Positions 1-60,008 of a stretch of 60,008 nucleotides of DNA are shown piece by piece. The stretch covers positions 1 through 60,008 of the forward strand of contig JANWVO010000014.1 in the NCBI GenBank assembly GCA_025056865.1, in the 5' to 3' direction. Position numbers and translations under genes: made by a program. How positions within the stretch are numbered: position 1 is the stretch's first letter; every line of letters starts with the position of its first letter. The stretch is from Bryobacteraceae bacterium. Its GTDB lineage: Bacteria; Acidobacteriota; Terriglobia; Bryobacterales; Bryobacteraceae. The notes beneath the pieces are model-generated. The model did no database searches. It worked only from the letters and a program-made list of their open reading frames with translations, and was not told the origin of the DNA.

Positions 1-780
1 TATGCGGGCAATTTCGACGCGCAGGGCCGCAGGCTCGATCCGCGCGTGCTGCCGCGGGGTTCGGAGCTGACGTGGCTCGGCTTCTGGATTCCGCCAGAAG
101 GAGCCACGGGGAGATCGGCCGTGCCTGCGGCGTGGCGCTGGGGCGAGAACACGGCGCGGTGGTTCAGTTTTCCCATCGGGCAGGGCAAGCCCTTCCGCGA
201 CGTGCAGCTCACCGTGGAGGAGTTCGAGCGCATGGCCCCGCAGGCGAAGTACTACGAGCCGCTCGATCCGGACCTGCGGGCTTTCCACGGCGCGGGCGGC
301 CGCCTCATGATCTATGCCGGCTGGGAAGACTGGGGCGTGACCTACTCGCAGGTGCTGATGTACTACGACGCGGTGCGCCGTGCCGCAGGCTGGCAGGAGG
401 CGGCGGACCGCTTCGTACGGCTGTTCCTGGTCCCGGGCATGAGCCATTGCGCCGGCGGGCCCACGCCGGACACTGCGGAGATGCTGCTGCAACTGGTGCA
501 GTGGGTGGAACAGGGGCAGGCGCCGGAGCAGGTGATGGCGCACGACACGAGTCCGGCGACGAAAGGGGCGCGCCGACGGCCGGTGTTCCGCTATCCGCTG
601 GAGGCGCGCTACACGGGGCCGGACCCGAAGCGCGATCCTTCCGGGCCGGACAAGGCAGAGAATTTCGTGGCGGCTCCCCCGGCGCGGGCGCGGAAGGATT
701 CGATCGACTGGGTGGGCGAGCCCCTGCTCACGCCTGGCGCGGGCGCCGACTGGAGCCGCGTGCGGCAGCGCAGGCGGTGA
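1..780 (+). CDS. Tannase/feruloyl esterase family protein, C-terminal part
   Basis: The frame is open through the left edge, so the N-terminus and nucleophilic Ser lie outside; 259 residues are visible. The tail has the tannase/feruloyl esterase (alpha/beta hydrolase) pattern: a GGRLMIYAGWEDW segment whose Asp (about residue 110 of the fragment) matches the catalytic Asp, and VPGMSHCAGG with the catalytic His (about 149) followed by the Cys that in this family forms the CS-D-HC disulfide. The family hydrolyses gallate or hydroxycinnamate esters of plant polymers and is normally exported. The exact substrate cannot be read from this fragment. It ends 18 bases before a convergent gene. Confidence 0.85.
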   Translation, partial: YAGNFDAQGRRLDPRVLPRGSELTWLGFWIPPEGATGRSAVPAAWRWGENTARWFSFPIGQGKPFRDVQLTVEEFERMAPQAKYYEPLDPDLRAFHGAGGRLMIYAGWEDWGVTYSQVLMYYDAVRRAAGWQEAADRFVRLFLVPGMSHCAGGPTPDTAEMLLQLVQWVEQGQAPEQVMAHDTSPATKGARRRPVFRYPLEARYTGPDPKRDPSGPDKAENFVAAPPARARKDSIDWVGEPLLTPGAGADWSRVRQRRR

Positions 781-797
781 GCCGCGCGGGCGGGACG

Positions 798-1385
798 CTA
801 CTTCGGTGAGTCGATGGGCACTTCGGCAAAGAAGAGCTCCTTGCCGCTGACGCCCTCGCGGATGCCGGTGATGTAGAGGATGGCGTCGGTGCGGTGGCGC
901 GTCTCGAAATAGAGGAAGCCGTGCGCGGTTTCGCCTTTCAGGAGCGTTTTGGCGCTGAAGGCACGGGACTCGAATTCGACGCGGGCGAGCGGATTTTTCT
1001 TCTTCGGCAGCGGGATGGGCGTGGTCATGCCGACGCGCGGGCGGCGCGGGGCGAGGATCGACGGCAGCTCGTGGGCGGGAGTCGGCAGGACCTCCATGCC
1101 GCGGTACTGGTAAGAGACGCGCATGCGGTCCAGCATGAGCGTTTCGGCACCCTGGTTTTCGAGGATCAGCAGCACGGGCAGCACGCCGTATTCGTTGGGG
1201 TTGATGCCGAACAGCGGCTTCGTTTCCGAATCGGTTTCGAATTTCACGGCCGCGAGCACGAGCGGGCCCACTTTCTGATGCGACGGGTAAGCCGTGGCGG
1301 GCTTCGGGCGGAATGCCTCCTGGCTGAAGGCCGGGAGGACGGCGAGCCAGAGGCTTACAATCAGTGTTTTGCGCACGAGAATCAT
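798..1385 (-). CDS. Secreted protein of unknown function
   Basis: About 195 residues from ATG at 1385, or 192 from GTG at 1376. The N-terminus is a clear Sec signal peptide (basic start, hydrophobic LIVSLWLAVLPA, then AFSQ as likely cleavage site). The mature part has beta-rich stretches such as GPLVLAAVKF, LPVLLILENQGAETL and HGFLYFETR and resembles a small extracytoplasmic beta-sandwich, but I recognise no family. Its start overlaps the start of the divergent lipid A gene. TATATG lies 6 bases before GTG 1376, which would make a leaderless mRNA and favours the GTG. Function unknown. Confidence 0.7.
   Translation of the reverse strand: MILVRKTLIVSLWLAVLPAFSQEAFRPKPATAYPSHQKVGPLVLAAVKFETDSETKPLFGINPNEYGVLPVLLILENQGAETLMLDRMRVSYQYRGMEVLPTPAHELPSILAPRRPRVGMTTPIPLPKKKNPLARVEFESRAFSAKTLLKGETAHGFLYFETRHRTDAILYITGIREGVSGKELFFAEVPIDSPK
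1356..1361 (+). promoter_or_regulatory. -10-like TACAAT in front of the WaaA-LpxK gene
   Basis: TACAAT is followed by 7 bases and then an in-frame TTG at 1369. No Shine-Dalgarno sequence is present. The geometry puts the transcript start at or next to the start codon. The hexamer lies inside the signal-peptide codons of the divergent gene. No good -35 box is seen. Confidence 0.35.
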
Positions 1386-3678
1386 ATACGGGCTGTACCG
1401 GGCGCTCCAATGGGCAGCTTTCCCGTTCCTCCTACTGTACCTGTGCGCGCGCGTGGCGCGGAACCGCGCCTACCTGGAGAGGCTGGGCGAGCGGTTCGGG
1501 CTGCTGCCGCGGCACATTGAGCCGACGCTGCCCGGGGCCATCTGGTTGCATGCGGTGAGCGTGGGAGAGGCGCTGGCCGCCGTGCCGCTGGCGCGGAAGC
1601 TGCGCGAGCAGATGCCCGGCGTGCCGCTGTATGTTTCCTCGACGACGCTGGCGGGGCGGGCGCTGTGCGAGCAGCGGCTGGGCGCGCTGGCCGACGGGGT
1701 GTTCCATGCGCCGCTGGATTACTGCTTCGCGGTGCGGCGCGTGCTCCGGAGGCTGCGGCCGGCCGTGCTGGCGGTGATGGAGACCGAGATCTGGCCGAAC
1801 CTGTACCGCGAGGCGCGGCGCGCCGGGGCGCGGGTGGTGATCCTCAACGGCCGGATCTCGGACCGGGCGCTGCCCCGCTACCGGAGGATGGCATGGTTTT
1901 TCCGGCACGTGCTGGCGCACGCGGACCGGGTGCTGGCACAGGACGAAACGGCGGCGGAGCGCTACCGGGCGCTGGGCGTGCCGCGGGTGGAAAATGCCGG
2001 AAATCTGAAATATGATTTCGACCCGGATGCGACGGAAATTCCTTCGGATCTCGGGGATTTTCTGGCGCGGACCGGCGCGGGCGAAGTTTGGGTGGCGGCA
2101 TCGACGATGCCGCCGGCCGAGCCTGGCGATCCGGACGAGGACGACGTGGTGCTGGACGCCTTCGCCGCGCTGGCTCCGCGGCGGCCGGGGCTGCTGCTGA
2201 TCCTCGCCCCGCGGCGCCCGGAGCGGTTCCGCGAGGCGGCGGAGAAGCTCCGCGCGCGCGGGATCCGCTTCCTGCGGCGCACGGAGCTGGGGCCGGGCGC
2301 GGCGCTGGAGCTGCCGGGCGCGCTGCTGCTGGATTCGATCGGCGAGCTGAATTCGCTGTTCCGCGCCGCCACGGCGGTCTTTCTGGGCGGGACGTTTCCC
2401 CGGCGGGGCGGGCACAACCTGCTGGAGCCGGCCGCGTTCGGCGTGCCGGTGCTGGCCGGGCCCCACATGGAGAATTTCGCTGAAATGGCCGAGGACTTCC
2501 GGCGAAATGGAGCCATGATTTCGCTCGAGAAGCCGGAGGAGCTGGCTGCGGCGCTGGAACGCCTGCTGGAGGACGGCGCGGCGCGGGAGCGGACCGGAGC
2601 GAAGGCTCGGGAGCTGGCGCGGGCCCGCCGCGGCGCGACGGCGCGCGCGGCGGCAGCCGTCGGCGAACTGCGGGATGCGGCGCTGCCGCGGCCGTTGGGC
2701 CGGCAACCGCTGGCGGCGCTGTGGCTGGCAGGAATGGCGGTTCACCGGGGCCTGGCATGGCTGCGGCCGGACGAGCCGGAGCGGCCGGTGATCAGCATCG
2801 GCAACCTGGCGATGGGCGGCACGGGCAAGACGCCGATGGTGCGCTGGCTTTGCCGCGAGCTGGCGGCCCGCGGGCTGCGCGTGGCCGTGCTGACCCGCGG
2901 CTACGGGCGCCGGGAACGCGCCCCGGTGGCGCTGCTGCCCGGCGAGGAGGCTGCCGTCGAGGCCACGGGCGAGGAGGCGCAACTGATCCTGCGGGACGGC
3001 TGCGCCGCCGTGGCCGTTGGGGCGGACCGCCGGGCAGCGCGGCAGCTACTCGTGCAGAAGCGGGGGTTCCGCCCAGACGTCTATCTGCTCGACGACGGCT
3101 TCCAGCATTGGGCCACGCGGCGGGAGCTGGACATCGTGCTGGTGGACGCGCTGGATCCGTTCCGCGGCGGCGTGTTTCCGCACGGGCGCCTGCGGGAGCC
3201 GTTCTCCGCGCTGCGGCGCGCCGGGGCGATCGTCATTACGCGGGCCGAGCCGGGGCGCGCCCATGCGGGGCTGGCGGAGGAGATCCGGCGGCACAACGGG
3301 CGGGCGCCGCTCTGGTTTGCGCATTTCGTGGCGGAGAAGCCGGAGCTGCCGGAGGGCGTGAAGGCGGGCGCGTTCTGCGGCATTGGGCAGCCGGAGAGCT
3401 TCCGGCGGACGCTGGCCGGGCTTGGCGTGGAGCTGGAATTCTTCCGGGCTTTCCCGGACCACTGGCGGTACCGGGAACAGGAAGTGGAAGAAATGTTGCG
3501 GCTGGCGCCGCTGCTGCTGACGACGGAGAAAGACCTGCTGAACCTGCCGCCGACCGTCCGCGCCCACCCGGCGGTCCGCGCCGTGCCCGTGCGGCTGGAG
3601 ATCCGCGGAGGCGCGGAGTTGCTGGAGCAGATCCTGGGCGTGATTGGCGCCGGCGGCGCGGGGCGGGCGCGGGCCTGA
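1369..3678 (+). CDS. waaA-lpxK: WaaA (KdtA) Kdo transferase fused to LpxK lipid A 4'-kinase
   Basis: One uninterrupted frame encodes two consecutive lipid A/inner-core enzymes. Residues 1 to about 430 are WaaA: an N-terminal membrane anchor (IIYGLYRALQWAAFPFLLLYL), the GT30 motif HAVSVGE with the catalytic Glu at about 67, METEIWPN, and the GGHN-LEP nucleotide-sugar site. A linker with AALWLAGMAVHRG leads to LpxK from about residue 447: VISIGNLAMGGTGKTP (Walker A at about 483-489), TRGYGRR and LLDDGFQH. WaaA normally has about 425 and LpxK about 330 residues, so both domains are complete. The frame could start further upstream (ATG 1294), but WaaA proteins begin near the IIYGLYR segment, so TTG 1369 is preferred. 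LpxK phosphorylates the disaccharide at 4' and WaaA then adds Kdo, so the fusion joins sequential steps at the inner membrane. Confidence 0.92.
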   Translation: MRTRIIYGLYRALQWAAFPFLLLYLCARVARNRAYLERLGERFGLLPRHIEPTLPGAIWLHAVSVGEALAAVPLARKLREQMPGVPLYVSSTTLAGRALCEQRLGALADGVFHAPLDYCFAVRRVLRRLRPAVLAVMETEIWPNLYREARRAGARVVILNGRISDRALPRYRRMAWFFRHVLAHADRVLAQDETAAERYRALGVPRVENAGNLKYDFDPDATEIPSDLGDFLARTGAGEVWVAASTMPPAEPGDPDEDDVVLDAFAALAPRRPGLLLILAPRRPERFREAAEKLRARGIRFLRRTELGPGAALELPGALLLDSIGELNSLFRAATAVFLGGTFPRRGGHNLLEPAAFGVPVLAGPHMENFAEMAEDFRRNGAMISLEKPEELAAALERLLEDGAARERTGAKARELARARRGATARAAAAVGELRDAALPRPLGRQPLAALWLAGMAVHRGLAWLRPDEPERPVISIGNLAMGGTGKTPMVRWLCRELAARGLRVAVLTRGYGRRERAPVALLPGEEAAVEATGEEAQLILRDGCAAVAVGADRRAARQLLVQKRGFRPDVYLLDDGFQHWATRRELDIVLVDALDPFRGGVFPHGRLREPFSALRRAGAIVITRAEPGRAHAGLAEEIRRHNGRAPLWFAHFVAEKPELPEGVKAGAFCGIGQPESFRRTLAGLGVELEFFRAFPDHWRYREQEVEEMLRLAPLLLTTEKDLLNLPPTVRAHPAVRAVPVRLEIRGGAELLEQILGVIGAGGAGRARA

Positions 3679-3685
3679 GCGGCGC

Positions 3686-3982
3686 TCAGGCGGATCTGCG
3701 CCGGGCAAGGGCCGCCTGCCAGGCCTGCTTCAGGCGCTCTTCCAGCTCCGGCGGAATCCTGCCGGGCTCGACCTTCGCGGCGTAGTGATGGGACGCTTCG
3801 ATGGAGCGCCTGAGAGAACGCAGAAACTCGACGCAGGGCTCGCAGCCTTCGATGTGTTCCTCGATGAGACGGCAGTCTGTTTCGTCGAGTTCGCCGTCGA
3901 GATACTCCGAGAGCCGGGCGAAGACCTCCAGGCAGCGGGGATCCCGCGCCGAGTGCGTGTGATTCGAATGCTGGGCAGTCAT
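3686..3982 (-). CDS. Anti-sigma factor with zinc finger (ZAS/zf-HC2 type)
   Basis: 98 residues. The core CRLIEEHIEGCEPC carries the H-x3-C-x2-C zinc motif typical of small anti-sigma factors that hold an ECF sigma; the upstream CLEVFARLSEYLDGELDE is the usual preceding helix. There is no membrane segment, so this is a soluble form. Its start overlaps the stop of the sigma gene by 4 bases (3979-3982), which makes it the cognate partner with translational coupling. Soluble ZAS proteins often respond to redox or metal stress; whether this one does is inference. Confidence 0.85.
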   Translation of the reverse strand: MTAQHSNHTHSARDPRCLEVFARLSEYLDGELDETDCRLIEEHIEGCEPCVEFLRSLRRSIEASHHYAAKVEPGRIPPELEERLKQAWQAALARRRSA

Positions 3983-4611
3983 GGCTGCTTTCCCTCCCCA
4001 TTGCCGCCGAGGTAGCGGGCCAGGCTCTTGCGCAAGGCCAGCCGCCCGCGGTGGAGCCGCTGCTTGACGGCGTCGATGCTGAGATCGAGGATCTCGGCCG
4101 TTTCCGCCGTTGACAATCCTTCGACATCGCGCAGGAGGACCACCGAGCGGTAGGTTTCCGGCAGCTCGCGGAGCGCCCGCTCGAGCTGCTGGCCGAGCTC
4201 GGCGCGGAGCAGGCGCTCGTCCGGGAGCTCGCCGCGGTCTTCGAGCTGTGTGGAGCGCGGCATGTCCTCGGTGCCCGGCAGCAGCTCGTCGAGCGAGAGT
4301 TCGCGCTCGGGCGCGAAGACGCTGCGGCGGCGCTTCATCAGGCAGAAGTTTTTGGCGATGCGGAAGACCCAGGCGCGCACGCGCTCGGGATCCTGCAACT
4401 GGTCGAAGTTTTCAAAGACCTTGAGGAGCGTTTCCTGCGCCACCTCTTCGGCGTCTTCCCGCTGGCCGCACATGAGCCAGGTGTACTGGAAGACGCGGTG
4501 CTGGATGCTTTCGACGAATGGGGTAAAAGCCGAGGCGTCGCCGGCGAGCAGGCGCCTCGCCCATTCCACTTCCGGCGCCGGAGCGGCAGGCGGGGGCGAT
4601 GGGGTGGCCAC
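3979..4611 (-). CDS. ECF RNA polymerase sigma factor
   Basis: About 210 residues from GTG 4611; a longer frame from GTG 4701 adds a Pro/Arg-rich leader unlike sigma factors. Region 2 is clear (FTPFVESIQHRVFQYTW then DAEEVAQETLLKVFENF and RAWVFRIAKNFC), and region 4 carries LRELPETYRSVVLLRDVEGLS with the helix-turn-helix TAETAEILDLSIDAVKQRLH. The chosen start has TACCAT exactly 6 bases upstream and no spaced Shine-Dalgarno, pointing to a leaderless start. It is coupled to the zinc-finger anti-sigma gene downstream and divergent from the efflux operon beginning at 4807, a plausible target. Confidence 0.88.
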   Translation of the reverse strand: MATPSPPPAAPAPEVEWARRLLAGDASAFTPFVESIQHRVFQYTWLMCGQREDAEEVAQETLLKVFENFDQLQDPERVRAWVFRIAKNFCLMKRRRSVFAPERELSLDELLPGTEDMPRSTQLEDRGELPDERLLRAELGQQLERALRELPETYRSVVLLRDVEGLSTAETAEILDLSIDAVKQRLHRGRLALRKSLARYLGGNGEGKQP

Positions 4612-4617
4612 CTTCCT

Positions 4618-4623
4618 ATGGTA
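4618..4623 (-). promoter_or_regulatory. -10-like TACCAT, 6 bases before the sigma factor start
   Basis: Read on the minus strand, TACCAT is followed by AGGAAG and then GTG 4611. The spacing fits a TANNNT leaderless promoter. The AGGAAG lies too close to the start to work as a normal ribosome binding site. No -35 box is evident. Confidence 0.35.
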
Positions 4624-4806
4624 AAGCCCTGCCGTGCCGGGCGGCGCCGGCTGCGGCGCTCGGACGGGGAGCGCCGGCGCGTGCCGCTGTCTTCGCGTCA
4701 CAGGATGCAGATGCGAGACAGGGGTGACGGGATGCGGGCGGGCGCGCCGCGCAAAACCCGCGCGGCGGCCTTGTCACGGCGCAAAAATTGCCGCATCTGT
4801 GGGATT

Positions 4807-6123
4807 GTGCGGAACCCAATTCTCCCCCTCCTGTTGCTGGCGTGTGCGGCTTCCGCGCAGGAGCCGCTCTCGCTGAAGGACGCGGTGAAGCAGGCCCTGG
4901 CCCGGCATCCGTCGCTCGAGGCGGCCAGCGCCCGCATCCAGGCTGCCGAAAGCCGCGTCGGGCAGGCGCGTTCGGGCTACCTGCCGCGCGTCCAGTACAT
5001 GGAAAACCAGATGCGGGGCAACAACCCGGTCTACGTCTTCGGGTCGCTGCTGACGCAGCGGCAGTTCACGGAAGCGAATTTCGATATCCGGAAGCTGAAC
5101 CGTCCCGATGCGCTGAACAATTTTCAGAGCATGGTGACGGCAGAGCAACTGATTTACGATTTTGGCGGCGTGAAAAACGGCATAAAAGCGGCGGAATTCG
5201 GCAAGAAAATGACGGAAGCCGAGAAGCGCGCCGAGGAACTGAACCTGATTGCGCGCGTCGCGCGGGCCTACCACGGCGTGACGCTGGCCGAGCAGGCGCT
5301 GGAGGTGACGCGCGAGGCGCTGAAGACGGCCGAGGCCGACCTGAAGCGCGCCGAGACGGTGCGGGACGCGGGGCTGGCCACGGAGGCCGATGTGCTGGCG
5401 GTGCAGGTGCACGTGGCGGCCATGAAGGAGCAGGTGATCCGCCGCGAGGCGGACCTGAAGGTGGCCCGCGCCGCGCTGAACGAGGCGCTGGGGCTGCCGC
5501 TGGAGACGGCGCACCGGCTGACGACGCCGCTGGCCCCATCGGCGGGCGTGGAGGCCGCCGGGCCGGATCAGCGGCCGGAGCTGGAACAGATCCGCATGGC
5601 GCGCCGGGCGGCCGAGGCGCAGGCGCGCAGCGCGCGGGCCGGGTATCTGCCGCAGATCGCATTCCGCGCCGCGGTGGAGGCGGACCGACAGGAGTTCCTG
5701 AACAAGGGCGGCGGCAACTGGCTGGTGATGGGCAGCGTGCGCTGGAACCTGTTCGACGGCTTCCGCACCCGCGAGGCGGTGCGCGAGGCGCAGTCGATGG
5801 CGGCCGCTGCCGCCGCCGGGGAGAGGCAGTATCAGAACGCGCTGCGCCTGGAGCTGACCAAGGCGCTGGCCGACTATGACGCCGCGACCGAGCGGATCAA
5901 GGTGACCGAGGCCGGGGTGGCGCAGGCCGAGGAGAGCCTGCGGATCATCCGCAACCGGTATTCGAACGGGCTGGCCACGGTGACCGAGCTGCTGCGGGCG
6001 CAGACGGCGCTGCTGGATGCAAAGACGCGCCGGCTGGCCGCGATCCACGATCAGCGGCTGGCGGCGGTGGAAGTGGAGAGATCTGCCGGGAAGCTGAATG
6101 GAGACTCGAATGTTCTGGACTAA
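4807..6123 (+). CDS. TolC-family outer membrane efflux protein
   Basis: 438 residues from GTG 4807, chosen because a signal peptide (RNPILPLLLLACAASAQ) follows immediately; frame upstream is Arg-rich non-coding sequence. Mature start EPLSLKDAVKQALARHPSLEAASARI is the typical TolC opening helix, repeated in the second half as in all OEP proteins, with long Ala/Glu-rich coiled-coil stretches and NLFDGFRTREAVREAQ in repeat two. It forms the outer membrane channel of the tripartite pump encoded downstream. Its end overlaps the adaptor gene. A TTGTCA at 4771-4776 could be a -35 box, but the -10 at the right spacing (CATCTG) is poor. Confidence 0.9.
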   Translation: MRNPILPLLLLACAASAQEPLSLKDAVKQALARHPSLEAASARIQAAESRVGQARSGYLPRVQYMENQMRGNNPVYVFGSLLTQRQFTEANFDIRKLNRPDALNNFQSMVTAEQLIYDFGGVKNGIKAAEFGKKMTEAEKRAEELNLIARVARAYHGVTLAEQALEVTREALKTAEADLKRAETVRDAGLATEADVLAVQVHVAAMKEQVIRREADLKVARAALNEALGLPLETAHRLTTPLAPSAGVEAAGPDQRPELEQIRMARRAAEAQARSARAGYLPQIAFRAAVEADRQEFLNKGGGNWLVMGSVRWNLFDGFRTREAVREAQSMAAAAAAGERQYQNALRLELTKALADYDAATERIKVTEAGVAQAEESLRIIRNRYSNGLATVTELLRAQTALLDAKTRRLAAIHDQRLAAVEVERSAGKLNGDSNVLD

Positions 6124-7279
6124 CGCGAAGCGGGCCGGGGCAACCGGCGTGACAGTACTGTTGGCGGCCGCGGCGATGACCGGCTGCGGCGGAGAGAAGC
6201 AGGCGCCCCGCAAGGCGCAGCCGCTGCCTGCGGTGAGCGCGAAGGTGGTGAAGCTGGCCGAGGAGGCGGCGCCGGAGATCTACGAAGCGACCGGCACGGT
6301 GAAGGCCCGCGTGGCCAGCGTGCTGGCGGCGCGCGTGATGGGCTACATCCGCGAGGTGCGCGTGCAGGCGGGCGACACGGTGCAGCCGGGGCAGGTGGTT
6401 GCGGTGATCGAGGCGCGCGAGATCGACAGCGGCCTGAAGCAGGCCGAGGCGGCGCGCGACGAGGCCCGCAATGCGCTGCCGGAGGTGGAGAACGCCATCG
6501 CCGCGGCGAAGGCGCAACTGGAGCTGGCCGAGGCGACGCACCGGCGCATGAAGTCGCTGTACGAGCAGAAGTCGATCACGCAGCAGGAGTTCGATGAAGC
6601 CGAGGCGCGGCTGCGCATGGCGCGGGCGAATTATGAGATGGCCCAGGCGAAACGGGCGCAGCTCGAGCAGAAGATCCGGCAGGCGGAGTCGGCGGTGGCG
6701 CAGGCGGCGGCGATGAAGGGCTATACGGAGATCACCGCGCCGTTCCGCGGCATCGTCGTCGAGCGGAAGGCCGAGCCGGGAATGCTGGCCGCGCCGGGCA
6801 TGCCGGTGGCGGTGGTGGAGCAGGCGGCCGGCTACCGGCTGGAGGCGGCGGTGGAGGAGAGCCGCGTGAAGGCGATCCGGCCGGGCATGGCGGTGGAGGT
6901 GGTGATCGACGCGCTCGGGCAGGCGATGCAGGGCCGCGTGGAAGAGATCGTGCCGGCGCTGGATCCCGGCTCGCGGAGCTTCACGGTGAAGATCGGGCTG
7001 CCGGGCGGGATGCTGCGCAGCGGGATGTTCGGCCGCGCGCGCTTCGCAATGGGAGAGAGGAAGGCGCTGCTGGTGCCCGCGTCGGCGATCGTCCGGCAGG
7101 GGCAGGTGGAGCAGGTTTACGTGGTGGAGGACGGCGTGGCGAAGGCGAGGCTGGTAACGACGGGCGCCGTGCATGGCGACCGCGTGGAGGCGCTGACCGG
7201 CCTGCGCGCGGGGGATGCGGTGGTGGCGCCGGTGCCGGCGAGCCTGCGTGATGGAAGCCGGGTCGAGGTGAGGCCGTGA
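6098..7279 (+). CDS. RND efflux periplasmic adaptor (membrane fusion protein), lipoprotein
   Basis: 393 residues. The N-terminus ends in a lipobox with MTGC (Cys30), so the adaptor is probably lipid-anchored in the periplasm. Domains in order: lipoyl half ([35 protein letters not shown]), a long alpha-hairpin (about 100-190, coiled coil), second lipoyl half and beta-barrel ([20 protein letters not shown]), and a membrane-proximal domain ending VEVRP. An alternative ATG lies at 6110. It overlaps the TolC stop by 26 bases and the RND gene by 4, so the three are translated as a unit. Confidence 0.92.
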
Positions 7280-10200
7280 CGATGCAGAACGACAAGCCCC
7301 GCTACGGTCTGGCCGGGCGGATGGCGCACGGCTGGATCAACTCCAAGCTGACGCCGCTGTTCATTCTGGCGTCGCTGCTGGTGGGCGCCTTCTCGGTGCT
7401 GATGCTGCCGCGCGAGGAGGAGCCGCAGATCATCGTGCCGATGATCGACGTGATGGTGACGATGCCGGGAGCGAGCGCGAAGGAGGTGGAGGAGCGCGTC
7501 ACCCGCCCGATGGAGAAGCTGCTGTGGGAGATTCCGGGCGTCGAGTACATCTATTCGACGACGTCGCCCGGGATGTCGCTGGCGATCGTGCGCTTCAAGG
7601 TGGGCCAGGACGAGGAAGACGCGATCGTGAGGCTGAACCAGAAGCTGCACGCCAACTACGACCTGATCCCGCCGGGCGCGAGCGAGCCGCTGATGAAGCC
7701 GCGCTCGATCGACGACGTGCCCATCCTGGCGCTGACGTTCCACTCGCCGCGGTACAACGATTTCGAGCTGCGGCGCATCGTGGCGCAGGTGCACGACGAG
7801 GTGAAGCAGACGCCCGACGTGAGCGAGGCGAAGATCATCGGCGGGCAGCGGCGCGTGCTGAAGGTGACGCTGGATGCGGCGCGGCTGGCGGCCTACAACC
7901 TGGCGCCGATGCAGGTGATCGGCGCGCTGGGGATGTCGAACCAGAAGCTGCCGGCAGGCACGGCGGCAGCCGGCAACGTGGAGACGGTGCTCGAGGCGGG
8001 AGGCTGGATCCGCAACGCCGAGGAGGCGGGCAGCCTGGTGGTGGGCGTCTCGCAGGGGCGTCCGGTGTATCTGCGCGACGTGGCGCGCGTCGAGGACACG
8101 GGCGAGGACCCGGTGCAGTACGTGCAGTTCGCGCGGGAAGGCCGGTTCGAGCCGGCGGTGACGCTGTCGGTGGCCAAGCGCAAGGGCACGAACGCGATCA
8201 CGGTGGCGCACAGGGTGCTCGAGCGCGTCGAGAGCATGAAGGGCCGCATCATTCCCGCCGACGTGGAGGTGGACATCACGCGGCACTACGGCGAGACGGC
8301 GCAGGAGAAGTCCGACGAGCTGCTGTTCCACATGGGCATTGCGGTGGTCAGCGTGACGCTGCTGATCGCGCTCGTGCTCGGCTGGCGCGAGTCGATCATC
8401 GTGTTCATCGCGATTCCGGTGACGCTGGCGCTGACGCTGACGGTGTTCTACCTGTACGGCTACACGCTGAACCGCATCACGCTGTTCGCGCTGATCTTTT
8501 CGATCGGCATCCTGGTGGATGACGCCATCGTGGTAGTGGAAAACATCGTGCGGCACGTGCGCATGCCGCAGAACGCGGGCCGTCCGGTGGCCGAGGTGGC
8601 GGTGGAAGCGGTGGACGAAGTGGGCAACCCGACGATCCTGGCCACGCTGACGGTGATAGCGGCGATCCTGCCGATGGCGTTCGTCAGCGGCCTGATGGGC
8701 CCTTACATGCGGCCGATTCCGATCGGCTCGAGCGCGGCGATGGTGTTCTCGCTGATCGTCGCCTTCCTTGTGACGCCGTGGGCGGCCATCCGCATCCTGA
8801 AGGCGCACGGCGGCCACGGCCACGAGCACGCCGAGGACCGCCTGACGGTGCTGTACCGCAAGGCGATGGACAGGCTGATCCATGTGCCGCTGTACCGCTA
8901 CGGATTCCTCGGGCTGGTGACGGTGCTGCTGGTGGGGTCGATGGCGCTGATCTACGTCGAGTTCGTCAAGGTGAAGATGCTGCCCTTCGACAACAAGAGC
9001 GAGTTCCAGGTGATCATCGACATGCCGGAGGGCACGACGCTCGAGGAGACGGCGCGCGTGACGCGGCGGCTGGCCGAGGCGGTGTTCGAGCAGCCCGAGG
9101 TGGTGAACGTGCAGACCTACGTGGGCACGGCGGCGCCGTACAACTTCAACGGGCTGGTGCGGCACTACTTCCTGCGGCGCGGCTCGAACGTGGCCGACAT
9201 CCAGGTGAACCTGGTGGGCAAGAAGGAACGCGAGCTACAGAGCCACGACATCGCGAAGAAGGTGCGCGAGCGGCTGACGCCGATCGCGCGGCAGTACGGG
9301 GCGCGGATCAAGGTGGCCGAAGTGCCGCCCGGCCCGCCGGTGTTGCAGACGCTGGTGGCCGAGGTGTACGGGCCGACAGCCGAAGGCCGCGAGAAGCTTG
9401 CGCGCGAGATTCTGCGGCTGTTTGACGAGACGCCGGGGGTGGTGGACGCCGACTGGTACGTGGAAGACCCGCAGCCGCGGCAGATCTGGCACGTGGACCG
9501 CGAGAAGGCGGCGCTGAACGGCGTGTCCGTGGAGGACGTGGCGAAGACGATGATGGCAGCAAGCTCGGGCTTCCCCGCCGGGCTGCTGCACGTGGAAGAG
9601 GCCAAGGAGGACGTGCCGATCCTCGTGCGGCTGGACCGGGCCACGCGGAGCGACCTCGAGCGGCTGAAGGGCCTGAAGGTGATGGGCCGCGCGGGCAACC
9701 TGGTGCCGCTTGGCGAGCTCGTGCGGATCGAGGAGACGACGAGCGAGAAGAACATCTACCACAAGAACCTGATGCCGGTGACCTACGTGACCGCCGACGT
9801 GGCGGGCATCATGGAGAGCCCGGTGTACGCGATCCTGGCGCTGGGGCCGAAGATCGCGAAGCTCGACATCGGGCAGGGCTACGAGATCGAGCAGTACACG
9901 GCGCGCCAGCCTGGCGACGAGACGAAGTACGCGATGAAGTGGGACGGGGAATGGCACATCACCTACGAGGTGTTCCGCGACCTGGGCATCGCCTTCGCCG
10001 CGGTGCTGGTGCTGATCTACGTGCTGGTGGTGGGCTGGTTCGAGAGCTTCCTGACGCCGGTCATCATCATGGCGGCGATCCCGTTCTCGCTGGTGGGCAT
10101 CCTGCCGGCGCACGGGCTGCTGGACGCGTTCTTCACGGCGACGTCGATGATCGGATTCATTGCCGGCGCGGGCATCGTCGTGCGCAACAGCATCATCCTG

Positions 10201-10458
10201 GTGGACTTCATCGAGCTGCGCCTGAAGGAAGGGATGCCGCTGGACCAGGCGGTGATCGACGCGGGCGCGGTTCGCTTCCGCCCGATGATGCTGACGGCGG
10301 CGGCGGTGGTGGTGGGCAGCGCGGTGATCCTGTTCGACCCGATCTTCCAGGGGCTGGCGATTGCGCTGATGGCGGGCGAGATCGCCTCGCTGCTGCTTTC
10401 GCGCGTCACCGTTCCGATCGTTTACTACATCTTCAACAGAGGGAGGCATGAGTCATGA
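7276..10458 (+). CDS. RND efflux transporter, AcrB/HAE1-like inner membrane pump
   Basis: 1060 residues, full length for an RND pump. TM1 ([20 protein letters not shown]) is followed by the PN1 porter domain with [16 protein letters not shown]-like PGASAKEVE, then TM2-6, where [10 protein letters not shown] carries the proton-relay Asp pair (about 415-416), the porter second half, and TM7-12 with [21 protein letters not shown]. The Asp pair marks a hydrophobe/drug-type pump rather than the CzcA metal type. A His-rich loop ([12 protein letters not shown], about 515-526) precedes the linker and might bind metal. Start is GTG 7276 (4-base overlap) or ATG 7282. Substrate is not predictable. Confidence 0.93.
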
Positions 10459-10643
10459 CGGTTGAGAGAATGCTGCGGATGATCGCCGGGTTTTTCATCC
10501 TGCTGAGCCTGGCACTGAGCGTGTACCACGATCAGCGCTGGCTGTGGTTCACGGCGTTCGTGGGGCTGAACCTGTTCCAGAGCGCCTTCACGAACTGGTG
10601 TCCGATGATGACGTTCCTGCGCAAGCTGGGGGTGAAGGGGTGA
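10455..10643 (+). CDS. DUF2892 (YgaP-type) small membrane protein
   Basis: 62 residues, starting in an ATGA overlap with the RND stop. Two hydrophobic segments ([16 protein letters not shown] and [17 protein letters not shown]) flank a short YHDQRW turn, and the [15 protein letters not shown] tail is the conserved DUF2892 ending with a Cys. The family is the membrane portion of YgaP-like proteins and often sits beside transporters or rhodaneses. Here it is clearly part of the efflux operon, but its function there is not known. Confidence 0.85.
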
Positions 10644-10667
10644 GGGCGGCGCTGGCCGGAGGGGCCG

Positions 10668-11819
10668 TCAGGCCGAAGCCAGGTGCAGGAGGCTGCGCAG
10701 GCGCTCCCGGAGAGTGACCTGGGGCTGCGGCGGTTCCACTCCGGCCAGCGTGGCGGCGAAGGCGGCGAAGGCGCGGCCGAGATCGGTGTTGGGGTCCACT
10801 GGGGCGCCTTGCCGGATGGCCGCGCTCATGGCGCGGTAATTGTTGGGGAAGGTGAAAGAAACGGGGCGGTCGAGCATCTTTTCGATTTCGGCCTGAGGCG
10901 GGTCGCCCGGATGGGCGCGGTTGAGGAGGATGCCGACCCGCTCCGGGCCGAGCCCGAGCCGTTCCAGCTCGGTCAGCCGCTGACGGGCCAGATGGAGCGA
11001 GGGCAGCTCCGGCGTGCAGACGACAAACACTTTGGCGGAACGGCGGATGATCTCCACCGTGGCCGGGTTGACCAGCTCGGGAAGGTCCGCCAGGATCAGG
11101 TCATAGTGAGGGCGGACGAAGTTGAGGAGCTGGAAGTAGTGGGCCCATTCCGGCATGGGGGTGTCGAGGCAGCGGGAGGAGAGCAGGAAGTCGGCGCCGT
11201 GACGTTCGACCAGGTTCCGCCGGAGGATGAACTGGTCGAGCTCCGCTGAGGAGGCGAGCACGGCCTGCACGCCCCCATGAATCTCGCGGCCGAGCATCAG
11301 CGGCAGGACGCTGCTGCGGAGGTCGGCATCGATGACGAGAACGCGCCGGTCGTAGGCGGCGGCCGCGCTGGCCGTGTTCAGGACGACGGTGCTGGCCCCG
11401 CTTCCGGCCTTGGCAGGCAGGAAAGCGAAGAGGCCGTTTTCCTGGCCGCCATGCTGGCGCTCAAGGGCACGGCGTACGGCATAGGCGAGTTCCTCGGGAG
11501 CGCAGTCCTGGCTGACAGTGATGTCCGGGCCAGCCTGGGCCGCCAGCAGGCGGGTTTCGCGGCCGCAGCCGAGGCCCACGATGGGGGTGTGCGGAGAAAG
11601 CTCGCGCACCAGAGCCGCGCATTGAAGCGCCTCCGGTCCGGCGCTCATGTCGATCAGGACGAGATCGGGGACGAGCGTGCTGAGGAGCCTTCCCAGCTCG
11701 TAGCGCCCCGGCATGGCTGGCAGCTCGCGCATGACCGTAACGAGGCCCGTGGCGGCGATGACCGCCCGGGCCATCGGTGCCCTGTTCGCGTTGCCGAGGA
11801 TGACCAGCCCGTGAAACAC
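10668..11819 (-). CDS. CpaE-like MinD/ParA-family ATPase, paralogue 1
   Basis: 383 residues from a GTG start with AGGGAG 6 bases upstream. Residues 1 to about 120 form a receiver-like alpha/beta domain (VLIDMSAGPEALQCAALVREL) as in CpaE; the ATPase domain starts with a deviant P-loop AKAGSGAS at 137-144. The signature Lys is kept, while the second Lys is replaced by Ala, typical of CpaE rather than MinD. Later DYDLILADLP-like HYDLILADLPELV matches switch II. CpaE localises Tad pilus machinery, but no tad genes are in the window. A second copy (14548-15756) lies beyond cydAB and shares EIPSLHLAR/ELPSLHLAR and the VDP-x-(S/T)-(E/D)-LGR tail motif. Confidence 0.85.
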   Translation of the reverse strand: MFHGLVILGNANRAPMARAVIAATGLVTVMRELPAMPGRYELGRLLSTLVPDLVLIDMSAGPEALQCAALVRELSPHTPIVGLGCGRETRLLAAQAGPDITVSQDCAPEELAYAVRRALERQHGGQENGLFAFLPAKAGSGASTVVLNTASAAAAYDRRVLVIDADLRSSVLPLMLGREIHGGVQAVLASSAELDQFILRRNLVERHGADFLLSSRCLDTPMPEWAHYFQLLNFVRPHYDLILADLPELVNPATVEIIRRSAKVFVVCTPELPSLHLARQRLTELERLGLGPERVGILLNRAHPGDPPQAEIEKMLDRPVSFTFPNNYRAMSAAIRQGAPVDPNTDLGRAFAAFAATLAGVEPPQPQVTLRERLRSLLHLASA

Positions 11820-12010
11820 ACTCTGCTCCCTGCGGCCCGAAAGCCGCCTTTCCTCTTATCGTCTGGCTGCCGAGGGTTCTTCAATCCGGTCGGCGGCAGA
11901 CAGATTGAACGGACCGCCCCGGACGACCGGCACTCCGATGTCACTAAAGGAGTTTCGGTGCATCAAATCTGTATTAAGATGTTGTAAACTTCTCCGGAGA
12001 GGTCCCCTTT

Positions 12011-13381
12011 ATGGACGTTGCACTGGACATCCACCGTTTCCACTTTGCGTTCACGGTCACGTTTCATTACCTCTTCGTCCAGTTGACGCTGGGGCTGGCG
12101 CTGCTGATCTTCATCCTGAAGACGATGGCCCTGCGGACCGGCGAGGAGCACTACAACGAGGCGGCGAGGTTCTGGGCGAAGATCTTCGCCATCAACTTCG
12201 CTCTCGGCGTGGTCACCGGCATCCCGATGGAGTTCCAGTTCGGGACGAACTGGTCGCGCTTTTCGAAAGCCGCCGGGGGCGTCATCGGCCACACGCTGGC
12301 GATGGAGGGGCTCTATGCGTTTTTCCTGGAGAGCTCTTTCCTCGGGCTGCTGCTGTTCGGGGAGAAGATTCTCGGGCGCGTGGGCCACTGGCTGGCGGCG
12401 CTGGCGGTGTGGATCGGGAGCTGGATCTCGGCCTATCTGATCGTGGCCACCAATGCCTGGATGCAGCGGCCGACCGGATACCGGCTGGGCCCGAAGGGCG
12501 AGATCCTGCTGGATAGCTGGTGGTCCCTGGTTTTCAACGACTGGGCGTTCTGGCAGTATCTGCACACGATCACGGGCGGTGTCATCACGGGCGCGTTCAT
12601 CATGAGCGGCGTGGGCGCGCTGTACCTGCTGCTGAAGAAGCACGAGGACTTCGCGCGGACCTTCCTGCGGCTGGGGGTGACGGCGGGCGTCATTGCGTCG
12701 ATCCTGGCGCTGTTCCCGACGGGCGACCAGCAGGGCATGCTGGTGGCGAAGCACCAGCCGGCGACGCTGGCGGCCATGGAGGCGCACTTCCGGACGGGCG
12801 AGGCGGCGCCGATGATCATTCTGGGCCAGCCGGACGTGGAGAGGCAGAAGATCGACAACCCGTTCCTTGTGCCCGGCCTGCTGAGCTTCATCACGTCGAA
12901 GCGCTGGGACGCGGAAGTGAAGGGCCTGGATGCGTTTCCACAGGACGAATGGCCGACCAACATTCCGCTGCTGTATTACAGCTTCCACATCATGGTGGGC
13001 CTGGGAACGATCTTCATCGCGGTGATGGCGCTGAGCTTCATCCAGCTCCGGCGCGGGCGGCTGTTTGAGTCCAAGCCGCTGCTGTGGATCCTGATGCTGA
13101 TGGCGCCGCTGACGTATGTGGCCAATACGGCCGGGTGGATGACGGCGGAGCTGGGACGGCAGCCGTGGCTGATCTACGGGCTGATGAAGACGGCCGAGGG
13201 CAGCTCGGCGCAGGTGTCGAGCGGCAACGCGATGTTCACGCTGCTCGGGTTCATGGGCATGTACACGCTGCTGCTGATGCTGGGGCTGTTCATGATCTGG
13301 CGGGAGCTGGACCACGGGCCTGGCGCGCATGCTGCCGTGGTGGAATCCGGCGCGGCCCCGGCGCCGGCGGTGGGAGACTGA
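12011..13381 (+). CDS. cydA: Cytochrome bd ubiquinol oxidase subunit I
   Basis: 456 residues with about nine membrane helices. RFHFAFTVTFHYLFVQLTLG matches the CydA opening with the heme ligand His19; MEFQFGTNWSRFS and the GRQPW motif near the C-terminus are diagnostic. The length is that of the short Q-loop type (E. coli CydA is about 520). With CydB it forms the high-affinity terminal oxidase that reduces oxygen to water with quinol electrons at the inner membrane. A Shine-Dalgarno (GGAGAGG) is well placed before ATG 12011. cydB follows after 15 bases. The 190-base upstream gap has AT-rich sequence, but I found no convincing FNR-type palindrome. Confidence 0.96.
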   Translation: MDVALDIHRFHFAFTVTFHYLFVQLTLGLALLIFILKTMALRTGEEHYNEAARFWAKIFAINFALGVVTGIPMEFQFGTNWSRFSKAAGGVIGHTLAMEGLYAFFLESSFLGLLLFGEKILGRVGHWLAALAVWIGSWISAYLIVATNAWMQRPTGYRLGPKGEILLDSWWSLVFNDWAFWQYLHTITGGVITGAFIMSGVGALYLLLKKHEDFARTFLRLGVTAGVIASILALFPTGDQQGMLVAKHQPATLAAMEAHFRTGEAAPMIILGQPDVERQKIDNPFLVPGLLSFITSKRWDAEVKGLDAFPQDEWPTNIPLLYYSFHIMVGLGTIFIAVMALSFIQLRRGRLFESKPLLWILMLMAPLTYVANTAGWMTAELGRQPWLIYGLMKTAEGSSAQVSSGNAMFTLLGFMGMYTLLLMLGLFMIWRELDHGPGAHAAVVESGAAPAPAVGD

Positions 13382-13396
13382 AGGAGGCGAAGCGAG

Positions 13397-14440
13397 ATGC
13401 TACCCGTTCTCTGGTTCTGGATCGTTGCAGTGATGATTGCGATGTACGTGGTGCTGGACGGGTTCGACCTGGGCGCCGGGATCGTGCATCTGGCGGTAGC
13501 CCGGACGGACGCCGAGCGGCGCGCGGTGCTGAAGTCGATCGGGCCGGTGTGGGATGGCAACGAAGTGTGGCTGCTGGCCGGGGGCGGAACGCTGTACTTC
13601 GCCTTCCCTGCCCTGTACGCGAGCAGCTTCAGCGGCTTCTACCTGCCGCTGATGGTGGTGCTGTGGCTGCTGATCCTGCGCGGCACATCGGTGGAGTTCC
13701 GCTCGCACATCCGGAATGCGGTGTGGCGGCCGATGTGGGACGCCATCTTCAGCGTGTCGAGCGCGCTGCTCGCAATCTTCTTCGGCGCGGCGCTCGGCAA
13801 TGTGGTCCGCGGCGTGCCGCTGGATGAAAAGGGCGAGTTCTTCCTGCCGCTGTGGACGAACTTCCAGCCGGGCCGCGACGCGGGCATTCTGGACTGGTAC
13901 ACGGTCCTCGTGGGCGTCTACTCGTTCCTCGTGCTGATGCAGCATGGCGCGCTGTGGCTCGCCTACAAGAACGAGGGCGCGGTGCAGGAGCGGGCGCGGG
14001 CGATTGCAAGGCCCGTGTGGTATGCGGTGGCGGCGCTGACGGCGGTGGTGACCATCGTGAGCTTCCAGATCCAGCCGAAGCTTGCGGAGAGCTTTGCGAA
14101 GTGGCCGGCCGGATACGCGTTCCCGCTGCTGGCGCTCGCATCGCTGATCGCGCTGCTGCTGTTCGAGAGGAAGCAGGACGACCTGAAGGCGTTTCTGGCC
14201 TCGACGTTTTTCATCATCGGCATGCTGACCAGCGTCGTGTTCGGCGTGTTCCCGATGGTGCTGCCGGCCAACAGCGACCCGTCGCTGAGCCTCACGATTT
14301 ACAATGCGAGCGCGCCGGAGTACGGGCTCCGCGTGGGCCTGTGGTGGTTCACGCCGGGCATCCTGATTGCGGCCTTTTATTTCTGGTTCCTGTACCGCCG
14401 CTTTGCCGGGAAGGTGCAGGTGGAGGCGGAAGGCTACTGA
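13397..14440 (+). CDS. cydB: Cytochrome bd ubiquinol oxidase subunit II
   Basis: 347 residues with eight to nine membrane helices. MYVVLDGFDLGAGIVHL and GPVWDGNEVWLLAGGGTLYFAFP are the hallmark CydB N-terminal motifs. AGGAGG precedes the ATG. It follows cydA in the usual operon order and supplies the structural partner subunit. No small CydX-like frame was recognised between cydB and the convergent gene at 14548. Confidence 0.96.
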   Translation: MLPVLWFWIVAVMIAMYVVLDGFDLGAGIVHLAVARTDAERRAVLKSIGPVWDGNEVWLLAGGGTLYFAFPALYASSFSGFYLPLMVVLWLLILRGTSVEFRSHIRNAVWRPMWDAIFSVSSALLAIFFGAALGNVVRGVPLDEKGEFFLPLWTNFQPGRDAGILDWYTVLVGVYSFLVLMQHGALWLAYKNEGAVQERARAIARPVWYAVAALTAVVTIVSFQIQPKLAESFAKWPAGYAFPLLALASLIALLLFERKQDDLKAFLASTFFIIGMLTSVVFGVFPMVLPANSDPSLSLTIYNASAPEYGLRVGLWWFTPGILIAAFYFWFLYRRFAGKVQVEAEGY

Positions 14441-14472
14441 CATTGCCTTGGGAGGCGGGGCTGCGTTTTCCG

Positions 14473-14499
14473 CCGCCCCGCGCCCGTGGTGCGGGGCGG
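14473..14499. terminator. Strong hairpin between convergent cydB and the second CpaE-like gene
   Basis: CCGCCCCGC (14473-14481) and GCGGGGCGG (14491-14499) form a perfect 9-bp stem around a 9-base loop, midway between two convergent stop codons. There is no U-tract, so it could act as a factor-assisted or bidirectional stop or simply stabilise 3' ends. Confidence 0.45.
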
Positions 14500-14547
14500 A
14501 TCCCGGGCGGGACGATCCCGTCGAGATCCGCCGCCGGGACGCCCCGA

Positions 14548-15756
14548 TCAGGGCCTTTCGGTTCCGGTGGCCTGAACACGCGGCGGAAGGATGGAGAAGA
14601 ACTCCACGACGCGCTTGCGGGCCTGCTGTGGCTCCGCGCCGGGCAGGACGCCGAGGATGGAGTCCGCCATGGAGCGGAATTGCCTGCCGAGCTCCGAGCC
14701 GGGATCGACGGCACGGCCATCCTGAAGGGCGGCGTGCACGCCCTGGTAATCGTTCTGGAACGTGAAGGCGATCGGCACGCCGAGAAGGCCTTCCACCTGC
14801 GACGGCGTGACCAGGCTCTTGCGGTGGTAGCGGTTCAGGATCACGCGGACGCGATCGGCCAGATCGAGCCGCTGGAGGAAGGCGAGTTTCTCGCGCGCCA
14901 GGTGCAGGGAGGGGATCTCCGTGGTGACCACCATGAAAATGTTCTTCGCCTCATGCATCACCTCGATGGAATACTTCTCGAGGTTGCCCGAGATGTCGAC
15001 GCAGATGAACTTGTAATTGCGCCGGGCGAAGTCGAGGATCTGGCGGATCTGCTGCGCTTCGATGCGGAAATCGGGGTTCAGCCTGCCGCTGTGGACGATG
15101 TCGATGCCGCCCTTCTGGCAGATGATCTGGGACCAGATGGATTCATCGAGCGAGTGCGCGTTCTCGGCGGCATCGACGACGCAGTGGCTGTTCGACAGCT
15201 TCAGCATGAAGCCGATGATGCCGCTGGAAAGATCCATATCGAGCAGCAGCACCTCGCCCTTCTTCTGGCGTCCGAGGGCGATGGCCACGTTCATGGCCAC
15301 GGTGGAGGTGCCGACGCCCTGTTTGCTGGGGAGAAAGGCATAGACATGATCGGTGACGTCGAGCAGCACCGGCGTCTGCTCGACTGCTGAGGCCATCCGT
15401 GCGAAGGCTTCGCCGAGCTCCTTGCGGTCGAACGGCGGCGCAAGGCATTCGCGGATGCCGGCGCGCATGGCTTCCAGAAGGGCCGAGGGCTCCAGAGTGC
15501 GGCTCAGGGCGGCGACCTGAATGCCGGGCGCTTCAGCCCGCACGGTGGTCAGGATTTCCAGCGCCTTCGGCAGCGTTTCAATGCTGACGAACAGCACGTG
15601 CGGAATGCAGGAACGGATCATCCGCATCAGCTCCAGATGATCCGGATACCGGTGCAGCTCGCGCACGATCTGCACGCCGCGGAATTCCGCCAGAGCCTCG
15701 TCGAACCGGGCGGCAAGGTCCCCCTCCGGACAAATGACAATTCCCCTCAGCGTCAT
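14548..15756 (-). CDS. CpaE-like MinD/ParA-family ATPase, paralogue 2
   Basis: 402 residues from ATG 15756, chosen over TTG 15771 because GGTGAT sits 6 bases before it. Residues 1-125 are a receiver-like domain (VLFVSIETLPKALEILTTVR, then PFDRKELGEAF); the ATPase P-loop is SKQGVGTST at 144-152, followed by GEVLLLDMDLSSGIIGFMLKL and YKFICVDISG. The second P-loop Lys is missing, as in CpaE. It is a divergent paralogue of the gene at 10668-11819. Such proteins place secretion or pilus machines at the pole. No partner genes are adjacent, so its target here is unknown. Confidence 0.87.
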   Translation of the reverse strand: MTLRGIVICPEGDLAARFDEALAEFRGVQIVRELHRYPDHLELMRMIRSCIPHVLFVSIETLPKALEILTTVRAEAPGIQVAALSRTLEPSALLEAMRAGIRECLAPPFDRKELGEAFARMASAVEQTPVLLDVTDHVYAFLPSKQGVGTSTVAMNVAIALGRQKKGEVLLLDMDLSSGIIGFMLKLSNSHCVVDAAENAHSLDESIWSQIICQKGGIDIVHSGRLNPDFRIEAQQIRQILDFARRNYKFICVDISGNLEKYSIEVMHEAKNIFMVVTTEIPSLHLAREKLAFLQRLDLADRVRVILNRYHRKSLVTPSQVEGLLGVPIAFTFQNDYQGVHAALQDGRAVDPGSELGRQFRSMADSILGVLPGAEPQQARKRVVEFFSILPPRVQATGTERP

Positions 15757-15776
15757 GGTTTGATCACCCAAACTTG

Positions 15777-15805
15777 ACAGTATGCGCTTGAAGAAAACTT
15801 TTCAA
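15777..15805 (-). promoter_or_regulatory. Sigma70-like promoter of the second CpaE-like gene
   Basis: On the minus strand TTGAAA (15800-15805), a 17-base spacer and TACTGT (15777-15782) precede the start at 15756 by about 20 bases. The region is locally AT-rich in an otherwise GC-rich window. Confidence 0.45.
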
Positions 15806-15873
15806 TCCGTGAATGAACCGAGATCCGGGGAAAACACCTAGAGTCCAACTCGGGGAAGCGCCCGAGGCTGCGG

Positions 15874-16557
15874 TCACACGCCGCGCCGGTTGCCGTAGAG
15901 CAGGATGTGCAGGCGGGGGCTGTAGCGGTAGCCGGTTTCCCGGCACTTCTCGACGAGCCAGAGCGAGCGCTCGCGCAGGGCTTCCGGCGTGACGCCCTCG
16001 GGCATGAGCAGGACGCGTTCCGGCGGGGCGCCGAGTTCCTGCACAAGCTGCCGGATCTCGGCGAGATCCTCCGGGCGGGCAACGACGAACTTGAGCTGGT
16101 ACTCGTAACGCTCCATGAGGCGGCGGAGAACGTCCGGCTGAAGCCGTGTGCGCTCGTGCATCGCCACCCAACGGCCGCCTTCGGCGGCGTGCGGCGTCGA
16201 GTTGGAGAGTTTCGGGCTGATGCTCATCAGGTCGCAGGCGGCGTCGGCGTCCACGGTGCCTGCGGTTTCGATGGTGATGTGGCGGCCAAGCCCGCGCAGC
16301 GCGCGGGTGAGGGGAACGATTTCGGGGAAGATCATCGGCTCGCCGCCGGTAAGCACGACGTGGCGCAGCGGGGACTGCGCCACGCGCTGCACCAGCCGCT
16401 CGACGGGCCAGTCCTCGCCTTCCGGCGCCCAGGAGGCGTAGGGGGTGTCGCACCAGATGCAGCGGAGGTTGCAGCCCGAGGCGCGGAGGAAGAGAGAAGG
16501 CACGCCGGCCAGGATGCCCTCGCCCTGGATGGACTCGAAGATCTCGCTGATCCTCAT
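15874..16557 (-). CDS. queE: 7-carboxy-7-deazaguanine synthase (radical SAM)
   Basis: 227 residues. ATG 16557 overlaps the queC stop by 4 bases, and the frame upstream of it is only the Arg-rich shadow of que[39 protein letters not shown]-like sequence holds the radical SAM cluster ligands Cys29, Cys33 and Cys36 (CxxxCxxC) directly after the QGEG substrate motif, and VVLTGGEP is the SAM-binding GGE motif. The enzyme converts carboxytetrahydropterin to CDG in preQ0/queuosine synthesis. It forms an operon with queC and an MFS gene. Confidence 0.93.
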
Positions 16558-17249
16558 CGCGCCGCCTCGTCCGCGTAGCGCAGGGGATCGGGCACGCCGG
16601 CGGCGGCGAAGCCGGCCTTGCGGAGCTGGCAGGAGTCGCAGCGGCCGCAGGCGAGTTCTCCTACGGGATCGTAGCAACTGTGCGTGAGCGAGTAGTCGAC
16701 GCCGAGCGAAAGCCCGAGCCGGATGATCTCCGCCTTGGTGAGATGGATGAGCGGGGTATGGATCTGGAGCCGGAGCCGCCCTTCGACGCCGGCTTTGGTG
16801 GCGAGGTTCGCCATGTGCTCGAAGGCGCGGATGAATTCGGGGCGGCAGTCGGGGTAGCCGGAGTAATCAATGGCGTTGACGCCGATGTAGATGTCGGAGG
16901 CGCCGAGCACCTCGGCCCAGGCAAGCGCGATGGAGAGGAAGACCGTGTTGCGCGCCGGGACGTAGGTGACGGGGATCTCCGCCTGGGAGCCGGCCAGTGC
17001 GCGGTCCTTGGGAACCGCGATGTCATCGGTGAGGGCGGAGCCGCCGAAGGCGCGCAGGTCGATGCGGAAGATGCGGTGTTCGGCGGCACCGAGGTGGCGG
17101 GCGACGCGGGCGGCGGCGTCGAGCTCGACGCGGTGGCGCTGGCCGTAGTCGAAGGTGAGCGCGTAGGCGGCGAAGCCGTCGCGGCGGGCGCAGGCCAATG
17201 CGGTGGCCGAATCCAGGCCGCCGCTGAGGAGGCAGACAGCTTTTCTCAT
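16554..17249 (-). CDS. queC: 7-cyano-7-deazaguanine (preQ0) synthase
   Basis: 231 residues. SGGLDS at 9-14 is the PP-loop that binds ATP, and the C-terminal HSCYDP...CGRCDSC holds the four zinc-binding Cys residues. QueC turns CDG into preQ0 with ammonia and ATP. It is coupled at both ends, by 4-base overlaps with the MFS gene upstream and queE downstream. queD and queF are not in this window. Confidence 0.95.
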
Positions 17250-18442
17250 TCGGACAGGTCCTCCGGCAGCCTGCGGCTGAGCCAGTAGCCCAGCACGGGG
17301 AAGACGAGCAGCGAAGCGAGCGCGGCGTGCAGCGACGTGCGGTCAGCCAGCCAGCCGGTGAACGGGACGAAAATCAGGCCCGCCGCGCCCCAGGCGAAGC
17401 CCATCAGCAGCGCCGACACGGTGGCTGCCTGCGAGGGCGCCAGCCTCTGGGCGACGGTGACGTTGACCGGGATGGTGAACAGCAGCACGAGGCCGCCAGC
17501 CACGAGGCAGGCCACGCCCCACGGGGAAGGGGTCAGAAAGAAGACGGCCATCAGCGGAGCCGACCAGAGGAAGGAGTGCTGGATGACGCGTTTGGGGCCG
17601 AAGCGGGCCGAGAGCTGGCCGCCGGCGATGCCGCCGAGGGCGCCCGCGGCGAGATACGCGGTGAGGATGTAGGCGGCGCGGTGCAGGCTGTAGCCGCGCT
17701 CGCGGCTCAGATAGAGAACAAGGAACTGCGCGAAGACGACCTGCACGGCGGAGCGGAAGAACACGCCCCAATAGAGAATTGACAGGGGCCGGAGGACGGA
17801 GCGCAGCGGCCTCCAGTCGAAGGACCGCCCGCTGCCGCGCGCCTCGGCGGGCGGGCGGACAAGGGCGAGGCAGGCGGCCGAAACGGCCACGCCCGGCAGG
17901 GCCGCCCAGAGAAGGTTGCCGATGCCGAAGCGGGCGAGGAACTCCTTGAAGAAGACCGGCGCGGCCGCGATGCCGAGGGTGCCGGAGCTGATGAAGACGG
18001 CCATCCACCGGGCGCGGTGCGAGGGCATTCCGGCAGCGGCCCAGGAGGAGGCCTGCGGGTGGAAGGCGCTGACGCCCGCCCCGCCGACGAGCATGAGCGC
18101 CAGAGCCGCCGCAAAGCCTGGCGCGAGCGCAGCGGACAGAATGAAGACGCCGGCCACCGCCGGCCCGAGCGCGGAAAACAGCGGCGAGCGGAAGCGGTCC
18201 GAAAGATAGCCGTAAAGCGGCTGCGTGACGGACGAGCTGAAGACGAGCACGCCGCCGAGCAGCCCGGCCTGGGCCAGCGTCAGCCCAAGCCGCCCGACGA
18301 TGAACGGCTGAAGGACGCCGAGGCTGCCCGAGTATAGATCCACGAAGAAATGTCCGAGCGACAGCAGCGCGAGCGTCACGGCGCCGGCGCGCAGGCGCGC
18401 AGCGGCATCCGGAGCTGCCAGTGCCGGGGCGGATGCGTTCAT
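17246..18442 (-). CDS. MFS transporter, Fsr (fosmidomycin-resistance)-like
   Basis: 398 residues, about 12 membrane helices. The N-terminal half has [30 protein letters not shown] and the loop DRFRSP, and the middle holds AFHPQAS, all seen in Fsr-like carriers. It is the first gene of the operon MFS-queC-queE, joined by a 4-base overlap to queC. A -10-like TATACT lies 16 bases before the ATG. Fsr proteins export small molecules, but the coupling to queuosine genes raises the possibility of a deazapurine transporter. That role is inference from context only. Confidence 0.85.
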
Positions 18443-18553
18443 GGCGGGGGCTTCTTCCAGTATACGAACCGCTTCCGGAGGGGGCCGCGCGCCGCCCTCT
18501 CTGCAAGGCGCGCCGCGCGCGGCGTGCCGGTCCGAGGGTCCAAGGGCCTGTGG

Positions 18554-18559
18554 TAGGCT
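18554..18559 (+). promoter_or_regulatory. TAGGCT hexamer 6 bases before the methyltransferase ATG
   Basis: TAGGCT is followed by TCAGCC and then ATG 18566, with no Shine-Dalgarno. The same TCAGCC-ATG context follows a TATAAT before the gene at 59886. A leaderless start is possible; the -10 match is weak. Confidence 0.25.
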
Positions 18560-18565
18560 TCAGCC

Positions 18566-19450
18566 ATGAGACGCAGTGCAGTCCTCCTGTCCTTTGTTCT
18601 GCTGTTCTGCCCCGGGCTGGCTCATGGCCAGTACGACGAGTACGGCGGCGACGTGCCGTATGTGCCCACGCCATACCCAATCGTGGAGGCGATGCTGAAG
18701 CTGGGCAACATCAGGCCATCGGACTTTGTCATCGACCTCGGCTGCGGCGACGGGCGCATCGTCGTGATGGCGGCGGAGAAGTTCGGCGCGCGGGGCATCG
18801 GCTACGACCTGAACCCGCAGCGGATCGCCGAGGCGAAGGAGAACGCGAAGAAGGCGGGCGTCGAAGACAGGGTGCAGTTCATCGAGAAGAACCTGTTCGA
18901 TGCCGACATCAGCAAGGCGACGCTGGTGACGCTGTACCTGCTGCCTGACGTCAACCTGCGGCTGCGTCCGAAGCTGCTGCGCGAGCTGCGCACCGGGGCG
19001 CGGATCGTGAGCCACAGCTTCGACATGGGCGACTGGAAGCCGGACAGGAAGATCGAAGTGAACGGCAAGACGCTCTATTACTGGGAGGTGACCGAGCAGG
19101 CGAAGAAGCAGTTCGGCGAACCGCAGGCGCGCATCGAGCTGAACGGGGTGTGGGATTCGCGGCTGACGGGGCGGGGCGAGGCGGTGGCCGCCGAAATGAT
19201 TCTGAGCGTCCGCGGGCAGTCCCTGCTGGGCTACTTCAGCTTTCCGGACAGGCCGTTGCTCGAGGTGCGGCGGGGGAGAGTGGAGGGCGACGCGCTGTTT
19301 TTCGAGGTGGAGCGGCCGGGCGATTCCGGGCCGGGCGCCGTGTACCGCATCTCGGCGCGGTTCACAGAGGAGCGCATGGAAGGAGAAGCCGTGGCCGTGG
19401 ACGGCAACGGCCAGACGGAATGGGCCTGGACGGCGGAAAAGCGCCACTGA
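18566..19450 (+). CDS. Exported SAM-dependent methyltransferase
   Basis: 294 residues. A Sec signal peptide (RRSAVLLSFVLLFCPGLAHG) precedes a class I methyltransferase fold: VPYVPTPYPIVEAMLKL, then the SAM-binding motif I VIDLGCGDGRIVVMAAEKFG at about 54-70, GYDLNPQRIAEA (motif II) and LYLLPDVNLRLRPKL. The C-terminal third (from about 200) is a beta-rich extension of unknown role. A methyltransferase needs SAM, which is not expected in the periplasm, so either the signal acts as a membrane anchor or the start is misjudged. No alternative start that would remove the signal keeps the PYVPTP motif. Substrate unknown. Confidence 0.82.
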   Translation: MRRSAVLLSFVLLFCPGLAHGQYDEYGGDVPYVPTPYPIVEAMLKLGNIRPSDFVIDLGCGDGRIVVMAAEKFGARGIGYDLNPQRIAEAKENAKKAGVEDRVQFIEKNLFDADISKATLVTLYLLPDVNLRLRPKLLRELRTGARIVSHSFDMGDWKPDRKIEVNGKTLYYWEVTEQAKKQFGEPQARIELNGVWDSRLTGRGEAVAAEMILSVRGQSLLGYFSFPDRPLLEVRRGRVEGDALFFEVERPGDSGPGAVYRISARFTEERMEGEAVAVDGNGQTEWAWTAEKRH

Positions 19451-19454
19451 GCGC

Positions 19455-19472
19455 GCGCCCGGCAGCGGGCGC
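19455..19472 (+). terminator. Hairpin after the methyltransferase gene
   Basis: GCGCCCG (19455-19461) pairs perfectly with CGGGCGC (19466-19472) around a 4-base loop, 5 bases after the stop codon. There is no U-run, so it is only a candidate terminator. Confidence 0.4.
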
Positions 19473-19564
19473 ATCCGGCCGGGGCGCCGCCGGAACGGAT
19501 CCGCCGGGGCTGGCCGTCACCGAATCCGGAGTTTTGAATCCCGATTGCTAGAATAGGAGTGCGT

Positions 19565-21001
19565 ATGCCCGCCTCCCCACCCAAATACAAACCTAATCCG
19601 AAGGCTCCGCGCCAGCCGCTGCCGCTGCTGGATCCGGAACGCCGCCGCCGGACGGCCGACGAAGTCGCGCTCGGCTACACGGCCGAGCAGGCGCAGATGG
19701 AAGCGCAGCGCTGCCTCCAGTGCCAGAAGCCGGTCTGCGTGGAGGCATGTCCCCTGCACATCGACATCAAGCGGTTCATCCTGCGGATCGCGGAGGGCGA
19801 CTTTCAGGGGGCCCACGACGTGATCAGCGAGCAGAGCCCGTTTCCGGGCGTCTGCGGGCGCGTCTGCCAGCACGAGCTGTTCTGCGAGAGTGCGTGCGTG
19901 GTGGGCAAGAAATGGGATCCGGTGGCGATCGGGTCGCTGGAGCGCTTCGCGGCGGACCATGCGCGGCTGCGCATGAAGGAGCTGGCCGGCAGCTACCCGA
20001 AGCCGACGGGCAGGAAGGTGGCGCTGGTGGGCAGCGGTCCGGCGTCGCTGATCGCCGCCTACGACCTGGTTCGTTTGAACTACCGGGTGACGGTGTTCGA
20101 GGCGCTGCACAAGCTGGGCGGCGTGATGGCCTACGGGATTCCGAACTTCCGCCTGCCGCGGGAGATCCTCGAGGAGGAGATCGCGCGGCTCCAGAACATG
20201 GGCGTCGAGTTCGTGCCGGACTTCATCGTGGGCAAGACGGCGACGCTCGAGGATCTGTTCGAGGAAGGCTACGAAGCGATCTTCATCGGGACGGGCGCGG
20301 GGCTGCCTTATCTGATGGGCATTCCGGGCGAGAACCTGATTGGGGTCTATACGGCGAACGAGTTCCTGACGCGCGTGAACCTGATGGAGGCGTTCAAATT
20401 CCCCGAGTCGCCCACGCCGGTGCGCGTCGGCAGGCACACGGTGGTGGTGGGCGGAGGCAACTCGGCGATGGACGCGGCGCGCTGGGCGGTGCGGCTGGGC
20501 AGCGAGGTGACCATCCTGTACCGCCGGGGGCGCGCGGAGCTGAAGGCGCGGCTGGAAGAGATCGAGCACGCCGAAGAAGAAGGCGTGCGGTTCGAATTTC
20601 TGGCGGCGCCGGTGGCGCTGTATGGCGACGACAACGGCTGCGTGCGCGAGATGGAGTGCATCCGGATGGAGCTGGGCGAACCGGACGAAAGCGGCCGCCG
20701 CGCGCCGGTGCCGGTGCCCGGTTCGGAGTTCCGGATTCCTGCCGACACGGTCGTGGCCGCCATCGGGCAGGCGCCGAACCCGACATTGCAGAAGTCGACG
20801 CCGCAACTGGTGACGAAGCGGGGCAAGATCGTGATCAACGACTGGGGGGAGACTTCGATCCCCAACGTGTTCGCCGGCGGGGACGTGGTGCGCGGCGGGT
20901 CGACGGTGATTCTGGCGATGAAGGACGGGCGGACCGCGGCGCGGGCGATCCACGAGGCGCTGAGCGGGGCGAGGGAGTCCCGCGAGGAGGTGCAGGCATG
21001 A
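19565..21001 (+). CDS. NfnB-like / glutamate synthase small-chain-like NADPH oxidoreductase
   Basis: 478 residues from ATG 19565, which has AGGAG 5 bases upstream (GTG 19559 is too close to it). The N-terminal ferredoxin-like domain carries two 4Fe-4S ligand sets (CLQCQKPVCVEACPLHIDI and GVCGRVCQHELFCESACV). Next come an FAD-binding GSGPASLIAAYD and an NADPH Rossmann motif VVGGGNSAMDAARWAVRLG. It overlaps by 4 bases a gene for the NfnA-type partner, so the pair most likely is NADH-dependent reduced ferredoxin:NADP oxidoreductase (electron-bifurcating NfnAB) or the related sulfide dehydrogenase SudAB. Stand-alone GltD is less likely because no glutamate synthase large subunit is nearby. Confidence 0.88.
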   Translation: MPASPPKYKPNPKAPRQPLPLLDPERRRRTADEVALGYTAEQAQMEAQRCLQCQKPVCVEACPLHIDIKRFILRIAEGDFQGAHDVISEQSPFPGVCGRVCQHELFCESACVVGKKWDPVAIGSLERFAADHARLRMKELAGSYPKPTGRKVALVGSGPASLIAAYDLVRLNYRVTVFEALHKLGGVMAYGIPNFRLPREILEEEIARLQNMGVEFVPDFIVGKTATLEDLFEEGYEAIFIGTGAGLPYLMGIPGENLIGVYTANEFLTRVNLMEAFKFPESPTPVRVGRHTVVVGGGNSAMDAARWAVRLGSEVTILYRRGRAELKARLEEIEHAEEEGVRFEFLAAPVALYGDDNGCVREMECIRMELGEPDESGRRAPVPVPGSEFRIPADTVVAAIGQAPNPTLQKSTPQLVTKRGKIVINDWGETSIPNVFAGGDVVRGGSTVILAMKDGRTAARAIHEALSGARESREEVQA

Positions 21002-21831
21002 GCGCGCTGATTCTCGACAAGCGCCAACTGGCGCCGGAGATCACGCTGCTCGAAGTGGAGGCGCCGCGCATCCAGAAGCGCTGGCGCGCCGGGCAGTTCA
21101 TCATCATCCGGCCGCTGCCGCACAGCGAACGCATCCCGCTGACGATTGTGGATTCGAGCGCGGAGCGCGGATCGATCACGATGGTCATACAGGCCGTAGG
21201 CAAGACGACGCGCGAGGCTGTCGCGCTGGAGCCGGGCGAGTCGATCTGCGACCTGGTGGGCCCGCTGGGCGAGCCGGCCGAGATCTGCACGGGCGAGCGG
21301 GTGCTGTGCATGGCGGGCGGCGTGGGCGTAGCCGAGCTGCTGCCGGTGGCGCGCGCCTACAAGGAAGCGGGCAACACGGTGGTTGCGCTCTGCGGAGCGA
21401 GGTCGGACGCTTACCGGATCCTCGACCGGGAGCTGCGGGAGTGCGCCGACGAGCTGCACTGGGCCACCGACGACGGCAGCTACGGCTTCCACGGCAACGT
21501 GGTTCAGTTGCTGCTGAGCCTGGCCGGGCCGGGCAGCTTCGCCGAGGGCCATGTGATCGGGCCGATCCCGATGATGAAGGCCGCGGCGGAAGCAACGCGC
21601 GGCTGGGGCCTGAAGCTGCACGCCAGCCTGAACCCGATCATGATCGACGGCACGGGCATGTGCGGCGGCTGCCGCGTGACCGTGGGCGGGCAGGTTCGCT
21701 TTGCCTGCGTCGACGGCCCCTGCTTCGACGCGCACGAGGTCGACTTCGACGAAATGACGCGCCGCAACCGGGCGTACCGCGACATGGAACTCGAAGCGCT
21801 GAAGCACGACTGCCGGCTCGGGCTGCACTGA
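20998..21831 (+). CDS. NfnA-like FAD/NAD-binding iron-sulfur subunit
   Basis: 277 residues; ATG 20998 overlaps the upstream stop (ATGA). Domains are a ferredoxin-reductase beta-barrel with AGQFIIIRP and ERIPLTIVD (FAD), a nucleotide-binding half with MAGGVGVAELLPVARAYK, and a C-terminal 2Fe-2S site in DGTGMCGGCRVTVGGQ then ACVDGPCFDAHEVDFD. This is the NfnA/DHODH-electron-transfer type. An extra Cys stands in DGPCFD where many family members have Glu. The small subunit binds NADH in NfnAB. Gene order here is large then small. Confidence 0.88.
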   Translation: MSALILDKRQLAPEITLLEVEAPRIQKRWRAGQFIIIRPLPHSERIPLTIVDSSAERGSITMVIQAVGKTTREAVALEPGESICDLVGPLGEPAEICTGERVLCMAGGVGVAELLPVARAYKEAGNTVVALCGARSDAYRILDRELRECADELHWATDDGSYGFHGNVVQLLLSLAGPGSFAEGHVIGPIPMMKAAAEATRGWGLKLHASLNPIMIDGTGMCGGCRVTVGGQVRFACVDGPCFDAHEVDFDEMTRRNRAYRDMELEALKHDCRLGLH

Positions 21832-21853
21832 GCCGGGCGGCGCGCCGGGGGCG

Positions 21854-23209
21854 TCAGGCCCCCAGCCGCTCGAAATAGCGCACCACGGCTTCGATGCCCG
21901 CGAAGAAGTTCGGCACGTGGAATTTCTCGTTGGGCGAGTGCAGGTTGTCGTCCGGCAGGCCGAATCCCATCAGCACGCTGGGGATGCCCAGGCAGGCGTT
22001 GAAGAGGCCGACAATCGGAATGGAGCCGCCGCTTCGGATGAAGACGGTCTTGCGGCCGAAGATCTCCTCGAGCGCGAGCGCGGCCTCTTTCACGAAGAGG
22101 TTCTCAGGATCGACGAGACTCGCCGGGGCGCCGTGCAGGAGGCGGAATTCGGCCCGCACGCCGCGCGGCTTCGCCGCGGCGATGGCGGCCCTGAGCTGCT
22201 CCACCGCCTCTTCCGGGCGCTGCTCCGGCACGAGCCGCATGGAGATCTTCGCCACAGCGCGGGCGGGGATCACGGTCTTGGCGCCCTCGCCCGTGAAGCC
22301 GCCGCGGATGCCGTGCACTTCCAGCGTCGGGCGCGCCCACGTCCGCTCGAAGACGGAATAGCCTGGCTCGCCGGTGAGTTCGGGCGCGCCGATTTCCTTC
22401 TCGAGATACTCCTTTTCGTCGAAAGGCAGCCGCGCCCAGGCCTCCTTTTCGGCGGGGGCCGGCTCGACGACGCGGTCATAGAAGCCGGGGATGAGGATGC
22501 GGCCGTCGCGGTTCTTGAGCGCGGTGAGGATCTCCGCAATGGCCATGAGCGGGTTCGGGGCGACGCCGCCGTACACGCCCGAATGGAGGTCCTGCCGCGC
22601 GCCTTCCACGTGCAACTCGCCGTAGACGATGCCGCGCAGGCCGGTGCAGATGGAGGGCAGGCCCGGGGCGAACATCTCGCTGTCGCAGATGACCGCCGCA
22701 TCGGCGGCCAGCTCAGGCGGCTTTTCGGAGACATAGCGGGAAATTGCCTCGCCTCCGCACTCCTCCTCGCCTTCGATGAGGAACCGCACGTTCACCGGCA
22801 GCCGCCCGTCGCGCCGCATCAGCCATTCCACGGCCTTCACGAGGATCCATGTCTGGCCCTTGTCGTCGGTGGCGCCGCGGGCATAAATGTTGCCGTTGCG
22901 GATCTGGGGCTCGAAGGGGGGAGAGACCCACTCCTCGAGCGGATCCGGAGGCTGCACGTCGTAGTGGCCGTAGAGCAGGAGCGTCGGCTTGCCGGGCGCA
23001 CCCAGCCATTCGGCGTAGACGAGCGGGTGTCCGCCGCGGTCGACCAGGGAGGTCTTCGCCAAGCCGGCGCGCTCGAGCGCCGTCCTGACGTATTCGGCGG
23101 CGCGTATCATGTCCGCCTTGTGTTCGGGCAGCGTGCTGATGCTGGGGATGCGGAGCCAGTCGAGCAGTTCGTCGAGCGCCTGTTTCCTGAAGCTTTCAAA
23201 ATCCGTCAT
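21854..23209 (-). CDS. M20 family metallopeptidase (dipeptidase-like)
   Basis: 451 residues from ATG 23209; upstream frame is non-coding. Metal-site motifs are intact: [13 protein letters not shown] (first His and Asp), [10 protein letters not shown] (bridging Asp) and IEGEEECGG (catalytic and metal Glu pair). The lid domain contains the LHSGVYGG dimerisation segment. The family cleaves dipeptides or acyl amino acids with two zinc ions; ArgE/DapE-like paralogues exist, but the long HYDVQP form is typical of cytosolic dipeptidases. No signal peptide. It is divergent from the DUF255 gene. Confidence 0.92.
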
Positions 23210-23330
23210 GAATCCAACCTTCTGGCGGAGAGGGTCTGCTCCCCTTCTCCGCGCGCATGAGATCCCGCCCGCGCAGCGATGGCGCTGCGGCCGGGCGGCA
23301 CGTTTCGAGCATAGCCGTTCCCGGATCCCG

Positions 23331-25337
23331 ATGCACACCAACGCACTGATTCACGAAAAGAGCCCGTATCTGCTTCAGCACGCGCACAACCCGGTGGACT
23401 GGCTGCCGTGGGGCGAGGCTGCCTTCGCGAAGGCGCGCGCCGAGGACAGGCCGATTTTCCTGTCGATCGGCTATTCGACCTGCCACTGGTGCCATGTGAT
23501 GGAGCGCGAGTCCTTCGAGAACGGGGAGATCGCCGCGCTGCTGAACCGATTCTTCGTGCCGGTGAAGGTGGACCGCGAAGAGCGCCCGGACGTGGACCGC
23601 CTGTACATGACGTTCGTGCAGGCGACGACGGGAAGCGGCGGGTGGCCGCTGAGCGTCTGGCTGACGCCGGATCTGCGCCCCTTTTATGGAGGGACGTATT
23701 TTCCGCCGGAATCACGCTGGGGAAGGCCTGGATTCCGGCAGATTCTCGAGCAAATCGCCCTCGCGTGGCAGACGAATCGCGCAAAAATTCTCGAAGCCGG
23801 GCTGAGAATTCAGGAGGAAATTCAGCAGGCCGTGGCGGTGACGGCGGGCGGGAGAATGCCGGCGGCGGACGCCGTGCACAGCGGATTTCAGCAGTTCCGC
23901 CGGTCGTTTGACGCAGTGCATGGGGGATTCGGCGGGGCTCCGAAATTCCCGCGGCCCGCGGTGCTGCATTTCCTGTTCCGGTACTTCCGGCGCACAGGCA
24001 ACGCCGAAGCGCTCGAGATGGCGCGCCGGACGCTGGTGGAGATGCGGCGCGGCGGGATGTACGACCAGGTGGGCGGCGGCTTTCACCGCTATTCCGTGGA
24101 CGAGCGCTGGTTCGTGCCGCATTTCGAGAAGATGCTGTACGACCAGGCGCAGCTCGCCGCGGCCTATCTGGAAGCCGCGCAGATCACGGGGAAGGCGGCG
24201 GAGCCGGAGGTTCTCCTTACGGCACAGGAGATCTGCGAGTACGTGCTGCGCGACATGACGCATCCGGAAGGGGCGTTCTACTCCGCCGAGGATGCCGACA
24301 GCGAGGACCCCGCGAGGCCGGGCCACAAGGGCGAGGGGGCGTTCTATCTCTGGAGCTGGGAGGAGATGGAGCGCCTGCTCGGGGAGGACCTGCCGTTGTT
24401 TGCCGCCTGCTACGGCTGCCGCGCGCGGGGCAACGTGGACCACGACCCGCATGGCGAGTTCGAAGGAAGGAACATCCTCTGGATGGCGCGGCCGGAGCTG
24501 GCGGCGGACCCCGCCGTGGCGCGGTGCCGCGGCATTCTGTTCGAGGCGCGGTCGAAACGGCCGAGGCCGCATCGGGACGACAAGGTGCTGGCCGCGTGGA
24601 ACGGCCTCATGATCAGCGCGCTGGCGCGCGTGGGCGCCGCCACGGGCGAGGCGAGGTATGTGGAGGCCGCGCGCCGCGCCTTTGCTTTCCTTGAGAAGGC
24701 GCTGCTGTTGCCGGACGGCCGGCTGCTGCGCCGCTGGCGGGAGGGCGAGGCGGCCGTTCCGGCGATGCTCGACGACTACGCCGCGCTGGCGCTGGCGGCC
24801 ATCGACCTGCACCAGGCGGTGTTCGAGGAGGCGCTGCTCGGGAGAGCCGTGCAACTGGCCCGCGTGATGATCGAGCTGTTCGAAGACGCGGGCGGCGGCG
24901 GATTTTTCACGTCCCCCGCCTCGGCTTCCGATCTGCTGTTCCGCATGAAAGAGGACTACGACGGGGCCGAGCCCTCGGGCAACTCGCTGGCGGTGGAGGC
25001 GTTGCTGCGGCTGGCAAGGCTCACCGGAGACGACAGCTTCCTGGCACCCGCGCGAAGGACGCTGGAAGCCTTCGCTTCGCGGCTGGAGCAGCAGCCTTCG
25101 GCGCTGCCGCGGATGCTGGCTGCGCTGCTGCTGCACGAAGCCCCGCCGGTGGAGATCGAGTTCCGCGGCGCGGCCGAAGCGCTTCTCGGCGAATTCCACC
25201 GCCATTTCGAGCCGTTCGCCACGGCGCGGTGGACCGGGCGCGACGGCCCGGGGCAGGCGGTGGTCTGCACGGACTTCGTCTGCAAGCCCGCGGTCTCTTA
25301 CGTAGAGGAATTGCGCGCCCTGTTACACTGGGCGTGA
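23331..25337 (+). CDS. Thioredoxin-domain protein, DUF255/SSP411 family
   Basis: 668 residues from ATG 23331. The N-terminal 160 residues are the DUF255 thioredoxin-like domain: [49 protein letters not shown] with the CxxC (CHWC) pair, and [12 protein letters not shown]. The rest is an (alpha/alpha)6-barrel resembling N-acylglucosamine 2-epimerase folds, with [28 protein letters not shown]. The family is widely conserved but its reaction is unsettled. No Shine-Dalgarno is evident at this start, though the conserved domain begins right after it. Confidence 0.9.
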
Positions 25338-25369
25338 GCTGTACAGAACTCTCTACCAGAGGAGGATTC

Positions 25370-25876
25370 ATGGCCCGTACGACCACGTTCAAAGGCATGC
25401 CGCTGGAGCTGGCCGGACCGGAGCTGAAGGTGGGGGACAAGGCCCCGGACTTCCGCGCGGTGGACAAGTCGTTGCAGGAGGTGACGCTGGCCTCCACCGG
25501 CAAGGGGATCCGCGTCTTCAGCGTGGTGCCTTCGCTGGACACGCCGGTCTGCGACATGCAGACGAAGCGTTTCAATGACGAGGCGGCCAAGTTCCCGCAG
25601 GTCAGCTTCTACACGATCAGCATGGACCTGCCGTTCGCGCAGAACCGCTGGTGCACGAGCTTCGGCGCGGATCATGTGAAGATGATCAGCGACCACAAGT
25701 ATGCGAGCTTCGGGGAGAACTACGGCACGCTGATCAAGGACTGGCGCATCGAGAGCCGCGCGATTTTCGTGCTGGACGCCGACGACGTGCTGCGCTACGT
25801 CGAGTATGTGCCGGAAGTGGCCCAGCACCCGAACTACGACGCGGTGCTCGCGAAGGTGAAGGAACTGGCCGGCTGA
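25370..25876 (+). CDS. tpx: Thiol peroxidase (atypical 2-Cys peroxiredoxin)
   Basis: 168 residues, with GGAGG well spaced before ATG 25370. DTPVCDMQTKRFN holds the peroxidatic Cys61 and NRWCTSFG the resolving Cys95, the same positions as in E. coli Tpx. It reduces hydrogen and alkyl peroxides using thioredoxin. It follows the DUF255 gene after 32 bases, so the two may be cotranscribed. Its stop touches the stop of the convergent flavin reductase gene with no bases between. Confidence 0.96.
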   Translation: MARTTTFKGMPLELAGPELKVGDKAPDFRAVDKSLQEVTLASTGKGIRVFSVVPSLDTPVCDMQTKRFNDEAAKFPQVSFYTISMDLPFAQNRWCTSFGADHVKMISDHKYASFGENYGTLIKDWRIESRAIFVLDADDVLRYVEYVPEVAQHPNYDAVLAKVKELAG

Positions 25877-26398
25877 TCAGTCCTGCGCGAGGCGGCGGTA
25901 GCTGCCGCCGAAGTAGAGCAGCGGGCGGCCATCGCGGACGCGGGCTTCTTTCACCAGCCCGAAGAAGACCGTGTGGTCGCCCGCATCCATCCTTCTCCAG
26001 GTTTCGCATTCCAGCACGGCCAGCGCGTCCTCGAGCACGGGGGCTCCGGTGGCGCCGCAGCTCCACCGCAGGCCTTCGAAGCGGGCCGGATGCGAGGAGG
26101 CGAAGCGCTCCGACAGCGGCTGCTGCGTCTCATCGAGGAAGTTCACGGCGAAGGAGGCGGCCGTGGAGAAGGGGCCGTGCGTCGCCGCGCGGTGTCCGAT
26201 GCAGATGAGAATGAGCGGCGGGTGGAGCGAGACCGAGGTGAACGAGTTGACGGTGAGGCCGTGCGGCTTGCCGTCGCGGCCGATGACCGTGGCGACGCCG
26301 ACGCCGGTGGCGAAGGCGCCGCAGACGCGGCGAAACAGCGCCGCCGGAACGCCCTCCTGCGTGTTGCCTGCTTTGTTGTGCGTGCTTGACAAGGCCAA
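25877..26398 (-). CDS. Flavin reductase-like (FMN-binding split barrel) protein
   Basis: 173 residues. LFRRVCGAFATGVGVATVIGRDGKPHGLTVNSFTSVSLHPPLILICI is the flavin reductase domain opening; FAVNFLDETQQPLSERFAS and DHTVFFGLV complete it. Such proteins supply reduced FMN to two-component monooxygenases. No monooxygenase is adjacent. The only available starts in frame near the domain are TTG codons (26398, 26392), so the true start is uncertain. They fall inside the divergent HU promoter. Confidence 0.85.
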   Translation of the reverse strand: MALSSTHNKAGNTQEGVPAALFRRVCGAFATGVGVATVIGRDGKPHGLTVNSFTSVSLHPPLILICIGHRAATHGPFSTAASFAVNFLDETQQPLSERFASSHPARFEGLRWSCGATGAPVLEDALAVLECETWRRMDAGDHTVFFGLVKEARVRDGRPLLYFGGSYRRLAQD

Positions 26399-26415
26399 AA
26401 ACCTAATCCTATCAT
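26386..26415 (+). promoter_or_regulatory. Sigma70 promoter of the HU-family gene
   Basis: TTGACA (26386-26391), an 18-base spacer and TATCAT (26410-26415) form one of the best consensus promoters in the window. The expected transcript start near 26422 gives a leader of about 60 bases ending in AGGAGG before TTG 26481. The strength fits an abundant nucleoid protein. Confidence 0.7.
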
Positions 26416-26480
26416 AGGGTTTGCGATGGGGCGGCGGAGGCCGCTCCGGCGGCCGATTCTCTCCCTTTCAGGAGGCGCAC

Positions 26481-26750
26481 TTGATCAAGCTCGACATCGT
26501 CAACGAGGTTGTCAACCGCACGGGCATCACCAAGACCAAAGCGGAAATGGCCGTGGAAACCGTGTTTGAGTCCATGAAGCGCGCCCTCGCCCAGGGAGAG
26601 CGCATCGAGCTGCGCGGCTTTGGCATCTTCACAGTGCGCCCGCGCAAGACGGGCATCGGCCGCAACCCGCGCACTGGCGCGGAAGTCGCCATTCCGCCCG
26701 GCAAGGCGGTCCGCTTCAAGCCCGGCAAGGAGCTGCAATCGCTCGACTGA
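26481..26750 (+). CDS. HU/IHF-family DNA-binding protein
   Basis: 89 residues from TTG 26481, chosen because AGGAGG lies 5 bases upstream and HU proteins begin at this point. LIKLDIVNEVVNRTGITKTKAEMAVETVFESMKRAL is the alpha-helical dimer part and RGFGIFTVRPRKTGIGRNPRTG is the DNA-embracing beta-arm with the conserved Pro-containing tip; it ends in RFKPGKELQ. It bends and compacts DNA as a dimer. A strong promoter is located just upstream. Confidence 0.95.
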   Translation: MIKLDIVNEVVNRTGITKTKAEMAVETVFESMKRALAQGERIELRGFGIFTVRPRKTGIGRNPRTGAEVAIPPGKAVRFKPGKELQSLD

Positions 26751-26765
26751 TGCGGCGGCGGGCCC

Positions 26766-27743
26766 GTGTATCCCCAGCCTGACGAAGCGTTTCCCTATTC
26801 CGGCCCGTACTGGGCTCCGCCCTCGCTGGCGCGCACGCTGCTCAGCCAGCCGCGCCTTTGGCTGCACCTGCTGCTGTTCTTCGCGACGCTGTTCACCACC
26901 ACCGCGCTGGGCGCGCGCCTCCAGTACAACTTCACGCACCAGCTTCCGCCATTTGATCTGGAACAGGACCTGACGGCCTTCTCCGACGCGCTGCGCGAGC
27001 CCCGCATGCTGGCCGAAGGGCTTCCGTACGCGCTGGCGCTGATGCTGGTGCTGCTGGCGCATGAGGCGGGCCACTGGCTGGCCTGCTACTACCACAACAT
27101 CGACGCGAGCCTTCCCTACTTCCTGCCCGCGCCGACGTTCATCGGCACCTTTGGCGCCTTCATCCGGTTCCGCTCCGCCGTAAAGAGCCGGCGCGAGCTG
27201 TTCGACGTGGGCGTGGCCGGCCCGCTAGCGGGCTTTCTTTTCGTGATACCGGTGCTTGGCATCGGCATGGCGCTTTCGCGCGTGGTGCCGGGCATCGGCC
27301 AGCAGAGCGAGATCCAGTTCGGCGCGCCGCTGCTGGTGCGGCTGCTCGAGATGTGGCTGTTCCCGGGCGTGCCGAGCGAGGACATCTATCTGCATCCGGT
27401 GGCCCGGGCGGCGTGGGTGGGGCTGCTGGCGACGTCGCTGAACCTGCTGCCCATCGGGCAACTGGACGGGGGCCACATCGTCTATGCCTGCTTTGGCGAG
27501 CGGCACCGCGCCATCTCGACGGCGGCCATCGGCGTGATGGCGCTGCTCGGCTTTCTTTACTGGCCGTGGTGGGTGTGGGCCGCGATTCTTTTCTTCATCG
27601 GCCGGAGGCATTTCCATGTGTATGACGTGGCGCCGCTCGGGCCGGGCCGGCGCCGCGTCTTCGTGCTCACCGCGGCCATCTTCGCGCTGAGCTTCATTCC
27701 GGCGCCCGTTCTGTACAATAACGGGCAGGGCTGGCTGCCCTAA
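26766..27743 (+). CDS. Site-2 protease family (M50) membrane metalloprotease
   Basis: 325 residues from a GTG start, with about six or seven membrane helices. The zinc motif HEAGH is in LVLLAHEAGHWLACYYHNI (about residues 99-117), and the third ligand is in SLNLLPIGQLDGGHIVYACFG, the N-x2-P-x2-QLDGGH form of the M50 family. No PDZ domain is present. Such proteases cut membrane-embedded regulators or precursors; those of this short group resemble plant EGY-like enzymes. The next gene begins 8 bases downstream. No substrate can be named. Confidence 0.88.
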   Translation: MYPQPDEAFPYSGPYWAPPSLARTLLSQPRLWLHLLLFFATLFTTTALGARLQYNFTHQLPPFDLEQDLTAFSDALREPRMLAEGLPYALALMLVLLAHEAGHWLACYYHNIDASLPYFLPAPTFIGTFGAFIRFRSAVKSRRELFDVGVAGPLAGFLFVIPVLGIGMALSRVVPGIGQQSEIQFGAPLLVRLLEMWLFPGVPSEDIYLHPVARAAWVGLLATSLNLLPIGQLDGGHIVYACFGERHRAISTAAIGVMALLGFLYWPWWVWAAILFFIGRRHFHVYDVAPLGPGRRRVFVLTAAIFALSFIPAPVLYNNGQGWLP

Positions 27744-27751
27744 GCGCCGGC

Positions 27752-28498
27752 ATGAAGATTTCGGCGACCATCATCACCTGCAACGAAGAGCGCAACGTTC
27801 CGCGCGCCATCGAAAGCCTCCGCTGCTGCGACGAGATTCTCGTGGTGGATTCCGGCTCCACGGACCGCACGGTGGAGATCGCGCGCAAGTTCGGGGCGCG
27901 CGTGATCGAGGCCGGATGGAGAGGCTACGCGGGGCAGAAGAACTTCGCCAGCGAGCAGGCTTCCCACGACTGGATCCTTTCGATCGACGCCGACGAGGCG
28001 CTCAGCGAGGATCTGGAGGCCGAAATCTGGCAACTGAAGAAGAACGGCCCCGAGTACGACGCCTACACGGTGCCGCGGCTGGCGCAGTACCTGGGCCGGT
28101 GGATCCTTTATTCGGGCTGGTATCCGGACCGCAAGATCCGCCTGTTCGACCGCAGGAAGGCGCGCTGGGTGGGCGACTACGTGCACGAGTCGGTCGTCTG
28201 CGACGGGCGCGTGGGCCATCTTCAGGGGAACCTGCTGCACTTCACCTGCGGGTCGCTGAGCGAGCACCTGAAGACGATGGACCGCTACACGACGCTCGCC
28301 GCCGAGGAGCTGGCCGCGCGGCGGGCGCGCATCGGCTACCGGCATCTGCTGGTGGAGCCTGCCTGGACATTTTTCCGCACTTATGTTTTGAAGCGCGGGT
28401 TCCTCGACGGGGTGGAGGGGCTCGCCATCGCTTACATGGCCGCGCTGTACACGTTTCTGAAGTACGCCAAGGCGCGCTTCATGAGCCCGGGCAGGTGA
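27752..28498 (+). CDS. Glycosyltransferase family 2, WaaE/KdtX-like
   Basis: 248 residues. ISATIITCNEERNVPRAIESLRCCDEILVVDSGSTDRTVEIA is the GT-A opening with the nucleotide-binding Asp, and SIDADEAL is the DxD metal site. The remainder (GWYPDRKIRLFDRRKARW, VHESV, LSEHLKTMDRYTTLAAEEL, then a hydrophobic C-terminal segment) matches the lipopolysaccharide core beta-1,4-glucosyltransferase group often annotated WaaE. It probably adds a hexose to LPS core at the inner membrane face. The next gene starts 4 bases later. Confidence 0.88.
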   Translation: MKISATIITCNEERNVPRAIESLRCCDEILVVDSGSTDRTVEIARKFGARVIEAGWRGYAGQKNFASEQASHDWILSIDADEALSEDLEAEIWQLKKNGPEYDAYTVPRLAQYLGRWILYSGWYPDRKIRLFDRRKARWVGDYVHESVVCDGRVGHLQGNLLHFTCGSLSEHLKTMDRYTTLAAEELAARRARIGYRHLLVEPAWTFFRTYVLKRGFLDGVEGLAIAYMAALYTFLKYAKARFMSPGR

Positions 28499-28502
28499 GC
28501 CG

Positions 28503-29387
28503 ATGCGCGTGCTGCACCTGGACGCCGGGCGGACGATGCGCGGCGGGCAGCATCAGGCGCTGGCGCTGGCGGAGGAGCTGGGCCGCATGGGCGTGGAATG
28601 CCTGCTGGCGGCTCCGCGCGGCTCGCCGCTGCTGGAAGCAGCGCGGCAGCAGCGGGTGCCTGCGGCTGCGCTGGATCCGCTGGCGCTGCGCCGCATGGCG
28701 CCGCGGTTCGATCTCGCCCATTGCCATGACGCGCGCTCGCACACGCTGGCCGCGCTGCTGTGGCCGAAGCCGTTCGCCGTCAGCCGCCGCGTGGATTTTC
28801 CGGTCGGGACGCACGTCTTTTCCCGCTGGAAGTACCGCCGCGCGGCGCTGTTCCTTGCTGTCAGCGAGGCCGTGCGGCGGCGGCTGCTGGAGGCAGGGCT
28901 GCCGCCGGACAGGATCGCGGTGGTGCCCGACGGCGTGCCGCTGCCGGCGAGGGCGAGCACGCTGGCAGGGGGCATCATCACGCCGGCATGGGCCGACCCG
29001 CGCAAGGGCGCGGCGCTGATCCGCCGGGCGGGCGTCGAAGTGCGGTTCTCGGAGGATCTGCTGCGGGACCTGGGCGAGGCGCGCGCGCTCGTCTACATCA
29101 GCGAGAGCGAGGGGTTGGGTTCGGCGGCGCTGCTGGCGCTGGCGCACGGCGTGCCGGTGATCGCCTCCCGCGTGGGCGGGCTGCCGGAGATCGTCATCGA
29201 TGGCGTCACCGGCATTCTGGTCGACAACGACCCGGCCGATATTGCCGCCGCGGTGGCGCGGCTGGCCGGGGACCGCGGGCTGGCCGCCCGGCTTGGCGCG
29301 GCAGGGCGCCGCATGGTGGAGGAGAGGTTTACAATCGAACGAATGGCAGCCGCCACGCTGGAAGCCTACCGCAGGGTGCTCTCATGA
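28503..29387 (+). CDS. Glycosyltransferase family 4 (short form)
   Basis: 294 residues, shorter than the usual 350-400. The N-terminal half has MRGGQHQALALAEELGRMGV and FLAVSEAVRRRLLEAGLPPDRIAVVPDGV, typical for GT4; the donor-binding half retains YISESEGLGSAALLALAHGVPVIASRVGGLPEIV, where SESEGLG and GLPE are the retaining-enzyme motifs. The region between the two halves is contracted. It overlaps the prepilin peptidase start by 4 bases. Role is probably in LPS or other envelope glycan assembly with the upstream GT2. Confidence 0.87.
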   Translation: MRVLHLDAGRTMRGGQHQALALAEELGRMGVECLLAAPRGSPLLEAARQQRVPAAALDPLALRRMAPRFDLAHCHDARSHTLAALLWPKPFAVSRRVDFPVGTHVFSRWKYRRAALFLAVSEAVRRRLLEAGLPPDRIAVVPDGVPLPARASTLAGGIITPAWADPRKGAALIRRAGVEVRFSEDLLRDLGEARALVYISESEGLGSAALLALAHGVPVIASRVGGLPEIVIDGVTGILVDNDPADIAAAVARLAGDRGLAARLGAAGRRMVEERFTIERMAAATLEAYRRVLS

Positions 29388-30190
29388 ACGACGCGCTCGC
29401 CTCTTCCGTGCTCGCCGGGCTGTTCGGCCTCGTAATTGGCAGCTTCCTCAACGTCTGCATCAGCCGCCTCCCGCACGATTTCTCGGTGGTGACGCCGGGG
29501 TCGCATTGCCCGCGCTGCGGCTCGGCGATCGCATGGCATGACAACATCCCGCTGCTGAGCTTTCTGCTCCTGCTGGGCCGGTGCCGCGCATGCCGCGCGC
29601 CCATTTCTTTCCGCTACCCGCTGGTGGAGTTCTCCACCGGCCTGCTGTTTTTCTGGGCCTGGTGGCGGACAGGCGGCGGTTGGGCGGGCGCGAAGTGGTG
29701 CCTGTTTGCGGCGATCGTCGTGGAGCTGATTTTCTCCGACGCCGAGACGCGCATCCTGCCCGATGAATTCACCCTCGGCGGGCTGTTCGCGGGGCTGGCG
29801 CTGGCCCCGGTGGTCCCGGTGCCCGAAGGGCTGATTGCGTGGCTGTGGCGGATGCGCGTGCCGGAGTCCACGCCCGCGCTCGAGTCGTTCGTGCACGCCT
29901 GCGCGGCGGCGGCGCTGCTGTCTGGAGGGCTGTGGCTGATGGGCGCGGCCTATCAGAAGCTCCGCGGGCGGGAAGGGCTGGGCTTCGGGGACGTGAAGAT
30001 GACGGCCTTTCTGGGCGCGTTCCTCGGCTTTGAGACGGCCCTTTTCGCGCTGCTGGCCGGGTCGCTGCTCGGCAGCGTTCTGGGCCTGATCTGGATCCGC
30101 CTGCGCGGCGCGGACATGGCCAGTTACGAGCTGCCGTTCGGATCGTTCCTCGGCGTGGGCGCGCTGATCGCGGCGGCATCGCGGCTGTGA
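29384..30190 (+). CDS. pilD: Prepilin peptidase / methyltransferase (A24 type)
   Basis: 268 residues from ATG 29384 (ATGA overlap). The N-terminal GSFLNVCISRLPHDFSVVTPGSHCPRC domain carries the two zinc-type CxxC pairs (Cys42/45 and Cys67/70) of the methyltransferase loop. The membrane aspartic protease sites are the Asp in LIFSDAETRILPDEFT and the GFGDVKM motif (GxGD). About seven membrane helices. The enzyme cleaves and N-methylates type IV pilin-like leaders. No pilin gene is adjacent, so it presumably serves a distant pilus or secretion system. Placement between a glycosyltransferase and uppS looks like an operon of convenience. Confidence 0.93.
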   Translation: MNDALASSVLAGLFGLVIGSFLNVCISRLPHDFSVVTPGSHCPRCGSAIAWHDNIPLLSFLLLLGRCRACRAPISFRYPLVEFSTGLLFFWAWWRTGGGWAGAKWCLFAAIVVELIFSDAETRILPDEFTLGGLFAGLALAPVVPVPEGLIAWLWRMRVPESTPALESFVHACAAAALLSGGLWLMGAAYQKLRGREGLGFGDVKMTAFLGAFLGFETALFALLAGSLLGSVLGLIWIRLRGADMASYELPFGSFLGVGALIAAASRL

Positions 30191-30235
30191 TGCGGGAGAG
30201 GCGCGCCCCTGAGCTAAGATAGTATTCAACCCCTG

Positions 30236-31069
30236 ATGCAGGAACTTCTGGCCATCCTGCCGCCGGGAAGCCGCGAGTATGAAGTGGCCCGGTCGCTTGA
30301 CCCGGCGCGACTGCCCGCGCACGTCGGCATCATCATGGACGGCAACGGGCGCTGGGCCCGCCGCCGCAGCCTTCCCCGTGCCGCCGGGCACCGCGCGGGC
30401 GTGGAGCCCGTGCGCATGTCGGTGGAAACCTGCGCGCGGCTCGGCATCCGCTCGCTGACGCTGTACGCGTTCTCCGCCGAGAACTGGAAGCGTCCGCGGA
30501 CCGAGGTGGAGACCCTCTGGCGGCTCCTGCATTACTATCTGGGGCGGGAAGTGGCGCACCTGATGGAGAACAACATCCGGCTGCGCGCCATCGGGCGGAT
30601 CCATGCCCTGCCAAAAGAGGTGCGCCGGCAACTGGAGGACGCCGTGGCGGCGACAGCCGGCAATTCGGGCCTCATCCTCAACCTGGCCATCAATTACAGC
30701 GGAAGGGCCGAGATCGTCGACGCGGTCAATGCGCTGATCGAAGAGGCCCGGCTGGCGGGCGCGCTGGACCGGCTGGTGGTGGACGAGGAATCGCTCGCCT
30801 CGCGGCTGTCCACCGCCGGGCAGCCCGACGTCGATCTTCTCATCCGGACTTCCGGGGAGCTGCGGATTTCGAATTTCCTCCTCTGGCAGATCGCATATGC
30901 AGAGCTCTACGTGACGCCCACCCTGTGGCCCGACTTCGACCGCCTCGCCCTGCTCGAGGCCATCGCCGCCTACCAGAAGCGGGACCGCCGCTTCGGCGGC
31001 ATCGAGGCGGTCCACGGGGCGCCTGTCGAGCAGGGTTCCCTGATTGGCGTGCCGGGGCCCGCTGCCTGA
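30236..31069 (+). CDS. uppS: Undecaprenyl diphosphate synthase (cis-prenyltransferase)
   Basis: 277 residues. HVGIIMDGNGRWARRR holds the catalytic Asp, AGHRAG the pyrophosphate site, LTLYAFSAENWKRP the substrate pocket, and RTSGELRISNFLLWQIAYAELYVTPTLWPDF the conserved C-terminal block. The enzyme makes the C55 lipid carrier for peptidoglycan and LPS. It is slightly longer than usual because of an N-terminal segment of about 30 residues before HVGIIMDG. The TGATG overlap with cdsA shows translational coupling. Confidence 0.95.
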   Translation: MQELLAILPPGSREYEVARSLDPARLPAHVGIIMDGNGRWARRRSLPRAAGHRAGVEPVRMSVETCARLGIRSLTLYAFSAENWKRPRTEVETLWRLLHYYLGREVAHLMENNIRLRAIGRIHALPKEVRRQLEDAVAATAGNSGLILNLAINYSGRAEIVDAVNALIEEARLAGALDRLVVDEESLASRLSTAGQPDVDLLIRTSGELRISNFLLWQIAYAELYVTPTLWPDFDRLALLEAIAAYQKRDRRFGGIEAVHGAPVEQGSLIGVPGPAA

Positions 31070-31860
31070 TGAAGCGACTGCTCACCGGCCTGGTTCTCAC
31101 GCCCTTCTTCTTCTACATCGTCGTCTTCGCTCCGGATTGGGCGTTTCTGGCGGCGCTGGCGGCCGTGGGGCTCGCCTGCTATTACGAATTCCTTGGAATT
31201 GCCGCCCGTCATCTGGCGGATTTCGAGTACGATCCGCGGAAAAATCCGGCCGGATATCTGGCGGGGATTCTGCTGCTTCTGCTGCCCGGCAGCGAGATGC
31301 TGACGATCGTCCTTTTCGCATTCCTCATGTGGATTTTCGCGCTGCGGGCGAAAAACATGGCGCACATCCTCCCGTTCGCGGCGATGGCGACGTTCGGCAT
31401 CGTCTACATTTTCGGGGCCTGGAAATGCGGGCTCTCGCTGCGGCTGCTGAACCCGTGGTGGATGCTGTTCGCCACGGCCATCAACTGGGCCGGCGACACT
31501 TTCGCCTACTACGGGGGAAAGAACTTCGGCCGCCGCAAGCTGGCTCCCGTGCTGAGCCCGGGCAAGACGTGGGCGGGCGCCATCGCCTCTCTGGCCGGCA
31601 CGCTGGCGCTGGGGCTGTGGTTCCTGCACTGGAAATTCCCGCACGTGACGCTGTGGCAGGGCGCGGCCCTTTGCCTGCTGGCGAACGTGAGCGGGCAGGC
31701 CGGCGACCTGTGCGAATCCGCCATCAAGCGCGGCGCCGGCGTCAAGGACAGCGGCAATTCCCTTCCCGGACACGGCGGCTGGCTGGATCGGGTGGACTCG
31801 AGCCTGTTCTCTGTCCCGGTCGTCTACTGGCTGCTGCATTCGGGGTGGATTCAGCCCTGA
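31069..31860 (+). CDS. cdsA: Phosphatidate cytidylyltransferase
   Basis: 263 residues from ATG 31069, one base inside the uppS stop. About eight membrane helices. The signature is intact: SPGKTWAGAIASLAG followed by SGQAGDLCESAIKRGAGVKDSGNSLPGHGGWLDRVDS. It makes CDP-diacylglycerol for phospholipid synthesis at the inner membrane. uppS-cdsA is a widespread bacterial pair. Confidence 0.95.
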   Translation: MKRLLTGLVLTPFFFYIVVFAPDWAFLAALAAVGLACYYEFLGIAARHLADFEYDPRKNPAGYLAGILLLLLPGSEMLTIVLFAFLMWIFALRAKNMAHILPFAAMATFGIVYIFGAWKCGLSLRLLNPWWMLFATAINWAGDTFAYYGGKNFGRRKLAPVLSPGKTWAGAIASLAGTLALGLWFLHWKFPHVTLWQGAALCLLANVSGQAGDLCESAIKRGAGVKDSGNSLPGHGGWLDRVDSSLFSVPVVYWLLHSGWIQP

Positions 31861-31862
31861 AC

Positions 31863-31881
31863 GGCCGCGCCGGACGCGGCC
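31863..31881 (+). terminator. Hairpin just after cdsA
   Basis: GGCCGCG (31863-31869) pairs perfectly with CGCGGCC (31875-31881) across a 5-base loop, 2 bases after the stop codon. The absence of a U-run leaves its terminator role uncertain. Confidence 0.4.
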
Positions 31882-32066
31882 CGGCAGAATCAGCGTGGGC
31901 GCCGGCCGGATTGCCGCCAACGGATGACTGGCATCTCGCGGACTGTGCAGCGGCTCCCTTGCTGCGGAAGCCTCCCGCAGCGAGGCGTCTCCCCCGAGGA
32001 TGAGCGATGGGAACCGGCTGCTTCCAGCCGGCAACATTAAAGTCCCTCCACCCGCGCACTTTCCTG
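31882..32066. other. Intergenic stretch without recognised gene
   Basis: This part of the 970-base gap between cdsA and the GH95 gene holds no credible reading frame. It contains a 7-bp hairpin near 32012-32029 (CCGGCTG, CTTC loop, CAGCCGG) and other short inverted repeats. It could belong to a longer leader or another RNA; I could not assign it. Confidence 0.4.
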
Positions 32067-32099
32067 TTGACGAGTATCGGGTCTGAAATGCAATAATAG
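32067..32099 (+). promoter_or_regulatory. Promoter of the first tandem small RNA
   Basis: TTGACG (32067-32072) is followed after 19 bases by AATAAT (32092-32097), preceded by TG as in extended -10 promoters; TAATAG (32094-32099) is an alternative -10. The expected start is about 32104, a few bases before hairpin A of the RNA. Local AT content is well above the surroundings. Confidence 0.5.
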
Positions 32100-32103
32100 A
32101 GTC

Positions 32104-32226
32104 AAACATAAGTCGTCATCGACTTAATTGCATCCCCGCGAGGAGGCCCAGCTCCTCGCAAGCCCCTCTGACAGGAGGCCGTGCGGTGCCCAGCCACACG
32201 GCCTCATCGCTTTTCTGGATCTTTTT
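32104..32226 (+). ncRNA. Structured small RNA, copy 1 of a tandem pair
   Basis: Three hairpins follow one another. A: AAGTCG/CGACTT with TCAT loop (32110-32125). B: GCGAGGAG/CTCCTCGC with GCCCAG loop (32138-32159). C: AGGCCGTG/CACGGCCT (32176-32204) followed by T-runs at 32211-32214 and 32222-32226, the likely terminator. Between B and C lies an unpaired AAGCCCCTCT (32160-32169). All these parts recur in the same order at 32393-32490, with paired changes in stems B and C. A promoter lies just upstream. No frame with a credible protein spans it. The C-rich single-stranded box could pair with Shine-Dalgarno sequences of target mRNAs; that role is inference. Confidence 0.65.
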
Positions 32227-32240
32227 CTCCACCATTCGGG

Positions 32241-32309
32241 CCATTGGGTGAGCGATGTCACCCAACCTTCACACAATGGGGCGAAATGTCACCCAACCGA
32301 CAGTGGGTG
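32241..32309. repeat. Cluster of TCACCCAA half-sites between the two small RNAs
   Basis: TCACCCAACC occurs twice in direct orientation, at 32258-32267 and 32289-32298, 31 bases apart (about three helical turns). Each has an inverted partner: TTGGGTGA at 32244-32251, making a perfect 8-bp palindrome with a 6-base spacer, and TGGGTG at 32304-32309. The cluster lies between the end of RNA copy 1 and the start of copy 2. It looks like a regulator binding region, but it could also fold as RNA. Confidence 0.5.
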
Positions 32310-32389
32310 CGCACGCGGATCCAGCCGCAAGTCCTTGCAAATTCGTGCGGGATGGTTTGGCATGGCAGATGCACTACAGGAGGGCAACA

Positions 32390-32495
32390 AGCAGTCGTCA
32401 TCGACTCAAACATCCCTCGAGGTGACCCAGCACCTCGTGAAGCCCCTCTACTGACGAAGGCCCTGCGGCTCCCCGCCACAGGGCCTTCCCTCCGT
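32390..32495 (+). ncRNA. Structured small RNA, copy 2 of the tandem pair
   Basis: Hairpin A is AGTCG/CGACT with the identical TCAT loop (32393-32406). Hairpin B is CGAGGTG/CACCTCG with loop ACCCAG (32418-32437). AAGCCCCTCT recurs exactly (32440-32449). Hairpin C is AAGGCCCTG/CAGGGCCTT (32457-32487) with the conserved CGG start of its loop, then a short T-run. Against copy 1, stem B swaps an A:T pair for T:A and stem C swaps G:C for C:G, so pairing is kept while sequence changes. TTGCAA at 32335-32340 could be a -35 box, but no good -10 is visible, so copy 2 may depend on an activator or on readthrough. Confidence 0.62.
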
Positions 32496-32557
32496 TTGCG
32501 TCCCATTTTCCGGCAACGTGCGGATGCCTGGCGGCGTCTTCCCGTCGGAAAACCGGG

Positions 32558-32827
32558 ATGACCCGCTGGACACGCCGTACTGCCCTGCTGCTTCCATTGT
32601 CCGCCGCAGCAACCCCCGCCGTCCGCAGGGAATTGAGGGACCCCAATGGCCGCCTGTTGGGCTGGCTCGCGCCGCGGCCGGGAGGAGTTCTGGAAGCGCG
32701 CGACCGCGCAGGGCGGCTGCTCGGCACATACGATCCGGCAGGCAACGAGACCAGGGACCGCAACGGACGGCTGCTGTACCGGGGCGAGGCGCTTTCGGCG
32801 CTGATCGTCTGCCATGGCGGTGGATGA
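32558..32827 (+). CDS. Small exported protein with repeated D-x-x-GRLLG units
   Basis: 89 residues. RRTALLLPLSAAATPA is a short signal peptide, and the mature chain is a set of near-repeats: LRDPNGRLLGWL, ARDRAGRLLGTYDPAGNETRD, RDRNGRLLYRGEALSALI. This resembles a group of small bacterial exported proteins with DxxGRxLGxYDP repeats of unknown function. It lies 62 bases after the terminator of RNA copy 2 and converges on the GH95 gene, with 3 bases between stops. Confidence 0.65.
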   Translation: MTRWTRRTALLLPLSAAATPAVRRELRDPNGRLLGWLAPRPGGVLEARDRAGRLLGTYDPAGNETRDRNGRLLYRGEALSALIVCHGGG

Positions 32828-32830
32828 GAG

Positions 32831-35224
32831 CTACGCCGGGCGCAGCTCGTAGACGCCGTTGACTGAGCTCTCGAAGACCAGCAGACCGTTCTCCTGCCTC
32901 ACCGGGACGCGCCGGCCCTGGCGTGTCACCCCGAGCGCGCCGGCCCAACGCAGGCGGACGGGATTGCCGCGAATCGAACGGATCCGCGCCAGCCGGAGCC
33001 GTCCGTCCTGCCACTCCATGGACACTTCGAAGCCGCCGCGGGCCCGAAGCCCTTCGACGCGGCCCGTGTGCCAGGCCTGCGGGAGGGCGGGCAGGAGGCG
33101 CACTTCGCCCAGGTGGCTTTGCAGAAGCATCTCGGCGATGCCCGCCGTACCGCCGAAGTTGCCGTCGATCTGGAAGGGCGGGTGCGTGTCGAAGAGGTTC
33201 TTCAACGTGCAGGTCTCCAGCAGGATCCGCCACAGGCGGTAGGCGCGCTCGCCGTCGCCGAGCCGCGCCCAGAAGTTCATTTTCCAGGCGGTGGACCAGC
33301 CGGTGGAGCGGTCGCCGCGGGCTTCCAGCGTGCGGCGCGCCGCGGCGGCGAGTTCCGGCGTCCGGTGGATGTCGATGAGCTCGGCCGGGTGCAGCGTGTA
33401 GAGATGCGAAACGTGGCGGTGCTGCGGTTCGGGCTCGTCGTAGTCCTCGATCCACTCCATCAGGCGGCCGGTGCGCGGGCTGATGCGCAGTTCCGGCAGC
33501 CGCGCGGCGGCTTCGAGGCACTGGCGGCGGAACTCGGCGTCGCGGCCCAGGGCCTCTGCCGCGCGGGCGGTGTTGACGAGCAGGTCGCGGCAGATGGCGA
33601 TGTCCATCGTGGCCGCGTAAGTGAACATCGCCTCGGTGCCGTCCGGCTTGCGGAAACGGTTCTCTGGCGAGTGCGAGGGCGCCGTGACCAGCCGGCCGGC
33701 CGCGGCGGTGCCGGGCGGCGCTTCCACCAGGAAATCGAGCACGAATTCGGCCGCGCCCTTCATCAGCGCGTAGCCGCGTTTTTCGAGGAACGCGCGGTCG
33801 CCCGTGAACTGGAAATGCTCCCATACGTGGCGCGCCAGCCACGCGGCGCCCATGGGCCAGACCCCCCAGATGCCATCGGCGGGCGCAGTGTATCCGAAGG
33901 GATCGGTGAGATGGTGCACCACCCAGCCGCGCGCGCCGTACATGACGCGGGCGGTCTTCGAACCCGGGCCGGAGAGCATCTGCATGAAGTCGAACAGCGG
34001 CTGCTCGCATTCGGCCAGGTTGGCGACGCAGGCCGGCCAGTAGTTCATCTGGAGGTTGATGTTGGTGTGGAAGTCGGAATTCCACGGCGCTTTCATGTGC
34101 TCGTTCCAGATGCCCTGGAGGTTGGCCGGCAGGCATCCGGGGCGGGAGCTGCCCAGAAGGAGATAGCGGCCGTACTGAAAATAGAGTGCAGCCAGCCCCT
34201 CGTCCCCGGCGCCCGCTTTGGCGCGGGCGAGCCGCTCGTCGGTGGGCAGGGCCTCGGCGGCGGGATCCGCGGGCAGTTCCAGGCGCACGCGGGAGAAATA
34301 GACGCGATGATCGGCCTCGTGCCGCCGGCGCAACTCGGCATAAGGCCGCCGCGCGTTCCCGAGAGTCTGGGCGACGAGCGCCGCGGGCGAGCGGCCGCGG
34401 TAGTCGGTGGCAGCAGCCAGCCGAAGCACCAGTTCGTTCGTGCCAGCCACGAGCAGCTCCGGCCCCTGGGCTGACACGGAGCCGCCCCGGGCTTCCGCCT
34501 CGAGCCGCGCCTCGAACTGCATGCCGTCGCCTTTCACGCGCCCGCGCAGGATCAGCGTGCCGGGGCGGGCCGGATCGGGCGCGGTCATGGCGTGCTCGGA
34601 GCGTGTGAGCCGGACGCGCGCCGTGAACGGGCGCTCGCATGCCAGGTGCACGGCCAGCACGTCGTCCGGCGCCGAGGAGAAGACTTCGCGGCGGAACAGG
34701 GCGCCGCCGGAGCGGAACTCGGTGACGGCCACGGCTGTTTCCAGATCGAGCCAGCGGCGGTAATCCTGCGCCTCTTCGATGCCTTCCACATCGATCCACA
34801 GGTCGCCGAGCGGCTGGTAGGAGTCGACGTGGGGCGGGATGCCGAGCATCGTCTTCTCGGCCAGCTTTGTGGCCTCGAGCTCTTTGCCCTCGAAGAGAAG
34901 GCGCCGCACCTCGGGCAGGGCCTTCAGCGCCGCCGGATTGTTGGGGTCGAGCGGCCCGCCCGCCCAGATGGTTTCTTCGTTGAGCTGGAGCCGCTCGCTC
35001 TCGACGCCGCCGAAGACCATCGCGCCGAGCCGCCCGTTGCCGACGGGGAGCGCCTCGTCCCATTGAGCGGCCGGCTGCCGGTACCAGAGCTTCAGGCGGG
35101 CCTCCGGGGCGGCGGCCTGCCCGCGCAGGCGCGCCTTCCAGGAGAAAGTGGACTGCCTGCTCCGCTGGAAGCCGAACACCGCGCCGGTCCATCCGGCGAT
35201 CCATGTCCTTCTGCTGATCCGCAT
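32831..35224 (-). CDS. Glycoside hydrolase family 95 (alpha-L-fucosidase-like), Tat-exported
   Basis: 797 residues from ATG 35224, which has AGGAG 8 bases upstream; upstream frame is non-coding. The N-terminus [15 protein letters not shown] is a twin-arginine signal. GH95 features are [28 protein letters not shown] at the N-terminal beta domain, the catalytic barrel with [18 protein letters not shown] and NEHMKAPWN, and the C-terminal [26 protein letters not shown]. Family members cleave alpha-1,2-fucosyl or alpha-galactosyl side chains by inversion, with plant xyloglucan or host glycans as substrates. Substrate here is unknown. The length is typical. Confidence 0.92.
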
Positions 35225-35361
35225 GGGGAGACTCCTGCTGCAACCGGAATCACACCTACAATACAGTGTCCGCTTGCCGCTGGGGGCCCCGCGCCTGCGG
35301 CCGAGCCGCAGGCCGCTACAAATTGCCGCGGTTTTGTTACACAATACGGCGAGAGCTTCCC

Positions 35362-36609
35362 ATGGAAATCCAGACATCGGCCTGGGTGGCGATGGGCGAG
35401 TCGCTGCTGATCGGCCTGATCGTCGGCATCGAGCGGGAGTCGGACCGGGAGGAGCGGCACGCGGGCCTCCGCGACTTCGTCACCATCGGCCTGGCCGGCG
35501 GCCTGTGCGGCCTGCTGGGGCAGGCATGGCTGACGGCGACGGCGCTGGCCGCGCTGACGGCGATGCTCATCATTTTCCGGGTGCAGACGCCGCAGCGCAC
35601 TGGCATCACCACGGAGCTGGCGGCGGTGGTGACGTTCCTGCTCTGCGTGCTGGCGGCATCGCGGGGGCTGGCCTACGGGGCGCCGCTCGCGATTGCGCTC
35701 ACGGTGGTGCTGGCCCTTTTCCTCGATGCGCGCGAGCCGCTGCGCCGGCTGGCGCGCGAAACGCTGAGCGAGCAGGAGTACTGGGACACGCTGCGCTTCC
35801 TTGCGGTCATCTTCGTCATCCTGCCCATCCTGCCCAATGAGGATTTCGGCCCGTTCGGGGGCTTTAATGCCTACCGCACCTGGCTCTTCGTGATCCTGGT
35901 GTGCGGGATCAACTTCCTGGGGTATTTTTTCCAGAAATTCCTTGGCGGGCGGCGGAGCCTTGCGCTCACCGCCATCGTCGGCGGGCTTGGCTCCTCCACC
36001 GCATCCACGCTTGCCTTTGCGCGGCTGGCGGCTTTGCAGCCGGAGGCGGCGCGGAGCTGGGCCTACGCGGCGGTGCTGGCCAACGTGGTGTTGAACGCGC
36101 GCGCCGCAGTGATCCTGTGGCTGGTGGGCGGCCCGTTGCTGGCGGCAGCATGGCCGGTGCTGGCCCTGATGACGGCCGCCGGCCTGCTCTGGGCATGGCA
36201 GTTGCGGCGCGGGTCGGCGGACGGCGGCGCAGCCGAGCCGATCCTGCGCCTCGGCAACCCCCTGCGCCTGGTGGCCGGGATCAAGTTCGGGCTGCTGTTC
36301 GCCGCAGTGCGCTTCCTGGCGCGGGCCGCCGATGCGCTCTACGGCAGCTCGGGCGTGTTTGCCAGCAGCGCGGCCGGCGGGTCGGTGGACGTGGACGCGA
36401 TCCTGTTCTCGCTGGCAGGGCTGTTCCGCGAGGGCCGGGTGGACGCGGCCACGTCGGTTTCCGCCATCCTCGTGGCGCTGGCGGCGAATGCCGTGGTGAA
36501 AACGGCGCTGGCCTGGCACCATGCCGGGCCGCAGTTCGGGCGGCAGGTGGCGGCGGGTTTCGCCGTGATGTTCAGCGCGGCGTGCGCCTGGATAATAGCG
36601 AAGGCCTGA
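35362..36609 (+). CDS. MgtC/SapB and DUF4010 membrane protein
   Basis: 415 residues from ATG 35362. Residues 5-130 match the MgtC/SapB domain ([44 protein letters not shown]). The rest is a DUF4010 membrane region ([38 protein letters not shown]). At least ten membrane helices. This two-domain form is common and not characterised; the MgtC link to magnesium or acid stress should not be taken as proof of function. Its last 38 bases overlap the end of convergent ribF. Confidence 0.87.
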
Positions 36610-37570
36610 AACGCTCCAGCCGCCGGAAAAAATTCCTGGCCGCTTCGACGTCGGCAGCGATCTGCGCCCGCAGCTCGGCAGCAGAATGGAATTTCTTTTC
36701 CGGGCGCAGGCGGCGCAGAAATTCCACACGGATTCTTTTTGGCGGCGGCGGCTGGAACGGATCGAGAAGGTAGGTTTCGATGGTGAGATGGCGTCCGTCG
36801 AAGGTCGGCCGGAAGCCGATATTCGTGATGGAGTTCCATCGCCGGTCCGCGTCGAGATCCTCGGTGCGCGTCACATAGACGCCGCTCTTCGGGAGCGCCG
36901 AGGTGGCATCCTCGAGCGAGGAGGTTTCCAGGTTCAGCGTCGGAACCACTTCGCGCGCGCCGCGCCCCGCGCCGGGCACGACGCTGCCGGCGATCGAGTA
37001 AGGCCGCTCGAGCAGCCGGTTCGCCCGCGAGACGTTGCCCTCGGCGAGCAGCCGGCGGATTTCCGAACTGGACACACGGACGCCGCGGATCTCGAGCAGG
37101 GGCACGATCTCGGCCCTCACGCCGTGTTCCGCAGCGAGCCGCGCGAGGTCCTCCGTGCTCCCCGCCTGGCGGTAGCCGAAGCGGAAATTCGCGCCGACGA
37201 TCACGGCCCGCGCGCCGAGGTTCTCGACGAGCACGCGGCGGAAGAACTCCTCCGGCGACAGGTGCGAGATGGTTTCGTCGAAGGGCATGATCAGGACCTG
37301 CTCGATGCCTTCGGCCGCCATCAGCGCGCAGCGCTCGTCGGGCGTGGAAAGCAGCCGCGGAATCCGCTCCGGGGCGACGACGGTGGAGGGATGGGGATGG
37401 AAGGTCAGGGCGGACGGCTTGACGCCGAGCTCGCGCGCCAGCCTCACGGTGCGGCGCATCAGCTCCCGGTGGCCGGCGTGCACGCCGTCGAAGTTGCCGA
37501 TGGTGACGGCCGAAGGGGCGAAGCCCTGCCGCGCCTCCTCAAGGGAACGGAAGATGCGAAGGCGCTGCAT
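36572..37570 (-). CDS. ribF: Bifunctional riboflavin kinase / FAD synthetase
   Basis: 332 residues. The N-terminal FAD synthetase half has SAVTIGNFDGVHAGHRELMRR (nucleotidyltransferase HxGH) and IVGANFRFGYRQAG. The C-terminal riboflavin kinase half has SIAGSVVPGAGRGAREVVPTLNLE and NIGFRPTFDGRHLTIETYLLDPF. The kinase motif usually written PTAN is PTLN here, and the preceding Gly-Phe is replaced by Val-Val. It makes FMN and FAD. It follows the metallo-hydrolase gene after 6 bases in the DUF1844-MBL-ribF operon. Confidence 0.95.
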   Translation of the reverse strand: MQRLRIFRSLEEARQGFAPSAVTIGNFDGVHAGHRELMRRTVRLARELGVKPSALTFHPHPSTVVAPERIPRLLSTPDERCALMAAEGIEQVLIMPFDETISHLSPEEFFRRVLVENLGARAVIVGANFRFGYRQAGSTEDLARLAAEHGVRAEIVPLLEIRGVRVSSSEIRRLLAEGNVSRANRLLERPYSIAGSVVPGAGRGAREVVPTLNLETSSLEDATSALPKSGVYVTRTEDLDADRRWNSITNIGFRPTFDGRHLTIETYLLDPFQPPPPKRIRVEFLRRLRPEKKFHSAAELRAQIAADVEAARNFFRRLERFRPSLLSRRTPR

Positions 37571-37576
37571 GCGGCG

Positions 37577-38362
37577 TCAGACCTCCAGCTCCAGCTCCAG
37601 CCCGTCATAGGCGAGCCAGACGCCATCCGGCAGCAGGCTCTGCGCCCGCTCATGGTCGAGGTCGTGCGAGATGTGGGTGAAGTAGGCGGCGCGGGGCTTC
37701 AGCCGCTCCACCGTGCGCAGGCTGGCCTGGACGGTGGAATGCGTCGGATGCGGCTTGTAGCGCAGCGCGTCCAGGAAAATCGTCTCCACGCCTTCGAGCA
37801 TCCGGAGCGATTCTTCGGGAATTTCGCTGTGATCGGTGAGATAGGCGTGGTTTCCAAAGCGGAATCCGTGGCAGTCTCCCGAGCCGTGTTTCAGCGGAAT
37901 GGGAATAAATTCAATGCCGTTGATGAGAATTTTTTCGTCGGGGAATGTGTGTGTTTCGATGCTGGGGCGGGAGGATTCCGACGGGCCGTCGTGGAAAATA
38001 TAGCTGAAAATGCGCCGGATCACTTCCAGAGTCTGCGCGGAAGCAAAGACGGGGATCGGACCGCTCTGGTGGTAATTGAAGGGCCGCAGGTCGTCAAGGC
38101 CGAGCACGTGGTCGGCGTGGGCGTGGGTGAACAGGACTGCGTCCAGCTTACGGATGCCGTGGGTGAGGGCCTGCTGGCGGAAATCCGGCCCGGTGTCGAT
38201 CACCACCGTGCAGCCGTCCCAGCGGAGGCACACGGAAGGCCGGAGCCGGCGGTTGCGGGGATCGTCCGAGCGGCACACCTTGCAGGCGCAGCCGATGGTG
38301 GGCACGCCCACGCTGGTGCCCGAGCCGAGGACGGTCAGCCGGACCCTGCGGCGCTCAGCCAT
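37577..38362 (-). CDS. MBL-fold metallohydrolase, PhnP-like
   Basis: 261 residues. LGSGTSVGVPTIGCACKVCRSDDPRN carries the PhnP-type Cys residues that bind a structural zinc; FTHAHADHVLGLDDLRPFN is the HxHxDH catalytic motif, and LTDHSEIPEE and FTHISHDLDHE provide the remaining ligands. PhnP hydrolyses cyclic ribose phosphates; relatives outside phn operons have no settled substrate. No phn genes are present here. The first 8 bases overlap the DUF1844 gene. Confidence 0.88.
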   Translation of the reverse strand: MAERRRVRLTVLGSGTSVGVPTIGCACKVCRSDDPRNRRLRPSVCLRWDGCTVVIDTGPDFRQQALTHGIRKLDAVLFTHAHADHVLGLDDLRPFNYHQSGPIPVFASAQTLEVIRRIFSYIFHDGPSESSRPSIETHTFPDEKILINGIEFIPIPLKHGSGDCHGFRFGNHAYLTDHSEIPEESLRMLEGVETIFLDALRYKPHPTHSTVQASLRTVERLKPRAAYFTHISHDLDHERAQSLLPDGVWLAYDGLELELEV

Positions 38363-38660
38363 GGGATGCGCCCGTCTCCGCGGCCTTCTTCTGCGTCAAT
38401 TCGAAGACGTGCAGGTAGCGGAAGCGCAGCTCCGTCACCGTGTTGTCGAGCAGGCGCTGCTCCTCGAAGGTCAGGTTGCCTTTCGTCTTCTCCTGGAGCA
38501 TCGCCAGCAGATCGATGAAATGCCGGGCCAGCCGCAGGTCCGGAGCAGCCTCCGCGCCGCCTTCCCCGGGCTCGCGGAGGTGCGCTTCCGCCTGCATCCG
38601 CAGGCTCAACACCAGAAAGTCGAACGAGGGAGGAGGCAGAGGAACGTCACGCTCGCTCAT
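38355..38660 (-). CDS. DUF1844 small protein
   Basis: 101 residues from ATG 38660. PPPSFDFLVLSLRMQAEAHL and RLARHFIDLLAMLQEKTKGNLTFEEQRLLDNTVTELRFRYLHVFE are the DUF1844 pattern seen in Acidobacteriota and deltaproteobacterial lineages; function unknown. It overlaps the downstream metallohydrolase by 8 bases. TACAAT lies 8 bases before the start on the coding strand with GGGA between, so the transcript leader is very short. Confidence 0.85.
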   Translation of the reverse strand: MSERDVPLPPPSFDFLVLSLRMQAEAHLREPGEGGAEAAPDLRLARHFIDLLAMLQEKTKGNLTFEEQRLLDNTVTELRFRYLHVFELTQKKAAETGASHG

Positions 38661-38668
38661 CAATTCCC

Positions 38669-38674
38669 ATTGTA
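38669..38674 (-). promoter_or_regulatory. -10-like TACAAT before the DUF1844-MBL-ribF operon
   Basis: Read on the minus strand, TACAAT is followed by 8 bases and the ATG at 38660. It is one of several near-leaderless arrangements in this window. No clear -35 box. Confidence 0.35.
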
Positions 38675-38718
38675 TTCGGCGGGCGCGGGCCGCCTCCGGG
38701 CCCGCCCCGCCGCCGCGC

Positions 38719-38934
38719 TCAGTACCGCGTGGGGGGAAAATCCGTCTTGAGATAAGCCGGGGCTGCCGGCAATTCAGGCAGCAGCTCGTCCAGAGAGCCG
38801 ATGGCTTCGGGGGAGTCCGGCGAGATCTTGTGGCCTTTCCGCTGCTGCTTCCGGGCTTCCTTCTCCTGCCGCCGCTCCTGCCGCTGGGCCTCGCGCTGCC
38901 GCTTGTTGAATGTGGATTTGGACCGGTGCGCCAA
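38719..38934 (-). CDS. Small basic conserved protein
   Basis: 71 residues. The first half is strongly basic and helical (STFNKRQREAQRQERRQEKEARKQQRKGHK), followed by an acidic, proline-rich tail. Similar KRQKE-rich short proteins are common in Acidobacteriota and deltaproteobacterial genomes and may bind RNA or ribosomes; function is not known. A good AGGAGAA stretch precedes the ATG. It lies 60 bases downstream of the RRM protein gene on the same strand. Confidence 0.7.
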   Translation of the reverse strand: MAHRSKSTFNKRQREAQRQERRQEKEARKQQRKGHKISPDSPEAIGSLDELLPELPAAPAYLKTDFPPTRY

Positions 38935-38994
38935 TGAAGTTCTCCTTTCCGCGGGAGCCGGCGGCGCACGCCGGCTCCCCCGACGAGGCTCCGC

Positions 38995-39300
38995 TTACCA
39001 GCGGCTGGAGCGCCGCTGGCGGTACGAACCGGAGTTGCCGCCGCCGCGGCTGTTGTCGCGAGGACGCGCTTCGTTCACATTCAGCGCGCGGCCGTTGACC
39101 GACGCGCCGTTCAGCGCTTCAATGGCGCGGTCCGCTTCGGCCGTGTCGGCCATCTCCACGAAGGCGAAGCCGCGGCTGCGCCCCGTGTCGCGGTCGGTGA
39201 TGATCTGCACACGGTCCACCGTGCCATATTCCTCAAACCAGGAACGCACGGCTGCCTCCGTGGCTCCGAAATCCAGGTTGCCAACGAAAATGTTCTTCAA
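38995..39300 (-). CDS. RRM RNA-binding protein (bacterial RBP type)
   Basis: 101 residues. A single RRM spans residues 3-80: RNP2 is IFVGNL (4-9) and RNP1 is RSRGFAFVEM (41-50), both complete. The tail is Gly/Arg/Ser-rich (RDNSRGGGNSGSYRQRRSSRW). Bacterial RRM proteins of this kind are found in cyanobacteria and Acidobacteriota; in cyanobacteria many respond to cold. The region upstream of the start is AT-rich and over 200 bases long before the divergent TPR gene, leaving room for a regulated leader. Confidence 0.93.
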   Translation of the reverse strand: MKNIFVGNLDFGATEAAVRSWFEEYGTVDRVQIITDRDTGRSRGFAFVEMADTAEADRAIEALNGASVNGRALNVNEARPRDNSRGGGNSGSYRQRRSSRW

Positions 39301-39434
39301 GTGTTTTCTTCTTTCTGAATTTGACGGCAGGCTCTACTCGGCGGGAAAACTCTCGGACCGGTCTAGCGGAGCGATCAAATACTCCTTGAGGATACCACAG
39401 GCCGCCAGCCCGCGCACGCCTTTTCTGGGCCGCC

Positions 39435-39464
39435 TTGCAACTTTGTGCGCGGATCTGCTAGGTA
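39435..39464 (+). promoter_or_regulatory. Possible promoter of the TPR-yvcK-glmU operon
   Basis: TTGCAA (39435-39440), an 18-base spacer and TAGGTA (39459-39464) precede the TPR gene by about 55 bases. TAAGAT at 39463-39468 is an alternative -10 but gives a 22-base spacer. Confidence 0.3.
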
Positions 39465-39519
39465 AGATAGGAAGTCGGCCTGCCCTCGCCGGCCGTTTCC
39501 CGCGAGCCGGTTCTGCGGC

Positions 39520-40071
39520 GTGACTATGAAGAAGCAAGCGAAACCTTCCAAGGACTCCAGGCAGCCCGCGCCTGCAAAGGGCTCCGCTGTCCCCAGATCC
39601 CAGCAGGAGATCTACTCCGAGGCGATGCGAGCCTTCTGGGCGGGGGACTATGAACAGGCCATCGGCCTTTTCGAGCAGGCTGCCGCGGGCCGCGACATTT
39701 CGATCGCCGAATCGGCCCGGATGCACGTCCGCATGTGCCAGCGCCGGCTCGATGCGGCGCGCAGCGCCCCGAAGACACCGGAAGAGCACTACCTCTACGC
39801 GGTCAGCCTGATGAACGCCCAGCAGTACAGCGAGGCCCGGCCGCACCTGGAGAAGGCGGTTGCCGCAGATCCGCGGCCTGACTATCATTACGCGCTGGCG
39901 CTGACGCTAGGCATGCTCGGCAACATGGACGAGGCCGCTGCTTCCCTGCGCACGGCCATCGAGGCGGATTCCAACATCCGCAGGACTGCGAAGAACGATC
40001 CCGATTTTGCGCCGCTGCTCGAGAACGCCCTGATCCGGGAGACCCTCGCCGGCGGGGAAGCCGGCAGTTAG
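39520..40071 (+). CDS. TPR-repeat protein
   Basis: 183 residues from GTG 39520, or 181 from ATG 39526. A basic disordered head (KKQAKPSKDSRQPAPAKGSA) precedes two to three TPR units: IYSEAMRAFWAGDYEQAIGLFEQAAAG, HYLYAVSLMNAQQYSEARPHLEKAVAADP and YHYALALTLGMLGNMDEAAASLRTAIEAD. It probably is a scaffold. It leads directly into yvcK 9 bases later, so the two are cotranscribed. No signal peptide, so cytoplasmic. Confidence 0.85.
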   Translation: MTMKKQAKPSKDSRQPAPAKGSAVPRSQQEIYSEAMRAFWAGDYEQAIGLFEQAAAGRDISIAESARMHVRMCQRRLDAARSAPKTPEEHYLYAVSLMNAQQYSEARPHLEKAVAADPRPDYHYALALTLGMLGNMDEAAASLRTAIEADSNIRRTAKNDPDFAPLLENALIRETLAGGEAGS

Positions 40072-40080
40072 GAGCCCCTG

Positions 40081-41166
40081 TTGTCCAGAACTCTGATCCC
40101 CCGGGCAGGTTCGGGGGAGCCGCCGGTTGACTGGATCCACGACCCGCTGCGCATCTTCGCCATCGGCGGCGGGACGGGCCTTTCGACGCTGCTCAAAGGC
40201 CTGAAGAAGCACGCGCACCAGGTGGGTGCCACGGCGCTGGAGCCGTACGTCGACATCACCGCGATGGTCACCGTCACCGACGACGGCGGCAGCAGCGGGC
40301 GGCTGCGGCGCGAATTCGAGATGCTGCCGCCGGGCGACGTCCGCAACTGCATGGTGGCGCTTTCGGAAGACGAGGCGCTGCTGGCCCGGCTGTTCCAGTA
40401 CCGCTTCTCGAGCGGCCGCGGGCTGAAGGGCCACAGCTTCGGCAATCTGTTTCTGACGGCGTTGACGCAGATCACCGGCGACTTCGCCCACGCCGTCGAA
40501 CTGAGCTCCGCGGTGCTTGCCATCGCGGGCCGAATCTTTCCTTCGACGCGGCAGAACGTCTCGCTGCGGGCGCGCCTGGCCGACGGCAGGATCGTGGACG
40601 GGGAGACGCGCATCAGCCGCTCGGACTCGCCGATTGCGCGGATCGAACTCGTTCCCGCCGGGGTGCGGCCGGCTCCGGGGATCCTCGAAGCGATCGCGCG
40701 CGCCGATCTGATCACGCTGGGCCCGGGCAGCCTCTACACGAGCATCATCCCTAACCTGCTGGTGCGCGGCGTGGCCGCCGCCATCCGGCGGTCCGAAGCC
40801 TGGAAAGCGTGCATCGTGAACCTCATGTGGCAGCCCGGCGAGACGATCGGCATGAGCGCCGCCGATCACATCGAGGCCATTCACGCGCACGCGGGGGCGC
40901 CGCTGGTGGACCTTGTCATCGTCAACACGCAGCCGATCGCCCGCGCGACGCTGGCGCGCTACGCGAGGGCCCGCGCCCGACAGGTGGAGATCGACGCGAA
41001 GAGGCTGGAAGAGGCAGGGCTCCGGGTGATCGGCCTGCCGCTGCTGGCGCGCGGAGAGAAGATCCGGCACGATCCGTACCGCACCGCCGCAGCAGTGATC
41101 GACCTTGCCCTACAGAGCCGGCGCGAGCGGCTGCGCCGCGCTGGCATGGCCCGCCAGCGGGCCTGA
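40081..41166 (+). CDS. yvcK: YvcK/CofD-family gluconeogenesis factor
   Basis: 361 residues from TTG 40081, with AGGAG at the right distance. IFAIGGGTGLSTLLKGLKKH is the nucleotide-sugar-binding start, followed by AMVTVTDDGGSSGRLRREFEMLPPGDVRNC, GHSFGNLFLTALTQITGDF and LGPGSLYTSIIPNLLV, the family signature. YvcK binds UDP-GlcNAc and controls carbon flux into cell wall precursors. Pairing with glmU, which makes UDP-GlcNAc, 39 bases downstream fits that role. Confidence 0.93.
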   Translation: MSRTLIPRAGSGEPPVDWIHDPLRIFAIGGGTGLSTLLKGLKKHAHQVGATALEPYVDITAMVTVTDDGGSSGRLRREFEMLPPGDVRNCMVALSEDEALLARLFQYRFSSGRGLKGHSFGNLFLTALTQITGDFAHAVELSSAVLAIAGRIFPSTRQNVSLRARLADGRIVDGETRISRSDSPIARIELVPAGVRPAPGILEAIARADLITLGPGSLYTSIIPNLLVRGVAAAIRRSEAWKACIVNLMWQPGETIGMSAADHIEAIHAHAGAPLVDLVIVNTQPIARATLARYARARARQVEIDAKRLEEAGLRVIGLPLLARGEKIRHDPYRTAAAVIDLALQSRRERLRRAGMARQRA

Positions 41167-41181
41167 CCGGCCCGCTACACT
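41158..41181 (+). promoter_or_regulatory. Inverted repeat plus TACACT upstream of glmU
   Basis: CGGGCC (41158-41163) pairs with GGCCCG (41169-41174) around TGACC, overlapping the yvcK stop; one base later comes TACACT (41176-41181). The same order, inverted repeat then C-TACACT, occurs before the ABC exporter at 43622-43648, including a shared CCTGACCGG core. It could be an operator over a glmU promoter or a weak attenuator. Confidence 0.35.
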
Positions 41182-41205
41182 GCCAGAAGAGGACCTTCGC
41201 CTCCC

Positions 41206-42606
41206 ATGCAGCCGAAAGTCTCTGTCGTCATTCTCGCCGCGGGGCTTGGCACCCGCATGAAATCATCCCTGGCCAAGGTGCTGCACCGCGCCGGCGGCGC
41301 GCCGCTCATTGAACATGCCGTCCGGGCGGCCCGCGCCATCGCGCCGCCGGAGCGCATCGTCGTCGTGACGGGGCATCAGGCGGAGCAGGTCCAGGCCGCC
41401 GTGATGCACCATGGCGTGCGCTTCCAGCTCCAGGCGGAGCAGAAGGGCACGGGCCACGCCTTGCAGGCCTGCGCCGGGCAGCCGGGGCTCGGGTCCGGCC
41501 TGCTTGTGGTTCTTTACGGGGATTGCCCGCTTCTCCAGCCATCCACGCTCGAGCAGCTCATCCGCAGGCATCTGGAGGCCGGCGCCGCCGCCACCGTGCT
41601 GACGGCGCGGCTGGCCGATCCGCGCGGCTACGGGCGGATTCTCCGCGACGGGGAGGGCCGCATTGCCGCCATCGTGGAAGAGAAGGACGCGGCGCCGGAG
41701 CAGCGCGCCATTGACGAAATCAATTCCGGCATCTATTGTTTTGACGCCGCCGCGCTGTGGCCGCGCCTCCAGCGGCTGGCTCCCAGCCCCGTCACCGGCG
41801 AGCTGTATCTCACCGACGTCATCTCGCTGCTGCGGCAGGACGGGCTGGGCGCCGTCCCGCTCCTCGCCGGCGATCCGGCCGAAATCCTCGGCATCAACAC
41901 GCGGGCGGAGCTGGCCGAGGCCGACCGGATCCTCCGCGCGCGCAAGGCGCGGGAGCTGATGCTGGCGGGCGCGACGATCGAGCGGCCGGAGACGGTGCTG
42001 ATCGACCCCGACGTGGAGGCCGCGCCGGACACGCACATCGGCCCGTTCGCGCAGTTGCTGGGGCGCACGCGCCTGGCGGCCGGGGCGCGCGTCGGGGCCT
42101 GCTCGATCCTGATGAATGCGGAGATTGGCGAGAATGCCGAAGTGCTCCCGTTCTGCCACATCGAGGACTCTCGGCTGGAGGCCGGGGCGCGCGTAGGGCC
42201 GTATGCGCGCCTCCGGATGCGCTCCACTGTGGCCGCCGGAGCGCATGTCGGCAACTTTGTCGAGATGAAAAACTCGACCCTCGGCGAAGGCGCGAAGGCA
42301 ATGCACCTTGCCTATCTGGGAGACTCCACCATCGGCGCGCGCGCCAACATCGGCGCGGGCACCATCACCTGCAATTACGACGGCTTCCGCAAGCATCCGA
42401 CGACGATCGGCTCCGGCGCTTTCATCGGAAGCAATGCCACGCTGGTGGCCCCCGTCGTTATTGGCGACGGCGCGTTCGTGGCCGCCGCCAGCATTGTGAC
42501 GAAGGACGTTCCGGCCGACGCCCTCGCCATCGGGCGCGCGCATCAGATCAACCGCGACGGCTGGGCGCGCGCGCGGCGGGAGAAAGCGCAGCGCGAGGGG
42601 GGCTGA
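41206..42606 (+). CDS. glmU: Bifunctional GlcN-1-P acetyltransferase / UDP-GlcNAc pyrophosphorylase
   Basis: 466 residues. The uridyltransferase domain opens with ILAAGLGTRMKSSLAKVLHRAGGAPLIEH and has EQKGTGHALQ and the metal-binding YGDCPLL. The C-terminal left-handed beta-helix has hexapeptides such as IGPFAQLLGRTRLAAGARVG, then FVEMKNSTLGEGAKAMHLAYLGD and ITCNYDGFRKHPTTIG with the catalytic His region. The enzyme makes UDP-GlcNAc for peptidoglycan and lipid A. Full length and complete. Confidence 0.97.
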   Translation: MQPKVSVVILAAGLGTRMKSSLAKVLHRAGGAPLIEHAVRAARAIAPPERIVVVTGHQAEQVQAAVMHHGVRFQLQAEQKGTGHALQACAGQPGLGSGLLVVLYGDCPLLQPSTLEQLIRRHLEAGAAATVLTARLADPRGYGRILRDGEGRIAAIVEEKDAAPEQRAIDEINSGIYCFDAAALWPRLQRLAPSPVTGELYLTDVISLLRQDGLGAVPLLAGDPAEILGINTRAELAEADRILRARKARELMLAGATIERPETVLIDPDVEAAPDTHIGPFAQLLGRTRLAAGARVGACSILMNAEIGENAEVLPFCHIEDSRLEAGARVGPYARLRMRSTVAAGAHVGNFVEMKNSTLGEGAKAMHLAYLGDSTIGARANIGAGTITCNYDGFRKHPTTIGSGAFIGSNATLVAPVVIGDGAFVAAASIVTKDVPADALAIGRAHQINRDGWARARREKAQREGG

Positions 42607-42672
42607 CACGCGCGCTGCGGCCGGACGGAAGAACCTTGTTTTGTTTGAAACAGGCTGCCGCCGGATTGCCGC

Positions 42673-43566
42673 CTAGAGCACGACCACCGGGTGGTAGATG
42701 TTCGGCATCGCGGCTTCGCCGATCGCGATCAGCTCGCCGCGGCCGTTCACCGCTTTGACGTATTTCGCGCCGCCCGCGCTGCGGAACGGCGAGACGCGGA
42801 AATCGCGCCCCTGGCGGATCTGCGTCTCGGTGATCGAGTCGACGATCTGGGTGGGGAACTCCGGAAGCAGTTCCGCGGCAGGGATGAGGGCTTCCTGGAG
42901 GCGCCCGTCCGCCGCGAGCTGCTCCAGTTGCCCGATGGTCTTCGCCTGCGATTCCCCAAACGGCCCCGAGACGGTTCGGCGCAGCGTCTCGAGGTAAGCG
43001 CCGCAGCCGAGAATCCGGCCCATCTCATGGGCGATGGCGCGCAGGTAGGTGCCCGGGCTGCACCGGACCCGCAGCTTCAGCCGGCAACCGTCCAGCCCGA
43101 GGATTTCGATGGAATGCACGGTGACCTCGACGGGCTTCAGCTCGAAGGGGATATGCTTCCGGGCCAGCTCATAGGCCGGCTTGCCGCCGATCTTCTTGGC
43201 CGACACGGGCGGCGGCGTTTGCAGGAACGTGCCGTGGAACGGCTTCAGGACGCGTTCGACGTCCTCCCAGGTGAGTTCAGGCGCCTGATCCTCGCCGAGC
43301 GGCTCTCCGTCGGCGTCGTACGTGGTGGTGGCGTAGCCGAAGCGGATGACGCCTTCGTAGACCTTCTGCCCGGCGCTGAAGAACTGCGCCAGCCGCGTGG
43401 CTCGGTTCAGAAGCACTGGAAGCACTCCCGTTGCCGGGGGGTCCAGCGTGCCAAGATGCCCGACTTTGCGGGTGCCGGCGATCCGCCGGAGCTTGTTCAC
43501 CACGTCGTGCGAGGTCCAGCCCGCCGGCTTGTCGACGACGATGACGCCGTTCAGTGTATCGTTCAT
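42673..43566 (-). CDS. truB: tRNA pseudouridine-55 synthase
   Basis: 297 residues. GVIVVDKPAGWTSHDVVNKLRRI and KVGHLGTLDPPATGVLPVL hold the family motif with catalytic Asp42; the usual HGGTLDPMA reads HLGTLDPPA here. KKIGGKPAYELAR and CSPGTYLRAIAHEMGR complete it, and a C-terminal PUA-like part follows. It converts U55 in the tRNA T-loop. It is convergent with glmU and divergent from the ABC exporter. TACAAT at 43614-43619 (minus strand) gives a leader of about 40 bases. Confidence 0.95.
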   Translation of the reverse strand: MNDTLNGVIVVDKPAGWTSHDVVNKLRRIAGTRKVGHLGTLDPPATGVLPVLLNRATRLAQFFSAGQKVYEGVIRFGYATTTYDADGEPLGEDQAPELTWEDVERVLKPFHGTFLQTPPPVSAKKIGGKPAYELARKHIPFELKPVEVTVHSIEILGLDGCRLKLRVRCSPGTYLRAIAHEMGRILGCGAYLETLRRTVSGPFGESQAKTIGQLEQLAADGRLQEALIPAAELLPEFPTQIVDSITETQIRQGRDFRVSPFRSAGGAKYVKAVNGRGELIAIGEAAMPNIYHPVVVL

Positions 43567-43613
43567 GAGGCAATGCCTGCTGCGCGCCTGCCCGCACGGC
43601 GGCGCAATTTTCC

Positions 43614-43648
43614 ATTGTACCCGTCCCCCTGACCGGGGACGCTACACT
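43614..43648. promoter_or_regulatory. Back-to-back -10 boxes of truB and the ABC exporter around a palindrome
   Basis: On the minus strand TACAAT (43614-43619) faces truB; on the plus strand TACACT (43643-43648) faces the exporter gene 9 bases before its GTG. Between them lies CGTCCCC (43622-43628), a 6-base centre and GGGGACG (43635-43641). Each arm covers the -35 region of one promoter. This is the layout of a shared operator for divergent genes. Confidence 0.45.
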
Positions 43649-43657
43649 GGGTTCTGA

Positions 43658-45475
43658 GTGCAGGAAGAGGTCTCGCTCCAACGCCCGTTCGACTCCCGTC
43701 TGACGCGCCGGCTCCTGGCTCTCATCCTGCCGTGGTGGCCCTGGGTGCTGGTGGCGCTGGTGTGCCTGCTGGCCAATTCCGCGCTCCAGATCCTGTCGCC
43801 GCTGCTGGTCAAGATCGCCATCGACCGTTATCTGGCTCCGGGCGGCGGCACGACGCTGCCGTGGCTGGAGCAGCGGCTTCCGGCGGAACCCATCGCCGGG
43901 CTGGCGCACATCACGCTGCTCTACTTCGGCATCCTCGCCGCCGGGCTGCTCCTGGATTTTTCGCAGCAGCTCATCATGCAGCGGACGGGGCAGCATGCAA
44001 TGTTCGCCTTGCGGCGGAGGATCCTCGCCCGCCTTCATGAGCTGGATCTGCGCTTCTTCGACACGAACCCCGTGGGACGTCTTGTCACGCGCGTCACCAG
44101 CGACGTGGACGCGCTGAACGAGCTGTTCGCCTCCGGGTTGGTGTCGCTGCTGGGCGACACGCTGGTGCTCGTCTTCATCCTGCTGGCGATGTTCCGGCTC
44201 AGCCCTGCGCTCACGCTGCTGATGCTGCTGGCGCTGCCGGCGGTGTTCCTTGTGACGTGGCTGTTCCGCCGCGCAGTGCAGGAGAGCAACCGCCGTATCC
44301 GCGCCGCGGTGGCGCGCATCAACAGCTTCCTTCAGGAGCACATCTCCGGCATCTCCGTGCTCCAGCTTTACAACCGCGAAGCGCGGGCAGCGCGCGACTT
44401 TGCGGCGGTCAACGCCGCGCACCGGGACGCCTACTTCGACTCGATCCGCGCCTACGGCTGGTTCTACCCCTCCATCGAATTCATCTCGGTGCTGACCATC
44501 GCGGCGCTGCTGGTGGCCGGCGGATGGCAGGTTCGCGGCGGCGCGCTTTCCCTTGGCGTGCTGGTCGCCTTCTTCCAGTACGCGATGCGCGTGTTCCGTC
44601 CCATCCAGGACCTGAGCGAGCGCTACAACATCCTGCAATCGGCGCTGGCTGCCGCCGAGCGAATTTTCCAGCTTCTCGACACGCCCGCGCAGATCCAACC
44701 GCCCGCGAGGCCCCGCCCGTTTCCCGACTCGATTGCGCCCATCGAGTTCGACCAGGTCTGGTTCGCTTACAAGGACGGGGAGTGGGTGTTGCGCGATGTG
44801 TCTTTCCGGATTGAGCCGGGCGAGGTGATCGCCGTCGTCGGCCATACCGGAGCGGGCAAGACGACGCTCACCAATCTGCTGATGCGCTTCTATGACGTGC
44901 AGCGCGGCGCCATCCGCATCGGCGGCATCGACATCCGGGAGTTCGATCCGCGCGAGCTGCGGCGCCATTTCGGCGTCGTGCTCCAGGATCCGACGCTGTT
45001 CACCGGCACCATCGCTGACAACATCCGCCTGGGCTCCCTGCACGTCACGGAGGACGCCATCGAGATGGCAGCCGATCAGGTGAACCTGCTCGAATTCATC
45101 GAGCAGTTGCCCAGCGGCTTCGACCACCCGGTGCGCGAGCGCGGCGCGGGCCTGTCGACGGGACAGAAGCAGTTGATCAGCTTCGCGCGCGCACTGGCCC
45201 ACAACCCCCGCTATCTGATCCTCGACGAAGCGACATCGAGCGTCGACACGGAGACGGAGCTGAGGGTGCGCGAGGCGCTCGAGAAGATGGTCGAAGGGCG
45301 GACATCGATCATCATTGCGCACCGCCTGTCCACCATCCAGCGCGCCGACCGCATTTTTGTCATGCACAAGGGGCAGCTCCGCGAAGTGGGCACGCATCAG
45401 GAGCTGCTGGCCCGGCGCGGCATTTACTGGAAGCTCTACCAGCTCCAGTACAAGGATCAGGAGATCCGCCGCTGA
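43658..45475 (+). CDS. ABC exporter, MsbA/multidrug half-transporter type
   Basis: 605 residues from a GTG start. Six membrane helices (residues about 20-320) form a type IV exporter domain with RFFDTNPVGRLVTRVTSDVDALNELF as the coupling region. The ATPase domain has VGHTGAGKTTLTNLLMRFYD (Walker A), the signature LSTGQKQLISFARAL and YLILDEATSSVDT (Walker B with catalytic Glu), then AHRLSTIQRADRI. It dimerises. Substrates of this group include lipid A, lipids and drugs; with no lpx gene adjacent I cannot choose. It overlaps the GNAT gene by 19 bases at the 3' end (convergent). Confidence 0.93.
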   Translation: MQEEVSLQRPFDSRLTRRLLALILPWWPWVLVALVCLLANSALQILSPLLVKIAIDRYLAPGGGTTLPWLEQRLPAEPIAGLAHITLLYFGILAAGLLLDFSQQLIMQRTGQHAMFALRRRILARLHELDLRFFDTNPVGRLVTRVTSDVDALNELFASGLVSLLGDTLVLVFILLAMFRLSPALTLLMLLALPAVFLVTWLFRRAVQESNRRIRAAVARINSFLQEHISGISVLQLYNREARAARDFAAVNAAHRDAYFDSIRAYGWFYPSIEFISVLTIAALLVAGGWQVRGGALSLGVLVAFFQYAMRVFRPIQDLSERYNILQSALAAAERIFQLLDTPAQIQPPARPRPFPDSIAPIEFDQVWFAYKDGEWVLRDVSFRIEPGEVIAVVGHTGAGKTTLTNLLMRFYDVQRGAIRIGGIDIREFDPRELRRHFGVVLQDPTLFTGTIADNIRLGSLHVTEDAIEMAADQVNLLEFIEQLPSGFDHPVRERGAGLSTGQKQLISFARALAHNPRYLILDEATSSVDTETELRVREALEKMVEGRTSIIIAHRLSTIQRADRIFVMHKGQLREVGTHQELLARRGIYWKLYQLQYKDQEIRR

Positions 45476-46011
45476 GCGAGCCGGGCCTCGCGGCGGATGC
45501 GCTCTGGCAGCTCGTGCAGCGGCAGCGCCATCGGGATGAAGCGCGCGGCGCCCTGCGGCACCGGCTCTCCGATGGCGCGGAAGCCGAGCCGCTCGTACAT
45601 CGCGCGCCGCTGCTCGAGGCCGGAGATCACCAGCGTGGCCGCGCCCGCCTCGCGGAGTTCCTCGAGCAGCTTCGCCAGCAGGCCCGCGAACACGGTCGTG
45701 TGGCGGTATTCCCGCTCGACCGCGAGCAGGCGGACCTCGCATACCGGCTGGGGGAGCCGTTCCAGGATGCGCGGGTCCTCGAGCCTGGCTTCCACCGAGA
45801 ACGGCGGAGTCATCGACCAGCAGACCATTGCCGCCAGCCGCTCGCCGTCCATCGCGAGGAGGAAGCGGCTCCTGTCCTCGAAGCGGTCGATGAGCCGGCC
45901 GTCCGGACGCGGCTCGTACTGGCCCAGCTCCTCGGCGAATGTGGCATGGTTCAGCCGGCGGAGCCGTTCGAAATCCTCTTCCGTTTCCGCGCGGCGGTAG
46001 ACGAATTTCAT
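45457..46011 (-). CDS. GNAT-family acetyltransferase
   Basis: 184 residues from ATG 46011, which overlaps the aminotransferase stop by 4 bases. FVYRRAETEEDFERLRRLNHATFAEELGQYEP is a PEP-CTERM/exosortase-like or N-acyl amino acid synthase-like opening; VCEVRLLAVEREYRHTTVFAGLLAKLLEEL is the acyl-CoA binding motif A region, and RRAMYERLGFRAIG the C-terminal motif. The HATFAEELGQY start and EVRLLAV recall autoinducer/N-acyl-amino-acid synthases more than plain acetyltransferases. It is last in the coupled minus-strand cluster with Aas-like, MFS and aminotransferase genes. Confidence 0.75.
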   Translation of the reverse strand: MKFVYRRAETEEDFERLRRLNHATFAEELGQYEPRPDGRLIDRFEDRSRFLLAMDGERLAAMVCWSMTPPFSVEARLEDPRILERLPQPVCEVRLLAVEREYRHTTVFAGLLAKLLEELREAGAATLVISGLEQRRAMYERLGFRAIGEPVPQGAARFIPMALPLHELPERIRREARLAQRRIS

Positions 46012-47075
46012 TGCATGGCTTCGATCATGCGCCGGTTTTCTTCCCTGGATCTTACGGTAATCCGGAGGTATTTTCCAGCCAGCGGGCCAGCGAAGAACTC
46101 GCGGACGTAGATCTGCTCTTCGCGGAGGCGCGCCGCCAGCTCCGCGGGCCGGGGCGGCCGGATGAGAAAGTAGTTTGTGCAGGAAGGGAGCGGATCCAGC
46201 GCCCGGAGCGCCGCGCGGAACTCTTCGCGCAGCCGGCGTGTCTCGTCGTACATCGACCGGTAATACTCCGGATGGCGCAGCGCTTCCATCGCCGCCGCCT
46301 GCGACAGGAGGCCCACCGGCCAGGGCGGAATCCATTTTTCGAGCTCCGCGGCCCACTCCGGGTGCAGCACCATGTAGCCTACGCGCGCCCCGCTCAGCGC
46401 GTAGACCTTCGACATGGATTTCACGACGACGAGGTTTTTCCTCGCCGCCGCCTCCGGCTCGAGCGACAGGCCCTCGCCGGCGAATTCCAGATAGGTCTCG
46501 TCCACCACGACGAGCGTCCCGCCGCCCGCGGCGTCGGCGAGGGCGAGCAGCTCTTCACGCGGCCAGCAGCGGCCCGTGGGATTGTTCGGATTCACCACGA
46601 GCAGGGCCTGCGGCCGCGCCTTCCGCACAGCCGCTGCGATCTCTTCCGTGCGAGGCTCGAAGCCGTCGTCCTCCCGCAGCGGAATGCGGACGAGCGGGCA
46701 GCCGAGCAGCGTGCCGGCGATGTGTTCGTACTCGCTGTACATCGGCTCGAGCACCGCCACCGGGCGCCCCGGCTCGAGCATCCGCGGGAGGCAGGCGAAC
46801 AGGAGGCTGGAAGAGCCCGCTCCGGGCAGGACGCTCCCCGGCGGCACGCCGCGCCGCCGCGCCACCTCCTGCACGAAGCCTTCGGCATGGCTCGGCGGGG
46901 AGCTTTTCAGCAGGAAGGGGAGATGTTCGCGAAGCGTCGCCAGCACGGCAGGCGCGGGGTCGAACCAGGCATCAAGGACATCGGCGGTGATGACCTGCGC
47001 GGCGCGCTCCAGGTGGGTCATGTCCACGCCGATTGCCGCGAAGGAAGCTCCCCCGTGATATGCGTGCACGGTCAT
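46008..47075 (-). CDS. PLP-dependent class I/II aminotransferase (HisC/CobD-like)
   Basis: 355 residues from ATG 47075, within a 4-base overlap with the MFS gene. Fold type I features: PGAGSSSLLFACLPRMLEPG, VNPNNPTGRCWPREEL (substrate site), VVDETYLEFAGEG (Asp and Tyr over PLP) and VVKSMSKVYALSGARVGYM with the PLP-binding Lys. It resembles histidinol-phosphate aminotransferases, but there are no his genes here and its N-terminus (HAYHGGASFAAIG) differs. The order of coupled genes suggests a dedicated pathway with the GNAT and acyl-activating enzyme. The exact amino substrate is not known. Confidence 0.87.
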   Translation of the reverse strand: MTVHAYHGGASFAAIGVDMTHLERAAQVITADVLDAWFDPAPAVLATLREHLPFLLKSSPPSHAEGFVQEVARRRGVPPGSVLPGAGSSSLLFACLPRMLEPGRPVAVLEPMYSEYEHIAGTLLGCPLVRIPLREDDGFEPRTEEIAAAVRKARPQALLVVNPNNPTGRCWPREELLALADAAGGGTLVVVDETYLEFAGEGLSLEPEAAARKNLVVVKSMSKVYALSGARVGYMVLHPEWAAELEKWIPPWPVGLLSQAAAMEALRHPEYYRSMYDETRRLREEFRAALRALDPLPSCTNYFLIRPPRPAELAARLREEQIYVREFFAGPLAGKYLRITVRSREENRRMIEAMQ

Positions 47076-48391
47076 CGGATCTGCTGCGCCTCCTCCATGC
47101 CGCGGCGCACGTTCACGCGCGCCAGCACGGCGATGCCGGACAGGAAGAACACAATGAGGCTCACGATCGCCCACTGATAGCTGCCGGTGAACTGCATGAC
47201 CAGAGCGAAGATCAGCGGGGCTACCCAGCTCGTGCCCTTGTCGCTGATTTCGTACAGCGAGAAGTACTCCGCTTCCCTGCCCTTCGGGATCATCACCGAA
47301 AACAGCGAGCGGCTGAGGGCCTGCGTGCCGCCCATCACCAGCGCGACGGCAGCGGCCGCGAGGAAGAAATCGCGCGACGTGCGGATGAAAAACACGCCGC
47401 ACATCAGCGCCGTCCACAGGAAAAGACTCGCCATGACCGTCCGGTAGGCGCCGAACCTTTCCGCCACCTTCTGGAAGGCGAGCGCGCCGCCGAAGGCGAC
47501 GAACTGCACCATCAGGATGGCCAGCGTGAGCTCGCCCATTGGCATCTTCAGGTAGTCGGCGCCGAACTGTCCGCTCAGAGTGATGACGGCCTGCACCGCA
47601 TCGTTGTACAAAAGATAGGCGGCGAGGAACAGCAGCGCCTGCCGGTACCGTCCGAGGCTGCGGAGCGTGCGGCCGAGCTGCACGAACCCGCTCTTCCACA
47701 CGGCCTCCTGCGGTGGATGCGGCGCGCCGCGCGGGCGCAGCCCGAGCATCGGGATCAGGGTGAAGAACGCCCACCACGCCCCCGCCGAGCCAAGGCTGAT
47801 GCGCACGGCCAGCGACTCGTCGAGTCCGAGCCGCCCCGCGTTCTGGTACAGCAGCAGGTTCAGCCCCAGCAGGATGCCGCCTCCGAGGTAGCCAATGCCC
47901 CAGCCGCGGCTCGAGACCGCGTCGCGCTCCTCTGGCGGAGCGATGTCATTCAGGAAACTGTTGTAGACGACGATCGACGCGCCGAAAGCAAGGTTCGCGA
48001 CGAGGAACAGCAGCCCGCCCGCCAGATACATCCCGTCCGCGAGCCAGAACATTGCGATGGTGGCCGCAGCGCCGGTGTAGGCCAGCGCGCCGAGAATCCG
48101 CTTCTTGTTGGGACTCGCGTCCGCCACTGCGCCCACCACCGGGAGCACGGCCACCTGCGAGAGCACGGACAGCGAGATGAGGTAGCCCCAGTAGCTGCGG
48201 GCGTCCACGGGGATGCCGAGCGGGTAGACGCGGCCGGCACTATCGGCTGCCGCCTTCGCAAGGGCCGTCAGGTAGGGACCCAGGAACAGGGTGACCACGG
48301 TGGACGAAAACGCCGAGTTGGCGAAGTCGTACATGTACCAGGCGCGCTGCTCGCGCCGGCTGTAGGCTGATTCAGCGCCCGCCTGCGTCAA
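47072..48391 (-). CDS. MFS transporter, UMF1/LplT-like position
   Basis: 439 residues from TTG 48391, which has GGAGG about 8 bases upstream. About 12 membrane helices; AWYMYDFANSAFSSTVV and FLNDIAPPEERDAVSSRGWGIGYLGGGI are characteristic of the UMF1 family (related to Atg22). It overlaps the Aas-like gene by 20 bases. In enterobacteria lplT (an MFS lysophospholipid flippase) is paired with aas, and this pair has the same arrangement with a different MFS branch. Function as a lysolipid carrier is inference. Confidence 0.82.
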   Translation of the reverse strand: MTQAGAESAYSRREQRAWYMYDFANSAFSSTVVTLFLGPYLTALAKAAADSAGRVYPLGIPVDARSYWGYLISLSVLSQVAVLPVVGAVADASPNKKRILGALAYTGAAATIAMFWLADGMYLAGGLLFLVANLAFGASIVVYNSFLNDIAPPEERDAVSSRGWGIGYLGGGILLGLNLLLYQNAGRLGLDESLAVRISLGSAGAWWAFFTLIPMLGLRPRGAPHPPQEAVWKSGFVQLGRTLRSLGRYRQALLFLAAYLLYNDAVQAVITLSGQFGADYLKMPMGELTLAILMVQFVAFGGALAFQKVAERFGAYRTVMASLFLWTALMCGVFFIRTSRDFFLAAAAVALVMGGTQALSRSLFSVMIPKGREAEYFSLYEISDKGTSWVAPLIFALVMQFTGSYQWAIVSLIVFFLSGIAVLARVNVRRGMEEAQQIR

Positions 48392-50510
48392 GCCGTTCCT
48401 CCACCATCGCGGCAATCCGCGGATAGTCCTTCTTGCCCGTGGCCAGCAGCGGCAGCTTCTCGATGTGAACGATGCGGCGCGGAATGGCCAGTTCCGGCGC
48501 GCCCATCGCGCGGGCCGCCGCCTGAAGCGCCTCACGGCCAAGCGATGGATCCTCCGTGGCCAGGAGGATCATCTCGCCGCGCGCCGGATCGGGGCGGGAA
48601 AGCGCGGCGTGCTGATATTTCGGCGATGCCTGCTCGGCGATCCGCTCCGGCAGCTCGAGCGCCACCATTTCTCCGGCAACTTTCGCGAACCGCTTGAGCC
48701 GCCCGAGCAGGCGGATCATGCCGTCCTCCATGACCGCCAGATCGCCTGTGGAGTACCAACCCCGGCCGAACTTCGACTCCGGCGGCTCCAGCACGCCGGG
48801 TCGCGCTTCCCGCAGATAGCCGAGCATCACATTGGGCCCGCGCACGTGCAGGATGCCGCCTTCTTCGAGACCTTCCACCGGCTCAAGCCGCGCTTCCATG
48901 AGAGGCAGCAGCTCGCCCACCGTGCCGCGCCGCGCGCGCAGCGGAGTGTTCACACTAATCACGGGAGAGCACTCCGTCGCTCCATAGCCTTCGAGGATGC
49001 GGAGGCCGAACTTGTCGAAATACGCCTGCTCGACGTCGGGCGTCAGCTTCTCCGCGCCGGCCACCAGCAGGCGCGTGCGGCGGAGGTCGTAGGGATGAGC
49101 GCGGCGCGCGTAGTGCTTCAGGAAGGTGGGCGTGGCGAACATCACTGTCGCGTCGCGGTCGTAGAAAAGCTCCGGAATGACGGCGTAGTGCAGCGGCGTC
49201 GGATACAGGTAGACGCGGATTCCGCTGACCACAGGCAGCAGGAAGCCGGCCATCAGCCCGAAGCTGTGGAAGACGGGCATCGCCGAAAAGATCCTGTCCG
49301 CCGGGCTCACGTCGAGCACGGCGAGCGCCTGCTCGATGTCGCTGAGGATGTTCCAGTGGCTGAGCACGACGCCCTTGGGCCGGCCCTCGCTTCCGGAGGT
49401 GAACAGCACGGCGGCGGGCTCGTCCGGCTGCGGCTTCCGCATCGCGGCGCGGGGGAAGCGCAGTGCGAAGAGCACGAGCCAGAGCCTGTCTGCCAGCGTG
49501 AGCTGCTCGCGGAGGTCTTCGAGCAGCACAATGCGGACTCCTTCCAGCCGCTCCGCCAATGGCTGGAGCTTCGCGCGCTCCAGGAAGGCGCGCGACGTGA
49601 TGACGGTGCGGATCTGCGCCGCGCGCAGCGCGCTCTGCAAGCCTTCTGCGCCGGAGGTGAAGTTGAGCATCGCGGGCACGCGGCGGCGGCCCATCAGGCC
49701 GAGCACGAGCGCAAGCGTTGCGGCTGCGTTCGGCATCATCACGCCGACCACTTCGCCTTCGCGCGTCAACCGGGAAGTCAACCGCCCGAGCGCCAGCGCG
49801 CCGCGCAGAAGGCGCCCGTAGGTCATCTTCGTTCCGCCGGAATCCTCGACCATGCCGCGTCCGCGGCCGAAGAGGTCGACCGCGTCGAGAAACGCTTCCG
49901 TCAGGCTGCGCCTCGGGCGCGCCTCGCAGATGGCGCGCTGCAACATGCGGCGCATCTCTTCGCTGGCGGCGCGGCGGCGTTCCTTGCCGGTGCGCCCGGG
50001 CGGCATCTCGAGCCGTCGCGGCGGGAACCAGGTGACGTGGATCTTCGGCAGCCACTCCACCGGGAAGTCGCCCTGCATGCGGGTGAAGCCGCGCGCCCGC
50101 ACGGCGCCGTCGATGGCGGCCACTGTCACCGGAGCGCCCGTTTTCGCGGCGATGAAGGCGGGCCCATCGTAGATCTTCATCAGCGATCCGGTGACGGTGA
50201 CGCGCCCCTCGGGGAAGATCACCACCGTGCGCCCCGCTTCCAGAGCGGCCATCGCTTCCTTGATGCCCAGCGGGTTGGTCACATCGATGACGATGTAGTC
50301 CGCGGCGCGGATCAGCAGCCGGAACAGCCATTGCTCCAGAACCTGGGTGTGGACCAGCCACAGGGCGTTCCGCGGCAGCATCGACCAGAGGATGGGCGCG
50401 TCGAGGAAAGACTGATGGTTGGCGATCACGAGGCCGCTGCGCGGCGGCTCGCCGCGGACCTCGAGCCTGTAGAGCAGCCTGAGCAGGAGGCGGATGAGCC
50501 ATTGCAGCAT
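48372..50510 (-). CDS. Aas-like fusion: PlsC acyltransferase plus acyl-CoA/ACP synthetase
   Basis: 712 residues with AGGA before ATG 50510. Residues 1-190 are a PlsC domain with NHQSFLDAP (His32, Asp37) and FPEGR (99-103). Residues about 200-712 are an AMP-forming acyl-activating enzyme with VLFTSGSEGRPKGVVLSH, YGATECSP and STGDLAVMEDGMIRLLGRLKRFAKVAGEMV. The order matches E. coli Aas, which reacylates lysophosphatidylethanolamine at the inner membrane. It heads the coupled group Aas-MFS-aminotransferase-GNAT. Lysophospholipid repair is the best-supported role; making an acylated amino lipid with the two downstream enzymes is a second possibility. Confidence 0.9.
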   Translation of the reverse strand: MLQWLIRLLLRLLYRLEVRGEPPRSGLVIANHQSFLDAPILWSMLPRNALWLVHTQVLEQWLFRLLIRAADYIVIDVTNPLGIKEAMAALEAGRTVVIFPEGRVTVTGSLMKIYDGPAFIAAKTGAPVTVAAIDGAVRARGFTRMQGDFPVEWLPKIHVTWFPPRRLEMPPGRTGKERRRAASEEMRRMLQRAICEARPRRSLTEAFLDAVDLFGRGRGMVEDSGGTKMTYGRLLRGALALGRLTSRLTREGEVVGVMMPNAAATLALVLGLMGRRRVPAMLNFTSGAEGLQSALRAAQIRTVITSRAFLERAKLQPLAERLEGVRIVLLEDLREQLTLADRLWLVLFALRFPRAAMRKPQPDEPAAVLFTSGSEGRPKGVVLSHWNILSDIEQALAVLDVSPADRIFSAMPVFHSFGLMAGFLLPVVSGIRVYLYPTPLHYAVIPELFYDRDATVMFATPTFLKHYARRAHPYDLRRTRLLVAGAEKLTPDVEQAYFDKFGLRILEGYGATECSPVISVNTPLRARRGTVGELLPLMEARLEPVEGLEEGGILHVRGPNVMLGYLREARPGVLEPPESKFGRGWYSTGDLAVMEDGMIRLLGRLKRFAKVAGEMVALELPERIAEQASPKYQHAALSRPDPARGEMILLATEDPSLGREALQAAARAMGAPELAIPRRIVHIEKLPLLATGKKDYPRIAAMVEERLDAGGR

Positions 50511-50577
50511 GGTTGTCCTGGCCAGCGGCGCACAGTGCCGCGTTACCGCAAGTGTACGACGCTGCGCCCGGCCCCGC

Positions 50578-50583
50578 TACAAT
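50578..50583 (+). promoter_or_regulatory. -10-like TACAAT 6 bases before the aldo/keto reductase GTG
   Basis: TACAAT is followed by CGGAAC and GTG 50590. No Shine-Dalgarno is found, so the mRNA is probably leaderless. No convincing -35 box. Confidence 0.4.
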
Positions 50584-50589
50584 CGGAAC

Positions 50590-51660
50590 GTGGCCGCACT
50601 AAGGCTGACAGCGGAAGGCAGCCGGCGCTTCGTCGCCAGGCACGCGGAGGCTCAAGACAGCGGTTTTTACCGACTCGCGCAGGGGTGCCTGCTGTCCAGC
50701 ATCGGCATTGGCACGTATCTGGGCTCGCCCTCGGACGAGGACGACCGGCGCTACCGCGAATGCGTCATCGCGGCCGTCCGCGCGGGCGCGAACGTCATCG
50801 ACACGGCCATTAACTACCGCCATCAGCGCTCGGAGCGCTCAATTGGCGCGGCTCTGAAGGAACTGTTCGACTCTGGCGACGCCGCCCGGGACGAAGTGCT
50901 TGTCTGCACGAAGGCCGGATTTCTGACGCCCGGGGCGCTGCCCGCAGGGTATCCCGAGTCGCCTGACGTGGCCGGGCGCATGCATTCGATGGCGCCGGAT
51001 TTCCTCGAGGACCAGCTGGCACGGAGCCTCGCCAATCTGGGGCTTGAGGCGATCGACGTTTACTATCTGCACAACCCCGAAACACAGCTCCGGTTCGTTT
51101 CTGTGGAGCAGTTCGAGGAGCGGCTGCTGGCGGCGTTCGCCTGCCTGGAGCGCTTCTGCCGCGAAGGCCGCATCGGAGCCTATGGAGTCGCCACGTGGGA
51201 CGGGCTGCGGCTCCGGCAGGGCGCGCCGGGGCGCCTGCGGCTGCTCCGGCTGGCAGAGCTGGCAAAGCAGGCGGCGGGCGGGGACTGCCACTTCCGGTTC
51301 GTCCAGCTTCCCTTCAACCTGGCCATGCCAGAAGCTTTCACGCGGGTGCATGAAGGCGATCCGCCGCAGGGCGCTTCGCTGCTGGAGACGGCCGCGCGGC
51401 ACGGCATTACCGTCATTGCCAGCGCGCCCCTGGCGCAGGCGCGGCTGGCGCACGAACTGCCGGAAGCGGTGCGGCGCGCCTTCCCCGAGTGCCGCACGGA
51501 TGCGCAGTGCGCGCTGCAATTCGCGCGCTCTGCTCCCGGCATGACCACGGCGCTGGCGGGCATGAGTTCGCTGGCGCATGTCGAAGAGAACCTCGGCCTG
51601 GCGCGCGTGCCTCCCGCTCCGCTGGAGCGCTGGCTCGCGCTGTTCGAGCAGCAGGCATGA
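50590..51660 (+). CDS. Aldo/keto reductase
   Basis: 356 residues from GTG 50590. GIGTYLGSPSDEDDRRY and GANVIDTAINYRHQRSERSIGAAL hold the Asp and Tyr of the AKR active site; EVLVCTKAGFLTP carries the Lys and YYLHNPE the His-containing strand (usually xxxHxPD). AMPEAFT and GITVIASAPLAQARLAHELPEAV match the C-terminal cofactor loop. NADPH-dependent carbonyl reduction is expected; the substrate is unknown. Its stop overlaps the next gene by 4 bases. Confidence 0.87.
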   Translation: MAALRLTAEGSRRFVARHAEAQDSGFYRLAQGCLLSSIGIGTYLGSPSDEDDRRYRECVIAAVRAGANVIDTAINYRHQRSERSIGAALKELFDSGDAARDEVLVCTKAGFLTPGALPAGYPESPDVAGRMHSMAPDFLEDQLARSLANLGLEAIDVYYLHNPETQLRFVSVEQFEERLLAAFACLERFCREGRIGAYGVATWDGLRLRQGAPGRLRLLRLAELAKQAAGGDCHFRFVQLPFNLAMPEAFTRVHEGDPPQGASLLETAARHGITVIASAPLAQARLAHELPEAVRRAFPECRTDAQCALQFARSAPGMTTALAGMSSLAHVEENLGLARVPPAPLERWLALFEQQA

Positions 51661-52766
51661 TCACCGCCGCCCGCCTGGAGCCGCCCTTCGACCTTGCGCT
51701 GGTGCCGGAAGCGCCTGGCGTTTTCGTCATTCACGTGCGCGGCGGCGAGCCGTACATCAGCCGCACGCGGCTGCTGCGGCGCCGCCTTCGGCGGCTGCTG
51801 GGCGGGGCGACCGTGGCCGGGCGCGCGCTGCGGCTGGCCGAGCTGGCCGAGGCGGTGGAATACGATGTGGAGCCGTCGCGGCTCGGCCTGCTGCTGCGCC
51901 ACTACCGGCTGCTGCGGGAACACGACCCGGCCGGCGCGGCGCAGCGGCTGCGCCTGCGGCCTCCCGTCTTCGTCAAGGTGCATCTGGCGAACCCGTGGCC
52001 GCGCACGAGCATCACCAGCCGGCTGAGCCGCTCCGCCTCGCTGTGCTTCGGCCCCTTCCAGAACAGGACATCGGCTTCGCGTTTCGAACAGGAAGTACTG
52101 GATCTGTTCCAGATCCGGCGGTGCCAGGAGGATCTGGAGCCTACGCCCGATCACCCGGGCTGCATCTACGGCGAGATGATGAAGTGCCTGCGGCCCTGCC
52201 AGCAGGCCGTTTCGCGCGAAGAATACGCCGCCGAGACAGGGCGGCTGGTGCGGTTTCTGGAGACGCGCGGGCGCAGCCTGCTGGAGTCCGTCGCGGCGGC
52301 GCGCGACCGGGCGAGCGAGGCGCTCGACTTCGAACAGGCCCGCGTCTGGCATGAGCGCTGGCTGCGCATCCGCGAGGCCGCTTCGCTCTGCGGCGAACTG
52401 GCCGCGCCGGCGGCGCAGCTCCACGGCGCCGCGGTGCTGCCGTCGCCCTCGCCCGGCGCGGTGCGCATCGCCGTGATGCTGGAAGGGGCGTGGCTGGACC
52501 TGATCGATTTTCCGGTGGCTCCATCCGGGCCCGCGGTCAGCCTGGATTCGCGCCTCCGTGCCCTGTTCACTTCGCTCGTGCCGCCGCGGATTCCCGTGCA
52601 GGAGCGCGCCGAACACATCGCGATCCTGGCGCAGTGGTATTACAGCTCAACGCGGGAAGCCGAGTGGAGGAGCTTTTCCTCGCGGGACGCCATTCCGTAC
52701 CGGGCGCTGGTGCGCGACATCTCGCGCACGGCCGCGCCGGCGCAGGGCCGGCTGTTTCCGGCCTGA
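51657..52766 (+). CDS. UvrC N-terminal-like protein with degenerate GIY-YIG domain
   Basis: 369 residues from ATG 51657. Residues 19-100 align with the UvrC GIY-YIG domain (PGVFVIHVRGGEPYISRTRLLRRRLRRLL), then CFGPFQNRTSASRFEQEVLDLFQIRRCQEDL, PGCIYGEMMKCLRPCQ (Cys-rich patch) and a UvrB/UvrC-like helical segment ASEALDFEQARVWHERW. The first motif reads GVF instead of GIY/GVY, and LLLR stands where UvrC has ALLLE, so the metal-binding Glu appears to be Arg81. The C-terminal RNase H and HhH domains of UvrC are absent. It is probably not a complete excision nuclease. It is coupled to the aldo/keto reductase gene by an ATGA overlap. Confidence 0.8.
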   Translation: MITAARLEPPFDLALVPEAPGVFVIHVRGGEPYISRTRLLRRRLRRLLGGATVAGRALRLAELAEAVEYDVEPSRLGLLLRHYRLLREHDPAGAAQRLRLRPPVFVKVHLANPWPRTSITSRLSRSASLCFGPFQNRTSASRFEQEVLDLFQIRRCQEDLEPTPDHPGCIYGEMMKCLRPCQQAVSREEYAAETGRLVRFLETRGRSLLESVAAARDRASEALDFEQARVWHERWLRIREAASLCGELAAPAAQLHGAAVLPSPSPGAVRIAVMLEGAWLDLIDFPVAPSGPAVSLDSRLRALFTSLVPPRIPVQERAEHIAILAQWYYSSTREAEWRSFSSRDAIPYRALVRDISRTAAPAQGRLFPA

Positions 52767-52815
52767 GTTGGCTAGCCCCTTGCGCCAGTGTCAAACTAAT
52801 CCTTGGGATCGGCGG

Positions 52816-52832
52816 CGGGGCGCTCCGCCCCG
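52816..52832 (+). terminator. Hairpin after the UvrC-like gene
   Basis: CGGGGCG (52816-52822) pairs with CGCCCCG (52826-52832) around a 3-base loop, about 50 bases after the stop. The following GTT is too short for a classic U-tract. Confidence 0.4.
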
Positions 52833-52866
52833 GTTGAGCCGCCCGTCTCGCGGAGGACAATGAGCA

Positions 52867-53373
52867 GTGGCTCTCCAACCTGAACCCGGCGCCAGCCTCC
52901 CGATCCGTTCCGGCAATTCCTCCCTACCGCTGTACTCCGCCATTGTCGCCGTGCTGGTGCTGGCCGGCGCCGCTGTGTGGTGGTTTTTCCTGCGGACGCC
53001 GCCGAAGCCGCCCGAACCGCCGCCGCTGACCGAAGAGGCCCGCGACTACGTGCGCAACGGCTATCTCGCCCTGTCCGAGGTCGAGATGAAGGCGGCGGAG
53101 AACTACATGATGACCACGGTGGTGGAGATCACCGGCAAGATCACGAACAAGGGGCCGCGCACGATTGGCATCGTCGAGCTGAACTGCGTCTTCTACGATC
53201 CCTATGGCCAGGTGGTCCTGCGCGAGCGCGTGCCCATCGTGAGGCGCGTGAGAGGGAAGCCGTTCCAGCCTGGGGAAACGCGGCCTTTCCGGCTGGCGTT
53301 CGACAACATTCCCGCCGGGTGGAACCAGGTGCTGCCGCAACTGGTGATCGCGCGCATCGACTTCGAACGCTGA
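52867..53373 (+). CDS. Membrane-anchored FxLYD-like protein
   Basis: 168 residues from GTG 52867. One membrane helix (LYSAIVAVLVLAGAAVWWFFL) anchors a C-terminal beta-sandwich: VVEITGKITNKGPRTIGIVELNCVFYDPYGQVVLRERVPIV, then FQPGETRPFRLAFDNIP, the FxLYD pattern of extracytoplasmic domains. Function unknown. The Shine-Dalgarno GGAGG also lies before an out-of-frame ATG at 52860 that reads seven codons and stops, overlapping this start. The receiver-domain gene begins 7 bases after its stop. Confidence 0.75.
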   Translation: MALQPEPGASLPIRSGNSSLPLYSAIVAVLVLAGAAVWWFFLRTPPKPPEPPPLTEEARDYVRNGYLALSEVEMKAAENYMMTTVVEITGKITNKGPRTIGIVELNCVFYDPYGQVVLRERVPIVRRVRGKPFQPGETRPFRLAFDNIPAGWNQVLPQLVIARIDFER

Positions 53374-53380
53374 AGCCGCC

Positions 53381-55036
53381 ATGCCGCACGTTCTCCTGAT
53401 CGAAGACGACAGCGCGCAGCGCCGGCTCCGGGCCCTGCTGCTGGAATCGCACGGCTACCGCGTGACGGCAGCGGCGTCGCCCGGGGAAGCGCTCGGGCTG
53501 CTTTCGCCGCCGGCGGTCCCGCCCGACGCCGTGCTGATGGACCTGCGCCTGCCTTCGGCCGAGGACGGACGCCGGCTGATCCGGGAGATTTCCGCGCGGC
53601 ACCCGCAGTTGCCCGTAGTTGTGCTGTCTGGCTCCCCGGCGGCGCTGGAGCGTTGCGACGAGGCCGGGATGGTCCGCGCCGTGCTGCGCAAGCCCGTGCG
53701 GACGGAGGCGCTGTTGCGGGCCCTTTCCAGACTGGCTGCGCTGCTGATCCCCTGGCTGCTGTGGATGCCCGCCGCGGCGCAGCAGCGGACGTTCCCCTTC
53801 AGTCTGGACAGAGCTGCGGAGGTCGTGGCCGAACTCGAGCTCGCTTCGCCTTCCTCGGACTGGGCGGCGCCGGGACGCGAGGCCGCCGTGGCCGCGGTGA
53901 CGGTGGACGGCCACACGGAACAGCATGTTTTTGTTTTCGGCGAAAAGGACTCCCGCCGCTACCGGGTTTTCCTCGGCCCGCTGGCTCCGGGCGCCCACAT
54001 CCTCGCGGTGTCGCGCGACGGGCGCCATTCGGCGGAGGGCTCGAATCTCGTGATCGGCGAGGCGCGGATCCGCGCGCTGGAGCCGGGCAGTCCGGAAGAC
54101 GAGCTAGTGCGGCTGGCTCCGGTGCTGTTTTCTAGGAAAGACGCCGAGGGACGCTTCAGCGACGTGCCGCTGCTCGTCTACGCCACGCGCGGACGCGACG
54201 CGACAGGGGCCTGGATCGAATACACGGCCGTGTTCTCCAACGAGGACGGCGGCACATCGACGCGGGACCTGATGGCCCGGTGGGGGCGCACTACCGACAT
54301 CGAGTACGTCTACCGGGTCTGGCCCGGCACCGGCGGAGCGCCGCGCCGGACGCTGATCCAGACCCGCGAACACCAGGACGTTCCCTATGACGGCCCCTAT
54401 TTCGGCCTGCATCCGCTGCTCGAGCCGGTGACGGACAACAACATGGTGGAACCCGCCGCGCGGCCCGGCGGCAGCCTGCGGTTCCAGCTTGCGCCGGTGC
54501 TGGCGGAGGCGGGCGCCGGGTCCCGCGAACGGATGATGGATGCCGAGCCATTCACCTACGAAATCGCCTGCAAAGAGCTGGAGCGCGAGGGGAAAATCCG
54601 CCCCGCCAGTTCCTGGTTCGATGGAGAAAAAATCGCCGATCCCCGCCGGTATTTCGTGGCCGAATTCCATACGGAAACGGAAAATGCCGCGGTGCAATTC
54701 CTGTACAGGCTCCGCGGCGAGGCCATCTGGCGCGGATCGGCGCTCGGAATTGCGAAGAATTTCATCGAGCGCGACGGCTGGGTGCGCACGGCAGTGGAGC
54801 TGCCCGAAGGGAGGACGCCGGCCGATATCGGCGAGATCGCCTTTGAGTGCCTTTCGCGCCGCGATCTCGAGAGGCAGCCCGTGCCGAAAAACGGCCGGTG
54901 CCGCATCGCGCACACAGGGCGCGCTTTTTCTTTCGACGCGCGTTGCCGGCCTGTTCCCGCCCGGGGGCTGCCACAGCCGCCGGCGGAAGGCTGGCAACTG
55001 CGGGTCGGGGAGATGGTTTCGTTCAGGAGCGAGTGA
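53381..55036 (+). CDS. Receiver domain fused to a signal-anchor and extracytoplasmic domain
   Basis: 551 residues in one frame. Residues 2-115 are a CheY-like receiver: LLIEDDSAQRRLRALL (acidic Asp9/Asp10), VLMDLRLPSAEDG (phosphorylatable Asp54), VVLSGS (Ser83) and RKPV (Lys104). Directly after it comes a hydrophobic segment (about 118-130) ending MPAAAQQ, which looks exactly like a signal peptide. Residues 135-551 form a beta-rich, presumably periplasmic region with YTAVFSNEDGGTSTRDLMARWGRTTDIEYVY and FVAEFHTETENAAVQFLY that I cannot place in a family. A GTG codon at residue 106 could start a separate exported protein. Either a true receiver/periplasmic fusion or two overlapping products is possible. 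Confidence 0.7.
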   Translation: MPHVLLIEDDSAQRRLRALLLESHGYRVTAAASPGEALGLLSPPAVPPDAVLMDLRLPSAEDGRRLIREISARHPQLPVVVLSGSPAALERCDEAGMVRAVLRKPVRTEALLRALSRLAALLIPWLLWMPAAAQQRTFPFSLDRAAEVVAELELASPSSDWAAPGREAAVAAVTVDGHTEQHVFVFGEKDSRRYRVFLGPLAPGAHILAVSRDGRHSAEGSNLVIGEARIRALEPGSPEDELVRLAPVLFSRKDAEGRFSDVPLLVYATRGRDATGAWIEYTAVFSNEDGGTSTRDLMARWGRTTDIEYVYRVWPGTGGAPRRTLIQTREHQDVPYDGPYFGLHPLLEPVTDNNMVEPAARPGGSLRFQLAPVLAEAGAGSRERMMDAEPFTYEIACKELEREGKIRPASSWFDGEKIADPRRYFVAEFHTETENAAVQFLYRLRGEAIWRGSALGIAKNFIERDGWVRTAVELPEGRTPADIGEIAFECLSRRDLERQPVPKNGRCRIAHTGRAFSFDARCRPVPARGLPQPPAEGWQLRVGEMVSFRSE

Positions 55037-55040
55037 AAAG

Positions 55041-55316
55041 ATGGAAGTCGCCCGGCTCCATGACCGCCTGAAAGCGGAAGGCAAGCTCTCTCTCCCGGTA
55101 CGCATTGTGCCGCGCAGCCCGAAGACGGAATGGGCTGGATTTCTGGAAAGCGGGGACTGGAAGATCCGCGTCGCCGCACCGCCGGAGCGCGGCAAGGCGA
55201 ACGAGGAGCTGATCCGGTTCCTTGCCGCCGAATTCGGGGTGCCTCGCGAAGCGATCGAGATCGTGGCCGGCGCCACCAGCCACAACAAGCTGATCCGCAT
55301 CCAGCCGCGGCGGTGA
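55041..55316 (+). CDS. DUF167 (YggU) family protein
   Basis: 91 residues from ATG 55041. LPVRIVPRSPKTEWAGF and DWKIRVAAPPERGKANEELIRFLAAEFGVPREAIEIVAGATSHNKLIRI match the DUF167/YggU fold throughout (V-x-PPV-x-GKAN, then the SR-x-K region). Function unknown, cytoplasmic. It starts 4 bases after the preceding stop and converges on the GH10 gene. Confidence 0.9.
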   Translation: MEVARLHDRLKAEGKLSLPVRIVPRSPKTEWAGFLESGDWKIRVAAPPERGKANEELIRFLAAEFGVPREAIEIVAGATSHNKLIRIQPRR

Positions 55317-55325
55317 AGCTGCGGC

Positions 55326-56561
55326 TCACTGCATATCGATCCCTTTGGCTCCTTCGCGGCGGGACAGCGCGACCGTTTCTTCCCGGCCGCCCGCGCGCAC
55401 GCGGTGCGTGCCGAAGAAGGCCCTTACGGCGGCCAGGCCGGAGGAGTCCGCCTTCACCGTGGCGCGGGTCCACCATTCGCCAAAGACGAGCCTGCGGTAT
55501 GCCCCGGCGGCCGGCGTTGGAGTCCAGTCGCGCCGGTACAGCGAGGACTGCGGAATCCAGTTGGCGCCCTCCCAGAAGCCCCACATGAGGATGCCCGTCA
55601 CGGCCGGGTGCGCGAAACAGATGCGGAAGAAGCGCCGCAGGGCGTCCGCTTTGGCGGCCTCTTCCTCCGGGCTGAGTTGCAGGTCGCGCTTCTGGTAGTA
55701 CTTCGAACGCTGCCCGGGGAAGTTGAATTCGGTGATCCGGACCGGCAGCCTCAGCCCGGCGAGCGTGTCGAGGGCGCGGCGAAGCTCGGCCTCGTCGAAA
55801 GAGTCGCCGTGGAGATGGCCCTGCACGCCGATGCCGTCCATGGGCGCGCCGGACGACAGAACCGTGCGGATATGTTTGACGTAATCGTCCAGGCGCCGGC
55901 CCGTGGTGATGTCATAGTCGTTGAAGAAGAGCACCGCCTCCGGGTCGGCTTCCTTCACCCACCGCGCCATGTCGCGGGTGATTTCGGGCCCGAGCCTCTC
56001 CTCGAACCAGTTGCCGTGGATCATCTCGTTGTTGAGGTCGTATTCGGCAAACTGCCCCCGGTAGCGGGCGGCGATGGAGCGCGCCCGCTGCCGGACGGCG
56101 AGCCGCAGCGGGGCGTCGCCCAGCGGCTTCAGCCACTCGGGCACGTAGCGCGGAATGCCCCAGAAGATGCAGTGGCCGCGGACGGGGATGCCGTTGGCGG
56201 AGGCCCACTCGAGCATCGAGTCGACGATGGAGTAGTCGACCTTGCCCCGCTCTTTTTCCATTTCGTGCCATTTGAATGCGGCTTCGATGACGCCTGCGTT
56301 GAAGTGGCTGAGGAACACCTCTTTCCACCGGGCTGCATCTTCGGCGGGGATGCGCCCGTTGAAGATGCCGGTGGCGATGGTGGCCCCGAACCAGAACTCA
56401 TGGCGGAGCTGTTCCACCGTGACTTCGGTGCCCGGCGCTGTGCGGATGACGAGCACGCCGGTGCGGTGCCGGAGTATCGCGTCGTCCAGCGGGTCAGCGG
56501 CCAGCGGCAGGAAGGCCGCCAGAAGCGTTGCGGAAACGGGCGGGAAGATCCGGTACTTCAT
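55326..56561 (-). CDS. Glycoside hydrolase family 10, endo-1,4-beta-xylanase-like
   Basis: 411 residues with a signal peptide (KYRIFPPVSATLLAAFLPLAA). The (beta/alpha)8 barrel shows NAGVIEAAFKWHEMEKERGKVDYSIVD, RGHCIFWG, YDLNNEMIHGNWFEERLG with the acid/base Glu, FFNDYDI, IGVQGHLHGDSF and RITEFNFP with the nucleophile Glu, and ITGILMWGFWEGANWIP. HCIFWG and the NNEM spelling (usually HTLVWH and NEA) mark an unusual GH10 subgroup. A C-terminal extension of about 50 residues (WWTRATVKADSSGLAAVRAFFGTHRV) is a common add-on. It is probably exported to attack xylan-like polymers. No Shine-Dalgarno is seen. Confidence 0.88.
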   Translation of the reverse strand: MKYRIFPPVSATLLAAFLPLAADPLDDAILRHRTGVLVIRTAPGTEVTVEQLRHEFWFGATIATGIFNGRIPAEDAARWKEVFLSHFNAGVIEAAFKWHEMEKERGKVDYSIVDSMLEWASANGIPVRGHCIFWGIPRYVPEWLKPLGDAPLRLAVRQRARSIAARYRGQFAEYDLNNEMIHGNWFEERLGPEITRDMARWVKEADPEAVLFFNDYDITTGRRLDDYVKHIRTVLSSGAPMDGIGVQGHLHGDSFDEAELRRALDTLAGLRLPVRITEFNFPGQRSKYYQKRDLQLSPEEEAAKADALRRFFRICFAHPAVTGILMWGFWEGANWIPQSSLYRRDWTPTPAAGAYRRLVFGEWWTRATVKADSSGLAAVRAFFGTHRVRAGGREETVALSRREGAKGIDMQ

Positions 56562-56615
56562 GGCGAACCCACATTGGCACTGCCGCTGGCGGCGGCCCTG
56601 CCGGAATGCGGCGGC

Positions 56616-57127
56616 TCAGCGCCGCCCGGAGACCAGGGCGAGCCAGAAGGCTGTGGGGAGGCCGATCAGAAGCGCCCCGGCTGCGAAGGCTGCCGCGATC
56701 CAGAACGGCTGAGCCGCAGCAAAGGGAGTGAAGGAGACCTCCAGCAAAGACGCCATCCAGTGCGCGGCCCGGCGCAATGCGGCCTGAAACCAGCCTGAAG
56801 CGGCTCCGTAGCAGGCGCCGGCGACGCCGGCGGCCGCAGCGGGGCGAGAACCCGCATCGCAGGGATGGGACGGCCTGCGGCAGCCGCCGCCTCATTCCAT
56901 GCCCTGCGCTGAAGCCGCCGCCACACGAGGCCAGGATCCGGGCACGGCGCAAATCCGGCCAGGCGGTCGCGCTCGCGGCCCAACGCCGCGGCCAGGGCTG
57001 CTGTTTGCGCGCACGCCGGGCACCGGTTCAGGTGTTGGCGAAGATCCGCAGGCGCCTGCGCGCCACGGCGGGCGGCCGCAAGGGCTGCAAGCACGTCCTC
57101 TTCAAAACGGCAACTCTGCATGGTCAT
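56616..57127 (-). pseudogene. Anti-sigma factor gene with a single-base frameshift
   Basis: The start ATG 57127 overlaps the sigma stop by 4 bases. The first half encodes a zinc-finger region with HLNRCPACAQ and VWRRLQRRAWNEAAAAAGRPIPAM. In this frame the rest runs into Arg/Ser/Pro-rich sequence and stops near 56666. Shifting frame at the GGGG run 56841-56844 (one base missing) restores GACYGAASGWFQAALRRAAHW, then a clear membrane helix PFWIAAAFAAGALLIGLPTAFWLALV and a stop at 56616. That is the normal single-pass anti-sigma layout. Either a broken gene or a sequencing/assembly error. Confidence 0.7.
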
Positions 57128-57626
57128 GACTCCTGTCTGCGCGGCGCCGGCGACAGCAGCGCGGCCAGTCTGGCCCCGGCCCGCGCGAGCATCGATTTGA
57201 CGCCTGACAAGCGCACTCCGAGCGCTGCGGCGCTCTCCTCGTGCGTGGCCCCTCGGCATACGCGAGCCAGAGCAGGATGCGGTCGCGCGGCTTCAGCCCG
57301 CCGAGGGCGCGCGCCACATCGGCGCGCGCCTTGCAGGGGCCGTTGCCCGGATCCGAAGCTGATGCGGCATCCGCCTCCGGCTTCAGGGAGGGCAGCCGGA
57401 ACCGCCTGCGGCGGTGTGCGTCCCGGGCCAGATTGGCGGCGATCCGGAACAGCGCGTTCTTCGCGTGGGATTCCCCCGCATGGGAGGAGCCTGCGCGAAG
57501 GAGGCGGTAAGAGGTTTCCTGAAGCGGATCCTCGGCCAGCGCCCGGTGGTTCGTCATCCGCAGAAGAAAGGCCCACAGGCCGCGCGCGTGCCGCTCGTAG
57601 AGGATCCGGAAAGACTCCTCGTCCAT
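57124..57626 (-). pseudogene. ECF sigma factor gene with a single-base frameshift
   Basis: From ATG 57626 the frame encodes region 2 (DEESFRILYERHARGLWAFLLRMTNHRALAEDPLQETSYRLL) and the start of region 4 (ALGGLKPRDRILLWLAYAEG). It then runs out of sense. Adding one base in the CCCC run 57249-57252 continues it as ATHEESAAALGVRLSGVKSMLARAGARLAALL, the region 4 helix-turn-helix, and ends at 57124 in an ATGA overlap with the anti-sigma start. The restored overlap strongly supports that the two halves are one gene. The GTG at 57692 is an alternative start. Confidence 0.72.
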
Positions 57627-58587
57627 CACGGCCTCCCGCGCCAGGCCGGCTGCGGCGGGGACGCAGTGCGGAAATGTGTCACCGTTCGACACGCGCTGCC
57701 GTGCCTCCTGGCCGGACTACGCCTGTCCCTCCTACTGCCTTGCATCGCCGGCGGGCGGCGCGAGATCGCAAAAGCGGCTACCGCCGACAGGAGGAAGCCC
57801 GCGCCGGGGGCGAGGGCGAGAGTCCCGAAGGTATGCAACGGCTGCGCGGCGAGCGGGTCCACGCGCGTGCTGATGAACAGCAGGCCCGCGCCGGCAGCCC
57901 TCATCACGATGCCGCCCTGCACGGCCCAGAGGATGCGGCCGAGCGGAGCAGCCACCGGCCGGCCGCCTGACTCGAGATGGATGGGCGCCGATTCGAGGAA
58001 CTTCTGCCCCGCAGGCGAATGGATGTCGGCGAGCAGGTCTTCGTTCGAGGCCAGCCGGTCCGGGATCTTGGCGTGGACCTCCGCCTGCACGCGCGCCACG
58101 CGGCTCCAGCGGCGGTAGTCGATGAACGTGCGCACCAGCCGGGCGATCAGGCTCGCTGCCAGGCCCAGGCCGGTGAGCACGGCGGCCCGGCCAGCACGTC
58201 CGACGAGAGCTCCACCATCCGCTCCTCCGCGCCGCGCGGCGGCTCATCTCCGCTGCCGACGTAATGCGAAAGGTTTCTGGCGATCACCGGGTGCGCCGCC
58301 AGGAAGGCGGCCAGATCGGGGCAAAAGGCCAGGTAGGACTGGCTGGACATGAGCGTGGGATCGAGCGCCAGGATGCGCCGCACGGCGGGCGGGTGCTTCT
58401 GGAGCAGCCCGTGGAAGCGCGCGCGGGGCTGTTCGGCGTCCACGGCGTCCATCGCGGCGGCGGCGGCAGCAGCCGCAGGCGGCAGCAGCGCCTTCGCCGG
58501 CGCGGGCGGCGGCTGGTCCAGGCGCTGCGTCTGGGCGTCAACCAGGCTGGCAGCAAGGAATGCGAGCGTCAGGCAGATCTTCTTCAT
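57626..58587 (-). pseudogene. Signal-peptide membrane protein gene with a single-base frameshift
   Basis: From ATG 58587 the frame has a signal peptide (KKICLTLAFLAASLVDAQ), a Pro/Ala-rich stretch and LMSSQSYLAFCPDLAAFLAAHPVIARNLSHYVGSGDEPP, then breaks. Restoring one base near 58186-58190 continues as AAVLTGLGLAASLIARLVRTFIDYRRWSRVARVQAEVHAKIPDRLASNEDLLADIHSP, QKFLESAPIHLE and a C-terminal two-helix membrane region (IVMRAAGAGLLFIS, GFLLSAVAAFAIS). The end is uncertain: the stop used here (57626) overlaps the sigma ATG by one base, but the last 45 codons look non-coding. Family unknown; it shares an operon with the sigma/anti-sigma pair. Confidence 0.6.
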
Positions 58588-58671
58588 CGTGCGGAACCTC
58601 AGTTTCCGCACGATGAATACGCACGGGCCGGGCCGGGGTCACAGGCGCGCGCGATTTTCCGGCCTCAGGGC

Positions 58672-59886
58672 TCAGAGCGGCAGGATTTCCTCCCGCAGCG
58701 GGTCGAAGTTCAGGCGGCGCTTCTGCACGTAGCTGATGTTGCCGAGATGCGAAGCCATCGCGGAGCGGTGCCCGTCGTAGACGTCGCAGTTGGGGCGCTT
58801 GCGCGACACGCAGCAGTCGAGGAAGTTCTTCACGTGATCGAGCGTGAAGTCGTAGTCGGGACCCTTCACCTCGACCGGCTTGGCTCCCTTCTCTGCGGCC
58901 AGGAATTCGTAGCGGGCGCGGTCGATGAACAGCTTGCCCTGCGTGCCGCAGAACTCGATGCCGTAGCCGCGGATGCCCGGGGCGAGCGTCGCTTCGAAAG
59001 TGACCGTGTACTGGCCGCCATACTCGAGCAGCACGTTGATGGTGTCCGGCGCGGTGCGGCCGTCCTTGTAATGGTAGACGCCCCCGGCGGCGACGCCCGA
59101 AGTGGGCGAGTCGTTGCCCATGAACATGTGGACGACATCGATCCAGTGGGTGAACAGGTCAGTGACCTGGCCGCCGCCGAAATCGAGGTAGGCGCGCCAG
59201 TTCCAGAACTGCTGCGGATCCCAGTCGCGCCACTTGACCGGGCCGAGGAACCGCGCCCAGTCGAGGTTGGAGGGCTTCTCTTTCAGACGGTCGGGCGCGC
59301 GGCGAAGGTGGTACATGTTGCCATGCCACCAGGTGCGGATGAGCGTGATCCTGCCGAGCGCGCCGGAGTCGATGTATTTCTGCTTGGCTTCGATGTAGTG
59401 CGCGCCGGAGCGCTGCTGAAGGCCCACCTGGCAGACGCGTTCGTTGACGCGCGCCGCCTTGACGATGGCAGGCCCTTCCTCGATCTTCAGCGTGAGCGGC
59501 TTCTCGACGTAGACGTCCTTGCCGGCGTTGAGCGCGTCGATGGTGGTGGCGGCGTGCCAGTGGTCTGGCGTCGCGTTGAGCACGATGTCGACGTCCTTCT
59601 GCTCCAGAAGCTGCCGGTGGTCGGAGTAGCCCTTCGCTTCCGGAGCGACGGACTTCACCCGGTCGATCATCTCCGCGTACACGTCGCAGACGGCGGTGAC
59701 CTGGACGCGTCCGGTCTTGAGGAAAGACATCATGACGCCGCGGCCGCGTTCGCCTGCGCCGATCAGGCCGAGGTTGAAGCGGTCATTCGCGCCAAGAATC
59801 CGGGAGTAGGAGAGCGCCGTGAAAGCAGCCGGCGCCTGCACCGCGCTTCGAAGGACGGTCCGCCGGGAGGGATGAGCAAGAGCCAT
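58672..59886 (-). CDS. Gfo/Idh/MocA-family oxidoreductase, Tat-exported
   Basis: 404 residues from ATG 59886. The N-terminus PSRRTVLRSAVQAPAAFTALS is a twin-arginine signal, usual for the exported Gfo/Idh enzymes of Acidobacteriota and Planctomycetes. FNLGLIGAGERGRGVM is the NAD(P)-binding motif, VEKPLTLKIEEG the EKP motif, and GGGQVTDLFTHWIDVVHMFMG the substrate-domain helix with the catalytic His/Asp pattern. It acts on a sugar or inositol derivative; the substrate cannot be told. It has no obvious operon partners. TATAAT lies 6 bases before the ATG. Confidence 0.92.
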   Translation of the reverse strand: MALAHPSRRTVLRSAVQAPAAFTALSYSRILGANDRFNLGLIGAGERGRGVMMSFLKTGRVQVTAVCDVYAEMIDRVKSVAPEAKGYSDHRQLLEQKDVDIVLNATPDHWHAATTIDALNAGKDVYVEKPLTLKIEEGPAIVKAARVNERVCQVGLQQRSGAHYIEAKQKYIDSGALGRITLIRTWWHGNMYHLRRAPDRLKEKPSNLDWARFLGPVKWRDWDPQQFWNWRAYLDFGGGQVTDLFTHWIDVVHMFMGNDSPTSGVAAGGVYHYKDGRTAPDTINVLLEYGGQYTVTFEATLAPGIRGYGIEFCGTQGKLFIDRARYEFLAAEKGAKPVEVKGPDYDFTLDHVKNFLDCCVSRKRPNCDVYDGHRSAMASHLGNISYVQKRRLNFDPLREEILPL

Positions 59887-59892
59887 GGCTGA

Positions 59893-59898
59893 ATTATA
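59893..59898 (-). promoter_or_regulatory. TATAAT directly upstream of the Gfo/Idh gene
   Basis: A perfect -10 TATAAT on the minus strand is followed by 6 bases (TCAGCC) and the ATG at 59886. Transcription would start at the A of ATG, giving a leaderless mRNA. No Shine-Dalgarno is present. Confidence 0.5.
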
Positions 59899-60008
59899 TC
59901 GAGTGAGAACTTCTGGCAGCGGCGCCCACTGTATTTGCAGCAGGGCGCGCTCCACGGATTGCCTCACACGTCTCCTCCAGCCAAGCACATCGGGGAGCGC
60001 GCCCATCC

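Follow-up and report, generated by a model that had tools for sequence, protein, structure and literature searches.

Sibling small RNAs (sRNAs) served by two types of promoter are known from enterobacteria, where GlmY and GlmZ, with sigma54 and sigma70 promoters, control amino-sugar synthesis; the RNA pair described here resembles them in being a sibling set with both promoter types and is unrelated to them in sequence. The motif list that contains Acido-1 (RF01686) is reportedly the work of Weinberg and dates from 2010. In the part of that list cited here (PMC2864571), Acido-1 is given as a probable RNA of Acidobacteria that is not cis-regulatory and no function is assigned to it, while Solibacter-1, also listed but given no Rfam entry there, may be a relative of the present RNAs. 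Acido-1 shares with the siblings found here a core of two hairpins around CCCUCUGAG, but it differs from the present pair in being modelled on the opposite strand and in an Rfam core without a first hairpin (hairpin A). Beyond that list, searches of open-licence PMC text, judged by titles and abstract openings, yielded no sRNA study on these hosts. Two further groups are comparable in organization. The Qrr sRNAs of Vibrio, as covered in the relevant part of PMC10162802, likewise comprise several siblings with a sigma54 promoter and an enhancer-binding protein; however, the present RNAs have no Rfam match, belong to another phylum and would answer to another activator and signal, and a Qrr-type sigma54 −24/−12 promoter with upstream activator sites was found at only one of the two copies. 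The Rhizobiales RNAs Alpha-r14/NfeR1 (SmelA075/SmelA099), in the sections of PMC10746234 and PMC3927594 considered, are also multi-copy RNAs of three hairpins, with freely varying stems and unpaired motifs rich in C; LsrB activates NfeR1, whereas NtrC represses it. Their motif CCUCCUCCC, present in each of the three hairpins, is absent from the present copies, although the loops of one class of siblings (type II, below) carry the related UCCCCUCCC.

The window, which is the whole stretch of DNA analysed (60,008 nucleotides of contig JANWVO010000014.1 from a Bryobacteraceae bacterium), contains a three-hairpin element twice on the + strand, at about 32104-32216 and 32384-32495, between cdsA (PF01148) and a GH95 gene lying on the opposite strand. 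The elements are laid out as follows:

32104-32216, + strand: sRNA copy 1, ends predicted
32109-32126, + strand: hairpin A of copy 1
32130-32137, + strand: link GCATCCCC of copy 1
32138-32159, + strand: hairpin B of copy 1
32160-32169, + strand: box AAGCCCCTCT of copy 1
32175-32205, + strand: hairpin C of copy 1
32211-32214, + strand: TTTT of copy 1
32384-32495, + strand: sRNA copy 2, ends predicted
32393-32406, + strand: hairpin A of copy 2
32411-32416, + strand: link CATCCC of copy 2
32418-32437, + strand: hairpin B of copy 2
32440-32449, + strand: box AAGCCCCTCT of copy 2
32456-32488, + strand: hairpin C of copy 2

The repeat search placed AGTCGTCATCGACT at 32111 and 32393, a spacing of 282, and folding of the + strand gave three hairpins in each copy, with z-scores of −5.49 and −5.20 and none of 200 shuffled sequences as stable. 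The arrangement described in the earlier note, two such copies about 280 bases apart in this gap, was thus borne out by the sequence, the repeat search and the folding. The TCAT of loop A, the CATCCC link, the CCCAG of loop B and the box AAGCCCCTCT were identical in both copies, as the note had it, and its compensatory changes were also present, stem B having an A:T pair in copy 1 and T:A in copy 2, and stem C a G:C pair against C:G. Its claim of a terminator-like hairpin with a T-tract at the end of either copy held less well: TTTT is present in copy 1 but begins 5 nt past the stem, and the end of copy 2, GGCCTTCCCTCCGTTT, has no real T-run. A consensus scan of 31860-32560 found neither a terminator nor a promoter. 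Directly after copy 2, a small open reading frame with NGRLL repeats (32558-32827, + strand) was observed, with only a sub-threshold RHS_repeat match.

Relatives of the pair were widespread in its own family. When 61 genomes were searched at the DNA level, all five genomes of the genus (5/5) had both copies, and more copies turned up in other Bryobacteraceae genera. Model R1, which gave copy 1 a score of 105.6 bits (E 3.8e−37) and copy 2 a score of 83.5 bits (E 1.3e−28), both copies being included in the model, had matches at E 0.01 or better in 113 of 237 Bryobacteraceae genomes; in 15 of these the best E was 1.2e−5 or worse, leaving 98 of 237 below 1e−10. There were one to five matches per genome, counting weak ones, and tandem arrays of two or three copies were common. 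Under stricter filters, which lose weak matches, all strong matches in the class search (200 genomes) fell within Bryobacteraceae, and the phylum search (199 genomes) had a strong match in the genome of origin only. Matches outside Bryobacteraceae were weak (best 7.3e−7) and were rejected, the top two resembling, by eye, part of a tRNA and the end of a coding region followed by a terminator. Those from the plasmid collection, 49 records in all, were also set aside; the records listed were of Serratia, apart from one of Dietzia, and showed a single match of 32 nt. In one genus-mate (G004; C1:533785 on the − strand and 637752 on the + strand, loci L004 and L046), the pair lies about 104 kb apart in opposite orientation, as after an inversion. 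Moreover, a contig titled Arcobacter sp. (L075, DYJN01000113.1) holds a Bryobacteraceae sRNA pair, and the record is probably mislabelled.

The first candidate set was a pattern scan of the contig collection that gave 88 stretches, 80 of them listed. In total, 97 candidates split cleanly by stem B, which had 8-9 pairs in 67 and 0-5 pairs in 30, with nothing between, and the failing candidates among the listed records bore no acidobacterial title, except L110. Removing 10 near-duplicates from the 67 with 8 or 9 pairs left the 57 rows of alignment A2, on which RNAalifold predicted hairpins B and C with 19 pairs, 18 of them with double-sided changes. Paired cells amounted to 95.0% against 78.8% after shuffling, and the covariation was 0.499 against 0.201, with slid structures at 0.06-0.16 and none of 500 shuffles as high. 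Since the box and CCCAG or CCTAG were also entry criteria, the constancy of the box and CCCAG and the covariation of stem B in A2 are partly selected; stem C was no criterion. Alignment A3 comprised 72 later matches gathered by the covariance model, for which reason it leans to the model structure, and it includes four chance-like or fragment rows (L207, L208, L179 at 3253 and L206 at 3415). It had 93.6% paired cells against 78.3% shuffled, double changes in all 19 pairs and a covariation of 0.464 against 0.192. For hairpin A, the check covered only the strongest 5′ stem found in each A2 row. Unpaired stretches were among the most conserved parts of A3, with conservation of 0.96-0.99 for CAUCC, 0.96-1.00 for the loop-B CCC and 0.90-1.00 for CCC..CUC in the box, compared with a mean of 0.78 in the paired columns. 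The full box AGCCCCUCU was complete in only 24 of the 72 rows, CCCCUC appearing somewhere in 65; it was invariant only in A2, where its presence was required.

By this comparative evidence the two elements look like genuine RNA genes. The search against Rfam and acidobacterial genomes that had been proposed as a check did bring up covarying homologues in other genomes, and the covariation, the multi-copy spread and the promoter-like sites that the elements have of their own refute the idea that the pair is merely a recent duplicate free of structural constraint. The family and its structure, as well as the strand, promoter classes and palindromes described below, are backed by comparison of sequences.

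The two copies differ in the sites that precede them, which are the following:

32067-32097, + strand: sigma70-like promoter of copy 1, with TTGACG (32067-32072), an 18-nt spacer and CAATAA (32091-32096)
32080-32097, + strand: conserved promoter element GGTCTGAAATGCAATAAT of copy 1
32249-32264, + strand: upstream palindrome 1, TGAGCGATGTCACCCA, a putative enhancer-binding-protein site (score 15.4)
32280-32295, + strand: upstream palindrome 2, GGCGAAATGTCACCCA (score 14.7), kept in 5/5 genus genomes
32326-32341, + strand: IHF-like element CGCAAGTCCTTGCAAA, downstream of the palindromes and upstream of the promoter, kept across the genus though weak at this copy
32357-32373, + strand: sigma54 promoter TTGGCATGGCAGATGCA of copy 2, with GG (32359-32360), N10 and GC (32371-32372)

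That copy 1 has its own promoter had been proposed before; TTGACG-18-CAATAA supports it by conservation, being kept in the genome of origin, four genus-mates and two loci of other genera while the flanks diverge, but it gave no match in the consensus scan. The sigma54 promoter of copy 2 and its palindromes were absent from the earlier note. This promoter has 10 of 12 consensus letters and is kept in 5/5 genus genomes, and across the genus it is largely retained together with palindrome 2, the right half of palindrome 1 and the IHF-like stretch, while the intervening sequence diverges. The repeat ATGTCACCCAACC (32255-32298, two copies 31 apart) is the right half of both palindromes.

The promoter survey covered 137 items, 112 of them non-redundant, after 28 loci had been excluded by hand as chance matches, with hairpin A called by a simple pattern. 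A sigma54 site (at least 9 of 12 letters in an 18-nt window) was found in 44 of 63 copies with hairpin A, as compared with 26 of 5931 control windows, and in 7 of 49 copies without it. Fifteen hairpin-A copies, including copy 1 of the window, fell below 8 letters and were sigma70-like by eye. With the stray loci L054 and L068 excluded, an unsupervised search of the upstreams of 59 sigma54 copies found the palindrome tGgGnnA-nn-TCnCcCA. It was present in 29/29 and 28/29 held-out upstreams in two of four splits, against about 2 shuffled, while the remaining two splits gave another or shifted motif (20/29 and 22/29, again against about 2). Palindrome 1 was scored with this de novo motif, whose training set includes the same upstream. 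Furthermore, an IHF-like sequence (at least 8 of 9 letters of the IHF consensus) occurred in 32 of the 59 upstreams, against 2.9 shuffled. Copy 2 is thus preceded by a sigma54 promoter with upstream palindromes and an IHF-like site, an arrangement predicted from sequence that recurs across genera. In the double and triple arrays L167-L173, TTTTCAAT-ACTTA-like elements stand before most sigma54 promoters, in reversed orientation with respect to other genera. A GGTCTGAAAT-like stretch is common to the spacers of the sigma70-like promoters of copy 1 (32080-32097) and of several siblings that lack hairpin A (L018, L073, L117, L190 and L200); it is possibly the site of a second regulator.

The elements are self-contained, have promoters of their own and a conserved unpaired stretch, and have no fixed neighbour, as in trans-acting base-pairing sRNAs. 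The idea of sibling trans-acting sRNAs put forward in the earlier note is supported by the covariation, the multi-copy spread, the promoter-like sites and the lack of a common neighbouring family, and we consider it modestly probable in the following form, in which transcription, signal, activator identity, base pairing, targets and help from Hfq are what we infer. Two sRNA genes on the + strand would produce RNAs of about 105-115 nt with three hairpins and C-rich unpaired links and loops. Copy 1 would be made at a basal level from the sigma70-like promoter. Copy 2 would be transcribed by the sigma54 RNA polymerase once an enhancer-binding protein bound the two palindromes (TGGGnGA-nn-TCnCCCA) some 80-110 bases upstream, with a bend at the IHF-like site between them and the promoter, so that an active protein would add copy 2 RNA alongside the low-potential electron proteins pyruvate:ferredoxin oxidoreductase (PFOR) and ferredoxin. 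The C-rich stretches (CAUCC, CCC of loop B and CCC..CUC of the box) would pair with G-rich sites in mRNAs, probably blocking their translation, and the shared unpaired stretches suggest targets common to both copies. A translation block by pairing is preferred in view of the free-standing gene and of its unpaired runs, which rank with its most conserved parts. The activator, the signal and the targets are the weakest links of this proposal.

The more specific suggestion that the box pairs with Shine-Dalgarno regions was not supported in two weak tests. In 61 genomes the target pattern CAGAGGGGCTN{2,12}ATG occurred 41 times and its reversed control 47 times, and duplex energies at 139 gene starts showed no excess over shuffled segments; because both were negative, this idea stays unproven. 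These negative tests count towards the main rival explanation, that the repeated CCC stretches of the RNA serve to sequester a protein, or another RNA, in the way that CsrB and RsmY sequester CsrA. The several similar C-rich unpaired stretches in each RNA, the multi-copy arrays and a box that proved less constant in A3 than first appeared all fit this explanation; however, the C-rich stretches differ in sequence, the conserved runs exceed the length that many protein motifs require, and an Hfq gene is present in the genome of origin (11 of 13 genomes have one). Sequestration thus seems unlikely, though it deserves serious weight. The Hfq-family matches in the genome of origin were three (G000:C52:279323, C58:26651 and C29:57971), one strong and two weak.

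Other genes with the promoter type of copy 2 were sought in the genus. The pattern CCCA-N45-75-TTGGCA-N7-TGC had 22 matches in the five genus genomes, against 4 for the reversed pattern. Five of them are copy 2 itself, one per genome, and another five, again one in each genome (5/5), precede a small ferredoxin-like gene (Fer4 in Pfam, with NCBIfam FdxA models matching below cut-off), with TGCGCGAAATGCCCCA 90 bases upstream in the genome of origin and close variants in the others. Two more, in 2/5 genus genomes, precede PFOR (TIGR02176, 1890.8 bits), with TGGGGCAGATGCCCCA upstream in both; the other ten, eight of which were inspected, had no gene in common. Since the same promoter type serves ferredoxin and PFOR in the genus, copy 2 probably contributes the RNA component to a response to low oxygen or to low-potential electrons.

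The genome of origin has one sigma54 gene and, among 18 matches, 13 strong enhancer-binding proteins, any of which could bind such palindromes. Among the 13 activator loci, L296 has a perfect palindrome, TGGGGCAATTGCCCCA, ending 44 bases before the start codon, the top palindrome score in 195 kb of sequence from this genome; it abuts the gene's own sigma54-like site and does not lie at the usual enhancer distance. Its product is a PAS-AAA+-Fis protein with cysteines 64, 70, 73 and 77 in the PAS domain, features suggestive of an autoregulated sensor of redox state or oxygen. With the best palindrome before its own gene, it is the best candidate for the activator of copy 2. The palindrome count alone is within chance: there were five scoring at least 14 in the 195 kb, two of the palindrome loci having been fetched with a pattern containing CCCA and TTGGCA, and five were also reached with permuted matrices, by 18 of 200 when columns were permuted and by 5 of 200 when pairs were, while the 8 scoring at least 12 were similar to permuted counts (9, 4 and 12). 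The pattern GGGTGA-N4-TCACCCA with 2 mismatches had 20 matches in this genome against 15 for the control. A response of copy 2 to nitrogen status, of the NtrC/NifA type and with PFOR being nifJ-like, in place of oxygen or redox, would agree with the frequent service of sigma54 to nitrogen genes and with NifA as the top NCBIfam neighbour of the candidate (378.5 bits, below the cut-off of 528.85). The palindrome is nevertheless unlike the usual NtrC and NifA sites, and the cysteine-bearing PAS domain of the candidate, with no receiver domain among its Pfam matches, also speaks against this response, so we judge the nitrogen alternative improbable, if not strongly so.

The sense strand of these sRNA genes is favoured because of the promoter positions and the U-rich ends. 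Across 110 non-redundant copies, with a sigma54 threshold of at least 9 of 12 letters, 51 upstream sigma54-like sites were found in sense, all 41-60 nt before CATCC, against 3 scattered ones in antisense; ten further sense sites lay 190-249 nt downstream, where the promoter of the next tandem copy would fall. Sigma70-like sites numbered 30 in sense at 21-40 nt before CATCC, with 14 sense and 9 antisense ones scattered. The T fraction in the 15 nt after hairpin C was 0.378 against a background of 0.181, and a run of three or more T followed hairpin C in 85 of 111. If the functional transcript were the other strand, with G-rich loops, this would accord with the orientation of the Acido-1 model in Rfam, with the slightly better antisense folding (mean −52.0 vs −49.5, sense being better in 31 of 126) and with one stem-B pair that, in 26 of 72 A3 rows, reads A-C on the sense strand and would read G-U in antisense. 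In contrast, promoter-like sites cluster at one distance in sense only, the U-rich ends are on the sense side, G-U cells exceed A-C cells in sense (48 vs 20 in A2 and 59 vs 39 in A3) and a crude look found UUUU beyond the antisense end in only 4 of 112. An antisense transcript is therefore highly improbable, the sense (+) reading is very likely correct, and the Acido-1 model of Rfam is apparently on the wrong strand.

The siblings fall into two types. Type I has a 5′ hairpin, GTCRTCATYGAC, which type II lacks, the latter having a run ...ACAGACAGCATCC and the loop AGTCCCCTCC. In an Rfam scan of 20 sibling loci, 15 matches to Acido-1 in 8 loci reached 52-84 bits over the full 64-position model (gathering score 50 bits), all of them type II and antisense to the promoter-backed reading. 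At a relaxed E-value, 8 of 11 loci had an Acido-1 match of 35.9-46.1 bits, below the cut-off, including L040, which has a sigma54 promoter; L013 scored 27.3, and the genus-mate L005 had no match. The window copies had no Rfam match at gathering, and relaxing the E-value to 5 over 31950-32600 brought up nothing real and no Acido-1 match, so the pair is not Acido-1 by the rule of Rfam itself. The earlier statement that no named family was recognised is accordingly right for the window copies, which match none in Rfam, but not for their divergent siblings, which match Acido-1 on the opposite strand; the accompanying guess, that a motif of Acidobacteriota known from comparative genomics might match, pointed to the right kind of RNA. 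Because type II and intermediates match and the window copies do not, the pair appears as a divergent branch of a superfamily that ends in Acido-1, and thus as a new branch of an orphan, partly known RNA family.

Leaders, attenuators or terminators of neighbouring genes, to which a position after cdsA and GC-rich hairpin ends might point, can be dismissed as the least credible explanation, the leader or riboswitch reading being rejected on the neighbours, since the neighbourhoods share no protein family (the commonest, adenylate kinase, accounts for 8 of 122 flanking proteins scanned, of 147 from a rough ORF caller) and the elements have promoter-like sites of their own and occur in tandem.

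For the wider family, an orphan Rfam motif gains a gene structure with its promoter classes, a strand that is likely and a role that can be tested, and Acido-1 is joined to a much wider family present in 98 of the 237 Bryobacteraceae genomes searched. We tentatively propose, as a possibility somewhat short of probable, that this orphan acidobacterial motif, apparently catalogued on the wrong strand, is a large regulatory sRNA family, and that its sigma54 branch would belong to a regulon in which an activator with a cysteine-bearing PAS domain switches on PFOR and ferredoxin, the RNA tuning aerobic or other mRNAs whenever a flow of low-potential electrons is required. A regulatory RNA circuit is thereby proposed in a common soil phylum.
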